Assembly: GCF_008122505.1 (NCBI RefSeq)
Contig: NZ_VSSB01000002.1
Span: 1,116,001 to 1,180,000, forward strand
Direction of reading: 5' to 3'
Length of the DNA stretch: 64,000 nt
Origin: Agromyces mariniharenae
GTDB lineage: Bacteria; Actinomycetota; Actinomycetes; Actinomycetales; Microbacteriaceae
The notes under the pieces are model-generated. The model saw only the letters and a list, made by a program, of their open reading frames with translations, was not told the DNA's origin and did no database searches. Both the position numbers and the translations under genes were made by a program. Of this stretch, positions 1 through 64,000 are shown piece by piece (positions within the stretch are counted from its first letter, which is position 1; every line of letters starts with the position of its first letter).

Positions 1-148
1 TGACGACGCGCTCGTCGCCGCCCTCGGCGAAGGCGAGGTACTCGGGCAGCCCGAGCGTGTCGCGGAAGAACGCGACCGCCTGGTCGTAGTCGACGGCCTC
101 CACGACGACGCGGAGCTGGAGGACCGAGGGCGTTGCGGCATCCGTCAT
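1..148 (-). CDS. VOC family (glyoxalase/bleomycin-resistance fold) protein, N-terminal part
   Basis: The first 49 codons of a gene that runs off the left edge of the window. The translation begins MTDAATPSVLQLRVVVEAVD, followed by a segment with YDQAVAFFRDTLGL. This is the usual first beta-alpha unit of vicinal-oxygen-chelate proteins (beta strand, then the F-Y/F-R-D-x-L-G-L helix end). Members bind metal or small ligands as dimers; the substrate cannot be told from this fragment, and the metal ligands further on are outside the window. Confidence 0.7.
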   Translation of the reverse strand, partial: MTDAATPSVLQLRVVVEAVDYDQAVAFFRDTLGLPEYLAFAEGGDERVV

Positions 149-204
149 GCCCGAATCCTCCCAGTCGCGGCCGACATCCGCGAGGGCCTGATCAGCGGGT
201 CCGA

Positions 205-828
205 TCAGGACCCTGGCGTCGCGGGGTACGGACGCTCGGCGAGGAGGCCCGCGAGGTGCACGGCGTTCCGCACGAGCGTCGCGTTGGCCTGTGCGACCGG
301 CTCCGGGGTCTCGGGGAGGTCCTTGTAGTCGGTCTTCTCCATCGCCGCGCCGTTCCAGTACGTGCCGCCCTGCGCCGGCATCGTGAACCCGACGTCGTTG
401 AGGGCCTGGTGGAGGTCGGCCGTGATCTTGTGCGCGCCGTCCTCGTTGCCGAGCACGGCGGTGACCGCCACGCGGCCGAACAGGATCGGTCGCCCCGCGT
501 CGTCGGTGGCGGACAGCTCGGCATCGAGTCGTTCGAGCACGCGCTGCGCCACGCTCGACATGTGGCCGAGCCAGGTCGGCGTGCAGACCACGAGGATGTC
601 GGACGCGAGGATGCGCTCGCGCAGGCCCGGCCACTCGTCGCCGTCGCCCATGTCGGCGTCGACGCCCGGCGCCACGTCGACGTCGACCACGCGCACGATG
701 TCGCCCTCGAGTCCATGTCCGGCGAAGCCGCCGAGGAGCTGCTCCGCGATGAGCTGGCAGCTGGATGCCTCGGGGGCGTGCTTGAGCGTGCAGTTCAGCA
801 GGAGCACGGACAGGTCGGTGGTCGGCAT
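205..828 (-). CDS. Flavodoxin-family NAD(P)H-dependent FMN reductase-like protein
   Basis: 207 residues with a flavodoxin-like fold. The N-terminus (LSVLLLNCTLKHAPEASSC) has the first beta strand and a phosphate-binding loop of FMN reductases. ILVVCTPTWLGHMSS at about residues 76-90 matches the second flavin-contact loop (P-T-W-L-G-x-x-S), and a short GGTYWNG loop follows near residue 155. Enzymes of this family reduce flavins or quinones with NAD(P)H in the cytosol. The substrate is unknown. It is a single gene; no partner is visible beside it. Confidence 0.8.
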   Translation of the reverse strand: MPTTDLSVLLLNCTLKHAPEASSCQLIAEQLLGGFAGHGLEGDIVRVVDVDVAPGVDADMGDGDEWPGLRERILASDILVVCTPTWLGHMSSVAQRVLERLDAELSATDDAGRPILFGRVAVTAVLGNEDGAHKITADLHQALNDVGFTMPAQGGTYWNGAAMEKTDYKDLPETPEPVAQANATLVRNAVHLAGLLAERPYPATPGS

Positions 829-989
829 GCGATGCGCCTCTCCGGCGCGGATCGATGCGCCACTCCCCTGTCTAGGCGCTGGGACCGCCCGTCCACAGGG
901 GCTTGACAGCCGTCACCGGGCGGCCGGGTCAGGCGTCGTCGGCCCGCCGACTCATGGCCGAGTCAAAGGGAATCCCGAGGTTCGCCCCG

Positions 990-1002
990 TAGCGTCGGGC
1001 AG
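990..1002 (+). promoter_or_regulatory. Leaderless -10 box of the alarmone synthetase gene
   Basis: TAGCGT (990-995) lies 7 nt before the GTG start at 1003, with no convincing Shine-Dalgarno sequence. The arrangement recurs at several genes of the window and suggests that transcription starts at or next to the start codon. The reading is inference from spacing. Confidence 0.5.
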
Positions 1003-1752
1003 GTGACCCCGCTCGATGGCATCCCCTCGCAACGGCACCCCGAGGCTCCGCACCTCCTCACGGCCCGGGCGCAACGCACCCTCGAGGCGATCGACGGCCG
1101 CACGCTCGACGAGATGCGCGCCCTGCGCGACGAGACCGAGCGCTTCATGCTCCGCTACAAGTTCGGCATGGACGAGGTGATCACGAAGCTCTCGATCCTG
1201 CGCGAGGAGTTCAGCCAGAACCACGACTACAACCCGATCGAGCACATCTCGAGCCGGTTGAAGAGCCTCGACAGCGTCATCGCCAAGATGCAGCGCAAGG
1301 GCATCGAGCCGACGTTCGACACGATCCGCGACACCATCACCGACATCGCGGGCGTTCGGGTGACGTGCAGCTTCGTCTCCGACGCCTACCGGCTCGCCGA
1401 GCTCCTCACCGAACAGCCCGACATCCGCGTGCTCAAGGTCAAGGACTACATCGCCGAGCCGAAGGAGAACGGCTACCAGAGCTTGCACCTCATCGTGGAG
1501 GTCCCGGTGTTCCTCTCGACGGGCGCGCACCCGGTCGCCGTCGAGGTGCAGATCCGCACGATCGCGATGGACTTCTGGGCGAGCCTCGAGCACAAGATCT
1601 ACTACAAGTACGATCGGCAGGTGCCGCAGGAGCTCCTCGACGGGCTGACGGACGCCGCGCACACCGCCGCGGAGCTCGATTCGCGCATGGAGCGCCTGCA
1701 CCGCGAGGTGCACGGGGCGCCGTCGCACCGGCGCGGCACGATCGCGATCTGA
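1003..1752 (+). CDS. GTP pyrophosphokinase family protein (small alarmone synthetase, RelQ/YjbM-type)
   Basis: 249 residues, the length of a single-domain (p)ppGpp synthetase without the hydrolase, TGS or ACT domains of long RelA/SpoT proteins. The synthetase core is seen in RLKSLDSVIAKMQRKG, then DTITDIAGVRVTCSF (the D-I-A-G-x-R substrate loop) and AEPKENGYQSLHLIVEV (the E-x-K-x-N-G-Y-Q-S-x-H signature). VEVQIRTIAMDFWASLEHKIYY completes the fold. It transfers pyrophosphate from ATP to GTP/GDP in the cytosol during stress. A GTG start is used. A HTH gene lies tail to tail 4 nt downstream. Confidence 0.92.
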   Translation: MTPLDGIPSQRHPEAPHLLTARAQRTLEAIDGRTLDEMRALRDETERFMLRYKFGMDEVITKLSILREEFSQNHDYNPIEHISSRLKSLDSVIAKMQRKGIEPTFDTIRDTITDIAGVRVTCSFVSDAYRLAELLTEQPDIRVLKVKDYIAEPKENGYQSLHLIVEVPVFLSTGAHPVAVEVQIRTIAMDFWASLEHKIYYKYDRQVPQELLDGLTDAAHTAAELDSRMERLHREVHGAPSHRRGTIAI

Positions 1753-1756
1753 GTCG

Positions 1757-2395
1757 TCAGCGGAGTGCGACGAGCGCCGCGCGTCCCGTGTCCGTGACGC
1801 GCAGCGAGCGGTCGCCGGCCACGCGCGACACCCATCCCTCGGCGAGCAGGGTGTCGAGGAGGTGAGCACCGAGTCGCCCGGCGATGTGCGGCCGGCGCTC
1901 GGTCCAGTCGAGGCATCCGCGCACCGCCGGCCTGCGCCCGTCAGGGTCGACGGCACCGAGGTGCAGGGTCGCCGCAAGCGCGCCCTCGGCGTCGAGGATC
2001 CGCCCGGTCCGCCCGGCCTCGAGCGGCGACAGCGACCCCTCGGCCACGAGTGCGTCGGCCAGGCGCAGCGCGGTGCGGCCGGCGAGGTGGTCGTAGCAGG
2101 AGCGCGCCTCGGCGAGCCGCTCCGCCGTCGCGGACTGCCGGTACGACCGGACGGCCTGCCTGGGCGCGATGCGCTGCAGCGCCTCGACCGCGTCGGCGAC
2201 CTCGGGTCCGGCGAGCGTGAAGTACCGGTGCCGGCCGAGCCGCCGGTCGGTCACCAGCCCGCCGGCGACGAGCTGCGCGAGGTGCGCGCTCGCGGTCGGG
2301 GCCTTCACCCCCGCGATCGCGGCGAGCTCGCTCGCGGGCAGCGAACGGCCGTCGAGGAGCGCGACGAGCATCGCGGCCCTGGCCGGCTCGCCCAT
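1757..2395 (-). CDS. ArsR-like winged-helix transcriptional regulator (N-terminus possibly frameshifted)
   Basis: A winged-helix regulator with an ArsR-type DNA-binding half: GEPARAAMLVALLDGRSLPASELAAIAGVKAPTASAHLAQLVAGGLVTDRRLGRHRYF, then a C-terminal half of about 130 residues found in larger ArsR relatives. No thiol metal-binding motif is visible, so a metal sensor role is not supported. From the first in-frame ATG (2395) it is 212 residues, and the family N-terminus would be clipped just before GEPARAAM. If one G is removed from the run 2406-2410, an ATG at 2435 reads MHGDADLATPAR directly into the domain, so the true start may be 2435. Confidence 0.8.
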   Translation of the reverse strand: MGEPARAAMLVALLDGRSLPASELAAIAGVKAPTASAHLAQLVAGGLVTDRRLGRHRYFTLAGPEVADAVEALQRIAPRQAVRSYRQSATAERLAEARSCYDHLAGRTALRLADALVAEGSLSPLEAGRTGRILDAEGALAATLHLGAVDPDGRRPAVRGCLDWTERRPHIAGRLGAHLLDTLLAEGWVSRVAGDRSLRVTDTGRAALVALR

Positions 2396-2488
2396 CAGCC
2401 GGGCCGGGGGTGGCGAGGTCGGCGTCTCCGTGCATGGACCCCACGTTACGACCGCCAAGCTTCGTCCGTCGTCGAAGCGTGCCGCGCG

Positions 2489-2500
2489 TAGCGTCGAGGC
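2489..2500 (+). promoter_or_regulatory. Leaderless -10 box of the P450-like/PEP-mutase operon
   Basis: TAGCGT at 2489-2494 stands 6 nt before ATG 2501. The same box and spacing occur at 990-1002 and at several minus-strand genes. Confidence 0.5.
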
Positions 2501-3259
2501 ATGACCGATGTCGCCGAGCGCTCCGAAGTCCAGCGCATCCTCGAGGATCCCGCCTACACCGTGCCCGAGGCGGATGCCGCGTCGACCAGCCCGGGCGAGC
2601 AGTTCCGTGCGAACACGTCCCGGTTCGTGAACGGCGCGACGCACGCCGCGCGGCGGGGCCGCCTCGAGGTGCTGCTCGCCGGGATCGACGTCGACGAGCT
2701 CGCGGCCGACGCGGCGTCGCGGACCCGGGCGATGCTGCCGGCCGGGATCGAAGCGGTCGCCGCCCACGTGCCGGTCGCCTGCCTCGCCGCTCGGCTCGGC
2801 TTCGCCGATCCCGACGCCGCGCCCGCGTTGGTGGGGGTGCTCGCGGCGCACTACCCGACGGGTGACCCGTCGTCGGCGGCGGATGCCGCGGCGGCCCGGC
2901 TCCTCGGCGCGGCCGGCGACCGCGACGGCGACCCCGCGCTGCGGGTGCAACTCCTCGTGCAGGCCCACGCCGCGACCGCCGGGCTCATCACCGCGGCGGT
3001 GCGCCTGCCGGCCGCACGGGACACGGGCGTGCCGACCGCCGACCTCCTCGCCGCCGTCCTGCGCGACGCACCGCCCGTGCGGCAGACGAGGCGGCTCGCG
3101 CCCGACGGGCATGCGCTCGTGCTCCGCCTCGACGGCGCCGACCGCGCACCGCAGGATCCTCGGACGCTGGTGTTCGGCGCCGGTCCGCGCGCCTGCCCCG
3201 CCATGGCGCAGGCGCTCGCGATCGCCGCTGCCGTCGTCGACGAGGTGCGCGCATGCTGA
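2501..3259 (+). CDS. Short cytochrome P450-like protein, degenerate
   Basis: 252 residues, against about 400 for a normal P450. Landmarks can be matched in order: SRFVNGATHAARR (the substrate-recognition/C-helix region), VPVACLAARLGF, an I-helix-like AHAATAGL, LRDAPPVRQTRR (the segment that follows the K helix), and a haem-loop-like FGAGPRACP near residues 226-234 that keeps the Cys. The Glu of the K-helix ExxR motif is Ala here (AVLR), and the Gly after the ligand Cys is Pro. Large parts of the fold are missing, so haem binding or oxygenase activity is doubtful. It overlaps the next gene by 7 nt, implying one transcript and a linked role. Confidence 0.6.
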   Translation: MTDVAERSEVQRILEDPAYTVPEADAASTSPGEQFRANTSRFVNGATHAARRGRLEVLLAGIDVDELAADAASRTRAMLPAGIEAVAAHVPVACLAARLGFADPDAAPALVGVLAAHYPTGDPSSAADAAAARLLGAAGDRDGDPALRVQLLVQAHAATAGLITAAVRLPAARDTGVPTADLLAAVLRDAPPVRQTRRLAPDGHALVLRLDGADRAPQDPRTLVFGAGPRACPAMAQALAIAAAVVDEVRAC

Positions 3260-4041
3260 CGCCGGCGGAGTTCCGCGAGTTGCATCGACCCGGGGAACCG
3301 TTCGTGCTCCCGAACGCGTGGGACCTCGCGTCGGCACGGTGGCTGCACGCGGACGGCCATCCCGTGGTCGGCACGACCAGCCTCGGCGTCGCGTTCGCCG
3401 CAGGCCGCGCCGACGGCACCGGCGAGACCGCCGACGAGACCATCGACCTCGCCCGGCGCATCACCGGCGCCGGTATCGCCGTCACCGTCGACATCGAGGC
3501 CGGATTCTCCGACGAGCCCGACGAGGTGGGCCGCTACGCGGCGGAGCTCGCCGGCCTCGGCGTGGTGGGCGTCAACCTCGAGGACTCGGATGCCGCGGGC
3601 CGGCTCGTCGACCCCGAGGCGGCCGCCCGGAAGATCGCCGCGGTCGCCGCTGCGGCGCCGGCGCTCTACCTCAACGCGCGCACCGACCCGTTCTGGATCG
3701 GCGGGGAGGGCGACCGGGCCGAGCGCACCCGCGAGGCGCTCGCGCGGTCGCACCGCTACCTCGCGGCGGGCGCCACGGGCGTGTTCGTGCCGGGGGCGAT
3801 CCCGCTCGACACCATCGCCGCACTCGCACGCGACATCCCCGCGCCGGTGAACGTCCTGGTCCAGTCGGGTGTGCCGGTGCGGGACCTGGCCGAGGTCGGG
3901 GTCGCGCGCATCAGCACGGGCTCGCTGCTGTTCCGGGTCGCCCTCGGCGCGATCAGCGCGGCAGCCCGGCGTGTCGGGGACGGCAGCTACGTTCCCGAAC
4001 CCGGAACGCCGTCCTATGACGAGGTCGCCGGCCTACCATGA
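3253..4041 (+). CDS. Isocitrate lyase/PEP mutase family protein
   Basis: 262 residues of the PEP mutase/methylisocitrate lyase superfamily TIM barrel. It opens with LPNAWDLASARWL, then GTTSLGVAFAAGR, VTVDIEAGFSDEPDE (the D-x-E-x-G-[FY] Mg-binding loop) and GVNLEDSD (E-D motif). Later NARTDPFW provides the R-T-D segment. It lacks the K-K-C-G-H catalytic loop of isocitrate lyases, so it is a PEP-mutase-like C-C or P-C lyase/hydrolase of unknown substrate. It is coupled to the P450-like gene by a 7-nt overlap. Confidence 0.88.
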   Translation: MLTPAEFRELHRPGEPFVLPNAWDLASARWLHADGHPVVGTTSLGVAFAAGRADGTGETADETIDLARRITGAGIAVTVDIEAGFSDEPDEVGRYAAELAGLGVVGVNLEDSDAAGRLVDPEAAARKIAAVAAAAPALYLNARTDPFWIGGEGDRAERTREALARSHRYLAAGATGVFVPGAIPLDTIAALARDIPAPVNVLVQSGVPVRDLAEVGVARISTGSLLFRVALGAISAAARRVGDGSYVPEPGTPSYDEVAGLP

Positions 4042-4074
4042 CGGGCCGCGCCGCGCACCCGGCGCGGCATCCGA

Positions 4075-5097
4075 TCACTCGGGGTTGCGGGCCCGGCTCG
4101 GCTGCACCCGCATGGGCTCGCCGGGCATCTTGGGGAAGTCGGGCGGGAAGGGCAGCTCGCCGAGGCCCGCGTCGAGGTCGCGCTGCCACCACTCGAGCAG
4201 CGTGTCGATGCGCCCGAGATGCGATTGCATGCCCGCCCACGGGTCGCCGACGGCGCGCAGGCGGTCGGGCATCGAGCGGATCGTGAAGTCGCGCGGGTCG
4301 GCGGACTCGACCTCGTCCCACTCGAGGGGGCAGGACACGGGCGCGTGCGGCAGGGGGCGCGGACTGTAGGCGCCGGCCATCGTGCGATCGCGATTCGCCT
4401 GGTTGAAGTCGATGAAGATGCGGTCGCCGCGCTCCTCCTTCCACCAGGCGGTCGTGAGCTCGTCGGGCATGCGCCGCTCGAGCTCGCGGGCGAGGGCGAT
4501 GACGGCGTGCCGCACGTCGAGGAACTCGTGCTCGGGCTCGATTGGCGCGAAGACGTGGATGCCGCGATTGCCCGACGTCTTCACGAACGGCGTGAGCCCG
4601 ACCTCGCCCATGAGGTCGCGCAGCGCGAGCGCCGCGGGCACCGCCTCGCGGAACCCGGTGCCGGGCTGCGGGTCGAGGTCGATGCGCAGCTGGTCGGGGT
4701 TGTCGGTGTTCGCCGTGCTCGAGGCCCACGGGTGGAACACGATCGTGTTCATCTGCGCGGCCCAGACCGCGGCGGCGGGCTCGTCGAGCACGACCTGCGG
4801 ATGCTTCCGGCCGCTCGGGTACGTCACCGTCACCGATCGCACCCACGCGGGCGCGCCCTTCGGCGGGTTCTTCGAGAAGAACTGCTCGCCGTCGATGCCC
4901 TCGGGGAACCGCTGGAGGGACACGGGCCGGTCGCCGTTCGCCTCGATGAACGGGCCGCCGACGGCGACGAGATACTCGGCGAGCTCGAGCTTCGTGATGC
5001 CCGGGTCGGGCCAGATCACCCGGTTCGGCGACGAGATGCGCACCTCGCGATCGCCGTCGGGACCGGGCACGTTGAGGGTGACAGCTTCGGCGGCCAT
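4075..5097 (-). CDS. LigD-type DNA repair polymerase domain protein (archaeo-eukaryotic primase fold)
   Basis: 340 residues matching the polymerase domain of bacterial LigD. VIWPDPGITKLELAEY is the usual N-terminus. RIDLDPQPG gives the catalytic D-x-D, and SGNRGIHVFAPI gives the S-G-x-x-G-x-H nucleotide motif. WWKEERGDRIFIDFNQ and PVSCPLEWDEV complete the fold. In non-homologous end joining the enzyme fills gaps with NTPs or dNTPs at broken ends together with Ku. No ligase, nuclease or Ku gene is adjacent, so this is a stand-alone polymerase. A TAGCGT box lies 6 nt before the start. Confidence 0.9.
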   Translation of the reverse strand: MAAEAVTLNVPGPDGDREVRISSPNRVIWPDPGITKLELAEYLVAVGGPFIEANGDRPVSLQRFPEGIDGEQFFSKNPPKGAPAWVRSVTVTYPSGRKHPQVVLDEPAAAVWAAQMNTIVFHPWASSTANTDNPDQLRIDLDPQPGTGFREAVPAALALRDLMGEVGLTPFVKTSGNRGIHVFAPIEPEHEFLDVRHAVIALARELERRMPDELTTAWWKEERGDRIFIDFNQANRDRTMAGAYSPRPLPHAPVSCPLEWDEVESADPRDFTIRSMPDRLRAVGDPWAGMQSHLGRIDTLLEWWQRDLDAGLGELPFPPDFPKMPGEPMRVQPSRARNPE

Positions 5098-5109
5098 GGT
5101 GCGACGCTA
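5098..5109 (-). promoter_or_regulatory. Leaderless -10 box of the LigD-type polymerase
   Basis: On the minus strand TAGCGT (complement of 5104-5109) is followed by 6 nt and then ATG at 5097. The placement implies a leaderless transcript. Confidence 0.5.
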
Positions 5110-5177
5110 CCGTGCGGGGGTGACACCGCGACAGGGCGACGGCGGCGCGCCCCGGCCGCTGCCCTGCCGTGTCGGCG

Positions 5178-5456
5178 CTACGCGCTGAGCGTCGCGTACC
5201 GCTTCTCGGCTCGCGCCCGCGCCTTGGCGGCCTCGACCTCGCGGTCCTTCGGCGGCGCGTTCGTCACGAGGTCGTCGAGGAGGTGCCGCGTGATGTGCGC
5301 GATCTCGTGCACAGCCCGGTCGAACGCCTCGGCGTTCGCCTTCGACGGCTTCGTCGATCCGCTCACCTTGCGCACGAACTGCAGTGCGGCCGCGTGCACC
5401 TCGTCATCGGTCGCGGCGGGTTCGAAGTTGTGGAGGGGGTGGATGTTCCTGCACAT
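5178..5456 (-). CDS. DUF2277 family protein
   Basis: 92 residues beginning MCRNIHPLHNFEP, the hallmark N-terminus of the DUF2277 family, then a helical region with FVRKVSGSTKPSKAN. It ends with a charged helix (PPKDREVEAAKARARAEKRYATL). Members are small cytosolic proteins of unknown function; the Cys and His at the N-terminus could bind metal, but this is not shown. It lies 9 nt from the stop of the DUF2306 gene, same strand, so the two may be co-transcribed. Confidence 0.85.
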   Translation of the reverse strand: MCRNIHPLHNFEPAATDDEVHAAALQFVRKVSGSTKPSKANAEAFDRAVHEIAHITRHLLDDLVTNAPPKDREVEAAKARARAEKRYATLSA

Positions 5457-5465
5457 GCCCCGAGC

Positions 5466-6233
5466 CTATCCCCGCGCAGCTGAGGGCGCCTGGGTTCCCA
5501 TCGCGATGCGGTACGACGGGAGTCCGCGTCGCCGGATGAGCCACTCCGCGACGACGAGGTTCGGCAGCCAGGCGAGGAACGGCACCACGCCGTAGGCGTT
5601 CGCGAACGCGGCATCGAAGTCGAAGTCGCCGGGGATCGCCTGCAGGCCGATGAGCAGGCCGAGCCAGAGCCGCAGGGTGACGGCGGCGTACGTGAGCGCG
5701 AAGTTGCGCATCATCCAGGCCCGGTGGTTCGCGACGTCACGCGCCCGGATGGCCCGATACGCGCGCCATGCGGTGACGAGCCAGAGCACGGCGAGGGCGC
5801 CGAAGCCGACGAATCCGGCGAGGCCCGCCTCGCTGAAGGGGGCGATCACGAGGCCCGAGACGCCGGCGATCGCCACGGCGGCGAGGTAGCCGCGGCCGAT
5901 CCAGCGGTGCACCGCGCGGTACCGGTCGCGCAACCCGCGCCAGAACTGGAACGGGCCGGCGACGAGGGCCAGGCCGCCCGCCACGATGTGCGCGTAGAAC
6001 GCCGCCTGCACGATCGCCGGCAGGTCGGCGTAGGTGTCGGCCACGCCGGCGCCCGAGGCCGACAGCTCCGCGAGCGAGGCCGTGAGGTACGGCACGACCG
6101 CGAAGGCGGCGATGGCGAGCGAGGAGAGCACGACCCAGGCCCATCCGGCCCGCGTCGCGACGAGGCGCGGCGATGCCCCGCGCGGGCTTCCGGCGGCGGC
6201 CGGCTGTGACGAACGTGCGGTTCCGGTGGTCAT
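5466..6233 (-). CDS. DUF2306 family multi-pass membrane protein
   Basis: 255 residues with about seven hydrophobic segments, including AWVVLSSLAIAAFAVVPYL, FYAHIVAGGLALVAGPFQFW and LTYAAVTLRLWLGLLIGL. The family pattern is clear: the segment H-I-V-A-G-G-x-A-L-V-x-G-P-F-Q-F, then HRWIGRGYL, then a V-A-N-H-R-A-W-M-x-R-N-F-A motif. The conserved His residues in the membrane suggest haem or quinone contact, but the function is not established. The start chosen is ATG 6233, which has TAGCGT 7 nt upstream. Confidence 0.85.
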   Translation of the reverse strand: MTTGTARSSQPAAAGSPRGASPRLVATRAGWAWVVLSSLAIAAFAVVPYLTASLAELSASGAGVADTYADLPAIVQAAFYAHIVAGGLALVAGPFQFWRGLRDRYRAVHRWIGRGYLAAVAIAGVSGLVIAPFSEAGLAGFVGFGALAVLWLVTAWRAYRAIRARDVANHRAWMMRNFALTYAAVTLRLWLGLLIGLQAIPGDFDFDAAFANAYGVVPFLAWLPNLVVAEWLIRRRGLPSYRIAMGTQAPSAARG

Positions 6234-6246
6234 GCGGCTCACGCTA
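6234..6246 (-). promoter_or_regulatory. Leaderless -10 box of the DUF2306 gene
   Basis: The minus strand reads TAGCGT (complement of 6241-6246), 7 nt, then ATG 6233. The box lies inside the 10-nt gap after the EamA stop codon. Confidence 0.45.
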
Positions 6247-7230
6247 GGAGCGCCCCTGCACCGCCGGTATCGGGTGAACCCCCCGATCGGATGCCGCGAT
6301 CCCCCGGTCCTCCGAGGCATCGGATGCCGCGGCATCCGCCTCGACGGCGACCGGCGCAGGCCGCCTCCGACGACGCACCTGCCCGACCGCCACGCCGCCC
6401 ACGAGGAGCGCGCTGCCGGCGAGCTCGAGGGCGTTCGGCACCTGCCCGAGCGCGAGGGCCGCTGCCGCGAGCCCGATCGGCGGTGTCAGCAGTGCGAACG
6501 GGGCCACGAGCGCGGCCGGGTACTTCCCGAGCAGCATGTTCCAGATCGTGTAGCCGACGAGCGACGCCATGCCCGCCGTGAAGCCGACGCTCACGATCGT
6601 CTCCCAGCCGATCGTGGCGAACGCCTCGCCGACCGTCGCGGGTCCGTCGAGCAGCAGGCTGAGCGCGAGCACGGGCAGCGGCACGACGAGCGCCGACCAG
6701 ACGACGATGCCGAAGCCGTCGGCGCCGGCGGCCGACCGGGAGATCACGTTGCCGATGCCCCAGCTGAGGCCCGCGGCGACGCAGATGAGGAGCGGCACGA
6801 TCGCCGTGAGGCCCGGCGCGCCCTCGAGGCGGCCGAGCGCGACGATCCCGAGCCCGGCGACGCCGAGGAGCGCGCCGAGCAGCTGCATCCGCGTCGGGCG
6901 CTCGCGCAGCGCGACGGCGCCGATCACGAGCGTGAAGATCATCTGGCACTGCAGCACGACCGCGGCGAGGCCGGCGGGCAGGCCGAGGTGCATCGCGGTG
7001 AAGAGCAGGCCGAACTGCCCGGCGCTCATGAACAGGCCGATGCCCGCGATGACCCGCCACCGGGCATCCGGTCGCGGCACGAAGAAGACGAGCGGCACGG
7101 CGACGAGGGCGAAGCGCAGCGCCACGAGCACGAGGGGCGGCGTGTCGCGCAGGCCGAGGTCGATGGCCACGAAGTTGACGCCCCAGATGAGGGCGACGAG
7201 CAGGCCGAGCAGGAGGTGTCGCGGAGTCAC
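6244..7230 (-). CDS. EamA/DMT-family transporter
   Basis: 328 residues with about ten membrane helices in two EamA repeats. The first repeat begins LLLGLLVALIWGVNFVAIDLGL and contains ALRFALVAVPLVFFV. The second begins near LLICVAAGLSWGIGNVI. Such carriers export amino acids, metabolites or drugs; the substrate is not predictable. The start used is GTG 7230 (V-T-P-R-H-L-L-L); an in-frame ATG at 7284 would add 18 residues but would reach into the shared control region with the LysR gene. The divergent LysR regulator probably controls it. Confidence 0.87.
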   Translation of the reverse strand: MTPRHLLLGLLVALIWGVNFVAIDLGLRDTPPLVLVALRFALVAVPLVFFVPRPDARWRVIAGIGLFMSAGQFGLLFTAMHLGLPAGLAAVVLQCQMIFTLVIGAVALRERPTRMQLLGALLGVAGLGIVALGRLEGAPGLTAIVPLLICVAAGLSWGIGNVISRSAAGADGFGIVVWSALVVPLPVLALSLLLDGPATVGEAFATIGWETIVSVGFTAGMASLVGYTIWNMLLGKYPAALVAPFALLTPPIGLAAAALALGQVPNALELAGSALLVGGVAVGQVRRRRRPAPVAVEADAAASDASEDRGIAASDRGVHPIPAVQGRS

Positions 7231-7269
7231 GGCTCCAGCCAAGCAGGCGAATGGATTCAGCACCAGTTC

Positions 7270-7302
7270 CGAATTGTTCGCCATATCGCGTACGATCGCT
7301 AC
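7270..7302. promoter_or_regulatory. Divergent EamA/LysR control region with inverted repeats
   Basis: Between the two divergent starts lie CGAA-TTG-TTCG (7270-7280) and ATCG-CGTA-CGAT (7285-7296). The second overlaps TACGAT (7291-7296), which sits 6 nt before the LysR ATG and looks like its leaderless -10 box. The layout is typical of LysR autoregulation; binding is inferred. Confidence 0.45.
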
Positions 7303-8220
7303 ATGATCGATCTGCAGGGCCTGCGCGCGCTCGTCGCCGTCGATCGGGCCGGATCGGTGGTCGCGGCGGCCGACCAGCTCGGCTACACCCCGTCGGCGGT
7401 CTCGCAGCAGGTGAAGAAGCTCGAGCGCGACCTCGACGCGGTCCTCCTCGAGCGCCGCGGCCGCGGCGTGCTCCTCACCGAGCGCGGCCGCACGCTCGCG
7501 AGTGAGGGGCGCGAACTGCTCGTCGGCCTCGAGCGGCTCGAGGCCGTTGCCGCGAGCGGCGCGCGGCCGACCGCTCCCCTGCGCATCGCCTCGTTCTCCA
7601 CGGCAACGCGCGGACTCCTCGGCCCGGTCCTCGGCGAGCTGCGCGACGCGGGTGCCGCGGTGCTCGCGACCGTGACGAGCGTCGATCCCGTCGAGGCCAT
7701 GGCCATGGTCGCCTCGGGCTCCGCCGACCTCGCCGTCGTGCACAACTGGAACTCGGTGCCGCTCATCGCGCCGTCGCACGTGGCCACCGAGCACGTGTGC
7801 CACGACGAGGCCGACGTCGTGCTGTCCGTCGACCATCCGCTCGCGGGCCGCGATGAGCTCGAGCGCGCCGACCTGGTGGACGAGGCGTGGGCGAGCACGC
7901 CGAAGGGCGCGATCTGCCACGAGGCGCTCATGCGGATCTTCGCCGACCTCGACTCGATCCCCCGGGTCGTCGCCGAGGATCCCGACTTCGCCTCGCTCAT
8001 CGAGCTCGCACGGCAGGGCGTCGCGATCGCGCTCGTCCCGCGACTCGGCCGATCCGCCCTCCCCGAGGGCGTCGTCGCCCGACCGCTCGCCGATCACAGC
8101 CAGGTGCGCGACATCCGGGTCGCCTATCGGCGGTCGATGGCCGAGAGCGCGGGCATCCGCCGCGCGGTGCGCCTGCTCCTCGACGCCGGGCGGCGGGTCG
8201 AGGCATCCGCCATCGCCTGA
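7303..8220 (+). CDS. LysR-family transcriptional regulator
   Basis: 305 residues. The N-terminal winged helix is clear: LQGLRALVAVDRAGSVVAAADQLGYTPSAVSQQVKKLERDLDAVLLERRGRGVLLTERG. It is followed by a periplasmic-binding-protein-like effector domain (TAPLRIASFSTATRGLLGPVL and onward, with a GVAIALVPRLG strand near the end). The effector is unknown. It is transcribed away from the EamA transporter gene, the standard arrangement in which a LysR protein controls its neighbour. Confidence 0.92.
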   Translation: MIDLQGLRALVAVDRAGSVVAAADQLGYTPSAVSQQVKKLERDLDAVLLERRGRGVLLTERGRTLASEGRELLVGLERLEAVAASGARPTAPLRIASFSTATRGLLGPVLGELRDAGAAVLATVTSVDPVEAMAMVASGSADLAVVHNWNSVPLIAPSHVATEHVCHDEADVVLSVDHPLAGRDELERADLVDEAWASTPKGAICHEALMRIFADLDSIPRVVAEDPDFASLIELARQGVAIALVPRLGRSALPEGVVARPLADHSQVRDIRVAYRRSMAESAGIRRAVRLLLDAGRRVEASAIA

Positions 8221-8239
8221 GCGCCGGAACGCCGCGTGC

Positions 8240-8770
8240 TCACATCGACGCGTCGTGCGGACCGGCCACGGGCTGCAGCCGGAACAGGCGCACGACCCGG
8301 CCCGAGTCCCGCTCGTATCCCCGATAGCCGGGCCACTGCGCCTCGATGCGCGCCCAGGCCGCGTCGCGCTCGTCGTCGGGGATGCGGGTCGCGCGCACGT
8401 GCATGCGCCGTCCGCGTACGGTGATCGACGCGTCGGGGTGGGCGATCAAGTTGTAGGTCCAGCCCGGATGCCGCTCCTGCGCGAAGGTCGTGCCGGCCAC
8501 GATCGCGCGACCACGGCCGTCTGGCGTGTACATGAGGTGCGTGTCGCGGGGCTCGCCCGACTTCGCGCCGGTCGTGTGGAGCACGAGCGACGGCACGAGC
8601 AGCCCGCTCAGCTGCACGCGCCCGCCGGTGAGCGCCGACACGAGGCGCTCGGCCGGAGGCAGCAGCAACGGGCCGATCGCCCGGAACAGCCGGGTGCGCG
8701 TGATGGGCGCGATCACGGAGCGGACGACCTGCAGCACGGTGGGCACGTGCCCATTCTGCTCGGGCCGCAC
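8240..8770 (-). CDS. Nitroreductase-family deazaflavin (F420)-dependent oxidoreductase-like protein
   Basis: 176 residues of the split-barrel DUF385/Ddn family. Diagnostic stretches are LVLHTTGAKSGEPRDTHLMYTPDGRG, GTTFAQERHPGWTYNLIAHPDASITVRGR, and a C-terminal WPGYRGYERDSGR. Family members use F420H2 or FMN to reduce diverse substrates; the cofactor is not decided by sequence alone. The start may be ATG 8770 or an in-frame GTG at 8746 (V-P-T-V-L-Q), which would remove a poorly conserved N-terminus. Confidence 0.85.
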   Translation of the reverse strand: MRPEQNGHVPTVLQVVRSVIAPITRTRLFRAIGPLLLPPAERLVSALTGGRVQLSGLLVPSLVLHTTGAKSGEPRDTHLMYTPDGRGRAIVAGTTFAQERHPGWTYNLIAHPDASITVRGRRMHVRATRIPDDERDAAWARIEAQWPGYRGYERDSGRVVRLFRLQPVAGPHDASM

Positions 8771-8940
8771 GACGGCGGGAAGGACCCCGACGGGGCGATC
8801 TCGGGACGGCTCCGGGCGCGTCGGGGGCGGCTACCCCGCCGACCGCGGCGCGTCAATCCCCTGCGTCGCCGCCGCGTCCGGACGTACCGTGGGGCGCAGG
8901 CCGACCGACCGTCGGATCGGCCGTGACGATCGGAGGAACC

Positions 8941-9141
8941 ATGTCGGACGCACGCCCGGGAGAGCCCTTCGAGGGCGAGTACACCGACTCGGAGCTGCCG
9001 CTCAGCGCGGAGCTGCCGAAGGACGAGTACGACGAGGTCGAGGAGGTCGTCGACGCGGACCGGGACGGGCGCGACGACGACGAAGTGGAGGTCGTCGAGA
9101 TCGTCGAGATCGACGACGGGACCACCTACCCCGAACGCTGA
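8941..9141 (+). CDS. Small highly acidic protein of unknown function
   Basis: 66 residues, strongly acidic: the middle is dominated by D and E, with DADRDGRDDDEVEVVEIVEI. No membrane segment and no recognised domain. The ATG at 8941 has a good ribosome site (GGAGG 5 nt upstream), and a hairpin terminator follows the stop. It may be a charged partner or chaperone-like protein, but nothing in the sequence proves it. Confidence 0.65.
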   Translation: MSDARPGEPFEGEYTDSELPLSAELPKDEYDEVEEVVDADRDGRDDDEVEVVEIVEIDDGTTYPER

Positions 9142-9153
9142 CCCCAGGACGGG

Positions 9154-9192
9154 CGGCCGGGCGCGCGATTGCAGGGATCAGGCGCCCGGCCG
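9154..9192. terminator. Bidirectional hairpin terminator
   Basis: An 11-bp perfect GC stem (9154-9164 with 9182-9192) separated by a 17-nt loop. It lies between the convergent acidic-protein gene and the YihY gene, so it can serve both. There is no U tract, as is usual in high-GC actinobacteria. Confidence 0.55.
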
Positions 9193-9210
9193 TCACCTGT
9201 GTCCGGCGCG

Positions 9211-10275
9211 TCAGGCCGCGGGCGGATGCTGGGCGGCCAGCTCCTTGTCGACCGCCTCCCTCGCCGCAGCCAGCTCGGTCGCGGCATCCGTCGCTCGCCG
9301 CTCGGCCCGCTGCAGCCGCCGCGTCGCGAGCGTCGGCGCGCCGTGGCGCGCGTGGACCCGGTCGTGCTCCTCGTCGACACCGGCCACGATGAAGGCGCCG
9401 GCGATGAGGATCACCTGCGCTGAGAGGTTGAACCAGAGCAGCAGGGCGATCAGCGACCCGAACGACGCCAGCAGCGGATTGCTCGACGCCCCGCCGACGA
9501 ACAGGCTCGACAGCAGCTGCAGCACCACCAGGCCGACGCCGCCGAGCAGCGCGCCCACCCAGAGCGATCGAGCGCTCGGGCGCAGGCCGGAGAGCAGGCG
9601 GAACATCGCAGCGATCACGACCGTGTCGATCACGAAGATCACGATGATCGAGACGGTGCGGGTGGTCACCTCGTAGAGCGGGTCGCGGAGCGACAGGCCC
9701 AACCAGTCGAAGAGCGTTCCGATCGCAGAGGTGCTGAAGAACGTGATCATCGCGGCCACGGCGAGCGCGGCGCCGAACCCGATCGCGAGCAGGAGGTCTC
9801 GCAGCAGCAGCCAGATGAAGAAGGTCTGGTCGTCGGGCTGATCGGCGATGGTGCGCAGCGCGGTGCGGAGCGACCCGATGGCGCCGATGGCGGCGCCCAC
9901 GAGGCCGATGAGGGCGAGCGCGCCCGCGATGCTCAGGGTGAGCGGCTGGATGAGGTCATCGGGGCTGATGACGCCGTCGTCGCCGATCAGGCCGGGGATG
10001 GCGGTGCTGATCGTCGCGACGAGCGCGTCCATGGCGTCGGGACGGCCCGAGAGCCAGATGCCGCCGATCGCGAACCCGAGGAACACCCCTGCGAAGACGG
10101 AGAAGAGCGTTCGGTACGTGACGCTGTCGGCGAGCATCGGCCCGTGGTGCTCGAGGTAGATGAACCACGCGCGCACGGGCCTCGTCGCGAGCGCCCACCT
10201 CGTGACCTTCGTGCCCCACGCCATGATGCCCGCGAACGGCCCGCCGGGTCGTCGTTCGGTCTGCTGGTCGGCCAT
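9211..10275 (-). CDS. YihY/BrkB-family inner membrane protein
   Basis: 354 residues with six hydrophobic segments in the YihY pattern. An amphipathic N-terminus with HHGPMLADSVTYRTLFSVFAG is followed by a long middle region (AGALALIGLVGAAIGAIGSLRTAL) and the signature WVGALLGGVGLVVLQLLSSLFVG ... LLWFNLSAQVILIAGAFIVA. The C-terminal 50 residues form a charged, probably coiled helix (RRLQRAERRATDAATELAAAREAVDKEL). Members are integral membrane proteins of uncertain role; the old name ribonuclease BN is not supported. Confidence 0.88.
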   Translation of the reverse strand: MADQQTERRPGGPFAGIMAWGTKVTRWALATRPVRAWFIYLEHHGPMLADSVTYRTLFSVFAGVFLGFAIGGIWLSGRPDAMDALVATISTAIPGLIGDDGVISPDDLIQPLTLSIAGALALIGLVGAAIGAIGSLRTALRTIADQPDDQTFFIWLLLRDLLLAIGFGAALAVAAMITFFSTSAIGTLFDWLGLSLRDPLYEVTTRTVSIIVIFVIDTVVIAAMFRLLSGLRPSARSLWVGALLGGVGLVVLQLLSSLFVGGASSNPLLASFGSLIALLLWFNLSAQVILIAGAFIVAGVDEEHDRVHARHGAPTLATRRLQRAERRATDAATELAAAREAVDKELAAQHPPAA

Positions 10276-10355
10276 GCGGTCAGGCTACCGAGGCGGGCGT
10301 CGCCACCGCAGTCGCTTGACAGGCGTGCGCCCTGGATGGGATGACGCCGAGACGA

Positions 10356-10394
10356 GGGAACGCCCCCGACCGCTCGGCGGTCGGGGGCGTTCCC
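10356..10394. terminator. Strong rho-independent-type terminator hairpin
   Basis: An 18-bp perfect stem (10356-10373 with 10377-10394) closed by a 3-nt loop. It lies 27 nt beyond the stop of the transglycosylase-like gene and before the YihY gene start, both on the minus strand, so it insulates the two units. Confidence 0.8.
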
Positions 10395-10421
10395 TGGGGA
10401 GTCGCTCGGGTCGGCGACGGA

Positions 10422-11339
10422 TCAGTACCAGCCCTGCGAGTTGAACGTGTCCCAGGCGCCGCACGGCGTGCCGTAGCGGCCGGCGATGTAGCCGAGGCCC
10501 CACGAGATCTGCGTGGCGGGGTTCGTCTCCCAGTCGGCGCCGGCCGTGGCCATCTTGCTGCCGGGCAGGGCCTGCGGGATGCCGTAGGCGCCGCTCGGGT
10601 TCGAGGCGTACACGTTCCAGCCCGACTCGTGGTTCCAGAGCTCGACGAGGCAGCCGAACTGGTCGTCGCCCCAGCCGCGCTGGAGCAGCATGTCGCGGGC
10701 GATGGCCTGGGCGGCCGTGGGGTTGGCGGGCGCGCCGGGGCGCGATGACGACGACGACGACTGCTGCGCCTCGGCGGCGGCAGCGGCATCGGCGGCGGCC
10801 TTCGCGGCGGCCGCGGCGGCGGCGGCCTGCTCGGCGGCGACGCGGTCGACCTCCGCGACGGCGGCGCGGACCGTCTCGGCGTGCGCCCGCGTCGAGTCGA
10901 CGAGGTCGAACACGCGCTCGGGGGCGAGGAGCTTGTAGTCGCCGAGGGCGGAGACCTCTGCGGCGAGCGCCGTGGCATCCGTCTTGCCCTGGGCCGCGGT
11001 GATGGTGTCGTTGGCGCCGGCGAGGGTGTCCTCGGCCTGCTTCACCGCGCGGGCCTCGAGGATCCCGCCGTGCGCGTCGAGCTGCTGCACGTCGCTGTTG
11101 GCGGCGTCGGTGAGCACTCGGGTCTCGGCGATGCGGTCGTTCTGCGCGGCCACGGCGCCCTGCACGGCGAAGCCGGTGCCGACCATGGCGCCGATGGCGA
11201 CGACGGCTCCGGCTGCGAGCCACGCTCCGCGACGCCGGCCGCGGTGGCCGCGACGATCGCGGCGGGGGGCGGTCTCGGGATCGGCCGCCTGGATGGACTT
11301 GGAGTTGTGGGAAGGAGTGGAAGAAGACTGGTTCTGCAT
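10422..11339 (-). CDS. Secreted/anchored transglycosylase-like (SLT/Rpf-type fold) protein
   Basis: 305 residues. A basic cytosolic N-terminus with RRDRRGHRGRRRGAWLAAG leads into one membrane segment (AWLAAGAVVAIGAMVGTGFAV, about residues 39-59). A helical, Ala-rich stalk follows (AAEQAAAAAAAAKAAAD), then a Ser run. The C-terminal ~85 residues (ARDMLLQRGWGDDQFGCLVELWNHESGW ... SGAYGIPQALPGSKM ... GLGYIAGRYGTPCGAW) match the lytic transglycosylase/resuscitation-promoting-factor fold; the Glu in NHESGW is the likely catalytic acid. It should cleave peptidoglycan outside the membrane. ATG 11339 was chosen because the membrane segment then sits as expected. Confidence 0.85.
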   Translation of the reverse strand: MQNQSSSTPSHNSKSIQAADPETAPRRDRRGHRGRRRGAWLAAGAVVAIGAMVGTGFAVQGAVAAQNDRIAETRVLTDAANSDVQQLDAHGGILEARAVKQAEDTLAGANDTITAAQGKTDATALAAEVSALGDYKLLAPERVFDLVDSTRAHAETVRAAVAEVDRVAAEQAAAAAAAAKAAADAAAAAEAQQSSSSSSRPGAPANPTAAQAIARDMLLQRGWGDDQFGCLVELWNHESGWNVYASNPSGAYGIPQALPGSKMATAGADWETNPATQISWGLGYIAGRYGTPCGAWDTFNSQGWY

Positions 11340-11595
11340 GACTTTCACGGGGGCGGCTCTCGGGCTGGGTAGGCGCGCGAACCTTGACTCGACGTTCCGC
11401 GGGCGCGGGGGCGCCCGGGCGAAGTGGCCAGTCTGCCGAGGGGTCCTGTACAAACCCTCCTGCGTTCCTGTGAATGTCCTCCAAATTCCGACCCTTGCTC
11501 AGGATTCGTGGGTGCGAGTGGGCATCCTGCGCGGTCGTTCGAGGGGCGGCCGGATGCCGCGCCCGCGCGTCGCCCGACGCCGGCCCGGATCGCGC

Positions 11596-13350
11596 CTAGG
11601 CCTCGTCCTGATGCGACCGGCGCAGCTCCATGCTGATCTGGTCGGCGTCGAGGCTCTCGAGGGCGCCCGTGAGCACCGAGGCGCTGAACGTGCCCTCGTC
11701 GCGGACCGCGAGGAGGGCCTCGCGCTGGGCCGCGATGATGTCGAGCCGCAGGCTGCGGTAGAGCTCGCGATCGGCCTCCGCGTCGCGTGGTCCGGCCGGC
11801 TCGCCGGCGGCCGTGCGGGCCTCGCGGTGCTCCCGCACGACGTCGTCGGCGACGCCGCGGAGCATCTCGAGCAGATCGGCGCGTTCGGTGCGCGCCGCCT
11901 CCCGGTCGATGCCGGCGGGCTTCACGAGCCGCACGAGCCACGGGAGCGTCGCCCCCTGGATGATGAGCGATCCGGCGGCGACGAGGAACGCGATGAAGAT
12001 GACGAGGGATCGGTCGGGCGTGCCCTGCGGGAGCGTCTGCGCCGCGGCGAGCGTGATGGCGCCGCGCATGCCCGCCCAGACGATCACCGTGCCCTCGCGC
12101 CACCCCAGCGGCTCGGCCATGAAGTAGTCGATGTCGGCGACCTTGCGTCGCAGCCGCGACTGGAACCGCTGCAGCGAGGCCGAGGAGATCGCCCGGTCGG
12201 GAGGGCGTCGCCGGAACCGCCGACGGCGCGCGGTCGCCTGCTCGGAGCCCTCCCCCTCGTCCGTCGCCGGGTCGAGGATCAGGTCGGCCTGCGTCGGGTC
12301 CGCCCGGTCGAGCCGCTCCTGCACGGCGGTGAGGTGCGGCTTCATGCGCTCGCCGCGCCGGAAGCTCCGGCGTTGCAGCCCGAGCATCGGGAAGACGAAC
12401 AGCGCGCGCACGACGACGACGCCGAGGAGCGTGACCCCCGCGACGCGCGCGCCGAGCTCGATGCCGCGCACCTCGTTCGTCAGGTCGCTGACGATCGTGG
12501 ACAGCTCGAGGCCCATCACGAGGAAGACCGCGCCCTCGAGGATGAGCTCGATGGTGCGCCAGTTCTGCACGTCCGACATCCGGTGCTGCGGCGAGAGGCT
12601 GCGGATGGCGCCGCGACCGGTGACGAGTCCCGCGACGACGGCGGCGACGAGCCCGGATGCCCCGAGCGCCTCGCACGGGACCGCGGCCACGAACGGCACG
12701 GCGAAGGAGATGACCGTGTTCACCGTGGCATCCGTGACCCGCGACCGGACCCACAGGTTGACCTTGCCCACCACGTACCCGATGACCACGGCGACCGTCA
12801 CGGCGAACACGAAGTCGCCGATGATCTCCCAGAACGTGATGGACGCGGCGGTCGCGGCGATCGCCGAGCGGAGGAGCACGAGCGCCGTCGCGTCGTTGAG
12901 CAGGCTCTCGCCCTCGAGCACGGTCACGATGCGGGGCGTCACGCCCACGCGCTTCACGATCGAGGTGGCCACGGCATCGGTCGGGCTCACGATGGCGCCG
13001 AGGGCGATGCCCGCAGCGAGGCTCAGCCCGGGCACGATCCAGGTGAACAGCAGCCCCATCGCGACGGAGCTCACGATGACGAGGGCCACGGACAGCCCGC
13101 TGATCGCCCCGAACTCGCGCCGGAACTCCATCGACGGCATCGCGACCGAGGCCGAGTAGAGCAGCGGCGGGAGGACGCCCGCGATGATCCACTCGGGGTC
13201 GATCTCGATGTCGGGAACGAACGGCAGGAAGCTCACGAGGATGCCGACGATGACGAGCAGCAGCGGCGGCGAGACGCGGACGCGCGGGCCGAGCGCGGTC
13301 GCAGCGGCGATTCCGAGGAGGCCGAGCACGCCGACGACGAGGAGCTCCAC
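11596..13350 (-). CDS. CPA1-family Na+/H+ (cation:proton) antiporter
   Basis: 584 residues. The first ~400 form about 12 membrane helices with CPA1 signatures: [38 protein letters not shown] and [18 protein letters not shown] (the N-D ion-binding motif). An unusual ~65-residue charged insert (about residues 350-415, rich in R and E) interrupts the helices before [19 protein letters not shown] soluble helical tail of ~120 residues follows. It exchanges Na+ or K+ for protons across the membrane. It is a single-gene unit. Confidence 0.9.
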
Positions 13351-13441
13351 CGACGATCACCTCCCCCGGGATCCTGCCGCCAAGTCTGGCGCATGGCGCC
13401 CCGCGGGCGCGACGGCTCAGCGAGCCTGGCTCGGACGTGGC

Positions 13442-13705
13442 TCAGCGATCGTGGAAGTCGGGATACCCCGGCCAGTCCCCCGGGCCGTGCGACCGCACGA
13501 ACGCGTGGTGCACCTGCTCGCACGCGCCGCGCAGGGTCGTGCCCCAGCCGAGCAGTCGCCCGCCGAACTCGGCGCGGTACCGCACCAGGCCGTCGACGCG
13601 CACGATCGTGACGGTGCCGTATTCGCGACCCGTGCTGTCGACGAGGCGCCAGCACCCCGGCTCGGGTTCGGCCGCGGCGAGGATCGGGTGCCAGGTGGTG
13701 GCCAG
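13442..13705 (-). CDS. Small conserved protein of unknown function, probable CTG start
   Basis: The conserved-looking part begins [23 protein letters not shown] and continues with a beta-rich region ([21 protein letters not shown]) and a helix with [15 protein letters not shown]. No in-frame ATG or GTG fits this start. A CTG at 13705 has AAGGAG 5 nt upstream and gives 87 residues. An upstream in-frame start at 13798 would give 118 residues, but the extra N-terminus looks random. The function is unknown. Confidence 0.6.
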
Positions 13706-13939
13706 TGCTGCTCCTTCCAGAGCGCCCCGGCCGGCGTGGCTCCATCGTACGTCCGCGGAGCGACGGCAGCGCGTCCGCCGGTCGACGTCGGCGCTCACAG
13801 GGAAGTCACAGCGGGGAGGCCCGAAGCGCGGAACAGGATGGCCGCGTCACCTGTTTTCTCTGGTGACGCCGTGAATCGCCAGCCGGTCGAGCGTGCGTCG
13901 AGCGCCGCAGCCAGCGGCGCCCGCAAAGGAGGATACGAA

Positions 13940-14425
13940 GTGCCACAGGACTACCGCAGGACTCCCGAGGCGGTCGCCCGCCTCACCCCCCAGCAGTACA
14001 AGGTCACGCAGGAGGACGCCACCGAGCCGGCGTTCCGCAACCAGTACTGGAACAACCACGAGCCCGGCATCTACGTCGACGTCGTCTCGGGGCAGCCGCT
14101 GTTCGCCTCGACCGACAAGTACGACAGCCGGTCGGGCTGGCCGAGCTTCACCCGGCCGATCGAGCCCGACGCCGTCACCGAGAAGGTCGACCGGACGCTC
14201 TGGATGAAGCGCATCGAGGTGCGCTCGTCGGGCGCCGACAGCCACCTCGGGCACGTGTTCGACGACGGCCCGATCGAGGAGGGCGGCCTGCGCTACTGCA
14301 TGAACTCCGCCGCGATGCGGTTCGTGCCCGCCGCCGACCTCGAGGCGGAGGGGTACGGCCAGTACCGCTCGCTGTTCCCGACGACCCCGGATGCCGCGGC
14401 ATCCGAGAAGGAGGACGCATCATGA
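13940..14425 (+). CDS. msrB: Peptide-methionine (R)-S-oxide reductase
   Basis: 161 residues from GTG 13940, which is preceded by a strong AAAGGAGG site. The MsrB fold is clear: [42 protein letters not shown], then [11 protein letters not shown] and a catalytic Cys in [12 protein letters not shown]. The two C-x-x-C pairs that bind structural zinc in many MsrB proteins are absent (Y-V-D-V-V and D-S-R-S-G instead). It reduces methionine-R-sulfoxide in proteins with thioredoxin. It overlaps msrA by 4 nt (ATGA), so both stereo-isomers are repaired from one transcript. Confidence 0.95.
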
Positions 14426-14967
14426 CCAACCCCGGCGAGATCACCAGCATCCCCGGCACCGAGACCGCCGTGCTGGCGGGCGGGTGCTTCTGGGGCATGG
14501 AGGACCTGCTCCGCAAGCGCCCCGGCGTGCTCGACACCCGCGTCGGCTACACCGGCGGCGACGTGCCGAACGCGACGTACCGCAACCACGGCACGCACGC
14601 CGAGGCGCTCGAGATCGTGTACGACCCGTCGAAGGTCTCGTACCGCGACCTCCTGGAGTTCTTCTTCCAGATCCACGACCCGTCGACCAGGAACCGCCAG
14701 GGCAACGACATCGGGATGAGCTACCGCTCGGCGATCTTCCCGACGACGCCCGAGCAGGAGGTCACGGCCTACGAGACCATCGCCGACGTCGACGCCTCGG
14801 GCATCTGGCCCGGGCCGGCGACGACCGAGGTCTCTCCCGCTGGTCCGTTCTGGGAGGCGGAGCCCGAGCACCAGGACTACCTGGAGCGCTACCCCAACGG
14901 GTACACGTGCCACTACGTGCGACCCGGCTGGAAGCTGCCGAAGCGCGACGCGGAGACCGTGGCGTAG
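14422..14967 (+). CDS. msrA: Peptide-methionine (S)-S-oxide reductase
   Basis: 181 residues. [15 protein letters not shown] has the active-site G-C-F-W-G (Cys22). [30 protein letters not shown] and [26 protein letters not shown] are canonical. The usual resolving Cys near the C-terminus may be the one in [12 protein letters not shown]. It repairs methionine-S-sulfoxide. It is translationally coupled to msrB through an ATGA overlap, and a hairpin terminator follows the stop. Confidence 0.96.
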
Positions 14968-14989
14968 CCACCGGCAGTGATGTGACATG

Positions 14990-15021
14990 ACGGCCCCGGC
15001 GGGTGACCCCGCCGGGGCCGT
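14990..15021. terminator. Hairpin terminator after msrBA
   Basis: A 14-bp perfect stem (14990-15003 with 15008-15021) with a 4-nt loop. It lies 22 nt beyond the msrA stop and just before the stop of the convergent methyltransferase gene, so it may act in both directions. Confidence 0.75.
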
Positions 15022-15028
15022 TCCGTCC

Positions 15029-15832
15029 TCAATCCGGCATGATGCCCCGCACCGCCCATGCCCGGGCGACGAGCCGGATCGACCCGTCGTCCTCGAACGG
15101 GAGCAGCTTGCGCAGCCGCTCCCGCAGCCGCGCGCGCGTCGGCTCGTCGAGCGACATGGCGTACGCCGGTGCGACGCCCTGCCCGCCGAGGAACGGCGTC
15201 CAGTAGTCGTCGAAGTCGCGGAAGACCGTCGGGATCTCGATGCCCGTCGTCTCGACGTCGAGGAGGCCGGCGCCCGCGAACCGCCACGTGAGCGCCTCGG
15301 GCGTGAAGTCCGAGAAGCGGTCGCGCTCGTCGAACCCCGCGGCCGCCGGGTCGAGGTCGTCCGCCGCGTCCCAGAACCACCGCATGAGCTCCATGCGCTC
15401 GGCGTAGTCCCACACGTAGGCGGCCACCACGCCGCCGCCGACGGCGACGCGGGTCATCTCGGCGAGCCCGCGGTCGGGATCGGGCACGAAGTTGAGCGAC
15501 AGGCCAGACACGACGACGTCCATCGAGGCGTCGTCGATCGGCAGGGCTTCGGCGCCCGACCGGTGGAACGTGACACGGTTGCCGAGCTCGGCGACCGCGG
15601 CCTCGAGGAACCCCTCCGACGGGTCGACCCCGTCGACCGTTGCGGGCCTCGCGTGCTCGAGGATCGCGGCGCTCAGCGCGCCCGTGCCGCAGCCGACGTC
15701 GAGCCACCGCAGTCCGGGCGGCTGCCGCAGCCACTCGAGGAAGCGCGGTGCGATCTCGCGGCTCCACCGTCCGATGTACGACTCGTAGGCGCGTCCGTGC
15801 GTCCACGTGTCGGGCCCGCGTTGCTGAGCCAT
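15029..15832 (-). CDS. Class I SAM-dependent methyltransferase (UbiE-like)
   Basis: 267 residues with a Rossmann methyltransferase core. Motif I is LRWLDVGCGTGALSAAI at about residue 40. Then come ATVDGVDPSEGFLEAA and GAEALPIDDASMDVVVSGLSLNFVPDPDRGLAEMTRV, typical of the UbiE/COQ5 type. WDYAERMELMRWFWDAADDLDPAA suggests a substrate pocket of small-molecule methyltransferases. The substrate is unknown. TAGCGT lies 6 nt before the start. The ferritin-like genes are upstream on the same strand. Confidence 0.9.
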   Translation of the reverse strand: MAQQRGPDTWTHGRAYESYIGRWSREIAPRFLEWLRQPPGLRWLDVGCGTGALSAAILEHARPATVDGVDPSEGFLEAAVAELGNRVTFHRSGAEALPIDDASMDVVVSGLSLNFVPDPDRGLAEMTRVAVGGGVVAAYVWDYAERMELMRWFWDAADDLDPAAAGFDERDRFSDFTPEALTWRFAGAGLLDVETTGIEIPTVFRDFDDYWTPFLGGQGVAPAYAMSLDEPTRARLRERLRKLLPFEDDGSIRLVARAWAVRGIMPD

Positions 15833-15844
15833 GCCATCACGCTA
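15833..15844 (-). promoter_or_regulatory. Leaderless -10 box of the methyltransferase
   Basis: The minus strand reads TAGCGT (complement of 15839-15844), 6 nt, then ATG 15832. The box overlaps the last codon region of the ferritin-like gene upstream. Confidence 0.45.
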
Positions 15845-16636
15845 CCCGGGCACGCCGATGCGGTCGAGGGCGTCCTGCACGATCGTGAGGCCCTCGAGGC
15901 CCGGCATCCCGCTGATGCTGTCGTCGACCTTGCGGGCCGCCCGCCTGCCTTCCGGGCCGCTCATGAGATGCGTCATCACGTGCCGCACGTCGTCGTCGGA
16001 CGAGATGCTCGAGCCGACCGGCGCCCAGAACCGGCTCAGCGCGAAGCGCGTCACCTTCCGCGCCTTGGCGCTCGCCGCGAGCCGCTCGCGCGCCTGCGAG
16101 GTGTAGAACGCGACGTGCCTCGCCTCCTGCTTCGCGATGCGGCGCAGCAGCTCGGCGAGCACCGGATGCTCCTCGAGGTCGGCCATGCGCTGGTACGCCG
16201 TGATCGCCGACCACTCGTTCGCCGCGCCCCACGACATGTGCACGGCGACGAAGTCCGAGCCGACGAGCGAGCCGAGCACGGACTGCTTGATCGGGTCGAG
16301 GCGGTCGCGCCAGCCGAGCTTCAGCCGACTCGCCTTCAGGACGTCGTAGTCGACCGCGATGTCGTGCATCGCGAGCACGGCGGCGAGCGCCTCGCCGTGC
16401 CAGAACTCCTCACGGTTCCACATCGTCATGAACGCGCTGACGTCGGTCTCGCGGTGCGAGGGCGTGGTGAGCAGGTCGCGGGTGTAACAGACGGTGTGGT
16501 ACTCGACGTCTGCCATGTACCGCAGTGTCCGCAGCGATTCTGCGGGCAGCGGACGGTCGCGGAACGACTCGAGGTCGAGGTCGTCCCAGGCGACGCTCAC
16601 GGAGCTCGCGGTGTAGCGGTCGATGTCGAACGCCAT
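15842..16636 (-). CDS. Ferritin-like/acyl-ACP-desaturase-type di-iron protein
   Basis: 264 residues, helical. Carboxylate and His ligands occur in order: VEYHTV, NREEFWHGEAL (E-x-x-H), AANEWSA and KQEARHVAFY (E-x-x-H). This is the four-helix di-iron pattern of the stearoyl-ACP-desaturase/ferritin-like group, so a di-iron oxygenase or desaturase role is plausible; the substrate is unknown. The ATG at 16636 has a GGAAGGGGG ribosome site. It is next to a paralogue (16667-17518) that has lost these ligands, which hints at a heterodimer. Confidence 0.8.
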   Translation of the reverse strand: MAFDIDRYTASSVSVAWDDLDLESFRDRPLPAESLRTLRYMADVEYHTVCYTRDLLTTPSHRETDVSAFMTMWNREEFWHGEALAAVLAMHDIAVDYDVLKASRLKLGWRDRLDPIKQSVLGSLVGSDFVAVHMSWGAANEWSAITAYQRMADLEEHPVLAELLRRIAKQEARHVAFYTSQARERLAASAKARKVTRFALSRFWAPVGSSISSDDDVRHVMTHLMSGPEGRRAARKVDDSISGMPGLEGLTIVQDALDRIGVPG

Positions 16637-16666
16637 CAGGCCCCCTTCCCGCCTGCGACCATGCAA

Positions 16667-17518
16667 TCACGCCGCGGGTCGGGCCGCGAGGGTCGTGAGG
16701 CCGGCGGTGACGGATGCCGCGGTGCGCGCGTCCAGGCCCGGCACTTCACGGATCTCGTCCGCAAGCGTACGCAGGGCGGCATCGCCGGCCTCGCCGCCGA
16801 AGGCGAAGCGGGCGAACGCGGTGAGCTCCGCCGGCCCGAGGGCGGACCGGCCGAGCGGCCACGCCGTGCGACGCAGCTCGCGTCGGGCGAGCCGGGCCGC
16901 CCGCGTGGATGCCCCGAGCCGCGCCCGCGCCTCCGCCTCGAAGAACTCCACGTGCCGGGCCTTCACCCGCAGGATGCGGTCGACCGCGGCGGCGAGCGCC
17001 GGGCTGCGGGCGACGTCGACGACGCGCAGGTGGGCGGCACGCAACATCCGATCGTCGACGAAGCCGACGGCCATGTGCACGCCGACGACGGCCCAGCCCT
17101 GCGTGAACCCCGCGAGCGCACGGCGCACCGGCCCGCGACCCGAGGATGCCGCGACCCGGCTGGTCCGCGCAGGCGCCGCGCCAGGCACGCCGGCCGAGCT
17201 CGGTTCGCCCCCGGCGCCCGCCGCGACGATCGCGCGCAGCGCGTCCGCGATCCAGAACTTCTCGAACGCCCAGGTGACGAGGAACGCGGTCACGCGGGCG
17301 TCCTTGTGCGTCGAGGTCACGAGCACGTTGCGGAGGTGCGCCATCGTGGCGCCCTCGAGCACGGCGAGGGCCGCGAGCGTGCGCGCCACGTCGGGTGCGG
17401 GCGGCGCGGCCCTGATTGCCGCGAGATCGAGGTCGTCGCGCAGGCTCCCCTGCGCGGTGCGGGCGAACTCGCGCACGTCGAATGCAGGCGGCTCATGGTG
17501 GGCCGCGCTCACCGTCAT
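16667..17518 (-). CDS. Ferritin-like paralogue with degenerate metal site
   Basis: 283 residues that align over most of their length with the downstream neighbour (for example VVGVHMAVGFVDDRM against VAVHMSWGAANEW, and VKARHVEFF against QEARHVAFY). The ligand positions differ: E-x-x-H in EEFWH becomes KFWI, the Glu of NEW becomes Asp, and the Glu of EARH becomes Lys. It also carries a Gly/Ala/Ser-rich insert near residues 100-130. Iron binding is therefore unlikely, and a structural or regulatory partner of the intact paralogue is the simplest reading. TAGCCT lies 6 nt before the start. Confidence 0.7.
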   Translation of the reverse strand: MTVSAAHHEPPAFDVREFARTAQGSLRDDLDLAAIRAAPPAPDVARTLAALAVLEGATMAHLRNVLVTSTHKDARVTAFLVTWAFEKFWIADALRAIVAAGAGGEPSSAGVPGAAPARTSRVAASSGRGPVRRALAGFTQGWAVVGVHMAVGFVDDRMLRAAHLRVVDVARSPALAAAVDRILRVKARHVEFFEAEARARLGASTRAARLARRELRRTAWPLGRSALGPAELTAFARFAFGGEAGDAALRTLADEIREVPGLDARTAASVTAGLTTLAARPAA

Positions 17519-17530
17519 GCGCCGAGGCTA
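17519..17530 (-). promoter_or_regulatory. Leaderless -10 box of the ferritin-like pair
   Basis: The minus strand reads TAGCCT (complement of 17525-17530), 6 nt, then ATG 17518. Confidence 0.4.
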
Positions 17531-17630
17531 CTCCCAGCTTCCGGATCTGGCGGCGCGATGCGGGCTGCCGTAGCGTTCGGCGTGGCGACCGGAGACGAGT
17601 CGCCGCTTCGTATCGAGGAGGGGAAACGAC

Positions 17631-18371
17631 ATGACGGATGCGACGACGAAGCCCACGATCGTGCTGGTGCACGGGGCGTGGGCCGACGGTTCCAGCTGGG
17701 ACGCCGTGACGAGGACGTTGCAGGCGCAGGGCTACACCGTGCTGGTGCCGCCGAACCTGTTGCGAGGACTCGCCGACGACGCCGCGTACGTGGCGTCGTT
17801 CCTCGCCCAGCGGACGAGCGGGCCGGTCGTGCTCGTCGGCCACTCCTACGGCGGCGCCGTCATCACGAACGCGGGGAACCAGGCCGGCGATGTCCGAGCG
17901 CTGGTGTACGTCAACGCCTTCATGCCCGACGAGGGCGAGAGCGTGCTGCAGATCCTCGAGGGGTCGTCGTCGGCGCTCGCCGTCGCTGACCCCACCACCG
18001 TGTTCGACATCGCAGGCTATCCGGGCGCTCCCGAGGGCGCGGCCGAGGTCTTCCTGAAGCCCGAGGTCGTGCACGGGTCGTTCGCGCAGGACCTGCCCGA
18101 GGCCGACCGCTGGACGATCGTCGCGAGCCAACGGCCGGCGTCGCTCGTGGCGAACGTCGTCCCCTCGGGGCCACCCGCCTGGCGCACCATCCCGAGCTGG
18201 GCGGTGATCGGTACCGCCGACCGAGTCATCCCCGTGGATGTCCTGCGCCGCCTGGCGGAGCGCGCCGGGTCGACGGTGAGCGAACTCGACGCGTCCCACG
18301 TGTCGATGGTGTCGCATCCGGATGCGGCGGTGGACGCCATCCTCGCCGCAGCAGGTTCGATCGAGCCGTAG
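17631..18371 (+). CDS. Alpha/beta-fold hydrolase (esterase type)
   Basis: 246 residues. KPTIVLVHGAWADGSSWD contains the oxyanion H-G-A-W loop, LVGHSYGGAVI has the nucleophile Ser72, and ELDASHVSMVSHPDA near the C-terminus contains the catalytic His region (S-H-V-S-M). It resembles the salicylate-esterase-like group of small actinobacterial hydrolases. The substrate is unknown. The ATG has a GAGGAGGGG site. TAGCGT at 17571-17576 is a candidate -10 box about 55 nt upstream. Confidence 0.88.
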   Translation: MTDATTKPTIVLVHGAWADGSSWDAVTRTLQAQGYTVLVPPNLLRGLADDAAYVASFLAQRTSGPVVLVGHSYGGAVITNAGNQAGDVRALVYVNAFMPDEGESVLQILEGSSSALAVADPTTVFDIAGYPGAPEGAAEVFLKPEVVHGSFAQDLPEADRWTIVASQRPASLVANVVPSGPPAWRTIPSWAVIGTADRVIPVDVLRRLAERAGSTVSELDASHVSMVSHPDAAVDAILAAAGSIEP

Positions 18372-18379
18372 TCCGGTCC

Positions 18380-18420
18380 CGAGCGCCCCGGCCGCGGCTT
18401 CCGCGCGGCCGGGGCGCTCG
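18380..18420. terminator. Hairpin terminator between convergent genes
   Basis: A long GC stem (about 17 bp; 18380-18396 with 18404-18420) around a short loop. It lies 9 nt after the hydrolase stop and 13 nt before the stop of the convergent SHOCT gene. It probably serves both. Confidence 0.75.
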
Positions 18421-18432
18421 TCGTCGGAACGG

Positions 18433-18828
18433 CTAGAACTTGCCGCCGAGGGCCTTGTTCTTCAGCGCCTCGTACTCGCCGTCGCTGATGACGCCCTGGT
18501 CGCGCAGCGCAGCGGCCTTCGCGATCTCCTCCGACGGACTCGCGAACGAGATCTTGCGCAGCTCCTCGTCGGAGTACTCGACGTACTGCGGACGCCGCTC
18601 GGCCGACCGCTCGGCCATGCCCTTGCCGCGGGCGATGAGGTAGACGAGCGCCGTGATAAACGGCACGAAGATCAGGAAGATCAGCCAGACGGCCTTCAGC
18701 CAGCCGTTCAGCGAGTGGTCGCGGAAGATGTCGATGACGATGTAGATCAGCACGAAGAGGTAGGCGACCCACACGAACACCCAGAAGAAGAACCAGAAGA
18801 TGTCCCAGACACTGCCGATGAAGTTCAT
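18433..18828 (-). CDS. PLDc_N plus SHOCT domain membrane protein
   Basis: 131 residues. Two membrane helices (IFWFFFWVFVWVAYLFVLIYIVIDIF and WLIFLIFVPFITALVYLIARG) form the phospholipase-D-nuclease N-terminal-like domain. The C-terminus (EEIAKAAALRDQGVISDGEYEALKNKAL) is a SHOCT motif, a short helical module seen in many actinobacterial membrane proteins. Its function is unknown, perhaps an envelope stress or oligomerisation role. The ribosome site GAAAGGGAAT precedes ATG 18828. Confidence 0.88.
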   Translation of the reverse strand: MNFIGSVWDIFWFFFWVFVWVAYLFVLIYIVIDIFRDHSLNGWLKAVWLIFLIFVPFITALVYLIARGKGMAERSAERRPQYVEYSDEELRKISFASPSEEIAKAAALRDQGVISDGEYEALKNKALGGKF

Positions 18829-19117
18829 CGATTCCCTTTCGCCCCGCCCCAGGACCCGCCGGCGCGGCAGGTCGTCACATGCGACAACCTACTCGCGGGG
18901 TGCGATCGGGCGCTCGTGAATTCCGTGTCGGCGTGTCGTGCAACTCGCGGCGGGCTCACAGGATCGATCGGATACAGTCCCGTCGGGAGCCCTGAGTTCC
19001 ACCCCCGCCGCGCGAGGGATCCGAGGAGTCGACGAGGACGTCGGCGGCCTCGTCGAGAACTCGCGCGGCGGCACAGCGGGTGCCGCGTATCGAGCTCGCC
19101 CGCACCGCGTCGGCTGC

Positions 19118-19768
19118 TCAGTGCGTTGCGGTCAGCCCCGTCAGGAGCGCCCGCACCGACCTGCGGAACTGCTCCTCGGAGCCGTAGTCGGCGAGCGTCT
19201 CGGCCGCTGCGGCGGTGTGCGGCAGCCCCTCGACGTCGCGGATGCGCCCGACGACCTCGTCGCGCTCCTGCGCGTCGGGCGAGTGGCCGGCCGCGGTGGT
19301 GAACGCCGCCGTGCCGTAGACCACGGCGAGGGTCGCCGTGAACGCGACCGCCGCCGTGTGGGGATCGAGCCCGCGTGCGAAGGTACGGAGGTAGTGCTCC
19401 CCCGCCATCGCCGCCGCCGGTCCCGGGTTCGGGCGTGCGAGCAGCACGGGCACCGCCCATGCATGCGCCGTGAGCACTGCGAGGTGCGCGGCCGCCCGGT
19501 CGACGCCGGCGTCGATCCAGTCCCCGGTGCCGTCGTCGGGACCGGGGAGCTCCGCGAGCACGCGGTCCGCGACGGCGTCGAGCAGGTCGGCCTTGGTGGC
19601 GATGTGTGCGTACAGTCCCATGGGCGACGCGCCGATCCGCGCGGCGACGCTCCGCAGGCTCACGTCGGTCGCGCCCTCCTCGAACAGTTCGAACGCGGCA
19701 TCGACGATCTCGTCGCGGCGCAGGCTGTTCCTGCGACGCCTGCCGGTGGTGCTGGTCACCATATCCAT
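19118..19768 (-). CDS. TetR-family transcriptional repressor
   Basis: 216 residues. The N-terminal TetR helix-turn-helix is complete: RDEIVDAAFELFEEGATDVSLRSVAARIGASPMGLYAHIATKADLLDAVADRVL. The C-terminal domain (GDWIDAGVDRAAAHLAVLTAHAWAVPVLL) is of the TetR_C type linked to drug- or lipid-responsive repressors. The gene is divergent from a DUF4386-like membrane protein, and an inverted repeat between them (19766-19788) is the likely operator. Ligand unknown. Confidence 0.92.
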   Translation of the reverse strand: MDMVTSTTGRRRRNSLRRDEIVDAAFELFEEGATDVSLRSVAARIGASPMGLYAHIATKADLLDAVADRVLAELPGPDDGTGDWIDAGVDRAAAHLAVLTAHAWAVPVLLARPNPGPAAAMAGEHYLRTFARGLDPHTAAVAFTATLAVVYGTAAFTTAAGHSPDAQERDEVVGRIRDVEGLPHTAAAAETLADYGSEEQFRRSVRALLTGLTATH

Positions 19769-19788
19769 AACGTACAGCGTACGCTATG
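19766..19788. promoter_or_regulatory. TetR-type operator
   Basis: Two 10-bp arms with a 3-bp centre, matching at 9 of 10 positions: cataacgtac - agc - gtacgctatg. The site overlaps TAGCGT on the minus strand and TACGCT on the plus strand, the likely -10 boxes of both divergent genes, so a bound repressor would shut both promoters. Confidence 0.7.
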
Positions 19789-19796
19789 CTGATCCC

Positions 19797-20453
19797 ATGA
19801 TCGCGCTCGCCGTGCTGCTCATCGCCACGCCCCTCCTGTTCAACGCGGGCTACGCCGGCCTCGCCGTCCGCTTCGACTATCCGGGCATCCTGCGCCGCCC
19901 GACGGGCGAGATCCTCGAGCGCTTCCGCGCGGGCGGCACCGGGCTCGTGCTCCTCTGGTTCGCGTTCGCGTGGTCGGCACTGCTGTTCATCCCCGTCGCG
20001 GTGCTCGCCGGCGGGCTCATCGCCGACCCCGGGCTCGCCGCGCTCTCGGTCGCGGTGGGGGTGATCGCCGGCACGGTGCAGGCGCTGGGGCTGCTGCGCT
20101 GGGTCTTCGTCGTCCCGTTCCTGGCGCGCGAGCACGCGGCCGCGACCGACGCATCGGCGATCGATCTCGTGTTCCAGGTGCAGCACCGATACCTGGGCGT
20201 CGCGGTCGGCGAGCACCTCGGGTACCTCACCACCGGGGCGTGGACCATCCTCGTCGCCGCGGCCGTCGGACTGCCGCTCTGGCTCGCGATCCCGGGCATC
20301 GTCATCGGCGCGATGCTCGCCCTCGGCTCGCTCGAGTTCGTGGGTCCGTTCGAGCAACGCGGCTGGTCGGTCGCCGGCGTGCTGGTGCCGATCGGCTACA
20401 CGCTCTGGTCGCTGTGGCTCATCGCGCTGGGCGTGCTCCTGCTCGTGCGCTGA
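19797..20453 (+). CDS. DUF4386-like multi-pass membrane protein
   Basis: 218 residues with about six hydrophobic helices. ILRRPTGEILERFRAGGTGLVLLWFAFAWSALLF, VQHRYLGVAVGEHLGYLTTGAWTILVA and the closing PIGYTLWSLWLIALGVLLLVR follow the DUF4386-like pattern. The start at ATG 19797 directly follows the operator region. It is probably under control of the divergent TetR protein. No transport signature is visible, and the function is unknown. Confidence 0.8.
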   Translation: MIALAVLLIATPLLFNAGYAGLAVRFDYPGILRRPTGEILERFRAGGTGLVLLWFAFAWSALLFIPVAVLAGGLIADPGLAALSVAVGVIAGTVQALGLLRWVFVVPFLAREHAAATDASAIDLVFQVQHRYLGVAVGEHLGYLTTGAWTILVAAAVGLPLWLAIPGIVIGAMLALGSLEFVGPFEQRGWSVAGVLVPIGYTLWSLWLIALGVLLLVR

Positions 20454-20466
20454 CGGCGAGCGGGGA

Positions 20467-21156
20467 TCAGGCGCCCAGCAGGTCGTCGCGCTCGACGACG
20501 CGATCCTCGTCCCACGGCTCGACCCAGCCGAGCTCGTCGAACATGCGCGACAGCATCAGTCCGGTCACGCCCCACACGACGCGCCCGCCGACCTCGAATG
20601 CCGGCGACCGCCAGGTGCGGCCCTGGTAGGTGCCCACGACGTTGCCGCGGTTCGCGGGATCGAGCAGGTCGGCCACCGGCACGCGGAACACCTCGACCGA
20701 CTCGTCGTGGTCGACCGCCGCGACCTCCGACGGACGGGTCCACCAGGCCGGCACGGGTGTCACGACGTGGTTGCTCACGGGCACCGGCATCGGCGGCAGC
20801 GTGCCGAGCGGATCGATGCCGTCGGGGTCGAGCCCGGTCTCCTCGACCGCCTCCCGCAGGGCTGCGGCGATCGGGCCGTCGTCGGATGCCTCGAGGCGCC
20901 CGCCCGGGAACGCGATCTGCCCGGCATGGCTCGCGAGCGTCGCCGCCCGTCGGAGCAGCAGCACGTCGAGGTCACCTGGCATCGGGCCGGCCGATCGGGC
21001 GGGCACGGAATCGAGGACGCCGAACAGCACGAGCACCGCGGCCGGACGCGCTCCCCCGGCATCCGCCAACGCTCGCGTGAGGTCGGGCCGCCACTCGAGG
21101 CCCCGCTCGCACAGCGCCACGAGCTCGGACCGGGGATCTGCTGACGTCGGCGGCAT
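20467..21156 (-). CDS. NUDIX hydrolase (CoA pyrophosphatase type)
   Basis: 229 residues. A complete Nudix box (G-x5-E-x7-R-E-x-x-E-E-x-G) starts at GGRLEASDDGP and ends with REAVEETGL near residue 110. Directly before it HAGQIAFPGGR matches the extra motif of the NudL/CoA-pyrophosphatase group. Such enzymes hydrolyse CoA and its derivatives, or other nucleoside diphosphate compounds, with Mg2+. TAGCAT lies 6 nt before ATG 21156. The gene converges with the DUF4386-like gene. Confidence 0.9.
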   Translation of the reverse strand: MPPTSADPRSELVALCERGLEWRPDLTRALADAGGARPAAVLVLFGVLDSVPARSAGPMPGDLDVLLLRRAATLASHAGQIAFPGGRLEASDDGPIAAALREAVEETGLDPDGIDPLGTLPPMPVPVSNHVVTPVPAWWTRPSEVAAVDHDESVEVFRVPVADLLDPANRGNVVGTYQGRTWRSPAFEVGGRVVWGVTGLMLSRMFDELGWVEPWDEDRVVERDDLLGA

Positions 21157-21168
21157 GGGTTCATGCTA
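21157..21168 (-). promoter_or_regulatory. Leaderless -10 box of the NUDIX gene
   Basis: The minus strand reads TAGCAT (complement of 21163-21168), 6 nt, then ATG 21156. Confidence 0.4.
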
Positions 21169-21185
21169 CGAGGGCTCTCTGCTGG

Positions 21186-21788
21186 TCAGTCCACCGGCCG
21201 CTCGCTCGCCGGCTCGGGCCGCTCGGGAAGGACGCCCGCGGCCCGGGCCGGCTCGGCGTACGCGCGCGCCAGGTCGGCGACGGTCGCGTGCGCGTTGAGC
21301 CCGCTCGGGTTCGGCACGACCCAGAGCGCCGCGTCGGCGATCGGCTCGTCCTGCTTCCCGGCGCGCGCCTTCGGGCGGTCGAAGCCCTGCCGATAGGCGG
21401 TCAGCCCGACGATCGCGACGACGTGCGGTCGCCAGCGGGCCACGTCGTCGGCGAGCCGCGCCGCGCCCTCGCGCAACTCGGCCCGATCGAGCTCGTCGGC
21501 GCGCGCCGTCGCGCGGTGCACGAGGTTCGAGATGCCGATGCCCGCGTCGAGGAACATGCGCTGGTCGGCCTCGCTGAGCCCGTTCGCGAACTCGGGCAGC
21601 CGCGGGATGATGCCCGCCGCGGCGAGCGCCGGATAGAACCGATTGCCCGGGTACGCGAAGTGCGAGCCGGTCGCCGCCGTCCACAATCCGGGGTTGATGC
21701 CGACGAAGACGAGCCGCGGGTGCTCGGGCATCAGGTCGTCGACGCTCGCGCCCCGGTACGACTCGAGTTCGGCGCGCGTGAATCCCAT
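21186..21788 (-). CDS. mug: Mug-type mismatch-specific DNA glycosylase (G/U, G/T)
   Basis: 200 residues of the uracil-DNA-glycosylase superfamily, family 2. RLVFVGINPGLWTAATGSHFAYPGNRFYPAL contains the G-I-N-P-G active-site motif and the following H-F-x-x-P-G-N-R-F segment. WVVPNPSGLNAHAT supplies the N-P-S-G-L-N-x-H intercalation loop. It removes uracil or thymine mispaired with G. The NUDIX gene is 29 nt downstream on the same strand, so these two genome- and nucleotide-hygiene genes could share a transcript. Confidence 0.93.
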   Translation of the reverse strand: MGFTRAELESYRGASVDDLMPEHPRLVFVGINPGLWTAATGSHFAYPGNRFYPALAAAGIIPRLPEFANGLSEADQRMFLDAGIGISNLVHRATARADELDRAELREGAARLADDVARWRPHVVAIVGLTAYRQGFDRPKARAGKQDEPIADAALWVVPNPSGLNAHATVADLARAYAEPARAAGVLPERPEPASERPVD

Positions 21789-21856
21789 GAGACGATTCTG
21801 CGGCCCGCGTGTGACCTTCGCCTCGCCGGCGACATTCCCTAGGTGAGGAGGTGCAC

Positions 21857-22420
21857 GTGGATGCAGAGGAGGACACCGATGCCGAGCTCCTACGCAGGGT
21901 GGCGGCTGGTGACCAGAAGGCGTTGTCGATCGTGTTCGATCGCCACGCGAAGGCCGTGACCCGATACGCGTGGGCGCTGGCTCCGAGCCGCATGGACGTC
22001 GAGGAGGTCGTGCAGGACACGTTCGTCACGATGTGGCGCAAGGCCGGCACGATCACGCTCGCCGAGGCGTCGCTGCTGCCGTGGCTGCTCGTGACCTGCC
22101 GGTTCCTGGCGCGGAACGCCGTGCGCAAGGCGGCGCGGAACCGCGCGGACGCCCTGCCCGATGAGCACTCGAGCGACCTGCTCGCGCTCGGCGGCCGACG
22201 CGACGACGCGGACCGTGCGCGTGAGGACCTGCGTTGGGTGCTCGAGGAGATCGAGCGGCTCGATCCGATCGATCGTCAGGTGTGCGAGCTGTGCCTCGTC
22301 GAGGGCGTGCCCTACGCCCAGGTCGCACGCGAGATGAACCTCACTGTCGGTGCGGTGAAGCAACGGGTGTCCCGGAGCCGGGCACGACTGCGGAAGGCGG
22401 TGACCGTCGATGAGAACTGA
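21857..22420 (+). CDS. ECF-type RNA polymerase sigma factor
   Basis: 187 residues. Region 2 is ALSIVFDRHAKAVTRYAWAL ... VEEVVQDTFVTMWRKA. Region 4 is ERLDPIDRQVCELCLVEGVPYAQVAREMNLTVGAVKQRVSRSRARLRKA. No region 1 or 3, as in extracytoplasmic function sigma factors. GTG 21857 was preferred because GAGGAG lies 6 nt upstream; an in-frame GTG at 21851 abuts it. It overlaps the next membrane-protein gene by 11 nt, the usual layout for a sigma factor and its membrane regulator. Confidence 0.9.
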   Translation: MDAEEDTDAELLRRVAAGDQKALSIVFDRHAKAVTRYAWALAPSRMDVEEVVQDTFVTMWRKAGTITLAEASLLPWLLVTCRFLARNAVRKAARNRADALPDEHSSDLLALGGRRDDADRAREDLRWVLEEIERLDPIDRQVCELCLVEGVPYAQVAREMNLTVGAVKQRVSRSRARLRKAVTVDEN

Positions 22421-23756
22421 ACCTCCAAAGGGCGACGAGTTCGACCGCATGCTCGCCGAGATCAAGGGCCGGGTGCAGGATGCCGCGGCGCACACCCCCG
22501 CCGCCCGTCGCACCCGCATCGACCGCGTCGTCGGCGCCGCCGTGGCCGCAATCCTGGCGCTCGGACTCGGATCCGCCGGCGCCGCCTTCGCGTTCGGGAT
22601 CCTGCCGCAGGCACCCGAGGACGATCCGATGGTCGAGCCGAGCACGCGACCTACCGCCTCTGCAACGCCGGAGCGCACGTTCCCGGTGGAGACCGCGCCA
22701 CCCGCACCCGACCCCGGGCCGACGCCGCGGATCGGGCTCACCTGCGACGACCTCGTCGACACGACCGCGCTGGTGGCATTTCTCGGCGACGCGGGCCAGC
22801 CCTTGGCTGGACCGGCGACCCCATCGACCGTTCCAGCCTCGGCCGGGTCCTCGCCCGCCGATCGGGCGGTCACTGAACAGCTGGGTGCGCTGGAGTGCAG
22901 CTGGTGGAGCGAAACCGACGATCCGGCGGCCGCCGATGCCGGTCGTCAGACCGTTTCACTTCGCGTGCTTCCAGAAGGCATCGACGAGGCCATCCGCTAC
23001 GTCGACACCTACCAACTGCGGGACCCGACGTATGGATCGAACGTGCAAGGACCGCGTTGCGTGTCGGCCGGGGGCATCGGCGTCGGGTACTGCGAGCTGT
23101 TCGGCGTGATCGGCTCGAATTGGGTCGAGCTCTACGCGGTCGGGATCGTCGCCGCGGACGTCTCCGACGAGGAACTGCGCGCGTCCTTCCGTGCTCTCAC
23201 GGATCCGCTCGTCGAGCGCCTGGGCGACGCTTCGATCGCCGATCGGTGGGTGCCGCGAGCACCGAGCCCGGTCGCTGCATCCGGCTGCGACACCATCGCG
23301 CCATCCGAAGCCATCGCGCCGCTCGTCGGGGTCGCCGAACTGCGGGTCGCGGAGATGTCGGACGGGCCGAGGGTCGGACAGTACTGGTATGCGAAGAACC
23401 AACTGGGGGCGCGCCATTGCACGCTGTACGTCGACGGCGACGTGGGGTTCGGGTCCATCGGCGTCTTGCCCAATGGGGCCTGGGCAACCTCGCGATACGA
23501 AGCGGCATGGGTATCGGATGGCGCAGCAACGATCGAGCTGCCAGGAGCCTCGAACGGATCCGGTCTGCTCCGATGCGATGAACCGCGTTTCGAATGCCGA
23601 CTCGACTTCACGGTCGGAGACGACTGGGTGAGCATCATCGTCCCGCCGGCGCCCCATGATGAGGAGTGGTATCGCGAGCCGTTCGAGCGGACGCGGACCA
23701 ACATCGTGGCGATCGCAACGATCGTCGCGGAGCGGATCGCGGCGATGTCGAAGTAG
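22410..23756 (+). CDS. Single-pass membrane protein, candidate anti-sigma factor
   Basis: 448 residues. About 38 cytosolic residues come first, then one membrane segment (VVGAAVAAILALGLGSAGAAFAFGI, about residues 40-64). A Pro/Thr-rich linker follows (about 70-105), then a long extracellular region that seems to hold two related modules, each with paired Cys (LTCDDLVDTTALVAFLGDAG and ASGCDTIAPSEAIAPLVGVAEL). There is no H-x3-C-x2-C zinc anti-sigma motif. The 11-nt overlap with the sigma gene and the short cytosolic N-terminus suggest that it senses something outside and restrains the sigma factor; this rests on context. Confidence 0.7.
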   Translation: MRTEPPKGDEFDRMLAEIKGRVQDAAAHTPAARRTRIDRVVGAAVAAILALGLGSAGAAFAFGILPQAPEDDPMVEPSTRPTASATPERTFPVETAPPAPDPGPTPRIGLTCDDLVDTTALVAFLGDAGQPLAGPATPSTVPASAGSSPADRAVTEQLGALECSWWSETDDPAAADAGRQTVSLRVLPEGIDEAIRYVDTYQLRDPTYGSNVQGPRCVSAGGIGVGYCELFGVIGSNWVELYAVGIVAADVSDEELRASFRALTDPLVERLGDASIADRWVPRAPSPVAASGCDTIAPSEAIAPLVGVAELRVAEMSDGPRVGQYWYAKNQLGARHCTLYVDGDVGFGSIGVLPNGAWATSRYEAAWVSDGAATIELPGASNGSGLLRCDEPRFECRLDFTVGDDWVSIIVPPAPHDEEWYREPFERTRTNIVAIATIVAERIAAMSK

Positions 23757-23770
23757 ATCGGTCGCACAGA

Positions 23771-23803
23771 GCAGCCCCGGCGGGACCATCCCGCCGGGGC
23801 TGC
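23771..23803. terminator. Hairpin terminator after the sigma/membrane-protein operon
   Basis: A 14-bp stem (23771-23784 with 23790-23803) with a 5-nt loop. It is 14 nt past the stop of the putative anti-sigma gene and 20 nt before the stop of the convergent EVE gene. Confidence 0.75.
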
Positions 23804-23823
23804 TCCGCGCCGCCGGGCTCGCC

Positions 23824-24270
23824 TCAGCCCACGAGCTCGTCGGCCCCCATCTCGCGGGCGATGACGGCGAAGTCGTGCTTCGTGATCTCGAGGTGGCCGC
23901 GTCGCAGCTGGTAGCCCCAGTTCGGATTCCCGCGCGTCAGGTCGAGCACGGGCAGGAGCGGCGCGATCGGCGCCGAGCGGGCGTGCGACGAGTACGCCAT
24001 CGCGCGGCGCCACGGACGGAAGCCGGCCATGAGGTTCGGATCCTCCTCGGCCTGGTACACGTCACCGTCGGCGACGCGGCCGATCGCGGTGAACTCGCGG
24101 AGCGGATCGCCGTCGGGGAAGCTCGTCTTCGGCGAGTAGTACACGAAGCCGTCGCCCGGCTGCATGCGCTGCACGCCGGCCCGCTTGCCGTGGTTCGTCT
24201 GCGCGATCCCCCACTCCACGCCACGCAGCACGTGCGCGCGCTGCACCACCCCGAGCCAGTACCTGGTCAT
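23824..24270 (-). CDS. EVE-domain protein
   Basis: 148 residues. MTRYWLGVVQRAHVLRGVEWGIAQTNHGKRAGVQRMQPGDGFVYYSPK and REFTAIGRVADGDVYQAEED are typical of the EVE domain, a PUA-like fold related to YTH domains that binds modified bases. FRPWRRAMAY and the L-x-L-T-R-G-N-P-N-W-G-Y segment complete it. Stand-alone bacterial EVE proteins are often linked to nucleic-acid modification or defence; no such partner is adjacent. Start codons at 24270 and 24276 are both possible. Confidence 0.9.
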   Translation of the reverse strand: MTRYWLGVVQRAHVLRGVEWGIAQTNHGKRAGVQRMQPGDGFVYYSPKTSFPDGDPLREFTAIGRVADGDVYQAEEDPNLMAGFRPWRRAMAYSSHARSAPIAPLLPVLDLTRGNPNWGYQLRRGHLEITKHDFAVIAREMGADELVG

Positions 24271-24328
24271 GCGCACATCGTGTCACCGGCCTCGGACACC
24301 GCGGCGCGGCATCCGTGCAGGCTCGGCG

Positions 24329-25933
24329 TCACCCGGCGCTGAACGCGTCGAGGAATCGATCGCGGAAGTCGCTCATCGGCCAGACGGGCGCGTCGGGTGA
24401 GGGCAGCATCCCGTCCTGCCACCGCCATCCGTCGATGGACGCGAGCACTGCCGGGTCCTTCGCGATGATGCTGATCGGCACGTCGTGGCCGGCGCCCTGC
24501 CCGCTCACGATCGTCGCCGGCTGGTGGTCGCCCAGCAGGACGAGCACGAGGTTCGGATCGTCGGTCTGGTGCAGGAAGTCGAGCATCGCTCCGAGCGAGT
24601 ACTCGATGGACTGCCCGTACGCCTGGCGCACCCGGTCGGGATCCTGCCAGACCTCGGTCGCCGACGGCCCCTGCGCGGGCTGCGGATCGAACACGGAGCC
24701 GTCGCCGATCTCGGACCAGGGCACCAGCTTCGGGAGCGGCGCCCAGGGGGTGTGCGAGGAGACCAGGTCGATCTCGGCCATGACCGGCTGGGCGTCGCGG
24801 GCGAGCTCGGTGTCGGCGAAGTGCTTCCAGGTGTACTGATCGGGGATCCGCGCATAGCCGAAGGAGGGACCCCGGTACCCGACGTCGTGCGCGTCGAGCA
24901 GCGTGTCCCAGTGGTAGAACGAGGTGCCGAATGGCCAGGGGTCCGTGTTCGACGGGATGACGCTGACCGTGCGCCACCCGGCCGAGCCGAACGCGTCGCT
25001 CAGCGTGAACCGATCGCTCCGGATCAGCTTGCTGTAGAGCGGCTGCCGGTCGATCCACAGCCCGGTCTGGAGGGTCGAATGCGCCAGCCAACTGAGCCCC
25101 CCGAACGTCGGGGAGGTGAGGAACGCGCTCCGCGACGCATAGCCGTCGGCACGGAGCTGCTCCTCGCCGTCGCGCAGCACCCGTCGCACGCCCGCCGACA
25201 CGTCGGATCCCTCGACCGCCACCCGACCGTAGCTCTCGATGAATGCGACCACGACGTCCTTGCCCCGCAATGCGGTCAACAGCTCGGAGCCGGGTAGGTC
25301 GCGGTAGGGGTCGTTCGCGATCTGCGGCGAGAGCTCGGCGACCGCGGCGATGCCCTCGGCGGCGCGCGTCGCCGACGCGGAGATCGCCCGGACGGAGGCG
25401 GCCGCGGCGGCCGGCTGGCCTGCGACGACGTGCGCGCCCACCAGGGCGGCGATGATCCACGCCGCGGCGACCGTGGAGAGCACGGTCGTGCCACGCACGT
25501 GCGGCCGAAGCGCACCGGCCACGCGGAGCGCCGCCCACGAGAGCACGACGATCGTGCCGGCCGCGACGAGCACGAGCAGCGCGAGCAGTGCGCTGGCGGC
25601 TGGCGCGCCGATGAAGCCCCGGACGACCCCGAACGCGTCGCCCAGCTGCTGCCAATCGAGCGGATCGAAGTGGATGTCGAGCACCGTCCGGTAGCCGGAA
25701 TCGATCCCGGCGAGCACGAGCGCGAAGACGACGAGGACGCCGAAGCCGGTTGCGACGACGAGGCGGGCGGCCCGCCACGGAAGCAGCGCGAGCAGGGCCA
25801 GCACGATGATGGACTCCACCGGAAGCCCGATGAGCGGCGCCGGCGAGCCGTGCGTGATGGCCGCCGGCACGAGGGGCACCACGATGAGCAGCAGCACCGC
25901 GACCACCAGCCAGACCCGCTCGCGCACGGTCAT
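24329..25933 (-). CDS. LTA-synthase-like sulfatase-fold membrane enzyme
   Basis: 534 residues. About five membrane helices span residues 1-200. A sulfatase/phosphatase-fold catalytic domain follows: KDVVVAFIESYGR (metal-binding Glu), SPTFGGLSWLAHSTLQTGLW (likely nucleophile Thr in P-T-F-G-G), VMAEIDLVSSHTPWAPLP, and VLVLLGDHQPATIVSG (D-H metal site). Members transfer phosphoglycerol or phosphoethanolamine groups to envelope polymers or lipids on the outer membrane face. It lies beside a CDP-alcohol phosphatidyltransferase and a glycosyltransferase operon, which fits envelope lipid work. Confidence 0.82.
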   Translation of the reverse strand: MTVRERVWLVVAVLLLIVVPLVPAAITHGSPAPLIGLPVESIIVLALLALLPWRAARLVVATGFGVLVVFALVLAGIDSGYRTVLDIHFDPLDWQQLGDAFGVVRGFIGAPAASALLALLVLVAAGTIVVLSWAALRVAGALRPHVRGTTVLSTVAAAWIIAALVGAHVVAGQPAAAAASVRAISASATRAAEGIAAVAELSPQIANDPYRDLPGSELLTALRGKDVVVAFIESYGRVAVEGSDVSAGVRRVLRDGEEQLRADGYASRSAFLTSPTFGGLSWLAHSTLQTGLWIDRQPLYSKLIRSDRFTLSDAFGSAGWRTVSVIPSNTDPWPFGTSFYHWDTLLDAHDVGYRGPSFGYARIPDQYTWKHFADTELARDAQPVMAEIDLVSSHTPWAPLPKLVPWSEIGDGSVFDPQPAQGPSATEVWQDPDRVRQAYGQSIEYSLGAMLDFLHQTDDPNLVLVLLGDHQPATIVSGQGAGHDVPISIIAKDPAVLASIDGWRWQDGMLPSPDAPVWPMSDFRDRFLDAFSAG

Positions 25934-26020
25934 CCTCCCGCCCGGTGAACTCTTTCCCCCGCCGTCTCGTGTCACTCCTAGCGTCTCCGCCGGAGGCTTC
26001 GATCGGAAGCGGGTCTGACC

Positions 26021-26437
26021 ATGACTGGGAACACGAGTACGACGACGAGAACCAGCTCCACCATGCTGTGGGTCATGAAGATCCTCAGCGCGATCGTGCT
26101 CCTCGTCGTCGGCGGGATCCACCTCTACCTCGTCTTCATCGGCGTCGGCGGCCTGCTCGGCGTGCTGTTCGTCCTGAACGCCATCGCGGGGCTCGTGCTG
26201 GCGATCGGGATGCTGGTCCTGCGCGGGCGGCTCCTCAGCATCACGACGGTCCTGAGCCTGCTGTTCGTCATCGCGACGCTCTCGGCGCTCCTGCTCGCGC
26301 TGACGGTCGGGTTCTTCGGCATCACCGAGACGTGGAACTTCACGCTCGTCCCCGAGACGGTCGTCATCGAGTCGATCGGCATCGTGGTGCTCGCCTTCGC
26401 CACGGCCGTCGTGCTCCGCGCGCCGCGGACGGCGTGA
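26021..26437 (+). CDS. Small four-helix membrane protein
   Basis: 138 residues with four hydrophobic helices: MKILSAIVLLVVGGIHLYLVFI, LLGVLFVLNAIAGLVLAIGML, LLSITTVLSLLFVIATLSALLLAL and a last one ending VVLAFATAVVLRAP. A conserved-looking G-G-I-H-L-Y-L stretch occurs in helix 1. A TAGCGT box at 25979-25984 is a candidate promoter. No functional signature is recognised; it stands between the sulfatase-like enzyme and the phosphatidyltransferase. Confidence 0.75.
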   Translation: MTGNTSTTTRTSSTMLWVMKILSAIVLLVVGGIHLYLVFIGVGGLLGVLFVLNAIAGLVLAIGMLVLRGRLLSITTVLSLLFVIATLSALLLALTVGFFGITETWNFTLVPETVVIESIGIVVLAFATAVVLRAPRTA

Positions 26438-26475
26438 CCGCAGCTCCTCCTCACCCGGGCCGGTGGGCGCGTCGA

Positions 26476-27219
26476 TCACGACGCATCCACCTCCGCCGGG
26501 CGAGCGCGGCTGCGGGTGCGCACGCGGCCGCGGCTGCGAAGCGCCAGCCACACCACGTCACGGCCGAACGACTCCACGAGCAGGGCCAGTGCGACGGCCA
26601 CGAGCACGCCCGAGAGATCGGCGAACAGGCCGGATGCCGCGAGCGTCAGCGCGATCCCCTGCACGGCGGTCACGACCTTGCGCCAGTACCGCGGCGGGAG
26701 TTGCGCGCGAAGCCACGGAAGCATCCACCCGACCACGACGAACCCGTAGCGCATCATGCCGATCGCCAGCACCCACGGCCCGAGGACCTGCGCCACGTAC
26801 GCGCTGAGCACGAGGAGGAGGAACGCGTCCACCTCCATGTCGAAACGCGCCCCCAGCTCGGTGATGGAATCGGTGCGCCGTGCGACCCAGCCGTCCACGG
26901 CGTCGAGCGCGAGCGCCGGGACCGCCAGGCCGATGAGCAGCGGCACCGGGATCGGCGCGACGAAGGACGCGGCGACCAGGCCGGTGATGATGCCGACCAG
27001 TGCCGATCTCGTCGCCGTGACGACGTTCGCCCAGCCGAAGCGCACCGCATGTCGGACGTGCAGCGCCCGGAGCAGGAGTGCCGTGCTCACCGTCAGGTAC
27101 GCCAGCGCGGCGATCCAGCCGATCGCGGGCAGTCCGCCGGCGGTCCAGATCGCCGCGACGCCCGCCGCCCCGAGGAGGGCCGACCCGATGGGAGGGAGCT
27201 GAACCTCGTCGCCCGTCAT
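26476..27219 (-). CDS. CDP-alcohol phosphatidyltransferase family protein
   Basis: 247 residues, about six to seven helices. The CDP-alcohol phosphotransferase signature D-G-x2-A-R-x8-G-x3-D-x3-D is intact in DAVDGWVARRTDSITELGARFDMEVD. WANVVTATRSALVG precedes it, as in PgsA-like enzymes. It displaces CMP from a CDP-activated lipid or alcohol with a second alcohol in the membrane. The acceptor is unknown. Transcribed divergently from the six-gene operon, with 39 nt between the starts. Confidence 0.9.
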   Translation of the reverse strand: MTGDEVQLPPIGSALLGAAGVAAIWTAGGLPAIGWIAALAYLTVSTALLLRALHVRHAVRFGWANVVTATRSALVGIITGLVAASFVAPIPVPLLIGLAVPALALDAVDGWVARRTDSITELGARFDMEVDAFLLLVLSAYVAQVLGPWVLAIGMMRYGFVVVGWMLPWLRAQLPPRYWRKVVTAVQGIALTLAASGLFADLSGVLVAVALALLVESFGRDVVWLALRSRGRVRTRSRARPAEVDAS

Positions 27220-27228
27220 CACGTGTCC

Positions 27229-27257
27229 TTGTTCGGGAGCGTCGCACGGAGCATATT
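27229..27257 (+). promoter_or_regulatory. Candidate promoter of the six-gene pterin/glycolipid operon
   Basis: TTGTTC (27229-27234) and CATATT (27252-27257) are separated by 17 bp, the right spacing for a vegetative-type promoter, though each box is an imperfect match. If used, transcription would begin near 27264, which would favour a start codon downstream of ATG 27259 for the first gene. Confidence 0.35.
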
Positions 27258-27258
27258 C

Positions 27259-28287
27259 ATGTATACGGAGGAGATCGCCGGATGGTTCACCGAGGGGGAA
27301 GCACCGTTGCGTGAGGCCGTGGCGTTCTGGATCGACGAACCGGGCGTCGGAGCCCTGCGACGCGAATCGATCGCGCGCGCCGGCGACGGCGAGGTCCTCG
27401 TGCGCACCAGGTACACGGGCATCAGCCGCGGCACCGAGGCATCCGTCTTCCTGGGTCGCGTGCCGGCCGGCGAGCAGGAGCGGATGCGCGCGCCGTTCCA
27501 GGAGGGCGACTTCCCCGGGCCGGTGAAGTACGGCTACCTCAACGTCGGCGTCGTCGAGCACGGGCCCGATGCGCTCCGCGGCCGGACCGTCTTCACCCTG
27601 TTCCCGCATCAGTCGGCCTTCATCGTTCCCGCCGACGCCGTGGTTCCCGTGCCGAGCGGCGTCCCAGCCCGGCGTGCCGTGCTCGCCGGCGCCGTCGAGA
27701 CCGCGGTGAACGTGCTGTGGGATGCCGCGCCGCTCCTGGGCGACCGGGTCGCGATCGTCGGCGCCGGCATGATCGGATGCTGCGTGGCCCGACTGGCCCG
27801 CGGCATCCCGGGCCTCGACGTCGTGCTCGTCGACGTGGACCCGTCGCGTCGCGCGGTCGCCGACCGACTCGGCGTCGGCTTCGCCGCACCCGGGGACGCA
27901 CCCGGCGAGCGCGACCTCGTCGTCAACACGAGCGGGTCGGAGGCCGGGCTGCGGCTCGCGCTCGAATCCGTCGTGACCGACGGGGACGTGATCGAGGCCA
28001 GCTGGTACGGCGACCGGCCCGTCACGCTGCCGCTCGGCGCCGACTTCCACTCGCGCCGCCTCACCATCCGGTCGAGCCAGGTGGGTGCGGTGGCCCGGCG
28101 CCGACGCGGGACGCGGTCGACGCGCGACCGGCTTGCGCTCGCCCTCGAGCTCCTGCACGACGACGCGTTCGACGCCCTGCTCACGGGCGACTCCCCATGG
28201 AGCGAGCTGCCCGCGGTGATGGCGGCGCTCGCCGCCGAACCCGACGCCGAGCTCTGCCGCACGATCGATTGGACGGACGCCTCGTGA
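27259..28287 (+). CDS. Zinc-binding alcohol dehydrogenase-like (MDR) protein
   Basis: 342 residues from ATG 27259; TTG 27307 (L-R-E-A-V-A-F-W) is an alternative that fits the domain start and the upstream promoter better. The MDR fold is seen in [51 protein letters not shown], and the Rossmann motif [17 protein letters not shown]. The typical structural-zinc Cys cluster is missing. A DADPSRR-like V-D-V-D-P-S-R-R segment suggests NAD(H) use. It is first in a six-gene chain; the next start overlaps its stop (GTGA). Confidence 0.85.
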
Positions 28288-28691
28288 CCTTCACCCTGAC
28301 CGTGCGCGACCACATGATGATCGCCCACAGCTTCTCGGGAGAGACCTTCGGCCCGGCGCAGCGCCTGCACGGTGCGACCTTCATCGTCGACGCGTCGTTC
28401 CGTGCGAGCGCGCTCGACGCCGACGGCGTGGTCGTCGACATCGCGCTGGCGTCCGAGGCGCTCGGCGAGATCACGGGCGCGCTGACCTACCGCAACCTCG
28501 ACGACGAACCGGAGTTCGCCGGGGTCAACACGACGACCGAGCGGCTGTGCCAGGTCATCGCCGATCGACTCGCCGACCGCGCCGAAACCGGCCGGCTCGG
28601 GGCATCCGGCGGTCGCATCTCGTCGATCGAGGTGACCCTGCACGAATCGCACATCGCCTGGGCGAGCTACGAGCGGGAGGTGAACGGATGA
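28284..28691 (+). CDS. 6-pyruvoyl-tetrahydropterin synthase/QueD-like protein
   Basis: 135 residues from GTG 28284. [30 protein letters not shown] corresponds to the zinc/active-site part of the tunnelling-fold PTPS family, and [14 protein letters not shown] supplies the C-terminal E-x-H segment. Two of the three usual zinc His remain (A-H-S-F and L-H-G), but the third (H-G-H) is Ala, and the catalytic Cys is absent. It may bind a pterin or 7-deazapurine-type precursor rather than act as a standard synthase. Overlaps both neighbours by 4 nt. Confidence 0.85.
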
Positions 28692-29776
28692 CGGACCCGA
28701 CCGTGCACTTCCTCGTCCCCGACGGCATCGACGACGACGACCGCGTCAGCGGCGGCAACGTCTACGACCGGCGCCTCGCCGAGGGCCTGCGGGCGCAGGG
28801 CGTCGACGTGCGGCTGGTTCCAGTCGCCGCGAACCGCGTGACGGATGCCGCGCACGCGATGTCCGCGCTTCCCCACGACGCCCTCGTGCTGGTCGACGGG
28901 TTGCTCGCCGTGGCGGCGTCGGAGGTGCTGCGGGCCCAGACGACACGCCTTCGGATCGTCGTGCTGGCGCACATGGTCGCCGGCGCCCTGCATCGCGCGC
29001 CCGGCCACGCGCGAACGGCCGACCGCGAGCGGGTGGCCCTGCAGGCGGCGCGGCGTGTGATCACCACCAGCGAGTGGACCCGCGCCGAGCTCATCGCTCG
29101 CAGGCTCGCGGAGCCCGATCGGATCGCCGTCGCGATCCCGGGTACCGACCCGGTGACGGCGACGCCCGGATCGGGATCGGGCGGCCACCTGCTGTGCGTG
29201 GGCGCCGTCGCGCCGCACAAGGGACAGGACGTGCTCGTCAACGCGCTGGCGGGCATGACCGACCTGCCCGGCTGGCGCTGCACGATCGCGGGCTCGCTCG
29301 ACGCCGATCGCGAGTTCGCGGACCGCGTGAGGGCCGTGATCCGGACGGCAGCGCTCTCGGAGCGCGTCGACCTGACCGGGGTGCTCACCGGTCGCCGACT
29401 CGACGACGCCTACCGGAGCGCCGATCTCGTGGTCGTCCCGTCCCGGTCCGAGAGCTACGGGATGGTCGTCGCCGATGCGCTCGCTCGTGGCATCCCGGTG
29501 GTTGCCGCGCGGGTCGGCGGCGTGACCGAGGCGGTCGCGGGCAGCCGGGGCGGCATCCTCACCCGACCGGACGACCCGGTGGCGCTCCGCGCGGTACTGC
29601 GACGCTGGCAGGTCGATCGCGGGTGGGGTGCGGTGCTCAAGGCCGAGGCGATGCGCTCGCGAGCCGCCTTCGCGACGCGGACCTGGGATGTCACGGCGAC
29701 GGCCGTCGCCGCGGTGCTGCGCGAGGTCCGCCCGTCGACGGACGCCATGGGACGCGAGCGGCGGCGCACCGCATGA
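28688..29776 (+). CDS. GT4-family glycosyltransferase
   Basis: 362 residues with a GT-B fold. The N-terminal half has [28 protein letters not shown] (the G-G-N-x-Y-D-R nucleotide/acceptor loop) and [30 protein letters not shown] starts the linker. The C-terminal donor-binding half has [21 protein letters not shown] and the signature [32 protein letters not shown] (E-x7-E-like). It transfers a sugar from a nucleotide donor. ATGA overlaps on both sides couple its translation to the QueD-like and methyltransferase genes. Confidence 0.92.
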
Positions 29777-30588
29777 GCGAGATCATCGCGGTCAGCAGCG
29801 ACTGGCTCGCGTTGCGCGAGGCGGAGGACTCCCGCGCCCGGTCCCGCGAACTCGCCTACGCGGCATCCCGCAGGCTCGGATCGGGCCCGTTCGTGGTCCA
29901 CGACCTCGGCAGCGGCACGGGGTCGATGATGCGATGGCTCGCGCCGCTGCTGCCCGGCCCACAGGCCTGGGTGCTGCACGACTGGAACCCCGACCTCACC
30001 GAGCATGCGACGAACGGCGTCGTCCCGCTCGATCGTGACGGACGGCCCGTCTCCGTTCGCACGCGCACCGGGGAGCTCGAACGGCTCGATGCCGGCGCGC
30101 TCGCGGGCGCGTCGCTCGTGACCGCGTCGGCACTGCTCGACGTGCTGACGACGAGGGAGCTTCGCGCGGTGATCCGGGCGTGCCTCGCGGTCGGATGCCC
30201 CGTGCTGCTGAGCCTGAGCGTGACGGGCGAGGTGCGCCTCGATCCCCCGGATCCCCCCGACGAGGTGTTCGCGGCATCCTTCAACGAGCATCAGCAGCGG
30301 CTCGTGGGCGGGCGCCGCCTCTTGGGGCCGGCGGGCGTGGGGCGCGCCGAGCGCCTGTTCCGCGAGGCGGGCTGGAGCATCCGGACCGCCGACACCCGCT
30401 GGCGGCTCGGCGATCACGATCCCGTCCTCCTCGAGCAGTGGTTCGACGGATGGGTCGATGCGGCGCTCGAGCACCGCGCCGACCTGCGCGACGAGGGTGC
30501 GGCGTATCGGGCGCTCCGATCCGAGCAGTTCCGTCGCGGCGAGCTCTCGGCCGTCGTCGTGCACACCGACCTCCTGGCGTGGCCGTGA
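29773..30588 (+). CDS. SAM-dependent methyltransferase
   Basis: 271 residues. FVVHDLGSGTGSMMRWLAPLLPGPQAWVLHDWNPDLTEHA contains motif I (D-L-G-S-G-T-G) and the acidic second strand. SLVTASALLDVLT is the post-I region. The C-terminal half (RLVGGRRLLGPAGVGRAERLFREAGWSIRTADTRWRLG) is family-specific. It probably methylates a product of the operon, either the pterin-like compound or the glycolipid. The start overlaps the glycosyltransferase stop by 4 nt. Confidence 0.86.
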   Translation: MSEIIAVSSDWLALREAEDSRARSRELAYAASRRLGSGPFVVHDLGSGTGSMMRWLAPLLPGPQAWVLHDWNPDLTEHATNGVVPLDRDGRPVSVRTRTGELERLDAGALAGASLVTASALLDVLTTRELRAVIRACLAVGCPVLLSLSVTGEVRLDPPDPPDEVFAASFNEHQQRLVGGRRLLGPAGVGRAERLFREAGWSIRTADTRWRLGDHDPVLLEQWFDGWVDAALEHRADLRDEGAAYRALRSEQFRRGELSAVVVHTDLLAWP

Positions 30589-31592
30589 TGTCCGCGTCGG
30601 CGAGCGCATCCCGGGTCCGCGCGATCCTGTCGTCGACGTGGTTCCGCCTCACGGCCCGTTCGCTCGTGGGCGTCGCCGTGCTGGTCGCGGTCGTCGCCCA
30701 GGTGGGGTCCGAGCCGTTCCTGCACGGCCTGGCCAGCATCGACCTCCCCGTGATCGCGATCGCGCTCGCACTCTCCGCCATCGCGACGATCGCCGCGGCG
30801 TGGCGCTGGAGCGTCATCGCCGGGCGGCTCGGCGTCGGCGTCCGCCTTCGGGACGCCGTCGGACACTACTACCGGTCGCAGTTCCTCAACACCGTGCTCC
30901 CGGGCGGGGTGGTCGGCGATGTCCAGCGAGCGGTCACCCAGGGGCGCGACGCGGGGAACGTCGCGCAGGCCGCACGCGCCGTCGTCATCGAGCGCACCGC
31001 CGGGCAGGTCGTGCAGATCGCGCTTGCGGTCATCGTGCTCGCGGGCTTCGGGCTCGAGTTCGAGGGGTACCTGCTCCCGGTGCTCGGCATCGGCCTCACG
31101 GTGCTCGCCCTGGCCGTGCTCACGGCGGCGGCGACGAGTTCCCGCGCGCGACGCGCGCTCCGACGCGAGCTCGGCGAGCTCTCGGCGGGCCTGGGCTCAC
31201 CGGGTGCGTTCGTGCGCGTCGTGGTCGCCTCGATCATCGTGGTCGGATGCCACGTCGCGACCCTCGGCGTCGCGGTCGCCGCCGTCGGGGCGAGCGTGCC
31301 GCCGTTCCGCCTCGCCGCCCTCGCGCTCGTCATCCTGCTCGCCGGATCGATCCCGCTGAACCTCGGCGGGTGGGGCCCGCGCGAGGGCGTCGCCGGCTGG
31401 ACGTTCGCCGTCGCCGGTCTCGGCGCAGCGACGGGGGTCGCGGCATCCGCCCTCTTCGGGGTGCTCGCCATGATCGCCGTCGCACCCGGACTCGTGCTCG
31501 CCGTGGCATCCGCGGCTCACCGCACGCGGAGGACCCCTGCGCCGGCATCCGCCGCCGTCTCGGAGGGGGTGCATGAGAGAGTGGGATCGTGA
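30588..31592 (+). CDS. AglD/lysylphosphatidylglycerol-synthase-type membrane protein (UPF0104)
   Basis: 334 residues with about eight helices. AWRWSVIAGRLGVGVRLRDAVGHYYRSQFLNTVLPGGVVGDVQRAV is the hallmark region (Y-x-R-S-x-F-x-N-x-x-L-P-G-G-V-x-G-D). ARAVVIERTAGQVVQIAL and IPLNLGGWGPREGVAGW follow, as in flippase-like LPG synthase membrane domains. No catalytic GNAT-like lysyl-transfer domain is attached. It may translocate or modify a lipid-linked sugar made by the operon. The start overlaps the methyltransferase stop (TGATG). Confidence 0.88.
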   Translation: MSASASASRVRAILSSTWFRLTARSLVGVAVLVAVVAQVGSEPFLHGLASIDLPVIAIALALSAIATIAAAWRWSVIAGRLGVGVRLRDAVGHYYRSQFLNTVLPGGVVGDVQRAVTQGRDAGNVAQAARAVVIERTAGQVVQIALAVIVLAGFGLEFEGYLLPVLGIGLTVLALAVLTAAATSSRARRALRRELGELSAGLGSPGAFVRVVVASIIVVGCHVATLGVAVAAVGASVPPFRLAALALVILLAGSIPLNLGGWGPREGVAGWTFAVAGLGAATGVAASALFGVLAMIAVAPGLVLAVASAAHRTRRTPAPASAAVSEGVHERVGS

Positions 31593-32284
31593 CGGATCGG
31601 CCCTATGTGATCCTCAGTGCGGCGATGTCGATCGACGGGTACCTCGACACCGCGGCCCCTCCTCGTCTCGCGCTCTCGAACGCGGCGGACTTCGATCGCG
31701 TCGACGAGGTGAGGGCGCACAGCGACGCCATCCTCGTCGGTGCGCGCACCGTGCGCCTCGACAACCCGAGGCTGCTGGTGCGCAGCGACGAGCGACGTGA
31801 CCGACGCGAAGCCGAGGGCCTGTCGCCGACGCCCCTGAAGGTGACCGTCACCGCGACCGGCGACCTCGATCCGCAGTCGAGGTTCTTCGCCGTCGGAACC
31901 ACCGAGAAGCTGGTCTACTGCCCGCGATCGGCGGCCAGCGGCATCCGCGACCGGCTCGGTGGGCTCGCCACCGTGGTCGGGCTGGGCGAGGAGATCAGGA
32001 TGGCCGATCTCGTCGACGACCTGGGCGTCCGCGGCGTGCGGACGCTCCTGGTCGAGGGCGGCCGCACCATGATCACGCAGTTCCTGGCGTCCGACCTCGT
32101 CGATGAGCTGCAGCTGGCCATCGCCCCGTTCTTCGTCGGCGACCCGCGAGCGCCGCGGCTGATCGGCGACGGCACGTTCCCCTGGACGCCCGAGCGTCAC
32201 GCCGTTCTCGCCGAGAGCCGTCAGGTCGGCGACATGGCGCTGCTGCGATACGCCCTCTCCGAGCGCTGCGTGACCGAGTCGTAG
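31589..32284 (+). CDS. RibD C-terminal/dihydrofolate-reductase-like protein
   Basis: 231 residues from GTG 31589. YVILSAAMSIDGYLDTAAPPRLALSNAADFDRVDEVRAHSDAILVGARTVRLDNPRL is typical of the reductase half of RibD and stand-alone homologues. GVRTLLVEGGRTMITQFLASDLVDELQL provides the V-E-G-G NADPH-binding motif. It should reduce a riboflavin- or pterin-like ribosylamino intermediate with NADPH. Along with the PTPS-like gene it points to a modified pterin or pyrimidine. Last of six overlapping genes. Confidence 0.9.
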   Translation: MTDRPYVILSAAMSIDGYLDTAAPPRLALSNAADFDRVDEVRAHSDAILVGARTVRLDNPRLLVRSDERRDRREAEGLSPTPLKVTVTATGDLDPQSRFFAVGTTEKLVYCPRSAASGIRDRLGGLATVVGLGEEIRMADLVDDLGVRGVRTLLVEGGRTMITQFLASDLVDELQLAIAPFFVGDPRAPRLIGDGTFPWTPERHAVLAESRQVGDMALLRYALSERCVTES

Positions 32285-32294
32285 GGCTTGGCGC

Positions 32295-33518
32295 TCAGCG
32301 GGTGCGCATGCTCCGCCTCGCGAACCCGTCGAGGTTGCGGATCACGTCCTGCGCGACCCAGAGCCGGTTGCGGCTCTGCGACGTCGTCTCGGTGAGCACG
32401 CCGCGTTCGACCAGCTGGTCGAGGCCGCGGAACACCGCGGGGCCCGACCGGTCGACCTCGCGTCGCACGAAGGTCGACGTCAGCACGGGGTGGCCGATGG
32501 CGAGCCGGGCGATCTCGCGAGCGGCGGAGTCCGAGCGAAGCCCCGACATCCGATCGGCCCAGTGCGCCTGCGTCGCCTCGATGTCGTCGACGAGCTGTCG
32601 TCCGTTCACGATCGCGAGCACGGCGCCGTCGGCGAACACCCGGACGATCGGTACCACGTCACCCGCCCGGTAGGCGTCGAGCGCGTCGAAGTAACGGGTG
32701 CGCTGCTGCAGGATGCCGGCCGAGATCGGAACCGTCACGCTCGTCGTGAGGCCGGTGCGTCGCAGCGCCGCCTGCACGAGCGCACGCCCCGTTCGGCCGT
32801 TGCCGTCGGGGAACGGATGGATCGTCTCGAACTGGGCGTGCGCGATCGCGATGCTCGCGAGCGGAAGCGTCGCCACGCGGCCGGAGTACGCCTCGAAGTC
32901 CGCCATGGCGGCGGCGACGCGCTCGTGATGCGGCGGGATGAAGTCCGCGTCGTGCGGGCTGTAGCTGCCGCCGCCGATCCACACCTGCTGCGTCCGATAG
33001 CTGCCGGTGATGCCGGGATCCGTCCGATGCAGCAGTTCCCGGTGCATCCGGATGATCGTCTCGGCGCTCAGTTCGTCGGCCGCATCGAGCGCCGCCTGCA
33101 GGGCTCGGACGTTGTTCACGATCAACGGCGCATTGCCGTCGGCGCGCTCGCCGAGTTCCGCCTCGGCGATCGCTCGCGCGCCGCTGGTCAGGTTCTCGAT
33201 CTGCGAGCTCGACGCCGACTCGCTCCGGAGGAGGATCGACGCGAACGGGGCCGTGATGGAGCCGACCTCGGTGTCGAACCGCACGAGCTGCTGCTGTGCG
33301 TTCGTCACGTCCTCCACGACCTCATCGGGCAGGTCGAACTCGAGGTCGGCGATGACCGCCGGCACGGATGCCTCGTACGGACGGGTGATCTGCTCCCAGA
33401 CGCGTCGGCTGACCACGTCCTGCGCGACCATCGGTCGCCACGGGCGCGACTCGGAGCCCACGGCCGTGCCCGCGATAGGCTGCGGCGTGATCGACGGAGC
33501 CATCCTCATACCCTTCAT
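32295..33518 (-). CDS. Fic-family protein (probable AMP transferase), class II
   Basis: 407 residues. The catalytic Fic motif is complete, HPFPDGNGRTGR (about residues 234-245). SSSQIEN (about 103-109) contains the S-x-x-x-E-N inhibitory helix motif placed before the Fic core, the class II layout in which the Glu blocks ATP. A C-terminal winged helix (FRGLDQLVERGVLTETTSQSRNRLWVA) likely binds DNA or aids autoregulation. It transfers AMP to hydroxyl groups of target proteins. Several start codons are close; ATG 33518 and ATG 33503 are both plausible. Confidence 0.9.
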   Translation of the reverse strand: MKGMRMAPSITPQPIAGTAVGSESRPWRPMVAQDVVSRRVWEQITRPYEASVPAVIADLEFDLPDEVVEDVTNAQQQLVRFDTEVGSITAPFASILLRSESASSSQIENLTSGARAIAEAELGERADGNAPLIVNNVRALQAALDAADELSAETIIRMHRELLHRTDPGITGSYRTQQVWIGGGSYSPHDADFIPPHHERVAAAMADFEAYSGRVATLPLASIAIAHAQFETIHPFPDGNGRTGRALVQAALRRTGLTTSVTVPISAGILQQRTRYFDALDAYRAGDVVPIVRVFADGAVLAIVNGRQLVDDIEATQAHWADRMSGLRSDSAAREIARLAIGHPVLTSTFVRREVDRSGPAVFRGLDQLVERGVLTETTSQSRNRLWVAQDVIRNLDGFARRSMRTR

Positions 33519-33533
33519 CAAGCGGCGAACGTG

Positions 33534-33558
33534 GTTAAGCTTACTTGATAATGTTAAC
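33534..33558. promoter_or_regulatory. AT-rich inverted repeat upstream of the Fic gene
   Basis: An AT-rich patch, rare in this GC background, with GTTAA (33534-33538) inverted against TTAAC (33554-33558) around a palindromic TAAGCTTA. CATTAT on the minus strand could be the -10 box of the Fic gene. The C-terminal winged helix of the Fic protein makes autoregulation here conceivable. Confidence 0.4.
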
Positions 33559-33626
33559 TATGGATGCCGGCTGGTCAACCTTGCGCCACGCGGCATCCGC
33601 CCGGTTACGCGACGACAGGAATGCAC

Positions 33627-34604
33627 ATGAACACCGCAGAATCTTCCGACGCCCGGCCTCGACTGATGAAGGCCCTCCGCGCGCACGCGCGGGGCGGCCC
33701 CGAACAGCTGGTCTACGAGGATGCGCCCGTGCCGGCCGAGCCGACCGGCGCGGACGTGTGCGTCGGCGTGCGGGCGGCAGCTGTCACCTTCGACGAGCTG
33801 ACGTGGCCCGAGACCTGGGAGGCCGACGGCGTCGACCGGACCCCGGTCATCCCGTCGCACGAGTTCGCCGGCGTCGTCACCGCGGTCGGGTCCGACGTGC
33901 ACGACCTCTCGATCGGCGACGAGGTCTTCGGGCTGGCACCGTTCGACCACGACGGCGCCGCCGCGGAGGTCGTTCGCCTTCCCGCTGCGAACCTCGCCCG
34001 CAAGCCGGCGAACGTCTCGGACGTCGTGGCGGCCGCAGCGGTGCTCCCCGCGCTCACGGCGATGGAAGCGCTCGAGGAGCACCTGCGACTCGAACCCGGG
34101 CAGCGGCTGCTCATCCGCGGCGGCACCGGTGCGGTCGGCTCGTTCCTGATCCAGTTCGCACGCCGCATGGGGATCGAGGTCACCGCGACGGTGCGGTCGC
34201 GCGATGCCGTCGAGTACGTCGAGCATCTCGGTGCGCACGAGGTGCTCGTCGCCGACGAGCCCGCTGCGATCCCGCCCGCGAGCTTCGACGCCTCCATCGA
34301 CTCGGTCGGGGCGGGCACGCCCGAGTGGCTCTACCGGGCGGTTCGTCCTCGAGGACGCGTCATCACGCTGCAGGAAGCCCCCGACGCCGACCTCGCCCGA
34401 GCGTTCGACGTCGATGCGCAGTTCTTCGTGGTCAGCCCCGATGCCGGGCATCTCGGCCGGCTCGCGGCGCTGCTCGCCGAGGGAGGGATCGAGGTCGCGG
34501 TCGCGCGGACGTATCCGCTGTCCGACGGGCGCGCCGCCTACGCGAGCAGGGGCACCGCGGGCCCTCCCGGGAAGGTCGTCATCGAGGTGTCGAAGGCACC
34601 GTAG
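33627..34604 (+). CDS. NADP-dependent quinone-oxidoreductase-like MDR protein
   Basis: 325 residues. It begins MKALRAHARGGPEQLVYEDAPVPAEPTGADV after a short leader. VRAAAVTFDELTW and PVIPSHEFAGVVTAVG match zinc-free quinone oxidoreductases. EPGQRLLIRGGTGAVGSFLIQFARRMGIEVTATV is the A-x-x-G-x-x-G nucleotide-binding site. No catalytic or structural zinc ligands are seen. It reduces quinones or enals with NADPH. ATG 33627 was chosen because AGGA is 6 nt upstream; ATG 33621 is in frame too. Divergent from Fic. Confidence 0.88.
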   Translation: MNTAESSDARPRLMKALRAHARGGPEQLVYEDAPVPAEPTGADVCVGVRAAAVTFDELTWPETWEADGVDRTPVIPSHEFAGVVTAVGSDVHDLSIGDEVFGLAPFDHDGAAAEVVRLPAANLARKPANVSDVVAAAAVLPALTAMEALEEHLRLEPGQRLLIRGGTGAVGSFLIQFARRMGIEVTATVRSRDAVEYVEHLGAHEVLVADEPAAIPPASFDASIDSVGAGTPEWLYRAVRPRGRVITLQEAPDADLARAFDVDAQFFVVSPDAGHLGRLAALLAEGGIEVAVARTYPLSDGRAAYASRGTAGPPGKVVIEVSKAP

Positions 34605-34807
34605 CCACGAAGGACGCTCGGCTCGACGAACCCGTCGATTGACATGAGGCATCCTCGACGATGATTCCCCGCACCGCATGCCCGGGTGTAACGTGCGGAG
34701 TGGCGTGAGTGACCCCTACGGGGCGATGCGCGTTCCATCACAACCCGTCGCCTCGCAGAGGACGTCCGGCCGGTCGACCGGACGGAACTGCGACCCAGGA
34801 GGCGAAC

Positions 34808-35221
34808 ATGCCACATCACAGGAAACACCTCGTCGCGCGAGCTCTGATCGCCGTGGCCGCGACGGTCGGCCTCGTATTCGTTCAGGCTGCACCGGCGTCG
34901 GCCACCGTGCACGAGATCGTGGGCCAGTGGTGCTCCGGCCAGGATGAGCTCGCCCCGCCCGGGATCTCCGGCGGAAGCAAGGCGGACAACTTCGCGAGGC
35001 CCCTCATCGCGTCCGGCTTCGTCACTGGTGACCTCGTCCCCTTCACCGGGGATGCAGGGCCCGGACTCCTCGTCGAGTTCAACTACGACCTGCCGAACGT
35101 GAAGGTCGTCGGGACCGGCGTGTTCGTGGTCATCGGCCCAGGGCCGATCTACCTGGAGCTGATCGCGCCCGATCCAGACTTCCCGGCGTTCAAGTCCTGC
35201 CCGAGATTGGTGACCGGCTGA
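34808..35221 (+). CDS. Small secreted protein of unknown function
   Basis: 137 residues from ATG 34808 (AGGAGG site upstream). A Sec signal peptide is plain: basic MPHHRKHLVAR, hydrophobic ALIAVAATVGLVFVQAA, and an A-S-A cleavage site near residue 30. The mature part is short, beta-rich, and contains two Cys (QWCSGQ and KSCPR) that could pair. No known domain was recognised. A hairpin follows the stop. Confidence 0.7.
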   Translation: MPHHRKHLVARALIAVAATVGLVFVQAAPASATVHEIVGQWCSGQDELAPPGISGGSKADNFARPLIASGFVTGDLVPFTGDAGPGLLVEFNYDLPNVKVVGTGVFVVIGPGPIYLELIAPDPDFPAFKSCPRLVTG

Positions 35222-35230
35222 CCACCTGAC

Positions 35231-35271
35231 GGAAGCGTCCCGCTGGATCTCACGATCCACCGGGACGTTCC
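35231..35271. terminator. Imperfect hairpin terminator
   Basis: A stem of about 18 bp with two mismatches (35231-35249 with 35254-35271) and a short loop lies 10 nt past the secreted-protein stop. Confidence 0.6.
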
Positions 35272-35312
35272 GCGTCGAGCTGACAGGAATCGAACGCGTA
35301 GGTTCGCTCACC

Positions 35313-35858
35313 ATGGCGACTGGCGCAACGATCCACACTTTCGCAATACAGCTGGCCGACATGGACCGCGGCGTCTACGAGGACGTCTCGCTCCGCGTCG
35401 CGCGCCATCCCTCCGAGACCGACGCATTCATGATGACGCGCCTCCTCGCGTACTGCCTCGAGTTCGAGGACGGAATCGCGTTCAGCGACGGCATCGCCGC
35501 CACGGACGAACCGGCGGTGCACGTGCGCGACCTCACCGGAAGGCTCACGGCATGGATCGAAGTCGGCGCTCCCGACGCGGCCCGACTGCACTACGGGAGC
35601 ATGCAGGCCGAGCGGACCGTCGTCTACACACACCGCGATCCGGCGAAGGTCGCCGCAGCGTGGGCGGGCAAGCGGATCCACCGAGCGGACGAGATCACCC
35701 TGTTCAGCTTCGACCCCGGTTTCGTCGACGCCGCCGTCGCCGTGCTCGAACGACGCAACTCGATGGCGCTCTCGATCACCGAGCATCGCGTGTACCTCGA
35801 GCTCAACGGCACGACGCTGGAGTCGGCCGTGCATGAGCACGACGTCCCATTGCCGTGA
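35313..35858 (+). CDS. yaeQ: YaeQ-family protein
   Basis: 181 residues. ATIHTFAIQLADMDRGVYEDVSLRVARHPSETDAFMMTRLLAYCLEFEDGIAFSDGI is the family N-terminus, and LTGRLTAWIEVGAPDAARLHYGS, IHRADEITLFSFD and VYLEL follow in order. YaeQ proteins have a restriction-endonuclease-like fold; their role is unsettled, though links to RfaH-type transcription control were once proposed. The sequence shows no more than family membership. TAGGTT ends 8 nt before the ATG. Confidence 0.9.
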   Translation: MATGATIHTFAIQLADMDRGVYEDVSLRVARHPSETDAFMMTRLLAYCLEFEDGIAFSDGIAATDEPAVHVRDLTGRLTAWIEVGAPDAARLHYGSMQAERTVVYTHRDPAKVAAAWAGKRIHRADEITLFSFDPGFVDAAVAVLERRNSMALSITEHRVYLELNGTTLESAVHEHDVPLP

Positions 35859-36155
35859 CGAGTGGGGTGGAGCCGATCACCTCGGGCACGACGGTTGTGA
35901 TCGCCCCGATCCAACCACCCGATCCTCAGGGGTGTCGAATCCGGATGGTGGACGCCTCTCAGTCGAGTCGATCGAGCGCTCCAACGAGCGAGAACGTGCC
36001 CGCGAGCGAGAACGCCTGCGAGATGAGGCCGAGCGTGAGTCCACGTCCGACCGCAACCAGCACGTGCAACGTGCTGCTCGCTTCAGACCGCCAAGAGGGC
36101 GGCGTGGACGTACCGCGTTCCTGGGGTCTGGCAAGGGGTCCTGTCCCGGAGGACG

Positions 36156-37862
36156 ATGGAGGTGATGGGTGAGACGTCAGCGCTCCTCGCGCGTGGTTCG
36201 GAGAGTCTGGCGGCGGGTGACTTCGTCGCCGCGCGGGATGCGTTCGCGCAGGCTGCCGCCGACTCGCCGGACGGCGTGAGCCTCGACGGCCTCGCGGAAG
36301 CACTCTGGTGGCTCGGCGAGGTGGAGACGGCCGTCGACGTTCGAGGCCGATCCTATGCTGCTCATGCACGCAATCTCGACTTCGAGATGGCTGCTCGCGC
36401 TGCAGCGTGGGTGGCGCGCGAGAAGCGCGCTCAACGCGGTGAGGGATCCGTTCCCCGCGGATGGCGGGTGCGCGCGCGCGAGGCCGCGGAGCGAGCGCCC
36501 CAGTCCTCCGCTCTCGGATGGGTGCTGGTGGCTGAGGCGGAATCGAGCGCGGACGTCGTGCGGGCCGCCGCCGATTACGACGACGCGATCGCCGCAGCGA
36601 AAGCATCCGATGATGTCGATCTGGAATGCCTCGCGCTGGCCCGCCGTGGCCTGCTCGTCATCGGACAGGCAGACCCCGACCAGGGAATCCGTGACCTGGA
36701 CAGCGCAATGGCCTCCGTCGCGAGCGGCGCGGCGCGCGAGCGACGGACGCTGGCGGAGGTCTACTGCGCACTTGTGGACGCCACCGAACTCCTGGGCGGT
36801 GGCGAGTCGCTGACGCAATGGAGTGACGACCTGATGCGGACCCCGCGACTCGATCTCGGTCCACTCGCTGGGGAGGGCGCGGTCAGCGCCCAAGCCACAC
36901 TCTCGGCGTTCTGCGGATCGTGCTGCGGCGGGATCTTCCTGGCGATCGGTCGCCTTGACGAGGCCGAGGAGGCACTCCTCGCGGCCATCGCGGCCCTCGA
37001 TCGGTCGGGTCTGAGGTCTCGATGCGTCCACCCCCGTGCACTTCTTGCCGACCTGCGGACCGTTCAGGGGAGATTGGACGAGGCATCGGCGCTGCTCGCC
37101 CCCATCGCAGATCTACCCGAGGCGGTCCGCCCGCTTGCGGCGCTGTATCTGGCCCTCGGGAACGCTCCCTTGGCGGTCAGCCGACTGTCGGAAGCCGTTC
37201 GGCAGCTGCCGAGGGGTGCCGTGGCATCCTTGCCCCTGCTCACGATGCTCGTGGATGCACTGCTCGCCGAAGGCGACGTCACGGGCGCCGACCGGGTCGC
37301 GGTCCGGATCTCCGGCATCGCCGCCCGCACCCGCAGCCCACGGCATGCGGCGGAAGCTCATCTGGCGGCGGGCAAGACGACGCTGCTGGCGGATCCGGCG
37401 TCGGCTGCGGTCGAATTCCGTGCGGCGATGCTCGGATTCAGTGCTGCGTCGAGGGCGCTGCCGGCCTCGCGCGCTCGACTCCTGTTCGCGCGCGCGATCG
37501 CACATTCCGACCCCGGGTCAGCGGTTGCCGAGGCACGCGCGGCCCGCGCTGCCTTCCATCGGATGGGCTCCACGGTCGACACGGACGAGGCGAGCGCGTT
37601 CCTGCGGAGCCTGGGCGTCGCCACCGGGCCTGGGGAGCGGACCGTCGGGCAGCTGTCATCCAGGGAGCAAGAAGTGATGCGGCTCGTCGCCGAGGGGCTT
37701 TCGAACCCCGAGATCGCCGAGCGCCTGTTCATCAGTCGAAGGACCGCCGGACATCACGTGAGCAGCATCCTGCAGAAGCTGGGCTTGCGGAGCCGCACCG
37801 AAATCGCCGCCTTCGCCGTGGTCAGCGCGTCCCAGGTCGGGGCCGGCCCGCAACAGGAATAG
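36156..37862 (+). CDS. LuxR-family regulator with long helical-repeat N-terminus
   Basis: 568 residues. The first ~490 form TPR-like helical pairs (for example SESLAAGDFVAARDAFAQAAADSPDG and LDEAEEALLAAIAALDRSGL), the sensory/scaffold part usual in large actinobacterial regulators, but without the MalT-type ATPase. The C-terminal LuxR helix-turn-helix is complete: LSSREQEVMRLVAEGLSNPEIAERLFISRRTAGHHVSSILQKLGLRSRTEI. The ligand is unknown. Starts at 36156 and 36165 are possible, each near a GGAGG. It may govern the two small genes downstream. Confidence 0.87.
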   Translation: MEVMGETSALLARGSESLAAGDFVAARDAFAQAAADSPDGVSLDGLAEALWWLGEVETAVDVRGRSYAAHARNLDFEMAARAAAWVAREKRAQRGEGSVPRGWRVRAREAAERAPQSSALGWVLVAEAESSADVVRAAADYDDAIAAAKASDDVDLECLALARRGLLVIGQADPDQGIRDLDSAMASVASGAARERRTLAEVYCALVDATELLGGGESLTQWSDDLMRTPRLDLGPLAGEGAVSAQATLSAFCGSCCGGIFLAIGRLDEAEEALLAAIAALDRSGLRSRCVHPRALLADLRTVQGRLDEASALLAPIADLPEAVRPLAALYLALGNAPLAVSRLSEAVRQLPRGAVASLPLLTMLVDALLAEGDVTGADRVAVRISGIAARTRSPRHAAEAHLAAGKTTLLADPASAAVEFRAAMLGFSAASRALPASRARLLFARAIAHSDPGSAVAEARAARAAFHRMGSTVDTDEASAFLRSLGVATGPGERTVGQLSSREQEVMRLVAEGLSNPEIAERLFISRRTAGHHVSSILQKLGLRSRTEIAAFAVVSASQVGAGPQQE

Positions 37863-37928
37863 GTCACCTGGCCGATGTTGCGGATGGCGCGTGCTGGGAG
37901 CGTGGTCAGTGATGAGAGGAGGCCGACG

Positions 37929-38399
37929 ATGACCGAGATCAAGACCACGATCCAGATCGATCGACCACGATCCGAGGTGTTCGCCTACCTGACGGACCTT
38001 CGCAACGCACCGGAGTGGAGCACGGAACTGCTGCGCCGGACATTCGATGGAGATGACGTCGAACTCGGGACGACCGGCGTGGACGAACTGCGCGCACTCG
38101 GGCGCGTCCTCGTCACACCCTGGGAGGTCACGGAATACCTGCCACCCGAGTCGATCGAGATCGAGTTCGGTGGCGCGCTGAGCGCCACATCGCACTTCTC
38201 GTTCGAGGAGGCCGAGTCTGGCGCGAGCACACTCATGACCTGCGTCACCGACCTGCACCTCAGAGGCGCACTCCTTCGCCTGCTCACGCCCCTGGTGGCG
38301 ATGGATGCCCGCCGGGCCGACGAGGCACAGTTCCGCAGGGCGAAGGAGATCATCGAGAGCCGGGCCACCAAGGCGGACGCACGGAGTGGGGACCGCTGA
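37929..38399 (+). CDS. SRPBCC/polyketide-cyclase-like small protein
   Basis: 156 residues. EIKTTIQIDRPRSEVFAYLTDLRNAPEWSTELL is the characteristic first strand and helix of START/SRPBCC domains, and the last long helix (VAMDARRADEAQFRRAKEIIESR) closes the cavity. Such proteins bind small hydrophobic ligands. ATG 37929 has GAGGAGG upstream. Directly after it, 1 nt on, starts the SnoaL-like gene. Confidence 0.85.
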   Translation: MTEIKTTIQIDRPRSEVFAYLTDLRNAPEWSTELLRRTFDGDDVELGTTGVDELRALGRVLVTPWEVTEYLPPESIEIEFGGALSATSHFSFEEAESGASTLMTCVTDLHLRGALLRLLTPLVAMDARRADEAQFRRAKEIIESRATKADARSGDR

Positions 38400-38400
38400 C

Positions 38401-38820
38401 GTGACCGATTCACACGAGTCCCATGCCATCGCCGCTCGCTTCTACGAGGCGATCAACTCCGGCGCGCTCGACGACCTCGACGCGATCTGCTCGCCCGACC
38501 TTCTGGGCCACGGCGGTGCGGGATCCGACCTGGCGGCACTCAAGACGTCGATCGGCGCATTCATCTCGGCGTTCCCCGACTTGATCATCACACCGCGGCA
38601 CGTCGTGGCCGAGGGCGACCTGGTCTCCACCTGGCTGCGGTACGAGGGTCGGCACCACGGAGAGTTCGCCGGCGTGCCGGCCACGGGAAGGGCCGTGAGG
38701 TTCGCCGCCTGGGACCTCATGCTCATCCGCGACGGACGTGTCGCAGAGATCACCCAGTACTGCGACCTCTTCACCCTGATGAATCAGATCGGGGCGCTGC
38801 CGACCACCGCACCGGCGTAA
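38401..38820 (+). CDS. SnoaL-like/ester-cyclase-family protein
   Basis: 139 residues from GTG 38401. SHAIAARFYEAINSGALDDLDAICSPDLLGHGG is the alpha+beta-barrel start of SnoaL-like proteins; FPDLIITPRHVVAEGDLVSTWLRYEGRHHGEFAGVPATGRAVRF and IRDGRVAEITQYCDLFTLMNQIG are family features. These proteins bind or cyclise polyketide-like or terpene-like molecules. It starts 1 nt after the SRPBCC stop, so the two are translationally coupled. Confidence 0.88.
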   Translation: MTDSHESHAIAARFYEAINSGALDDLDAICSPDLLGHGGAGSDLAALKTSIGAFISAFPDLIITPRHVVAEGDLVSTWLRYEGRHHGEFAGVPATGRAVRFAAWDLMLIRDGRVAEITQYCDLFTLMNQIGALPTTAPA

Positions 38821-38899
38821 CGCCCACATGCCCGCCGACTCCGCCCCGCGACGAGAAAGCAGTGAGCAACGTGATGAGGTGACCCACCGAGCAACGAAG

Positions 38900-38933
38900 A
38901 AAGTCCCGATGAACCGCAGTTCATCAGGACTTT
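38900..38933. terminator. Hairpin (15-bp stem with one mismatch), probable terminator at the core/accessory boundary
   Basis: The arms 38900-38914 and 38919-38933 pair with a 4-nt loop and one C/A mismatch. It lies 80 nt after the SnoaL-like stop. Downstream the base composition falls, so it also marks the edge of the accessory region. Confidence 0.55.
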
Positions 38934-39045
38934 CGTCGGGATTGTCTACCTCTGTTCCAATAAATCAACGACCTCTGTTACGGCACCGCAGATCCGCGAG
39001 ATTTCAGGGTCTATCGGGGATTCTGAGCGAAGCCTCGAGCCGAGA

Positions 39046-39372
39046 GTGAAGCGCTCATGGAACCGTCTGAGCGACGAATCACGCGCCAGAGTGGCACAGC
39101 GATACGAGGCCGGCGAGACGACGACCCAACTTGCCAAGGACTACCGCGTTGCAAAATCCACGATCATCGGGATACTGCGAGCTAACAACGTCGTGGTGCG
39201 CCGACAGCCACTGACGCCAGAGCAGGTGAGTGAGGCGGCGCGACTCTATGAATCCGGGCTGTCGCTGTCCCAGGTTGCTAAGCGAATGGATGTGAATCAA
39301 GAGACCATGCGGGTGGCGATCATCGAGGCTAGGGTCACGCTGCGCGAGCCCACGAGAGCCAAGAACGCATAA
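39046..39372 (+). CDS. Stand-alone tandem helix-turn-helix protein (resolvase/invertase tail type)
   Basis: 108 residues from GTG 39046. Two resolvase-type helix-turn-helix units follow one another: SDESRARVAQRYEAGETTTQLAKDYRVAKSTIIGILRANNV and TPEQVSEAARLYESGLSLSQVAKRMDVNQETMRVAIIEARV. This is the DNA-binding end of serine-recombinase or invertase-like proteins, but no catalytic domain is encoded upstream. It may be a remnant of a recombinase or a small regulator. It stands at the beginning of the accessory region and converges with the giant gene. Confidence 0.75.
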   Translation: MKRSWNRLSDESRARVAQRYEAGETTTQLAKDYRVAKSTIIGILRANNVVVRRQPLTPEQVSEAARLYESGLSLSQVAKRMDVNQETMRVAIIEARVTLREPTRAKNA

Positions 39373-39395
39373 GCGTGCTGCGCCACCGGCATACC

Positions 39396-42300
39396 CTAAG
39401 TGATTCTCAGCCGCGCCCTGGGGTGTCCATAAACGGCGTATGCGAGTTCAGACAGGTCTCCAGCATCGCGGGCTGCGGCTCGTGCGGACCTCGTCGCTTC
39501 GCCAAGCGGTTGACCGTCGAGGAACGCCTGATAGAACGCTTCCACGAAGACGGAATCTGGTTCGTCACTGAGTGACCAAGAGCAAGAGACGAGTACCCCC
39601 GCGCCTCCGCGGAGAAAGGCCTCAGCAAATCCGCCAAGCGAACGTTCACCCGAGGTAGTTCTACCGCCGTCAAACGCGTTGAGAAATACAAACGGTCCTG
39701 CGGCAATGTCGATTCCATTTCCTAGACCGAAGTCAGCTCGTAGGTCATCGACGGTATAGCGCCAAGCCGGGTCCTCCTCCGCGGCGTGGTTGAATTCAGC
39801 AAGCAGGAGCTCCTGCTGTGGCGGTTCGACCTCAGACCATCGACAATGTCCCGCAAAGTGAAAGAGGTCGAAACCATCCCTCATCATCGCGTGCATGCCC
39901 GAGGCATCTTCTGGCTCGATTGAAGTTGCTTGGATCATATGCTCCAGCAGGCGCCGCTCTTCGGCCGAGCTGACCAACCGTAGGCGAGAGTCGACATACA
40001 ACGGGCAGACGACCCTGGCCCGACCAGGGGCGACGGGGATCTCCGTCGGATGAGGAGTGTCGTATACCCAGCGAATCAATCCCGTATTGCCGAGAAATCG
40101 AACTTCTCCATTGTCTCGCTCACCGGGCGATGGTACGAGGTGCACAAGTTCCCACGGTATGTCGAACTCGCCGTTGGACTGCACAATAAGACCGTCAAGC
40201 TCGTCGCGGTGTCGCCATAGAAGATTGAGGACCTCGGGTGGAAGGACTGACCTTGCCAGCGAGCTTCCGATTTGTGTCATCCGTCGCAACGCCGTGCGTG
40301 CCCGAGTGTTGGAGTCGCGAAGGTCTGCGAGCTCCGTCCGAATGCCCGCAATTCGGCTGTACAACGACGCGACGAAGCGCCTCTTGTCCGACAGTTGAAG
40401 GAGACCTTCGGCCTCTTCGCCGCGGACACTAGCGCGGACCGACAGCTGGGTTTCACCCTTTACGAATGCCTCGTCAACTCTAACGCTCGGCAAAGCGACC
40501 AACTCGCGAGCTGGTTCGACTATTCTCGCCACGGCCGTTCTCGGTTCTGGCCCCGAACCTGACTCCGGGATCTCAGCTGTTAGCCGCAACGTCGCGAGCG
40601 GGAGGTCAGATTGCTGCCTTAGGAGCAACGACACCTCCGCTGGTCCGGCTTCAGTCGCTATCAGCCTAAAGGCGTGCTCAGAGACGTCGTTCACGTCCGG
40701 AATGATCAGCTCGACGCTTCTTGGCTCCTCCTTGGCCAGCCGGAACCCTCGAGGCACGATCGTCGCAACAATATGTCGGCGGGGGTCCGTAGAGATGGAC
40801 TGAGAAGCTGTCAGCTCGCTCTTCGGCTCGCTTGCCCGAGGTGCTAGCCGGACACGCAGGTCGAAGCTCCCAGGCGTTCCGGGGCTCCGCGCGAGTTCTG
40901 CAAAGACGTACACGGCGAGGCCGGTTGCATCGGACACGATCGGCCCGTCTTCGGAAGCATCAGGAGGCGCGGGCGCTGTGTTCGAATGTTCCGACGATTC
41001 CGCGCCTCGCTCTTGGTCCAGGACGCTGTCGCCCGTGCGAGACGCCACCTCCTGACGCGCGTACTCCAAGGTGGTGATGCGGTTCGGGTTGTCTGGCAGC
41101 TTGCGTGCGAGATCGAGCGCATGCGACAAGGCCTTCTCGACTGATGTCATGGCATCGAGAGGGAGGCTACGAACAGCTTGCGTCAGTGCGCGGGCGGCTT
41201 GATACCCGATAAAAGGCGCCTCAACGTCGGGATTATCCAACCGCTCGGCAAGCCATTCAAGTCGATCGGCTCTTGGATACGCGCTCAGTATGGCAATCGC
41301 AGCAAGTCGCTCCCCCGCGGACGAACTTCGTTCTAGCTCCGCGAGCAGTGGACGTACATCGGACGCCAACTCGACCATCGCGTTGAAGATTCGGGTCATC
41401 TCCCTTGTGCGCTCGGGGCCTGAGACCATCGATTCACGTGTGGCGTCGTACGTCTCGGCAAGACTACGGATTGCCCGTTCTTGCTCCGGGGAAACAGACG
41501 CCTCATCTCTTCCATCGCGTCCTGGCCCTAGGTCGTCGGAGGGCGGTTCAGATGTGGCCATCCCAGCCTGTGAAGGTGGCACGTTCGGCGCAAAGGTGCT
41601 TGTGGAGGTGAGGAGGAGGCTACCACCGAGTACTTCTTCGCCATGGAATTCGGGGGTCTGCCGCCGGTTTGGGCCGAATTGCTCGACCACCTGTCGCACG
41701 AAGTCTCGGTTCGAGACCCTGCCAATGCCGTCCGTAAGGAGAGGCAGGGCTATGCGCGTGAAGTCGCCATGCTCGCTCGATTCCCACGCCACCTCGGTGG
41801 GCTTGCAGGCGCTGAACAGCACCTCGCGGCGGCGCGTGCTGGCGCGCATCGGCGCCGGAATCTGGGACTCAGAAGCGCGGACGGTCGCGTGCGCAGCGCT
41901 CCGGAGAGGGTCGGTTGTACTTCCTTCGACATCTGCACCGCGATTAACTCGATATGCGACGTCATCGACCATCGTCAGGAAAGTTGCCCGGGGCAACGAG
42001 TCGCCAACGGGGCTGAGGTCGATTCGCGGGGCCCGGTTGGCTGACCCTGAGTGAGACGCATCAAAGAAGGCGGTGAACGCCACGCCTTCGGGGATCACGT
42101 CCCAAATGCGGGCGAGGTCGTCGTCGATGATGAACCGTCCCTGCTTGCGGAAGTCCACGGGGCACAGCGCCTCGTCCTTCGCGACGTCGCCGTCCTCCTC
42201 GTCGGCGTCGAGGTCAGGGACGAACGTGCCGTGTCCCGAGTACTGCACTGCGAGCACGTCGCCCGGCGCGGCCTGGCTGACGAGCTCGAGGATGCCGCGG

Positions 42301-45194
42301 AGGATCTCGTCACGGGTGGCCGCGGCATCCGTCATCTCGGTCACCTCGAACTCCGCGGCTGTCAGGGCCTCGGCCCAGGCGCGGGCGTCGGCGACGCAGC
42401 CGCGCAGGCGGTCGCCCTCGTCGGGGTAAGCATCGACCCCAATGCAGAGCGCTCGGCGGGCGCCTCTGCCACCTGATGCGGACCCCGCGCGACCCGCGGG
42501 CAAGTTTTCATACGCTGGCCAGGGCGCTCTGGTGCGTCCACGGTCATTCGGGAATGGGGTGACGTTGGCGACGCCGGCCACCCGACGCCCGACGCTCTCC
42601 ATGGTGGGCGCGTCGGTGTCGAAGTCGCCGTGCGAGGTCGCGGCGCTCGCCGTGCGCACGCCCACCGCGTTCGGAGCGAGCACGAGGTCGCCGTCGGCCG
42701 AGGCGCCCCTGAAGAAGTCGGCGAGCTCGGGGTCGTTAGTGAGGAACTTCGCCATGCCGAGGATAGGCGTCGATCTCTGCGCCTCGAGTGACGTCGAGAC
42801 CAGGTAGAGCAGCGACTTGTTGTAGATGCGCAGGCAGGTGTCGGCACGCTCGGCCTCATCGTCCATCGTGAAGATCGCGACGCGGGCGATCTTCCCGCTG
42901 CGCGCGTGCGGCATCACGAGCCTCGAGAACGTGTCGACCCGCACGGCCGGCGCGAGCAGGTTGAGCGACTCGATTCTGGGCACACCAGCCACGAGTGCCG
43001 CCTGGAGCAGGTACGCGTGGAAGATCGAGCCCGCGCTGTGGCCCACAGCGTGCACCTCGATCTCGCCCGGGTGCTCGGCCATGAACCTCGCGAGGGCGCG
43101 CACGAAGTAGTGCCCGCCGCCGCCGTTCACGGATGCCGCGGCCGCGTCGAGCTTTATGTCATTCCAGATCCGAGCCCCGCCAAACAGCTGCGCGGCCACC
43201 TCGACGAACGAGTCCTTCGCCTCGTCCACCCAGCCGCGGCGACCGCCTGCTGCCCACTCCTGCAGCGCGTCCCAGAGCGCCGCGCCGAGGCCGGTCTCCC
43301 ACACGAAGTGGATCGGGTAGACGCCGTTCCCCTTCCACCAGGCGACCTGTTGCACTGCGACACCCAGACTTGTTCTTTTGTCGACGAGCCCGCCTTGTGC
43401 ATAGAGCACGACCGGCACGGGACCGGGCGCGTGCGCGGCGATGAATGCAGGCAGGTGCGTCTCGAAGATGGCATCGATGTCGGCCGCCGTCGTACGAAAG
43501 CTGCCCACGTCGCGCGACTCGAAGGGCGCACCCGTGGCGAGCTTTCCGTCCTCGAGGATCACGACGCAGGGTTTGAGGTCGGCTAATTGATCAGGTTTGA
43601 TTTCTTGATCGGGAGCTACGTCATCACCCGTGCCCGCGGGAGGAGCGGCTGTATCCCACCGCGGAGTGATGCCGGCCCCGCGAGCGATCGCATCCGGTGT
43701 TCGGAACCCAAACCGCTGACCAAGTGAGCTGACGACTGCGCTCATCTCAGCAGTCGGCGCAGCTACGGAGCCCTCAATGATGGAGAACGGTGCCGAAGAC
43801 GGATTCGATGCTTCCAGATATGGACTCACCGCCCTCCACACATCGAGCGTCGTCGTCACGTTCAGATACCTCTGAAGGAGCTCGCGAACTCCTGGGTAGA
43901 ACTCGAAGTCGCCGTCGCCGGATCCCGACTCCGTGAGCAGCCCGCCCGCGAGTACTTCGGCGAGGTGAATCTGTTTTGCACCTGGCACCAGTCGGTCCAG
44001 CAAGAGCCGAGCAATCGGCAGTGTCACCTCGACGGCTGAGAGCATCGTGGCCAATCGGGAGGCTTCCGTCGACACTGTGGAGCGGAAGACCTCAAGGCGC
44101 TCTTCGGGTGTCCGCTGACGCACATCCGTTCGATCCGTTCCGAGCGGCAACCGAGGTAGGGTCACCCCGGCGACGGCCGCTCCAGATCCCATCAGCATTC
44201 GCGCCCAGGAGGTGAGGCGATCGGGGTCGAGGCTGATGACGGGCAGCACGCTCGCCGGCATCGACGACACCCACCACCACGGCAACCTTACGTTCAGATT
44301 CCTATTCGGCTCCCCGCGACGGTCAGCCGAAATACCTGCGTCAACGTTTCCGAGTGCCGTCGCAGCCCAAAGCCTCTCGGGCAACACCTGGACCAAGGCG
44401 ACCGGACCGCTGTGACCCCACAGGTCGATGGCTGTCCATGCGTCCGGACCGGCCCACATTGCGCCGACGCAATCGGACACAACCAAGGTGAGGCGGCGAC
44501 CGTTGTAGTCGATCAACTCTCGGATGCTGTGTTTCCTACCTGCCGCCGAGACGAGCTCAATGCCGGCGGTCCCCTGAATGAGTTTCCACTGCACGACGCG
44601 ATCGAAGGCGCCGTACCGTTCGAAGAGTCGGGTCAGCGCACTCACGGTCGATGCCCACGGCAACATCGTTGGCCCTGCATCTAAAACGATGGAAAGCTCC
44701 TCGAACCAGCGAACCTTGGCCGGGCCTTCCACCGGCAAGAGGAGGCCCGTCGCGCAGTAGAAGTCGACGGTGCCTTCGACGTCGAGTGTGCGAAGCCGAT
44801 GAGACGCGCGCTTTACTTTCAGAGGGCGAATGGCACGGTTGATTTCACGTTCACCGGGCAACGCGTTGCGGAGCGGATCGCGAAGGTTGAGCCCTATCGT
44901 TGCGCCGATCCCGGCAGATGCGGTCCTGCCCAGTGTCGGTGGCAGTGGCTCAGTTGTGGGTTCTGATGGCTGCGGGACCTCGATGACGTCATCATCAGAT
45001 GCTGTCTTGGATGATGTAGTAACCGGTCGCGGCTCTACTGGTGCGGGCTCGGCGGCTCGTTCTTCTTCCCGCTCAGTTGGTTGGATCTCGGAATCGGAGG
45101 TAACCAACCGAGCGAGCCAGAGAATGTCAGCAAGATCTCGCCATTCTGGTTCGATTCCAGATACTTGGAGCGCTCGAATAAGTCGATCAAGCAT
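39396..45194 (-). CDS. SAV_2336-type / alpha-beta hydrolase / caspase-like / CHAT-like fusion protein (degenerate protease sites)
   Basis: 1932 residues in one open frame. Residues about 1-545 resemble SAV_2336 N-terminal proteins (EELSIVLDAGPTMLPWASTV, LVVSDCVGAMWAG). About 560-880 is an alpha/beta hydrolase-like domain with G-H-S-A-G (Ser720). About 913-1160 is a caspase-like domain with S-G-H-G (His988), but the catalytic Cys position is Ser1047 (D-A-S-H-S-G). A HEAT-like helical part and a beta-rich part follow. About 1640-1932 is a CHAT-like domain with F-A-G-H (His1783), but N-A-F-D replaces N-A-C-x (Phe1841). Its ATG overlaps the MoxR stop (TGATG). The GC content of the middle is higher than at both ends. 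Likely an adaptor or regulator of the system. Confidence 0.82.
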   Translation of the reverse strand: MLDRLIRALQVSGIEPEWRDLADILWLARLVTSDSEIQPTEREEERAAEPAPVEPRPVTTSSKTASDDDVIEVPQPSEPTTEPLPPTLGRTASAGIGATIGLNLRDPLRNALPGEREINRAIRPLKVKRASHRLRTLDVEGTVDFYCATGLLLPVEGPAKVRWFEELSIVLDAGPTMLPWASTVSALTRLFERYGAFDRVVQWKLIQGTAGIELVSAAGRKHSIRELIDYNGRRLTLVVSDCVGAMWAGPDAWTAIDLWGHSGPVALVQVLPERLWAATALGNVDAGISADRRGEPNRNLNVRLPWWWVSSMPASVLPVISLDPDRLTSWARMLMGSGAAVAGVTLPRLPLGTDRTDVRQRTPEERLEVFRSTVSTEASRLATMLSAVEVTLPIARLLLDRLVPGAKQIHLAEVLAGGLLTESGSGDGDFEFYPGVRELLQRYLNVTTTLDVWRAVSPYLEASNPSSAPFSIIEGSVAAPTAEMSAVVSSLGQRFGFRTPDAIARGAGITPRWDTAAPPAGTGDDVAPDQEIKPDQLADLKPCVVILEDGKLATGAPFESRDVGSFRTTAADIDAIFETHLPAFIAAHAPGPVPVVLYAQGGLVDKRTSLGVAVQQVAWWKGNGVYPIHFVWETGLGAALWDALQEWAAGGRRGWVDEAKDSFVEVAAQLFGGARIWNDIKLDAAAASVNGGGGHYFVRALARFMAEHPGEIEVHAVGHSAGSIFHAYLLQAALVAGVPRIESLNLLAPAVRVDTFSRLVMPHARSGKIARVAIFTMDDEAERADTCLRIYNKSLLYLVSTSLEAQRSTPILGMAKFLTNDPELADFFRGASADGDLVLAPNAVGVRTASAATSHGDFDTDAPTMESVGRRVAGVANVTPFPNDRGRTRAPWPAYENLPAGRAGSASGGRGARRALCIGVDAYPDEGDRLRGCVADARAWAEALTAAEFEVTEMTDAAATRDEILRGILELVSQAAPGDVLAVQYSGHGTFVPDLDADEEDGDVAKDEALCPVDFRKQGRFIIDDDLARIWDVIPEGVAFTAFFDASHSGSANRAPRIDLSPVGDSLPRATFLTMVDDVAYRVNRGADVEGSTTDPLRSAAHATVRASESQIPAPMRASTRRREVLFSACKPTEVAWESSEHGDFTRIALPLLTDGIGRVSNRDFVRQVVEQFGPNRRQTPEFHGEEVLGGSLLLTSTSTFAPNVPPSQAGMATSEPPSDDLGPGRDGRDEASVSPEQERAIRSLAETYDATRESMVSGPERTREMTRIFNAMVELASDVRPLLAELERSSSAGERLAAIAILSAYPRADRLEWLAERLDNPDVEAPFIGYQAARALTQAVRSLPLDAMTSVEKALSHALDLARKLPDNPNRITTLEYARQEVASRTGDSVLDQERGAESSEHSNTAPAPPDASEDGPIVSDATGLAVYVFAELARSPGTPGSFDLRVRLAPRASEPKSELTASQSISTDPRRHIVATIVPRGFRLAKEEPRSVELIIPDVNDVSEHAFRLIATEAGPAEVSLLLRQQSDLPLATLRLTAEIPESGSGPEPRTAVARIVEPARELVALPSVRVDEAFVKGETQLSVRASVRGEEAEGLLQLSDKRRFVASLYSRIAGIRTELADLRDSNTRARTALRRMTQIGSSLARSVLPPEVLNLLWRHRDELDGLIVQSNGEFDIPWELVHLVPSPGERDNGEVRFLGNTGLIRWVYDTPHPTEIPVAPGRARVVCPLYVDSRLRLVSSAEERRLLEHMIQATSIEPEDASGMHAMMRDGFDLFHFAGHCRWSEVEPPQQELLLAEFNHAAEEDPAWRYTVDDLRADFGLGNGIDIAAGPFVFLNAFDGGRTTSGERSLGGFAEAFLRGGAGVLVSCSWSLSDEPDSVFVEAFYQAFLDGQPLGEATRSARAAARDAGDLSELAYAVYGHPRARLRIT

Positions 45195-46159
45195 CAGAAC
45201 TCCGAAGTCAGCTCCCGGAAGAGAAGCTCGAGGATGGCCTGACGCTCCGCGTTGGTCTCAGGCAGCACGTTTTGGGTAACAAGGTAGACAGCGTTGAGGA
45301 GCTGGTCCGTTGCTTGGGGCTTTCCCCCGTCCGTCCGAGCAAGAAAGTCGTCAATCAGCCCGGAAACCGCTGGAGTGTTCGGCAGGCCGAGGTGGGCTGA
45401 CACGATATCCTCCAGCAACTCCTTCGTAGTATCAGGCATCCGCAATCTGATGCACCGGCGTAGGAAGGCGGTGGGGAAGTCACGCTCGCCATTGCTTGTG
45501 AGCACGACGAACGGAAACTCCGCGCATTGCACTTTGCCCTTGTGGATGCGCACCCAGTTTTCGCTCTCGAACTCCCTCACGTTAACGTCTTCCTCGTTGT
45601 GCCGCGTCAGCTCTGGGATTTCGAACTCTCCACGCTCGAACACGTTGAGGAGGTCGTTCGGCAGATCGATATCGCTCTTGTCGATCTCATCAACCAGCAA
45701 AGCGCGTGGCTTGCTTCGCGGAATAAGTGCGGTACCGAGAGGACCCAGGGTGAGGTAATCGCTAATCGACGTGGTGGTCGTTCTTGAGCCCTCATCGTGG
45801 GAGATTCTCTCTGCCTGCAACCGACCGATTGCATCGTAACGGTACAGGGCTTCGTTCAACGTGCTCCGCGACGTAACATGCCATCGCAATACGGGCCCGA
45901 GGCTTAGCTCAAGCGCGACGGCGTCAATGAGGGAGGACTTTCCCGATCCGGGGATCCCAGTGACTAGGAGAGGTCTCCTAAGCATGAGCGCCGCATTCAC
46001 CGCATCGATAACCTCGGGCGACGCCTGAAACGTTGCCCCTGCATGATTCGACGAGCTGCCTGTGGCGCCATCGTCCGAGAACACTCGCCATGGTGGCGGC
46101 TCCGGAAGTTTGATCTCTCGAACCTTGCGGTCGCCTCGATAGATTCGCCAATCGTTCAT
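45194..46159 (-). CDS. MoxR-type AAA+ ATPase
   Basis: 321 residues. Walker A is GIPGSGKS (68-75), Walker B is LLVDEID (154-160), and sensor 1 is VVLTSNGERDFPTAFLRRCIRLRMP, which also brings the arginine finger pair. SDYLTLGPLGTALIP is a MoxR-like pre-Walker-B insert. MoxR ATPases remodel or load partner proteins; in actinobacteria they occur with SAV_2336-type proteins. Stop and next start share bases (TGATG), and the caspase gene ends 11 nt upstream, so all are one operon. Confidence 0.92.
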   Translation of the reverse strand: MNDWRIYRGDRKVREIKLPEPPPWRVFSDDGATGSSSNHAGATFQASPEVIDAVNAALMLRRPLLVTGIPGSGKSSLIDAVALELSLGPVLRWHVTSRSTLNEALYRYDAIGRLQAERISHDEGSRTTTTSISDYLTLGPLGTALIPRSKPRALLVDEIDKSDIDLPNDLLNVFERGEFEIPELTRHNEEDVNVREFESENWVRIHKGKVQCAEFPFVVLTSNGERDFPTAFLRRCIRLRMPDTTKELLEDIVSAHLGLPNTPAVSGLIDDFLARTDGGKPQATDQLLNAVYLVTQNVLPETNAERQAILELLFRELTSEF

Positions 46160-46170
46160 GTCGTCACCTC

Positions 46171-48339
46171 TTAGGCCATGGCTGGCAGTTCTGAACGGCG
46201 GTCAGGCAGCGCATCGGGGTCGTCCCACACCAATCGCAACGTGCTCACAACCCCCTCGGGATCGTCTCGCCGTAGCGCCCGCAGGCGTTCCGGAATCGTT
46301 TTGAAATCGCCCTCCTTCAAGAATTTTCTAAGCATCTCCTTTGTCTTGGTCCAATCCGAGGGGGGATCGGTGGCCCAGACGATGTAAGGCGCGCCGGCGA
46401 CAATGCTTGCGATGAGGGGATCCCGGCGAAGATCGTCAGGGACCGTTCCGATTGCAAACTCCAATCCCTGAAGGTGGGCCTTGCTGCCGGCGATCGAGTC
46501 TTGAATGGCCGTAACGCTCGATGCTCCAGGAATCCATTCGAGCGTCGGCGAATTGAACAGCAGACTGTGGGCAATACGTTTGACGGCCTCGTCCCACTGC
46601 CTGAACACGGGCTCGTATGCACGTCGCTCCGCCACGTGGAGCGCCGTCGGCCATGATTCCCCAAGTGGCCGTGTGAGTTCTAAGTGGCTGGCGGCAAACG
46701 GCCACGTCTCGGGGAGCGCAACAAACGCTGCTCGAGGCAGTAGGAACCCGACGGTGAATGAGCCGTACCCGCCGGCCATCTTTGCAATGACCGGGACGGC
46801 GGCGTCTCTGAACCCGTCAGGAGTGCGATCACATGGCACGACTGTCTTCGGCTGCCAGCCATTGCGAGGGTCCTTGACATGGGCGACGAACTCGGTCGGC
46901 CACGCGAATCGAGCATCCGGTCCATCTACACACGGGATCTCAATCACTAGCCTGGCGACGCCCTCGGGTGGGGCAGCAGCTGCACCTGCCCGAAGCAAGC
47001 CCAAGGCGGGACCGGTGATGTAGGGAGCGAACACGGCATCAGGAAGCTGATCACCAGTGAGACACTCAACTGCTACGGCGAACTTGATGAGGGACTCATA
47101 GCCGAACCCAGCCGCTATCTCCAGCGCTTGCTCGAGGTCGGCGGGCATCGAGTCCAGTTCCGGCACGACAAGTCGAATTGCTTCGTTCATCTGCTGCAGA
47201 TTGACAGTGCCAAACGCCTCGACAAAGCTTGACACCGCGCGCTGACGCTCTAGGAAGATCTCGAGATCGAAATTCCGCTCCGCGGAAGTCGCCGCTCGAG
47301 CCTGGAGGCCCTCAATGAGGCGATGACGGTTGTCGTAACTCGTGACGACCAATGCAACGAGATCAACAGTCTCTTGCCCGGTGGCGTCGATCTGGCCATC
47401 TAGTGCGGCAATCAGCTCCTGGCGGAGCTCTGCCTCCGTAAGCGCGGCACCGCTTCTCAGTTCGCGCTCGACGCGGTCGAGTTGTCTGGGCGACATGCCT
47501 GCTGAGGACAAGACCTGCTGGGTTTGTCCGGATACAGGAATCCCACCGCCGAACTCCTGAGTGTCCCTTTGACCTCCGCCAGTTTCGAAGATGCGAGTCA
47601 CGGGATGCTGTCGTGTGACGCCCTTCGCGTTCAGTACCTTGAAGCTGTCGTCGATGTGCTGGACAACTGTTGGAAAATCAATCGGGAGGCACACGTTCTC
47701 TTTAAGCCACTCAAGGAGACTATTGGAGAACGCCGCTTCCCGCTTTAGGCGATCGTGCGTTGCGTACTCACCCTGCGAAGCCGCAAACAGCGTTGATTGC
47801 GAAACTCGTCTAAAAGTTCTGCCGTTCGGATTCAACGGACCCGACGAGAGGTCGTCAGGTATCTTCATCTCGGCAGAGAAGTTGGCGCATGCATCAATGA
47901 AGACGACTTGGTTATCGAAACCAGGGAAAGCATCAGAGGTCAAGTAGCGAAGGACCTGGTCAACGACGAACACTCGGGGGGCCTCGGCATACGCATCAGC
48001 GGCATAGAGCACTCGTTGTCCGCTTCGGTTGAGCACTCCGTGCCCACTCCAGTAGACCACCAGCAGGTCGCCGCGTACTTTCGATGCCTTGATGAAGAGA
48101 TCCTCAATATCATGCTGAGCGCCATCGAACGTGAGGACATTCTCCGGTGGCGGGGTCTCGGCGCCAGACCAGGAGCGGGCTAGCCATACCTGCTCGGGCG
48201 GCACCCGACAGTCGACGGCCCATTGCGCAAAGCGAACCGCATCCGAGGCGACTCCAGGAAGCGAATACTTCTTTCCGTAGGCGTATTCTTCAAGTCCAAT
48301 GGCGAGAACCAGGACCTTGCGAACATCAATGGTGGCCAT
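46171..48339 (-). CDS. Caspase-family peptidase with VMAP-like C-terminal region
   Basis: 722 residues. The N-terminal ~250 form a C14 caspase-like domain: KVLVLAIGLEEYAYG, LLVVYWSGHGVL (His100) and VVFIDACANF (Cys151), so the catalytic dyad is intact. A helical linker (about 285-400, e.g. SPRQLDRVERELRSGAALTEAELRQELIAAL) may be an effector-associated adaptor. Residues about 480-722 (LLRAGAAAAPPEGVARLVIEI ... YIVWATDPPSDW) resemble the C-terminal region of vWA-MoxR-associated proteins, known partners of MoxR ATPases. Probable effector: limited proteolysis of targets once triggered. Start overlaps the hydrolase stop by 14 nt. Confidence 0.8.
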   Translation of the reverse strand: MATIDVRKVLVLAIGLEEYAYGKKYSLPGVASDAVRFAQWAVDCRVPPEQVWLARSWSGAETPPPENVLTFDGAQHDIEDLFIKASKVRGDLLVVYWSGHGVLNRSGQRVLYAADAYAEAPRVFVVDQVLRYLTSDAFPGFDNQVVFIDACANFSAEMKIPDDLSSGPLNPNGRTFRRVSQSTLFAASQGEYATHDRLKREAAFSNSLLEWLKENVCLPIDFPTVVQHIDDSFKVLNAKGVTRQHPVTRIFETGGGQRDTQEFGGGIPVSGQTQQVLSSAGMSPRQLDRVERELRSGAALTEAELRQELIAALDGQIDATGQETVDLVALVVTSYDNRHRLIEGLQARAATSAERNFDLEIFLERQRAVSSFVEAFGTVNLQQMNEAIRLVVPELDSMPADLEQALEIAAGFGYESLIKFAVAVECLTGDQLPDAVFAPYITGPALGLLRAGAAAAPPEGVARLVIEIPCVDGPDARFAWPTEFVAHVKDPRNGWQPKTVVPCDRTPDGFRDAAVPVIAKMAGGYGSFTVGFLLPRAAFVALPETWPFAASHLELTRPLGESWPTALHVAERRAYEPVFRQWDEAVKRIAHSLLFNSPTLEWIPGASSVTAIQDSIAGSKAHLQGLEFAIGTVPDDLRRDPLIASIVAGAPYIVWATDPPSDWTKTKEMLRKFLKEGDFKTIPERLRALRRDDPEGVVSTLRLVWDDPDALPDRRSELPAMA

Positions 48340-49525
48340 TGAGCGCTCCTTCGACGCCCGCCCACACTTCCGGGTTGGACCAGTACGCGCTGTGCGAGTA
48401 GGGGAACGGCTGACCGTTGTCGACCTCGAGATCCGACACCCGCTCGGGGAAGACCTCCGCGCCTACGTAGGACAGGAGGTCACGTCGGTCGTAGACGTTC
48501 AACCATCGTGGGAAGTGATCCGGGAGAGAGTCTGGCGGCTCAAGGCTTGGCAACGCCCCGATCTCGTAGAGAAACGGCGCCTGTGAACCCACTGTTATGA
48601 GTAGGTCCACGTTGTCAACCTGCTTCCGGACGAGCAGGTCGGCGCACATTATGCCGCCGAGCGAATGGGCGAGCAGGATGACGGGACCGTCACCGCAGTC
48701 TTGAATCGATTGCTCCAGGAATCTACGCGCGTCATCACCTCGAGCTAGGAAGCGCATGATGTCGCCCCCGGGATCGGTGAGCTTATCTGTAAGGTCGCCG
48801 CGGTCTTTGGTGAGCCGGTACGTGGCATAGCGCAGAGCCAAACCCTTGAACGGCCGGAGCAGGAAGTCGGATATACCCATGCCATAACCATGGAGTTGGG
48901 TTGTAACTGCCTCCACAATGGCGTCACGAACGGTTCCGCTCACCGGGTCGTTACCCGCCTCCATTGAATCGACGAGTGTCTGTGCCACGATCGCTCGGGC
49001 GATTGCTTGACGATGTAGGAGTGGTTCAGCCGGGGCAGTGTCCAGCGCCTGCGCGAACTCCGGCGAGGACGCAACCGTTTGGAGCGCAGGTGGAAACCAG
49101 TCCATAAGATGGTTGGATTCGAGCAACAACGTCAGGTCGTCGCTTGCCGTGAACCTCTCGACGTCATCGCGAATGAGTGTTGCGGGCGGTGCTTCGCCGA
49201 GCACCACTTCCGTCGTGCTGTCATCGTAGTTCCGCAGCAACCGCAGTTCGTACAGCGGATCGGTGTAGAGAACCGACCACAACGCAACTTCCTCGTCGGC
49301 AGCTGATGGTTGTTGGCCGCCGCCGGCCGCAAGGTAGTCCGGTATTGAAACGCCATTCAGCCGAAGCTTCGCGCCTTCCGACTCGCCCCAGAAGCAGCCT
49401 TTGACATCGACGTCTAACCCGCGATCGTCCACCGTCTTCTTGATGGCCTCGAGTGTTGCCGCGTATGCTTTCCCGCGAACACCGGTTCCGTGGACGAACA
49501 ACAGCGTGGAACGGTTGGTGCCCAT
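48326..49525 (-). CDS. Alpha/beta hydrolase (lipase/esterase-like)
   Basis: 399 residues from ATG 49525, which has a GGGGGGAGGGG site. STLLFVHGTGVRGKAYAATL is the first strand and oxyanion turn. VILLAHSLGGIMCADLLVRK holds the nucleophile Ser288. TVGSQAPFLYEIGALPSL and FPRWLNVYDRRDLLSYVGAEVFP suggest the Asp, and the His lies in PYSHSAYWSNPEVW. Similar proteins occur as possible lipases or phospholipases in conflict operons. First gene of the minus-strand operon; 14-nt overlap with the caspase gene. Confidence 0.82.
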   Translation of the reverse strand: MGTNRSTLLFVHGTGVRGKAYAATLEAIKKTVDDRGLDVDVKGCFWGESEGAKLRLNGVSIPDYLAAGGGQQPSAADEEVALWSVLYTDPLYELRLLRNYDDSTTEVVLGEAPPATLIRDDVERFTASDDLTLLLESNHLMDWFPPALQTVASSPEFAQALDTAPAEPLLHRQAIARAIVAQTLVDSMEAGNDPVSGTVRDAIVEAVTTQLHGYGMGISDFLLRPFKGLALRYATYRLTKDRGDLTDKLTDPGGDIMRFLARGDDARRFLEQSIQDCGDGPVILLAHSLGGIMCADLLVRKQVDNVDLLITVGSQAPFLYEIGALPSLEPPDSLPDHFPRWLNVYDRRDLLSYVGAEVFPERVSDLEVDNGQPFPYSHSAYWSNPEVWAGVEGALNGHH

Positions 49526-49955
49526 CTCACCCCTCCCCCCGGGGAAAGTGCCGAAGCTCAGTGCCGCGACGATCCTGAAACCACGATTGCAGTCCCGGCG
49601 TGCGGCGCACCTACGCGCAGCATAGAACCTGAGGGCCAACCTCCGCCATCCGCTGTCTTTGACGGCTGTCCCAGAATTGGGTATGGCTCGCAAAGATGAC
49701 TACGCTTCGACCGCCCCTCTGGTAGTGCGAATGCTCGGAGCCTAGGGGGCGGCAACACGAACCGCCTCAGTGCCGTCACCGATTCCTTTACCTCCGCACG
49801 CCCGGCGGCTCGGGATGGCATCTCTACCGCCGTCGCCGATTTGATTTTGCACGGAGAAGGTGCGACTCCAGTGGATCTCGTGACGCACGCATTTTTGTTT
49901 CAGATTTGGCCCGCCCGGTGTACGCTGGCGCCAGCCGAAGGGGGTGGTTGGCTTT
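49526..49955. other. Divergent intergenic region upstream of the hydrolase/caspase operon
   Basis: 430 nt without a convincing gene. On the minus strand TATGCT near 49619-49624 could be a -10 box for the operon, but no good -35 box is visible. Nothing else structured was recognised. The GC content is lower than in the core region. Confidence 0.4.
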
Positions 49956-50354
49956 ATGCCATTGCAGACGGGCAAATGGGAAGCGAACATCGACGGCCGT
50001 GAGTGTCATCTCTTCATCAATGGCGTCAGAGACACTGGTGAAGTATCGGCGAACATCTCAGCTGGCTATTCCGGTGCCGGAGATGTCCCGGCACTCACCG
50101 GAATCTGGGATGAGACGACGCAGCATCTTGTGCTGCTCTGGGTCGGGTCAGGAGATATCGCGACAGGGGTCGGCCCAGAAATATACGACGGCTACCTGAT
50201 CACAACCCCATTCGACCCAATGCCTGGACAGGATGTTGCCTGGACGCTCGTCGGCACAGCGCAAGCAACCGGACACTGGAGTCTTATCCATCACAACTCC
50301 AATTCACGTCGTAGTCGATTCGGATGGTTCGCGCGAATCACCAACGTCCGCTAG
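49956..50354 (+). CDS. Small beta-rich protein of unknown function
   Basis: 132 residues from ATG 49956; an in-frame GTG at 49944 is an alternative. Alternating hydrophobic and polar stretches (GKWEANIDGRECHLFINGV, PALTGIWDETTQHLVLLWVG, VAWTLVGTAQATGHWSLIHH) suggest a small beta barrel. No signal peptide and no recognised family. It lies divergently from the defence-like operon and before the papain-like gene. Confidence 0.5.
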   Translation: MPLQTGKWEANIDGRECHLFINGVRDTGEVSANISAGYSGAGDVPALTGIWDETTQHLVLLWVGSGDIATGVGPEIYDGYLITTPFDPMPGQDVAWTLVGTAQATGHWSLIHHNSNSRRSRFGWFARITNVR

Positions 50355-50455
50355 CTAGTCGCGCGGTTGCGATCTCAGCTGAGCACCGGAAGGGGCCAAG
50401 GGTCTGCGGCATGCGGCCAATCGCGACGGTCGTGCGACACCGCACGTTCGAGGAC

Positions 50456-50475
50456 GTTGCAAGTCATGTTGCAAC
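50456..50475. promoter_or_regulatory. GTTGCA inverted and direct repeat
   Basis: GTTGCA and TGCAAC arms with an 8-bp spacer; GTTGCAA also occurs twice in direct orientation. It lies in the 404-nt stretch (50355-50758) between two plus-strand genes, where no other gene is supported. A regulator site is possible; no regulator is known. Confidence 0.3.
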
Positions 50476-50758
50476 TCGTTGGAGTGCGTCCCGCGTCCAT
50501 CGATTTCGGACACTCTCCGGTTCGGCGTGAGGCGAATCTGGGTCTTGGCACGGGATGTGCGCTGACTCCAGCAGGCTCTCCCTAGCAACATTTCCAACGT
50601 TCGCGGATCGTGCGCTTGATGAATTGACCAAACCTGGCTGCGGCCATACTGGAGCTAAGAAAGTGGCGAGCCTCCGTCCAACTGGATCGAGGGAAGAATT
50701 ACTGGTGCAACGCGCTGGATTACGGCATCCTGAATCCAACTGGGGGAAGGGGATATCA

Positions 50759-52690
50759 ATGTCCCGGATTTATATGCGCGTGCTCGTTGCTAACGACTCT
50801 GATGCAACGCTTCGGCTCCGGCATCGTTCCACATCTAGGAGCTGGACGGGCGGGTGGGAGCCCGTCGTACAGTCGGAGACACTGCCCGGCGGACACCACG
50901 GCTGGCAGGCCGAAGGCGACCTCTTCATCTGGGAGTTGTCCGGTGTCGAGGCTCGAGTCTGGTATGACGTTGTCGCCCCGTCTGGGGAGGTGCTCGGCGA
51001 GCTATACATCTTTGCCAACAGCCCGGTGAGAGAGTCGCAGTACGGGAACACCTTCCACGTGCACGCACCGGCCGGCTACTACGCCACGTATTCGGACGCC
51101 AAAGGTCAGAAGAACGACAACAACCGTGCCGTTCTCGAGATCAGGTTCAGGAATACCCGCAAGGTCGCAGTGCGGGGCTTCAAGCCCTCAAAGAACGGAT
51201 TCCAGTTCTCGAACGGGTCGTGGAGCGATCAGCTGCCCGTCCTCACGGTCGGAGAACTGTGGAACCGCTTCCGCGGCGTGCTAACTGGCGGTGGTCTGGC
51301 CGACGCGCTGGGGATCACTCCCTCCACGGATTGGCTGCCGCTCACACACGCCGACACTGGTCTGTGTGGCGGCATGACGTATGCGGTCATGGACTACTTC
51401 GCGCTCAATCAGATCCCGCCGGAGGCAAAGAAGAATCGCGACGGTGCTTACGTCCCCCCTGATTCGGCTGACGACCCGATGTTCCTCTTCATTCGAGAGC
51501 GACTCCTGGATAGTTTCGATTTCACCGGTCGGGGGCATCGCTGGCTCTCGTACACCTCGCCGATCTATCCAGACGACGACGAGGGCGTTCTGCAGTCCTT
51601 CGGGGTGATGAAAGGCAAGGCGTGGGTCACGTACCGCGAGGAATGGCCTCGCATCCGTGAGCTGCTCGACAACGGGAAACTGGCGACGGTCGGACTTGTA
51701 CAGTCGGCCCAGTTCGACATCGGCGCGAACCACCAGGTGCTCGCGTATGCGTACGAACAAAGCGCCCAGAACGTCAAGCTCTGGATTTACGACCCGAACG
51801 TCCCTGGCCAAGCCCCCCTCCCTGCGATCGCAGACGACCTTTACCTTGAATTCGACACCTCGAGCACGGCCGACGGAATCACGGTGACGCGTCACAACGC
51901 GCCGGCGGAGGAGCCGGAGAAGGTGAAGCGGATTTACGCCCTCCTGCTGATGGATAACTACATTCCGAAAGCTCCCCCGCCGGGGCGTAGCGTCCCCCCT
52001 CCCGACGCCCCCAAGTACTTCAAGCTGGTCAGGACGGATGCGGAGTCTTTCACCACGGGAGGAACGGTGAAGGGCACTCGCAAGAACTACTGCCAGGAGG
52101 TCATGGAGACCGGCATGTGGACGAGTCGCACCGACATGACATTCGTCGCGCAGGTGGTCGGATACGTCGATCCAGTCGTCTCGTGGACGGTGGCCGGTGT
52201 GCCGGTGACCGACAAGACGACAGCGGTTCCGATCAATGTCGGCGGGACGCCGTTCAGTATCGGATGCCGACTCCTTGCGGGCGGTCGATCCCTGATGCTG
52301 TCCTCTGCCCCTGGCGACACCTATGCTGCCGCAGTCAGCGTCACGATGAAGGATGCCCTGGGCGAGACGAAGGCAGCGACCGACATATTCGACATCGAAG
52401 GGACATACGAGGGGCCCAGGATCGAGCACATCCGCGCCGAAACGCGGTGTCTCGAACGAACGATCCCGGTTCCTGTGGACATCGGCGATTTCGTGATTCC
52501 TAAGGAAGGACCTGGGCCTGTCGAAATCGAAGCATGGAAAGCTGGCGTCCTCGCGCGCCTGAATGAGAATGCGGCGATCAACCCCGCGGCCCGTGCCGCG
52601 ATCGAAGCGTTCGTCGAGCTTCAGGTTGACCTGCCGGACATCGGCGGAATCGGCACCGCCATCGCGCAAAGGAACCGCATCGGCGGCTAG
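50759..52690 (+). CDS. Predicted papain-like cysteine peptidase with beta-rich N-terminal domain
   Basis: 643 residues from ATG 50759 (GGGGAAGGGGA site). Residues about 1-140 are beta-rich (RVLVANDSDATLRLRHRS ... VWYDVVAPSGEVLGELYIFAN) and vaguely like aegerolysin-type domains. The centre has GLCGGMTYAVMDYF (Cys203), GANHQVLAYAYE (His325) and LWIYDPNVPG (Asp345), the order of a papain-type Cys-His-Asp triad. The C-terminal ~250 hold beta-rich modules (TDMTFVAQVVGYVDPVVSWTVAG). There is no signal peptide or membrane helix. The substrate is unknown. The peptidase assignment rests on the motif order. Confidence 0.65.
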   Translation: MSRIYMRVLVANDSDATLRLRHRSTSRSWTGGWEPVVQSETLPGGHHGWQAEGDLFIWELSGVEARVWYDVVAPSGEVLGELYIFANSPVRESQYGNTFHVHAPAGYYATYSDAKGQKNDNNRAVLEIRFRNTRKVAVRGFKPSKNGFQFSNGSWSDQLPVLTVGELWNRFRGVLTGGGLADALGITPSTDWLPLTHADTGLCGGMTYAVMDYFALNQIPPEAKKNRDGAYVPPDSADDPMFLFIRERLLDSFDFTGRGHRWLSYTSPIYPDDDEGVLQSFGVMKGKAWVTYREEWPRIRELLDNGKLATVGLVQSAQFDIGANHQVLAYAYEQSAQNVKLWIYDPNVPGQAPLPAIADDLYLEFDTSSTADGITVTRHNAPAEEPEKVKRIYALLLMDNYIPKAPPPGRSVPPPDAPKYFKLVRTDAESFTTGGTVKGTRKNYCQEVMETGMWTSRTDMTFVAQVVGYVDPVVSWTVAGVPVTDKTTAVPINVGGTPFSIGCRLLAGGRSLMLSSAPGDTYAAAVSVTMKDALGETKAATDIFDIEGTYEGPRIEHIRAETRCLERTIPVPVDIGDFVIPKEGPGPVEIEAWKAGVLARLNENAAINPAARAAIEAFVELQVDLPDIGGIGTAIAQRNRIGG

Positions 52691-52991
52691 GCCACGTCAA
52701 TCAGGTGTTTCCGGGGGAACCCAGTCCCGGATGCGAGCATGCAGCAGATCAGGGCTCACGGAGTGACCCCGGAACGAGGGTCTGGAAGCCCTCCTGAAAC
52801 TCGAACTAGATCGCATCCACGATAGGGGGTTGTGACTGCTCATTTTCGCGGCGTGCAACGCTGCTGCATGACAGTCGGGACGGTTTGGAGCTCTCGACGT
52901 CGTGACTCGACACAACTGCTCGACACTTCGGCGGAAGCTATCCCAACCTGGACGCCGCCATGAAAGCGTCCTCTACCGACGAAATGCAGGC
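52691..52991. other. Convergent intergenic region
   Basis: 301 nt between the stop codons of the papain-like gene and the minus-strand hypothetical gene. Short open frames exist on both strands, but none has a good start or composition. No hairpin as strong as those in the core region was seen. Confidence 0.4.
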
Positions 52992-53768
52992 TCAGTCGTC
53001 GGCCGCGGTATCGCGCTGCTTTCGGTCTCCGCGCTGGCTGATCTCGCGAGGCAGATCCTCGGGGCGTAGCCCCTCGATGACCGCGACCGTCCTTACTATC
53101 TCCTGCCCAACGCGCTGGGTAACCGACTCCCGCGCTGCAAGGTTGATGACCAAGTGCTCCGTCGCCTCGTACACGGCAATCGTGATGCTTGCCGGGTCGA
53201 GGGCTTCAACGGCCGCGAGCGGTACGCGGATCACGAGGTCGTACGACGTTCTCCGACTCACCCGATGGTCGTTCTCGACACCGTCGGACGAGGGGTCGGG
53301 AATCGCGATGTCCAGGCCGGGATCGACAAGCGCCCTCATCGCCAGCGGACCGTCCGGCCCGCTCACCTCGAGGAAGTTCGCGCCGCGAACAGTGGACTGC
53401 ACGAGAGGCGGGGCGTCGACGACCGTACTGTCGAGCACAGAGATCCGTTCGCCTTCGATGCGAAGCACGAACCGAACGCTGCGCGTGGCTTCATCACGGT
53501 TCGTGCCACTCACCGGGTTAGGCTTCCGCATCGGCCACTCCTGCCGCTCATTCCAGGTCGCCGCCCTTCGCCGTGACGGCGGCCGTTTCCAGAGTCCAGT
53601 CGGCGCCTGGGGTTCGGTTCCCTCGAGCGGCCGTCCTATTCCGCCTTGCTTCGTTTCGCCCTTCGGTAGGGATCTCAGTGTCCGGCCGAGCGAGCGCGGT
53701 CTCTTCGCCTCGAGGTCGACCTGCTTGCGCGGTTTCCGCCCACCCTCGGAGTGTTCGATATCGGTCAT
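52992..53768 (-). CDS. Hypothetical protein, basic N-terminus
   Basis: 258 residues. The first ~85 are basic and low-complexity (GGRKPRKQVDLEAKRPRSLGRTL, WKRPPSRRRAATW), followed by a beta-rich domain (TRSVRFVLRIEGERISVLDSTVV ... SYDLVIRVPLAAVEALDPASITIAVYE). No family was recognised. It starts 16 nt after the M64-peptidase stop on the same strand, so the two probably form an operon, and it may be an inhibitor or partner of that peptidase. Confidence 0.65.
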   Translation of the reverse strand: MTDIEHSEGGRKPRKQVDLEAKRPRSLGRTLRSLPKGETKQGGIGRPLEGTEPQAPTGLWKRPPSRRRAATWNERQEWPMRKPNPVSGTNRDEATRSVRFVLRIEGERISVLDSTVVDAPPLVQSTVRGANFLEVSGPDGPLAMRALVDPGLDIAIPDPSSDGVENDHRVSRRTSYDLVIRVPLAAVEALDPASITIAVYEATEHLVINLAARESVTQRVGQEIVRTVAVIEGLRPEDLPREISQRGDRKQRDTAADD

Positions 53769-53784
53769 GATCTGCCGCTCCCTG

Positions 53785-55926
53785 TCACCAGTTTCGCCCG
53801 TGGCGGTAGTTGTGCACCCACTGGTTGTAGATTCTCTCGAGGCGCACCGACGCAGTCGTGGTCATCGATCCCAGCCAGTCGTTGTTGTGCGCCAGCATGC
53901 TGACGGGCCCGCTCGGCACCCGGTGGCGCTTCGCGGTGCCTATTGGGGTGATGACCTCGCCAACGCCCCATCGAGGTAGGCGTGGTGGAGGCACCACGGT
54001 GAACCGGTCGAAGGGACCGAGATGCCACTCGCCGATCCAATCCTCCTCCCAGTCAGCACGCAGGCGCGTGCCGTCCGAGACCATTCGTCCTGCGTAACCA
54101 ACGATCCAGTCCCGGGGATTCCAAGCGAACAACCCCACCTTCCCACTTCCTGTCAGATCGGCAGGCTGGAACTGGTCACCGGCGCGGAGGCCGCCCCAGC
54201 CAGGGACTTCGTCCTCGTAGAGCCGCACTCGGGCGAATCCGTTGCCGGTCGATCGGAACATGCCCAGGTAACAGCTCGACCAGTCCACCGCGTTGGACAG
54301 GAAGATGTCATCCTTTCCGTCGCCGTCGAAGTCGCCAATGTAGATGCGGTCGTTGGCGGCGAACCCACCCCAGCCGGGCAGGTCATCGACGTAGAGGCGG
54401 ACAGTGCGGAAGCCGCCGCGTTGTAGGCGGAGGATGCCGAGGAACTTCTCGCTCCAGTCCCGTCCGTTCCAGATGAGCAGATCGTCGCGACCCGTGCCGG
54501 TAAAGTCCCCAACGCGGAAGATGTCCCACGAGGCGAGCTCGCCCCAACCCGGAAGCTCGTTCTCGTACAAGCGCGTTAGCTTGAACCCGCGCCCTGTCGA
54601 TGTAAGGAGAGCGACGTACCGGCTCGACCAGTCGGCGAGATTGTAGATAAGTAGATCTTGTTTGCCGTCGCCGTCGAAATCTCCGACGAGGAACCGGTCG
54701 TTACGCGCGAACCCGCCCCAGCCAGGGATGTCGCCGTCGTATCGGGCGAGCAGGTGGAGCGTCCCGTCGGGCCGTACCTCGAAGAGGCCAAGATAAGGAA
54801 AGGTGAAGTCGACCGAGTTGTACACCACGACCTCATCCAGGCCGTCGCCGTCGAAGTCGCCAGTAAAGAACTGATCGCCGGGCTTCACGTCCCATCCGGG
54901 CATGGCGTCTGCAGTGGTCTGGACGTGCTGCCAGCCATCGTCAGCTTTGCGGTAGAGCGTGATCGAACGGTCGCCGTACTCGAGGAACTCCGGCGCGAGA
55001 TCCGGGGTGAAGTGGCCGGCCGCGATGCGACGGAAGTTGCGACCGGTCGCCTCATGGTTACCTCGCTTGAGTTCGGTGTAGCAGACCGGGCAGAACTCGT
55101 TCGCATTAGTCCTCATCCGGCAGCGGACCGCCGGCCGGTAGATGCCGGTCGCGAATGTTGCACCGCCCTCGAAGAGGCCTGCGTCCAATGAGTCGTCCCA
55201 GCCAGCGGGCTTCGCGCCGGCAGTGTAGTCGGCGTTAGCACCGGTGCCGGTCGGCACGGGGGTGGTCGGCGCGACGAACGTCGCCCACTTGAGACCCTCG
55301 AGGGTATTCGTGAGCGTGACGTTGACCCTCTGGGGCTCGTTAGTATCCGAGTACGCACCCTTTGCAACCTTGCCGTACTCGTCTTCGAGGTCACCGAAAC
55401 CGTGGCCGAACTCGTGGGCGATCGTTGCCCAGTTCACCGCCATGGTCACTTTGAGCACGGTGCCGTTGCGCAGCCCGCCCTTGAGTGGCGAATTGACGAC
55501 GATCAGGATGAAGTCCCATCCCGGCGCCCACTTGTCGCAGGCGTCTTTAATGGCCTTTTCAGTCTTCGCCGAGTCCTCGAACCAGTCGTGCCACCAGGTG
55601 CCGTTGGAGATGATGCCGAGGGCGGTGTCCTTCAGCGCGTCCGTCGAGGTGTCGTCGCTCGTGTCGGCGTCCGTCCCCTTAAGGTTCCATTTGCGCGTGC
55701 TTGCGACCGAGTCTTTCGACTCGAGATTGACGCGGATGATGTTCCACGCTGCCGAGTCCTCGTTGAAGTAGCCGGACCCGAAGACCCCGTCGATCACCTC
55801 ATCCTGGACGAACTTGTTGAAGGCCGCCTGACCGACCGCGTCGAACCCGTCACCGAGGATCGCCAGGGTTTTCCGTCTCGGGTTGTTGATGCCTACATCC
55901 TGCAGGATGGTCGCGCTGTCAGCCAT
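53785..55926 (-). CDS. M64-family metallopeptidase with C-terminal FG-GAP/VCBS repeats
   Basis: 713 residues. RKTLAILGDGFDAVGQAAFNKFVQDEVIDGVF is the M64 opening. The zinc site is IAHEFGHGFGDLEDEY (His171, Glu172, His175 and the D-E-Y), as in the IgA-peptidase M64 group. From about residue 340 five FG-GAP-like repeats follow, each with G-D-F-D-G-D-G-x-D-E/D or a variant (the last two weaker), forming a Ca-binding beta-propeller. No Sec signal peptide is encoded although the architecture is one of secreted proteins. The ATG has GAAGGGA 8 nt upstream. Transcribed with 52992-53768. Confidence 0.83.
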   Translation of the reverse strand: MADSATILQDVGINNPRRKTLAILGDGFDAVGQAAFNKFVQDEVIDGVFGSGYFNEDSAAWNIIRVNLESKDSVASTRKWNLKGTDADTSDDTSTDALKDTALGIISNGTWWHDWFEDSAKTEKAIKDACDKWAPGWDFILIVVNSPLKGGLRNGTVLKVTMAVNWATIAHEFGHGFGDLEDEYGKVAKGAYSDTNEPQRVNVTLTNTLEGLKWATFVAPTTPVPTGTGANADYTAGAKPAGWDDSLDAGLFEGGATFATGIYRPAVRCRMRTNANEFCPVCYTELKRGNHEATGRNFRRIAAGHFTPDLAPEFLEYGDRSITLYRKADDGWQHVQTTADAMPGWDVKPGDQFFTGDFDGDGLDEVVVYNSVDFTFPYLGLFEVRPDGTLHLLARYDGDIPGWGGFARNDRFLVGDFDGDGKQDLLIYNLADWSSRYVALLTSTGRGFKLTRLYENELPGWGELASWDIFRVGDFTGTGRDDLLIWNGRDWSEKFLGILRLQRGGFRTVRLYVDDLPGWGGFAANDRIYIGDFDGDGKDDIFLSNAVDWSSCYLGMFRSTGNGFARVRLYEDEVPGWGGLRAGDQFQPADLTGSGKVGLFAWNPRDWIVGYAGRMVSDGTRLRADWEEDWIGEWHLGPFDRFTVVPPPRLPRWGVGEVITPIGTAKRHRVPSGPVSMLAHNNDWLGSMTTTASVRLERIYNQWVHNYRHGRNW

Positions 55927-56461
55927 ATCGAAGTCCCTTCTCGTGTCTCCTATTTCTCCGTGACCTTCAGTGGTTTCGAATTCAGGTCATGGAACGCACG
56001 AAGCGAGTTGGAGACAATGGCGCGCACCGCGAGAATCTCCCAGAGGCGACCGTTTGTGTTTGCCAGCGCTCCTAATCCAGGTTGGTCTGCGACCAAACGA
56101 TGCGTCCAAGGCATCGATTGCCGACGCCCAAGCGGCCGTTCCCGTGCGTTTGCGTGCGGCCACCGAGTATCGGTGGGCTCAAGCTACTCTGACCACGTGA
56201 GCCAAGGCGAGTCCGCACTATTGCGGACCTCGCTAAGGCTTAAATCCCCGACTCGCACACCTTCGATACACGGCGATGTCACTCGTAAGCCTGAAGGTCC
56301 CCAAAGAAGACCCGTCGGTTGGTGTGGTTACCGGGCAACGCCAACCCACGAGGAGCGCTCGCGTGATGCCATCGTCCGGATGGATTTGACTATTGATTTT
56401 CGGCGGCTGAGCGGCCATTATGAGCGGCATCCACGGTATCGGTCGAGCATGGGGGGCCGCG
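55927..56461. other. Long divergent intergenic region
   Basis: 535 nt between the divergent metallopeptidase and membrane-protein genes. No supported gene; short open frames on both strands have no plausible ribosome site. It must carry promoters for both neighbours, but none could be assigned. Confidence 0.4.
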
Positions 56462-58771
56462 ATGCCAAAGTGGCAACGTTTGACACGCATCGGCGTTCTG
56501 CTATTCCTAACTGTTACCCCGACCGTGTCACCTCTCGGCGCATCCATGGCGGCATCCGCAAACCCTGAAGTAGTATTGGGGCGCGCGGTGGCAACAGACG
56601 CAGCGGACGAGTGCGCGACGTTCTCGGCTGGCAGCAATTCGGCGGCTGCGGGTGCGAAAGTACTTGAACTGTTCTCAGCGGCTGGATCAGACGCGGATGT
56701 AGTCGCTGCGCAGGTGGTTGGATGTCTGGCCACTCAGACGTCGCTCGATGCCGACGAGCGGACGATGGCCGCCTGCGACGCGGCGTCTACGTTGAGTCTG
56801 GCAAATCGACATGCTGACGCTGCCGCACTGATAAAGGCGTACCAAGCGGTCCAGGGCAGCACCGAGGCGTGCGACGTCCAACTGTCGTCTGCTGAGGCAG
56901 AGCTCTCACCCACGGCGCCCGAAGACCTCGAGGAACTGTGGACGTCATTCGACGAAGAAGTCCTACAGGCCCTTCTCCCAATCGTCTCGTTTGTCGGGCT
57001 CTCCGCACTGGCGATTATCGCCTTGGGCCGGCTGACGATCCTCATCGACCCGTTTAGAAACCTGCGGTCCAATCCCGTGACCAGATCCATGGCATGGTTC
57101 CTGGGACTACTCCTCGCCCTTCTCACGCCAACGATCTTCGTGGTACGTGGATTGTGGCTGATGCGGACAGAGGAGCTCTCGCAAGTAGCGATACCACTCT
57201 CACCTTGGCAACTCTTCGTGGACTTGCTGGGATCTCCGTCCCCAGAGTGGTGGCTGCTGCTCATCGGGGCGGGCCTGGCGGTGCTACTCCTGGGTTACGC
57301 GTTCGCCACCACTCGAAGCACGCACATCACGATCACCAGCAGCAAGGGCGAAGGGGAGGTTCTGGACTCAGCGCGACTCATGGCAACCATCGACGCGGTG
57401 GCGGGCCGTCCCGATCGTGGGCTCGAATTCCCAGTGGGAACGGACATTGAGACCGCAGCCGACAGCGTGAGCAATCTCTCCGAGAACAAGGCGGTGGCTG
57501 CCGTTCAATCGCTGGTCAAGGTCGTCTTTGGCTCGACGCCGTGGAATCTGGGAGTCGAGAACGAGTCGGCAGAGGCAGTCTCTCTCGCGGTTTCGCGAAA
57601 TGGGAAGCTATTGGTCGCTAAGCGACTTCGGCTCTCGGACTATTCATCCCTCTCTACGATGGAACTGCCGTCGAAGGCAGATCGACTCGCCGCCCTTGTT
57701 GCGGGCGAGTTCGTCGCCGCTATGCGTGACCAGTACCGCTGGGAGTTTGATCCCGGTCTGCATGGTGCGACAAGTGCTCAATCGATCGCCCTTCACTATC
57801 TTGCGAGTGCCCAGCTGCAAGCCGAGACCACTGATCCCGACGAGTGGCGGCCCACACTGATGAGAGCTGTCGCTCTCGACCCGGCAAATCGGGCCGCGAG
57901 CGCCACGCTCCGCTTTATCACCGATCGGTTTGCAACCGGACCAGATCTGGAACGCTATAGAAAGCGACTGACGCAGGTTCTTCATGATGAGCTGGAACTG
58001 ACGCGCCACGGTAGGACGAGGATTAAATACGGCCTTGGCTTCGACTCCGCGCGGCGTGATGACATTGTCGAGGATGCGATGGCCACACCGGTGCGACGAC
58101 TACGCAGGAACGACCTACTGATTCGAATTGCCCAATCACTCGTCGCGGTGGAGCGCAATTGCATTGCTCAGGCGGATGCTCGGGCCGGCGAGATCGATAC
58201 GGCGCCTCTCCTCACTTACCTGCTCAAGGTGCGTGGCAACCGTTCGGCCAATCCGATCCTAACCAATAAGCGCAGGATGCTCGCCGACATCACGCTCTTC
58301 CTAACGGATTGTCAAGACGGATCACTCGAGCCTCCTGCTGAGCTTCGCAGAGCGGAGAGGAAGGCCTGGAATGAGGCCCGACCGCTCAAACCCAAAGGTC
58401 TTGCGATCGAGCGGCTCGTCTGCGAGGAAGCAGCCTTAGCGATCTACGGCGATTTTCGCAACGTGCCAGATGTGTGTTACAGCTTGGCCTGTCGCCGCGC
58501 GATGGGCGGATTCACACGAAGCGATGATTCGATTGAATCGATGGAGTCTCTGCTTAAGGTCGCTTTTCGGCGCCCATACAACCGAGAGTGGGCACCTCGG
58601 GATCCCGAGCTTGCCGACTACTACCGGGCCAATAAACCCGAAGTCGACTTATGGATTCGAGAAGCAGTGGCTGCAACCCCACGCCCCAAGCCCAAGCCCA
58701 AGCCCAAGCTCAAGGGGCAAACTCCCTCGCTTCGAAGCTCGCCCATTCGTCGTCGCGTCACAGAACACTGA
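56462..58771 (+). CDS. Membrane protein with extracytoplasmic N-domain, three helices and large cytosolic domain
   Basis: 769 residues from ATG 56462 (an upstream ATG 56420 is in frame). A Sec-type signal (MPKWQRLTRIGVLLFLTVTPTVSPLGASMAASA) leads to a ~120-residue extracytoplasmic helical domain with several Cys. Three membrane helices follow: ALLPIVSFVGLSALAIIALG, MAWFLGLLLALLTPTIFVV and WWLLLIGAGLAVLLLGYAFA. The remaining ~480 residues look cytosolic and helical, with TPR-like parts (LHYLASAQLQAETTDPDEW). It ends in a Lys-Pro repeat. The family is not recognised. Confidence 0.7.
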   Translation: MPKWQRLTRIGVLLFLTVTPTVSPLGASMAASANPEVVLGRAVATDAADECATFSAGSNSAAAGAKVLELFSAAGSDADVVAAQVVGCLATQTSLDADERTMAACDAASTLSLANRHADAAALIKAYQAVQGSTEACDVQLSSAEAELSPTAPEDLEELWTSFDEEVLQALLPIVSFVGLSALAIIALGRLTILIDPFRNLRSNPVTRSMAWFLGLLLALLTPTIFVVRGLWLMRTEELSQVAIPLSPWQLFVDLLGSPSPEWWLLLIGAGLAVLLLGYAFATTRSTHITITSSKGEGEVLDSARLMATIDAVAGRPDRGLEFPVGTDIETAADSVSNLSENKAVAAVQSLVKVVFGSTPWNLGVENESAEAVSLAVSRNGKLLVAKRLRLSDYSSLSTMELPSKADRLAALVAGEFVAAMRDQYRWEFDPGLHGATSAQSIALHYLASAQLQAETTDPDEWRPTLMRAVALDPANRAASATLRFITDRFATGPDLERYRKRLTQVLHDELELTRHGRTRIKYGLGFDSARRDDIVEDAMATPVRRLRRNDLLIRIAQSLVAVERNCIAQADARAGEIDTAPLLTYLLKVRGNRSANPILTNKRRMLADITLFLTDCQDGSLEPPAELRRAERKAWNEARPLKPKGLAIERLVCEEAALAIYGDFRNVPDVCYSLACRRAMGGFTRSDDSIESMESLLKVAFRRPYNREWAPRDPELADYYRANKPEVDLWIREAVAATPRPKPKPKPKLKGQTPSLRSSPIRRRVTEH
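58685..58714 (+). repeat. CCCAAG hexanucleotide tandem repeat
   Basis: Four perfect copies of CCCAAG and a fifth with one change, coding for a (Lys-Pro)n tail near the end of the membrane protein. Such short tandem copies can vary in number between strains. Confidence 0.8.
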
Positions 58772-58811
58772 TCGATCCCGCAGGCCGGGCCAGTTCGCGA
58801 CAGGAGTGACA

Positions 58812-59177
58812 ATGCCTTCGATAGAGATTTCGCAGTACAGCATCACGGTGCGGTACAAGGCATCCGATTCCTGGGTCGCCGAGATCGGGTGCTTCACGTT
58901 CCAAGAGGGCAGTCACCACGCTGTGGAGACTGCTCGCATCCGGTTCTTCCCGGATGATCTCGAGCTGCCGGCGAATGGCCCCGATCTCGGCGTAGCAGGG
59001 TCGATAGCGGTCCTAAATCTGCCCGTGGGCCAGCTCAATACCGTCCTCTCGCTCGTGCGGACGGAGCATCAGGTGCTGGTTGTACAGGACCGCGACCCGT
59101 GGACAGGTGCTCCGATCGAGGGGTGGGCAGTCATGACCGGCCGCAACGAGGTCGGCGGGACTGTGTCCGGCGACTGA
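58812..59177 (+). CDS. Small beta-rich hypothetical protein
   Basis: 121 residues from ATG 58812 (AGGAG 7 nt upstream). Beta strands alternate: EISQYSITVRYKASDSWVAEIGCFTF, ETARIRFFPDD and HQVLVVQDRDPWTG. No signal peptide and no known family. It starts 40 nt after the membrane-protein stop on the same strand and ends exactly where the convergent gene ends (59177/59178). Confidence 0.6.
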   Translation: MPSIEISQYSITVRYKASDSWVAEIGCFTFQEGSHHAVETARIRFFPDDLELPANGPDLGVAGSIAVLNLPVGQLNTVLSLVRTEHQVLVVQDRDPWTGAPIEGWAVMTGRNEVGGTVSGD

Positions 59178-59906
59178 TTACACCTGTGGTGCCGTCTCGT
59201 GGTACGGGCGCCAACGGATTGGAGTGGTCGTCGACCAACGCACGGGCACCGGGTAGCGCTTCGTGTTCGGCCGCTTCGACGCGATTACCTCATACCCCGA
59301 ATACCACAGCACATGCTCGAAGTCGTAGATCCTCCGGCCGTACCGGTCGAACTGCACTCCGAAGCGGTTGTTGAGGGCGGCACCTTCGCCGGTGTAGCAC
59401 CAAGGCGGGCCGCCACTGATCGGACGTGCCCCATCAGGGTGGGGGTTGTCGCTGCTACAGATGACGGACTGTGTGAAGTGAAGGAGCCGGAAACCGCCAG
59501 CGTTCACTGGCGAGTTTCCCTCCTCGCGAATAATGGCCGTGTGGAGCTCAATGTCGGCGGGTATGCCAGGGGCGTTGTCAGATTCGCCGACACGCAGTGC
59601 CGGTACGGCCCCATCATCATTGATCGGCGCGGCGATTGTGTATGAGCCACCTGGCTCGCCGTCGAGTGAGAGCGTCGCACCGACCCGGACGAACACCCCA
59701 TCATCCGTGCCCACCCAGTCGATCTGCTCGTTGAAATCGCAAGTCGCAAGGTCCAGTGTTTCGAGGTGCAGAGCCGCGACCTTCCCGTGGACTAGCGGTG
59801 CCAGCCGATGCACGCCGTCGGCCCATTCACCGTGGTACTCGATGCCAGCTATCGCTGACAGGCGTGCTCCGCGCGGCACGTTCGATGGAATCTCAATCTT
59901 CAACAT
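59178..59906 (-). CDS. Hypothetical beta-rich protein
   Basis: 242 residues from ATG 59906 (ATG 59915 is also in frame). Mostly beta-type sequence (GEPGGSYTIAAPINDDGAVPALRVGES), with a Cys pair (VICSSDNPHP and PPWCYTGEG) and an aromatic C-terminus (DFEHVLWYSGYEVIASK). No signal peptide or recognised family. It follows the FG-GAP propeller gene by 80 nt on the same strand and is probably co-transcribed. Confidence 0.6.
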   Translation of the reverse strand: MLKIEIPSNVPRGARLSAIAGIEYHGEWADGVHRLAPLVHGKVAALHLETLDLATCDFNEQIDWVGTDDGVFVRVGATLSLDGEPGGSYTIAAPINDDGAVPALRVGESDNAPGIPADIELHTAIIREEGNSPVNAGGFRLLHFTQSVICSSDNPHPDGARPISGGPPWCYTGEGAALNNRFGVQFDRYGRRIYDFEHVLWYSGYEVIASKRPNTKRYPVPVRWSTTTPIRWRPYHETAPQV

Positions 59907-59986
59907 GATGCCCACCATCCTCCAGATAGCCGAGGAACCCACTGCTGCCGGGAACCAGGAACGACTCAGTCACATCAGCGCGCGTA

Positions 59987-62152
59987 TCACTCCGCCACCT
60001 CGCGGAATGCGTACACCGCCCCAGACGCGACTCCGACGGGGGAATCTGCATTTTCGGACGCGGCGAGCATCCATCGTCCCGGCGCCACGGCGATAGACGT
60101 ACCGAAGACGCGTGAACCCGGCGGCACGTCGACGAATTCGCGGTGGTAGGGCGCGTCGAGGTCGTGAATCTCGATTGGGCGGTCGTTCCAGGTTCCGCCA
60201 ACGATGGCATGCCGTCCCGAGATGCGGACGTGTGAGCCGAAATGATCGTGTCGATCTGGTGTCGCGCACCGAATTTCTCGGAGGGGGGTCCACTCCGATC
60301 CCCGGCCAAGGACAAGGACATAACCGGGCTCGAGCGCCGCACCCTCGCGATTTGGCGCACCAGCGATGATCCGATCGCCACCGATGGCGACCGAGGCACC
60401 TAGCCGAGAGAACTTCGCTCGACCGATCGCCACCGGCGGTCGCACGACCCAGCTCTCGCCGACGCGATCAGCAATGTACACCGCGCCGGCCGCGGTGGCT
60501 CCTGGGGTGTTGCGTCGATCTGCACCGATGACAAGGGTGTCACCGTCGACGTCTATCGAGCCGCCGAAACCGGAAGCACGGTCGCCTGGCGGCGGAGTAA
60601 GTACCTGCGACAGCACCGCAAGAACTGAGGCTGAACGTCGATAGACGAAGACCACACCGCCTTGGTACTCGGAAGAGTTAACGTCCCTGCCGGCTCCGAC
60701 GAACAGTTCCTCTTCCGTCGCTGCGAGGCTTATCCCGAACCGGTCGTAGTCGGCCATGCCTGGCCCGGCTCCAGCCAGATACGCTAACAACTCGGGCGGG
60801 TTCTTCGTCACGTCGTACAGCCCGACGCGGCCGGGCCGCGGCATCGCACTGTCGAGCGATGGCATACCCACCGCCACGATGTCTCCCCAAAACACAACGC
60901 TCGCGCCGAACCCCTGGCATGGAAACCCCTCGTAGACGGTCAGGCGGCCCGTCTGATGCCATCCGTCCGCCGATTCTTTGAAGAGGTAAACGGAACCTCC
61001 GTCTTCCTGTGCAGTGTCGTCGCCTGGTGCACCAACGGCAGCCATCGAGTCGCGCACCGCAACGGACGCCCCGAAATCGTCACCGCGCGAGGGTTCACGG
61101 ACCACAAGCGTCGACTGCTTTCTCCATCCCTGCCCGCGGCGGTCCCAGACATTGAACATCGAGGCGACGCTCTCGCCGTCTGTCGTGGCAAAGGCCACAG
61201 CTGGATCGTCGAGGTCGCTGGCGAGATTACGAACCATCCGCCACCGTCCCCTTACGTCGGCCTCGTAGGCGAAGAGGGCCTGATTGGCTCCGATCAGAAG
61301 CGCCCCGTCACGAATTGAAATCGATGCACCGAAATGCCTCGATAGGGCACCCGGCGACGGGTTCGCGAGCGTCTGACGGAGACGAACCCCGCCGGGTGTC
61401 AATTCGTAGACAAAGGCGATTCCGGCGGGGAACGAAAACACGTTGGTTCGCGGAGCACCAACGACTAACCACCGCCCATCGAACGCGAGCGTGTCGCCGA
61501 ACCCCAATGTGTCCGCCGGCTCTGCGATCGATCCAAGCGACGAACCACCGGTAACCCTGAAGATGTGGACCGCGGGCCGGAATCCGTTCCCAGACACGGC
61601 GACGAGGTTCACCTCTGAATCAACGGCCACCGCCGCACCGAAGAAATGACCTGAGACCGCTGGGCCCCTCAGTTCAGCGAGCGCCTCCCAGCGTCCGTCA
61701 TTGTTCTTGTAGGTGTACGCCAGACCAGCGGCGTAGATGACGCCACTGGGATCCGTCCGATTCACCCAGGGGCGACCCACAGCGAGGAGCCCGCCGTCCA
61801 GGTCGATGGCCGCACCAAATCCACCGGCCACCTCAGATGCCGAGAGGGTGCCGTCGGGGACCCAAGAGCCCGTGAACCGCATGAGATCCACTCGCCCCGC
61901 ACCGTGTGACCCAATGGCAAGGCTGTTCCCGGCGAGCGCGACAGGGTATCCGATCGGCCCCGCGGGCACGAATGGTTCCGGCATACGCATCAACTGCTCC
62001 TCGACCCAGCCAACGCTTGTGCGGTGGAACGTGACGAGGTCGCCGGTATAGCTGCCGATCACGAGCCGATCTGCCTCGAGGTCGACGTACATCCTCCCGA
62101 TCTGGTGAGTCATTTCGCCCGCGAACAGCGTCTGTGGTTCAGAGAAGCGCAT
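59987..62152 (-). CDS. Large FG-GAP repeat beta-propeller protein
   Basis: 721 residues made almost wholly of FG-GAP-like repeats of about 50 residues, for example FGASVAVRDSMAAVGAPGDD ... GGSVYLF, FGGSIDVDGDTLVIGADRRN ... GAVYIAD and LGASVAIGGDRIIAGAPNRE. At least ten units can be counted. Each gives one blade or half-blade of an integrin-alpha-like propeller. No signal peptide, no enzyme domain. GGGGGTGGG precedes ATG 62152. It may be a binding platform for the neighbouring proteins. Confidence 0.82.
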   Translation of the reverse strand: MRFSEPQTLFAGEMTHQIGRMYVDLEADRLVIGSYTGDLVTFHRTSVGWVEEQLMRMPEPFVPAGPIGYPVALAGNSLAIGSHGAGRVDLMRFTGSWVPDGTLSASEVAGGFGAAIDLDGGLLAVGRPWVNRTDPSGVIYAAGLAYTYKNNDGRWEALAELRGPAVSGHFFGAAVAVDSEVNLVAVSGNGFRPAVHIFRVTGGSSLGSIAEPADTLGFGDTLAFDGRWLVVGAPRTNVFSFPAGIAFVYELTPGGVRLRQTLANPSPGALSRHFGASISIRDGALLIGANQALFAYEADVRGRWRMVRNLASDLDDPAVAFATTDGESVASMFNVWDRRGQGWRKQSTLVVREPSRGDDFGASVAVRDSMAAVGAPGDDTAQEDGGSVYLFKESADGWHQTGRLTVYEGFPCQGFGASVVFWGDIVAVGMPSLDSAMPRPGRVGLYDVTKNPPELLAYLAGAGPGMADYDRFGISLAATEEELFVGAGRDVNSSEYQGGVVFVYRRSASVLAVLSQVLTPPPGDRASGFGGSIDVDGDTLVIGADRRNTPGATAAGAVYIADRVGESWVVRPPVAIGRAKFSRLGASVAIGGDRIIAGAPNREGAALEPGYVLVLGRGSEWTPLREIRCATPDRHDHFGSHVRISGRHAIVGGTWNDRPIEIHDLDAPYHREFVDVPPGSRVFGTSIAVAPGRWMLAASENADSPVGVASGAVYAFREVAE

Positions 62153-62297
62153 GATCCCACCCCCGTTGTCAAGAGTGACGCAAAGTGGAGAAGCAAACCT
62201 CATTTTGCTGTCGCGCAGGAGCGGCCGCAAGACGCGGCACAAAGTCGTGGAGATAACGCCTCGATAACGAAACTGGCGCTGGAGCCACTTTCAACAG

Positions 62298-62343
62298 TTA
62301 TACACAGCCAGGCGAAGAGCGGTTATCCACAGAAGTATTCACA
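62298..62343 (+). other. Cluster of three DnaA-box-like repeats
   Basis: TTATACACA (62298-62306), TTATCCACA (62323-62331, a perfect DnaA box) and GTATTCACA (62335-62343) lie in the same direction within 46 bp, in an intergenic region between the propeller gene and 62430. They could bind DnaA, or act as iterons of an integrated replicon. No replication gene is recognised nearby. Confidence 0.5.
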
Positions 62344-62429
62344 GACGCGTGTCACTGCGGACGTCATGCCCCGTCGGGGCACCGTGGAGGATCCCCGGCT
62401 TGCGACGTCCATGACGATCGGAGCGCCCG

Positions 62430-62816
62430 ATGGATACCCACTTCTGCGAATACGCCGACGCCCACTCGCGTCTCGCCTCGCTCAATGACCGCGCCAACGG
62501 ATGCATGACCTTGCTATATGCCAGGTCGGGGCACCAGGTCGATTCGGTGATCGATTCGGTGATCGATGCGCTCGTCGCACTCGATGACCTCAAGGATGCT
62601 CTTGCGATCATCGCCGAGGGCGCTCTGTTGTGCGTCTACCTGGCCACCGAAGTCGCCAGAAGCTCGGTGCCTGACGATATCGATTACCTCGCCGAAACGG
62701 CTCGGGCAAGACTTCCGCTGCACGTGCTCGCCGACGTCGACGACCGCGGCGCTAGGACGGTCCGGCGCGACATGCGCCGGGCGGTCGGACGGTTTGGTGC
62801 GGTTCGGCCGGCCTGA
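62430..62816 (+). CDS. Small helical hypothetical protein
   Basis: 128 residues, mainly helical (VDSVIDSVIDALVALDDLKDALAIIAEGALLCVYLATEVARS), with a basic C-terminus (RGARTVRRDMRRAVGRF). It starts 87 nt after the DnaA-box-like cluster. GGAGCG is a weak ribosome site. No family recognised. Confidence 0.5.
   Translation: MDTHFCEYADAHSRLASLNDRANGCMTLLYARSGHQVDSVIDSVIDALVALDDLKDALAIIAEGALLCVYLATEVARSSVPDDIDYLAETARARLPLHVLADVDDRGARTVRRDMRRAVGRFGAVRPA
62541..62564 (+). repeat. 12-bp tandem duplication
   Basis: Two exact copies of gattcggtgatc in frame, giving D-S-V-I-D-S-V-I in the small helical protein. The unit is a multiple of three, so the frame is kept. Confidence 0.75.
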
Positions 62817-62938
62817 CGTCGACCCCTACCTGACGCCACGTCACGGTCGTGCCCTGCTTTGGGGCATGCCTGGCCGCGTACCCGTATGGCAGTGTGGTGG
62901 CTTCGTATCCCCACGTTCTAGACGAGGGCTAGGTGTTG

Positions 62939-63559
62939 ATGATGAGCTTCGATCTGCTCACGACCGGCTTGTTGATCGGTGTCGCTGCCCTGGCGGTGTT
63001 CGCGATCATTGCCGCGGTCCGTCGACGCAAGCGCAACGCGATTGACGCTCAGGAAGCGGCAAGTTCCCCTACAGTTGCCGCCGAGTCGAATCCTCCGTCG
63101 ACCACTGCGACGCCGAATCCCGTCCCCACACGAACTGCAACCGGAGGTTCAGGACGACCGGGTGATAAGTACCTCGAAGAGCGAACGTTCTCGATGCCAT
63201 GTACGCCCGAGGAGGCGATCTCGGTGATCGCGGCCCAGGTCGACACGAACGGGCAAGAGAGCTTCGGCGTCCCCCTTCGGCAGTTCTTGGAATCGGAGTC
63301 CCCTGGGCAACCTCCGTTGGTGCATTCGATCTATGTATCGGAATTCAATCCGAGCACCGGATTGACCCTCGTCGCAGGCAATCGCGTCAATACCTACTGG
63401 AAGGCGCACCTCCAGCTTGATGGGGCGAACCCGGTCACAGGAACGTTCTCCGTAACGCAGTATGACCGAACCTGGATCGTCAACATCGTGCAGATGGTTG
63501 GCGTGCTCGAATCCTCGACACGTTCAGTCGGAGGCCAACTGCTCAAGTGGCCGAAGTAG
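62939..63559 (+). CDS. Single-pass membrane protein of unknown function
   Basis: 206 residues from ATG 62939 (GTG 62933, TTG 62936 and ATG 62942 are also possible). One N-terminal helix (LLTTGLLIGVAALAVFAIIAAV), a basic stop-transfer (RRRKRN), a Ser/Thr/Pro-rich linker, and a C-terminal domain with SMPCTPEEAISVIAAQVDTNGQESFG and a beta-rich end (TGTFSVTQYDRTWIVNIVQM). No family was recognised. Confidence 0.6.
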   Translation: MMSFDLLTTGLLIGVAALAVFAIIAAVRRRKRNAIDAQEAASSPTVAAESNPPSTTATPNPVPTRTATGGSGRPGDKYLEERTFSMPCTPEEAISVIAAQVDTNGQESFGVPLRQFLESESPGQPPLVHSIYVSEFNPSTGLTLVAGNRVNTYWKAHLQLDGANPVTGTFSVTQYDRTWIVNIVQMVGVLESSTRSVGGQLLKWPK

Positions 63560-63587
63560 AGACCGAATCAACAAGATCGGAGAACGC

Positions 63588-63755
63588 TTGGACGACGTAC
63601 CCAACGACTACAAGGAGGATCTCGCATACCTGAGAGGCCTCTCCGACAAGGGTGTCTTGCAAGCCTCGAATGCGATCTATCAGAAGCTCGACGCCAAGGC
63701 AAAGAACCTCCCAGGGCTGAGACGAGCTCTGAACAACCTCAACGTGAGGTATTAG
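63588..63755 (+). CDS. Very small hypothetical protein (TTG start)
   Basis: 55 residues from TTG 63588 with GGAGA upstream. Charged and helical (LDDVPNDYKEDLAYLRG ... LQASNAIYQKLDAKAKNL). It begins 29 nt after the membrane-protein stop. No family known. A longer in-frame start overlaps the previous gene and is less likely. Confidence 0.4.
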   Translation: MDDVPNDYKEDLAYLRGLSDKGVLQASNAIYQKLDAKAKNLPGLRRALNNLNVRY

Positions 63756-64000
63756 GTCCCGAGCGCCGAGTGAGGCGCCCTCGACCTGGCGCCATGGCGA
63801 TAACTCACGAGCAGGGTCTCTCACGCGCCGAGCCGACTTAGGGCGTTGGTGGTCCAGCGGTTGCAGGCAGCACCCCGTTTAGACGTGAGATGGAACGCCG
63901 AGCACGCGGCACAGGGATGGATGCCTATCTCGCCGCGTTCGGGATGCGCCCGTCGAAGTGCTCTAAGAACGAGCGCCGCGTCGAGTGCGGTTCGGAATGG
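63756..64000. other. Window-end region without a secure gene
   Basis: 245 nt. An open frame from ATG 63890 runs off the window (37 codons, starting MERRARGTGMDAYLAAFGM) and may be the start of a gene, but no ribosome site or family supports it. The segment 63839-63880 looked briefly tRNA-like and does not fold as one. Confidence 0.3.

Follow-up and report, generated by a model that had tools for sequence, protein, structure and literature searches.

A disarmed mosaic copy of an Agromyces CHAT and caspase module in the vWA-type component of a predicted VMAP ternary system of Agromyces mariniharenae

A four-gene operon with the features of a VMAP ternary system

The window, that is, the whole stretch of 64,000 nucleotides of DNA of the soil bacterium Agromyces mariniharenae that was analysed (contig NZ_VSSB01000002.1), contains a four-gene operon in the order 5' VMAP-MoxR-vWA 3'. 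All of its genes lie on the minus strand, as do all features described below, and the order is identical in Agromyces cavernae. The stand-alone alpha/beta-hydrolase gene (48326..49525; PF12697, 27.4 bits against a cut-off of 26.3), the start of which was taken from the A. cavernae orthologue, is of the type that accompanies VMAP caspases. The VMAP gene (46171..48339) encodes an N-terminal caspase (PF00656, 36.5 bits) joined to a VMAP-C region (PF20028, 46.5 bits, cut-off 27). The catalytic dyad of this caspase, His100 (CAC) and Cys151 (TGC), was confirmed to be intact, as originally predicted, and is present in all four aligned proteins, that of the window included; a homologue search with the VMAP caspase found only two other proteins. 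The MoxR-type AAA+ ATPase (45194..46159) carries the N-terminal motifs WRIYRG and PPWRVF. Those of VMAP-system MoxR proteins have been given as WxhapG and PsWRxa (Kaur et al., 2020; PMC7159879), and of the 40 MoxR proteins encoded next to SAV_2336 genes, 39 have a PxWR motif, locus L102 being the one without it. The last gene (39396..45194) encodes a fusion protein of 1932 amino acids, with a syntenic orthologue at L034:6945-12728 in A. cavernae.

Since the gene order, the VMAP-C region, the MoxR motifs and the pairing of caspase with hydrolase match the available description by Kaur et al. (2020; PMC7159879), the fusion corresponds, in place and sequence features, to the third (vWA-type) component of a VMAP ternary (MoxR-vWA-VMAP) conflict system, and the operon is predicted to act against invaders. 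The original prediction had overlooked this system, in which inactive peptidases in the effector position are described as usual (PMC7159879, as far as available).

The C-termini of five other SAV_2336 proteins differ from one another, comprising NB-ARC and TPR (two proteins), WD40 and AAA, helicase and AAA, and a protein kinase, which identifies the fusion as a system component with a variable C-terminus. Among the matches listed, no other SAV_2336 protein was found fused to a caspase or CHAT domain, and no such match lay within 10 kb of SAV_2336 in 72 genomes compared by position by eye, four of which scored below the SAV_2336 cut-off. This absence of further fusions is a weak negative; the Pfam caspase search overlooks divergent members, the window's own VMAP caspase and the VMAP-type caspases at loci L097 and L099 having gone unreported. 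VMAP-type caspases adjoin two of 40 SAV_2336 loci (L097 and L099), the only two that the caspase profile matched, and a profile of the fusion's CHAT family gave zero matches in the 40 loci.

Domains and catalytic residues of the fusion protein

From the N- to the C-terminus, the fusion contains a SAV_2336/vWA-like region, an alpha/beta-hydrolase domain, a pseudo-caspase domain, a linker with a sub-threshold HEAT match, a DUF7363 domain and a pseudo-CHAT domain. The SAV_2336 N-terminal region (residues 18-462; 43809..45143) was matched by NCBIfam SAV_2336_NTERM (NF041121) at 344.8 bits, with a cut-off of 200. D172, which lies in DAGPT, is found in 39 of 41 aligned rows and D241 in all 41, a pattern as expected for a metal-binding vWA site. 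In this part, no Pfam vWA match was obtained and inspection by eye did not reveal the [D/E]xxx[D/E]xxxa motif; the region is called vWA-like on the two conserved Asp residues, its family and its position.

The alpha/beta-hydrolase-like domain (residues 511-860; 42615..43664) has a GHSAG motif at 718-722, with Ser720 kept, and a QGG in place of HGG, with Gln600 at 43395-43397; residue 600 is His in all 40 non-fusion rows and Gln in both fusions. Ser720, Asp785 and His855 are kept in all 44 aligned rows, four of which are the fusions, and with Ser720 retained, activity of this domain may persist. It is a third hydrolase domain of the protein and had been overlooked in the original prediction.

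The pseudo-caspase domain (residues 906-1200; 41595..42479) was matched by Pfam Peptidase_C14 (PF00656) at residues 913-1183 with 74.9 bits, the cut-off being 21.4. His988 (CAC, 42231-42233), the catalytic His, is retained, its counterpart in the sister fusion being Gln. The nucleophile position, in FFDASHSG, is occupied by Ser1047 (TCT, 42054-42056). In a phmmer comparison with the PDB, Ser1047 was aligned to the nucleophile of yeast metacaspase-1 (4f6o; 4f6p is the Cys-to-Ala form) and His988 to the His of its SGHG motif. The caspase fold is present and the His-Cys dyad of active C14 peptidases is absent (His988/Ser1047), which fits the definition of a pseudo-orthocaspase, with fold retained, dyad lost and inactivity predicted.

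DUF7363 (residues 1432-1538; 40581..40901) was recognized by PF24063 at 79.9 bits, with a cut-off of 28.3. The pseudo-CHAT domain (residues 1701-1932; 39399..40094) was matched by PF12770 at residues 1720-1910 (48.3 bits, cut-off 24), and its predicted model (pLDDT 85.8, pTM 0.88) gave structure matches to separase, Csx29/TPR-CHAT and SAVED-CHAT (8rot, TPR-CHAT, 8tl0), which shows that the CHAT fold is kept. The His-Cys dyad of active CHAT proteases is replaced by His1783/Phe1841. His1783 (CAT, 39846-39848) is retained and is followed, in both fusions, by Cys1784 instead of the usual Gly, and Phe1841, in FLNAFDGG (39672-39674), occupies the nucleophile position and is encoded by TTT in both. 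On re-reading of the open reading frame, the residues, codons and coordinates originally reported for both lesions (His988, Ser1047, His1783 and Phe1841) proved to be exact.

Homologues and the state of the dyads

Homologue searches, in which only about 8000 candidates with the most shared words were scored, were combined with a survey of 100 related genomes, 60 of them from Agromyces (counting that of the window), with at most four candidates scored per genome. The fusion was found in two of the 100 genomes, that of the window and G059, A. cavernae SYSU K20354. The A. cavernae fusion is 79% identical to that of the window, its four-gene operon is syntenic, and its VMAP caspase is 81% identical with the dyad retained. 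In eight other genomes of the genus, and elsewhere in the window's own genome, the corresponding module was found as two adjacent genes, one encoding DUF7363-CHAT and the other alpha/beta-hydrolase-caspase; a further Agromyces copy (L036) has the module as a single chain with CHAT first. The nine Agromyces split pairs have all kept the CHAT Cys and the caspase dyad. The resident caspase domain in the window's genome is 81% identical to that of the fusion and has an intact dyad. The operon's VMAP caspase is distant from the fusion caspase, BLASTP giving one 14-residue match (E 0.005).

At the caspase positions, His and Cys were found in all 77 other readable rows, a 78th row (P0028) being set aside since its frame is lost at those positions; the two residues are His/Ser in the window and Gln/Cys in A. 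cavernae. At the CHAT positions, both fusions have His/Phe, and His and Cys were found in 73 of 79 non-fusion rows. The six exceptions are G050 (His/Ser), G010 (His/Thr) and four truncated proteins from which the catalytic part, including the His, is missing. The two fusions therefore have in common the CHAT Cys-to-Phe and the hydrolase HGG-to-QGG changes and differ in the caspase lesion, which is Cys to Ser in the window and His to Gln, with Cys kept, in A. cavernae. The homologue alignment, suggested earlier as a check, thus found Phe1841 common to both fusions and Ser1047 in the window only, a state known from one genome. Cys-bearing homologues, which had been named as potential evidence of recent decay or sequence error, were indeed found at both positions; they do not point that way, because the CHAT Phe is present in two species, the caspase was inactivated twice and the rest is conserved.

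Conservation, selection and codons

For the caspase domains, the comparison used the 52 columns at which at least 95% of 40 reference rows agree. Here, the window deviates at L954M and C1047S only and A. cavernae at H988Q only, with a median of 0 deviations among the reference rows (range 0-6; G004 and G005, four each). The chance that a dyad column is struck in both fusions is about 0.003, a rough value that assumes conserved columns to be equally mutable. For CHAT (47 columns, 67 reference rows), the fusions show six and seven deviations, G050 eight and G010 seven, with a reference median of 1 and a range of 0-14. Since the intact CHAT of G004 has seven, equalling the fusions, this count is not diagnostic alone. 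Positions 1784 and 1841 are struck in all three independent losses. In the hydrolase domain, the fusions deviate at three and two of 52 columns, H600Q being common to both.

Between the window and A. cavernae fusions, dN/dS was 0.21 for the caspase domain (0.16 for its first 155 residues), 0.25 for CHAT, 0.27 for the hydrolase, 0.38 for DUF7363 and 0.18 for SAV_2336; for the VMAP caspases of the two species it was 0.16. Pairwise values among intact relatives were 0.19-0.49 for the caspase and 0.17-0.58 for CHAT. These ratios indicate that the caspase and CHAT folds are still under purifying selection in the fusions. By alignment, the caspase dyad was broken twice independently with the fold maintained, and the CHAT Cys-to-Phe change most simply predates the split of the two fusion lineages.

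All Cys-bearing relatives checked, six caspases and nine CHATs, use TGC at the nucleophile. Both lesion codons had been described as one base from a Cys codon (TGT), which is formally true; from the TGC of these relatives, TCT and TTT are each two changes away, which makes a single base-call error at either codon unlikely.

Origin of the mosaic

In the phylogenies, the C-terminal half of the fusion is recognizable as a mosaic, disarmed copy of the Agromyces-native module. The two fusions group together (100/100) in the tree of the hydrolase-caspase part, and their clade adjoins the window genome's own copy (100/98). In the CHAT tree, they again form a clade (100/100), which lies at another place among the Agromyces sequences and adjoins G030 and G011 (100/98); its long stem (0.41) makes this placement less sure. 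The AU test rejected a tree joining the fusion CHAT to the copy in the window's own genome (p 1e-5), and likewise one joining the fusion hydrolase-caspase to G030/G011 (p 1.4e-5), so that one common source for both halves was rejected in both directions.

Within the fusion, GC3 is 0.84 in the hydrolase, 0.79 in the caspase and 0.78 in the short linker at 861-905, and 0.59-0.70 in nearly all of the remaining fusion and operon. For the resident genes, GC3 is 0.92 (CHAT) and 0.96-0.97 (hydrolase-caspase). Read most simply, a resident locus would have been the donor of the hydrolase-caspase block, a copy of which entered an operon of lower GC where the CHAT part was already present or arrived separately. 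If so, the fusion shows how such arms can arise, by piecewise copying of resident protease modules.

The resident locus and a possible CHAT-to-caspase cascade

The chromosomal site of the resident module has the order ychF, EamA, module, flanking gene, rmuC. At this ychF/EamA site, the window's genome has the full pair of CHAT and hydrolase-caspase genes; G050 and G010 have CHAT alone with its Cys lost (G010 without an EamA match); G035, G053 and G057 have a DUF7363 remnant; and in A. cavernae the site is empty, with no resident pair. A search for the caspase family in A. cavernae found the fusion and the VMAP caspase only; in G010, one further match to the caspase family lies at a different place in the genome.

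Each of the three CHAT Cys losses coincides with a missing or dead caspase partner (3/3; sign test p 0.25), a test that with three independent pairs, P0028 being left out, cannot reach significance and in which the state of the partner was set manually to that of the nucleophile. The pattern of Cys losses fits a CHAT-to-caspase cascade, which is also suggested by the series of states at this one Agromyces locus (pair, Cys-less CHAT alone, remnant and empty site). A cascade from SAVED-CHAT to PCaspase exists; a literature search on that cascade returned nothing on point.

Sensor, regulator or effector?

In the two published models of VMAP systems, the vWA protein carries at its variable end either a weapon, i.e., a released effector, or a sensor. 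In the present fusion, three hydrolase domains altered at key motifs, with the caspase and CHAT folds intact, speak for the side of the sensor or regulator. The apparently active hydrolase-caspase original in the same genome and the sister fusion broken at the other dyad residue speak for it as well, and offer a ready test pair. The pseudo-protease scaffold proposed originally is supported by the retention of both folds, the location of the caspase lesions on catalytic columns, the purifying selection and the loss of the other half of the dyad in the sister. Overall, these observations suggest that the disarmed copy works as a bait or regulator, not as an enzyme.

The best explanation, to which about an even chance is given, is that the disarmed proteases of the vWA protein serve the system as its sensor or bait and pass the signal on to the VMAP caspase. 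The dead proteases would present protease surfaces, such as the groove and partner interfaces, without the risk of cutting; an invader protein or an activated partner would engage them; the MoxR ATPase would then remodel the complex and turn on the VMAP caspase; and the latter, with its intact His100/Cys151, would execute the response. Sensing or regulation fits better than a catalytic effector because the C-terminus is made of preserved, disarmed proteases, and the VMAP caspase fits the role of executor because its dyad is intact. A vWA C-terminus acting as sensor with relay to a VMAP effector has been proposed earlier (PMC10907252, available text). Guarding of a resident copy would not be the whole story, since A. 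cavernae keeps the fusion without a resident pair at the ychF/EamA site.

A more specific version, offered tentatively, is that of an integrated decoy: a resident two-protease cascade, with CHAT cutting on to the caspase, would have been copied into the sensor arm of the ternary system, and selection would have destroyed the cutting sites of the copy; an attack on, or hijack of, the real cascade would then trip the VMAP caspase. If true, this would be a bacterial counterpart to plant receptors with integrated decoys, and the loss of the CHAT nucleophile where the partner caspase is missing or dead, in cases too few for significance, would imply that the partner caspase is the main substrate of CHAT.

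The main rival, possible but rather doubtful, is a dominant-negative or allosteric regulator, in which the dead caspase and CHAT domains would bind the VMAP caspase, the resident pair or their substrates, restraining or tuning them. Dominant-negative regulation is listed by Kaur et al. (2020; PMC7159879) as an option for inactive effector-position peptidases, and in the available text of that source a vWA-protein caspase nearly always accompanies a VMAP caspase. The presence in one genome of a caspase domain 81% identical to that of the fusion, with its dyad intact, also favours this reading. Precedents are c-FLIP for caspase-8 and T. brucei MCA4, which acts with MCA3 in a metacaspase pathway (PMC6426788, as far as available). 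The original suggestion of a decoy or regulator of the operon's active caspase is possible; however, the close intact relative of the fusion caspase is the resident gene elsewhere in the genome, and its relationship to the VMAP caspase is only distant. Moreover, a resident pair that could be regulated is absent from A. cavernae, and metacaspases are described as monomeric (PMC12914765, available text), so a dimer-based mechanism is not obvious.

It is improbable that the C-terminal domains are releasable effectors, with the VMAP caspase cutting the vWA protein to free them, the hydrolase (Ser720) as the real effector and the dead proteases as carriers or substrates. Release of effectors by peptidases was proposed by Kaur et al. 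(2020; PMC7159879, summarised in PMC10907252; both as available), and the invariant Ser720, Asp785 and His855 noted above agree with it, but the HGG His is replaced by Gln in both fusions, and thus this domain is altered too.

Relaxed decay of a useless, drifting duplicate is a poor explanation. The loss of the CHAT Cys to Ser in G050 and Thr in G010, both without an adjacent caspase gene, is decay-like, and the dN/dS of DUF7363 is the highest among the fusion parts; against this, the frames are open in two species, dN/dS is about 0.2-0.25 in caspase and CHAT, and the caspase outside its dyad is near-perfectly conserved, so that neutral decay is disfavoured by both the conserved-column and the dN/dS results. 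Ser1047 as the working nucleophile of a Ser-His protease, which had been raised as an alternative, is very improbable and was rejected: His988 is retained, as are the neighbouring Asp and Gly residues, but in the sister fusion it is the His that is lost and the Cys that is kept, the common feature thus being dyad loss; the CHAT Cys is lost as well, and the equivalent Ser in T. brucei variants and pseudo-orthocaspases is presumed inactive (PMC6426788, available text). A sequencing or assembly error at both codons is scarcely credible, given their two-change distance from TGC and the TTT at 1841 common to an independent genome.

Comparison with known systems

According to Kaur et al. (2020; PMC7159879, as far as available), about 70% of effector-position caspases are catalytically inactive and may act as dominant negatives or bind peptides. 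An inactive caspase at this position is therefore an already published pattern. The present system resembles the VMAP ternary systems described there in gene order, MoxR motifs, VMAP-C, the VMAP caspase with its hydrolase gene and the variable domains in the effector position. It differs in the fused CHAT domain, which the available text of PMC7159879 does not mention, in the loss of its Cys and in having an identified source module. CHAT near VMAP-type systems is not itself new, since a CHAT-TIR protein near a trypsin-associated gene has been described (PMC10907252, available text).

The pseudo-caspase domain is similar to pseudo-orthocaspases and T. brucei pseudo-metacaspases in its caspase fold, lost dyad and Ser for Cys (PMC6426788, as far as available). 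In the same source, bacterial pseudo-orthocaspases are mostly Tyr-Ser and from cyanobacteria and alphaproteobacteria, and of 636 actinobacterial sequences three were pseudo-variants. The present pair, unlike these, is His-Ser in the window and Gln-Cys in the sister, and lies within a ternary conflict system. A literature search for pseudo-caspases or CHAT in a vWA context found nothing on point. As far as the literature was searched, the new features are a pseudo-CHAT in a VMAP system, the tracing of its source module and a pair of sister fusions whose caspase dyads carry different lesions.

Csx29/TPR-CHAT and SAVED-CHAT, in which the catalytic Cys is present, are CRISPR-associated proteases with an active site, whereas the CHAT domain of the fusion is without its nucleophile Cys. 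The proposed sensor or bait role is closest to the model of PMC10907252 (available text), in which the vWA protein senses through its variable C-terminus, MoxR relays and the N-terminal effector of VMAP executes. The sensors of that model are lectin domains diversified by DGRs, whereas here they would be copied, disarmed proteases.

Genomic context of the ternary operon

The predicted VMAP-MoxR-vWA conflict system (the ternary operon, 39396-49525, minus strand) lies in a stretch of the window, 38000-64000, where G+C content is mostly 0.59-0.64, down from about 0.70-0.73, a composition as for a genomic island holding the operon. Within this lower-G+C stretch, the 42000-44000 interval, corresponding to the hydrolase-caspase block of the fusion protein, has a G+C content of 0.67. 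No tRNA genes were found in the window. Upstream of the operon, on the opposite strand, is a 711-aa ORF (50555-52690, plus strand) that matches neither Pfam nor NCBIfam families at E 0.1; also nearby is a protein of 713 aa (53785-55926, minus strand) that combines an IgA peptidase M64 domain with FG-GAP repeats.

Related Agromyces proteins

Four short DUF7363 proteins of 411-471 aa (loci L048:9393-10652, L049:9398-10813, L050:9201-10493 and L040:11641-12876) retain both ends of the CHAT protein without its catalytic middle. Three of them occupy the chromosomal site of the DUF7363-CHAT and hydrolase-caspase gene pair, and one of the four adjoins a pair with intact His/Cys dyads. Agromyces sp. 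Soil535 (G049) carries the split pair together with a single-chain CHAT-hydrolase-caspase protein (1497 aa, L036:7743-12236), and the dyads are intact in both forms.

Other caspase-family proteins

A 27.8-kb contig (L051, G057:C30) was observed to contain five caspase-family matches, a count in which two share one frame and one falls below the cut-off; these are possibly a cluster of conflict systems. Caspases closely related to that of the fusion, among the homologous proteins (P0007, P0008, P0017 and P0019-P0021), have precomputed PF01510 or PF01551 domains, both from cell-wall hydrolase families.
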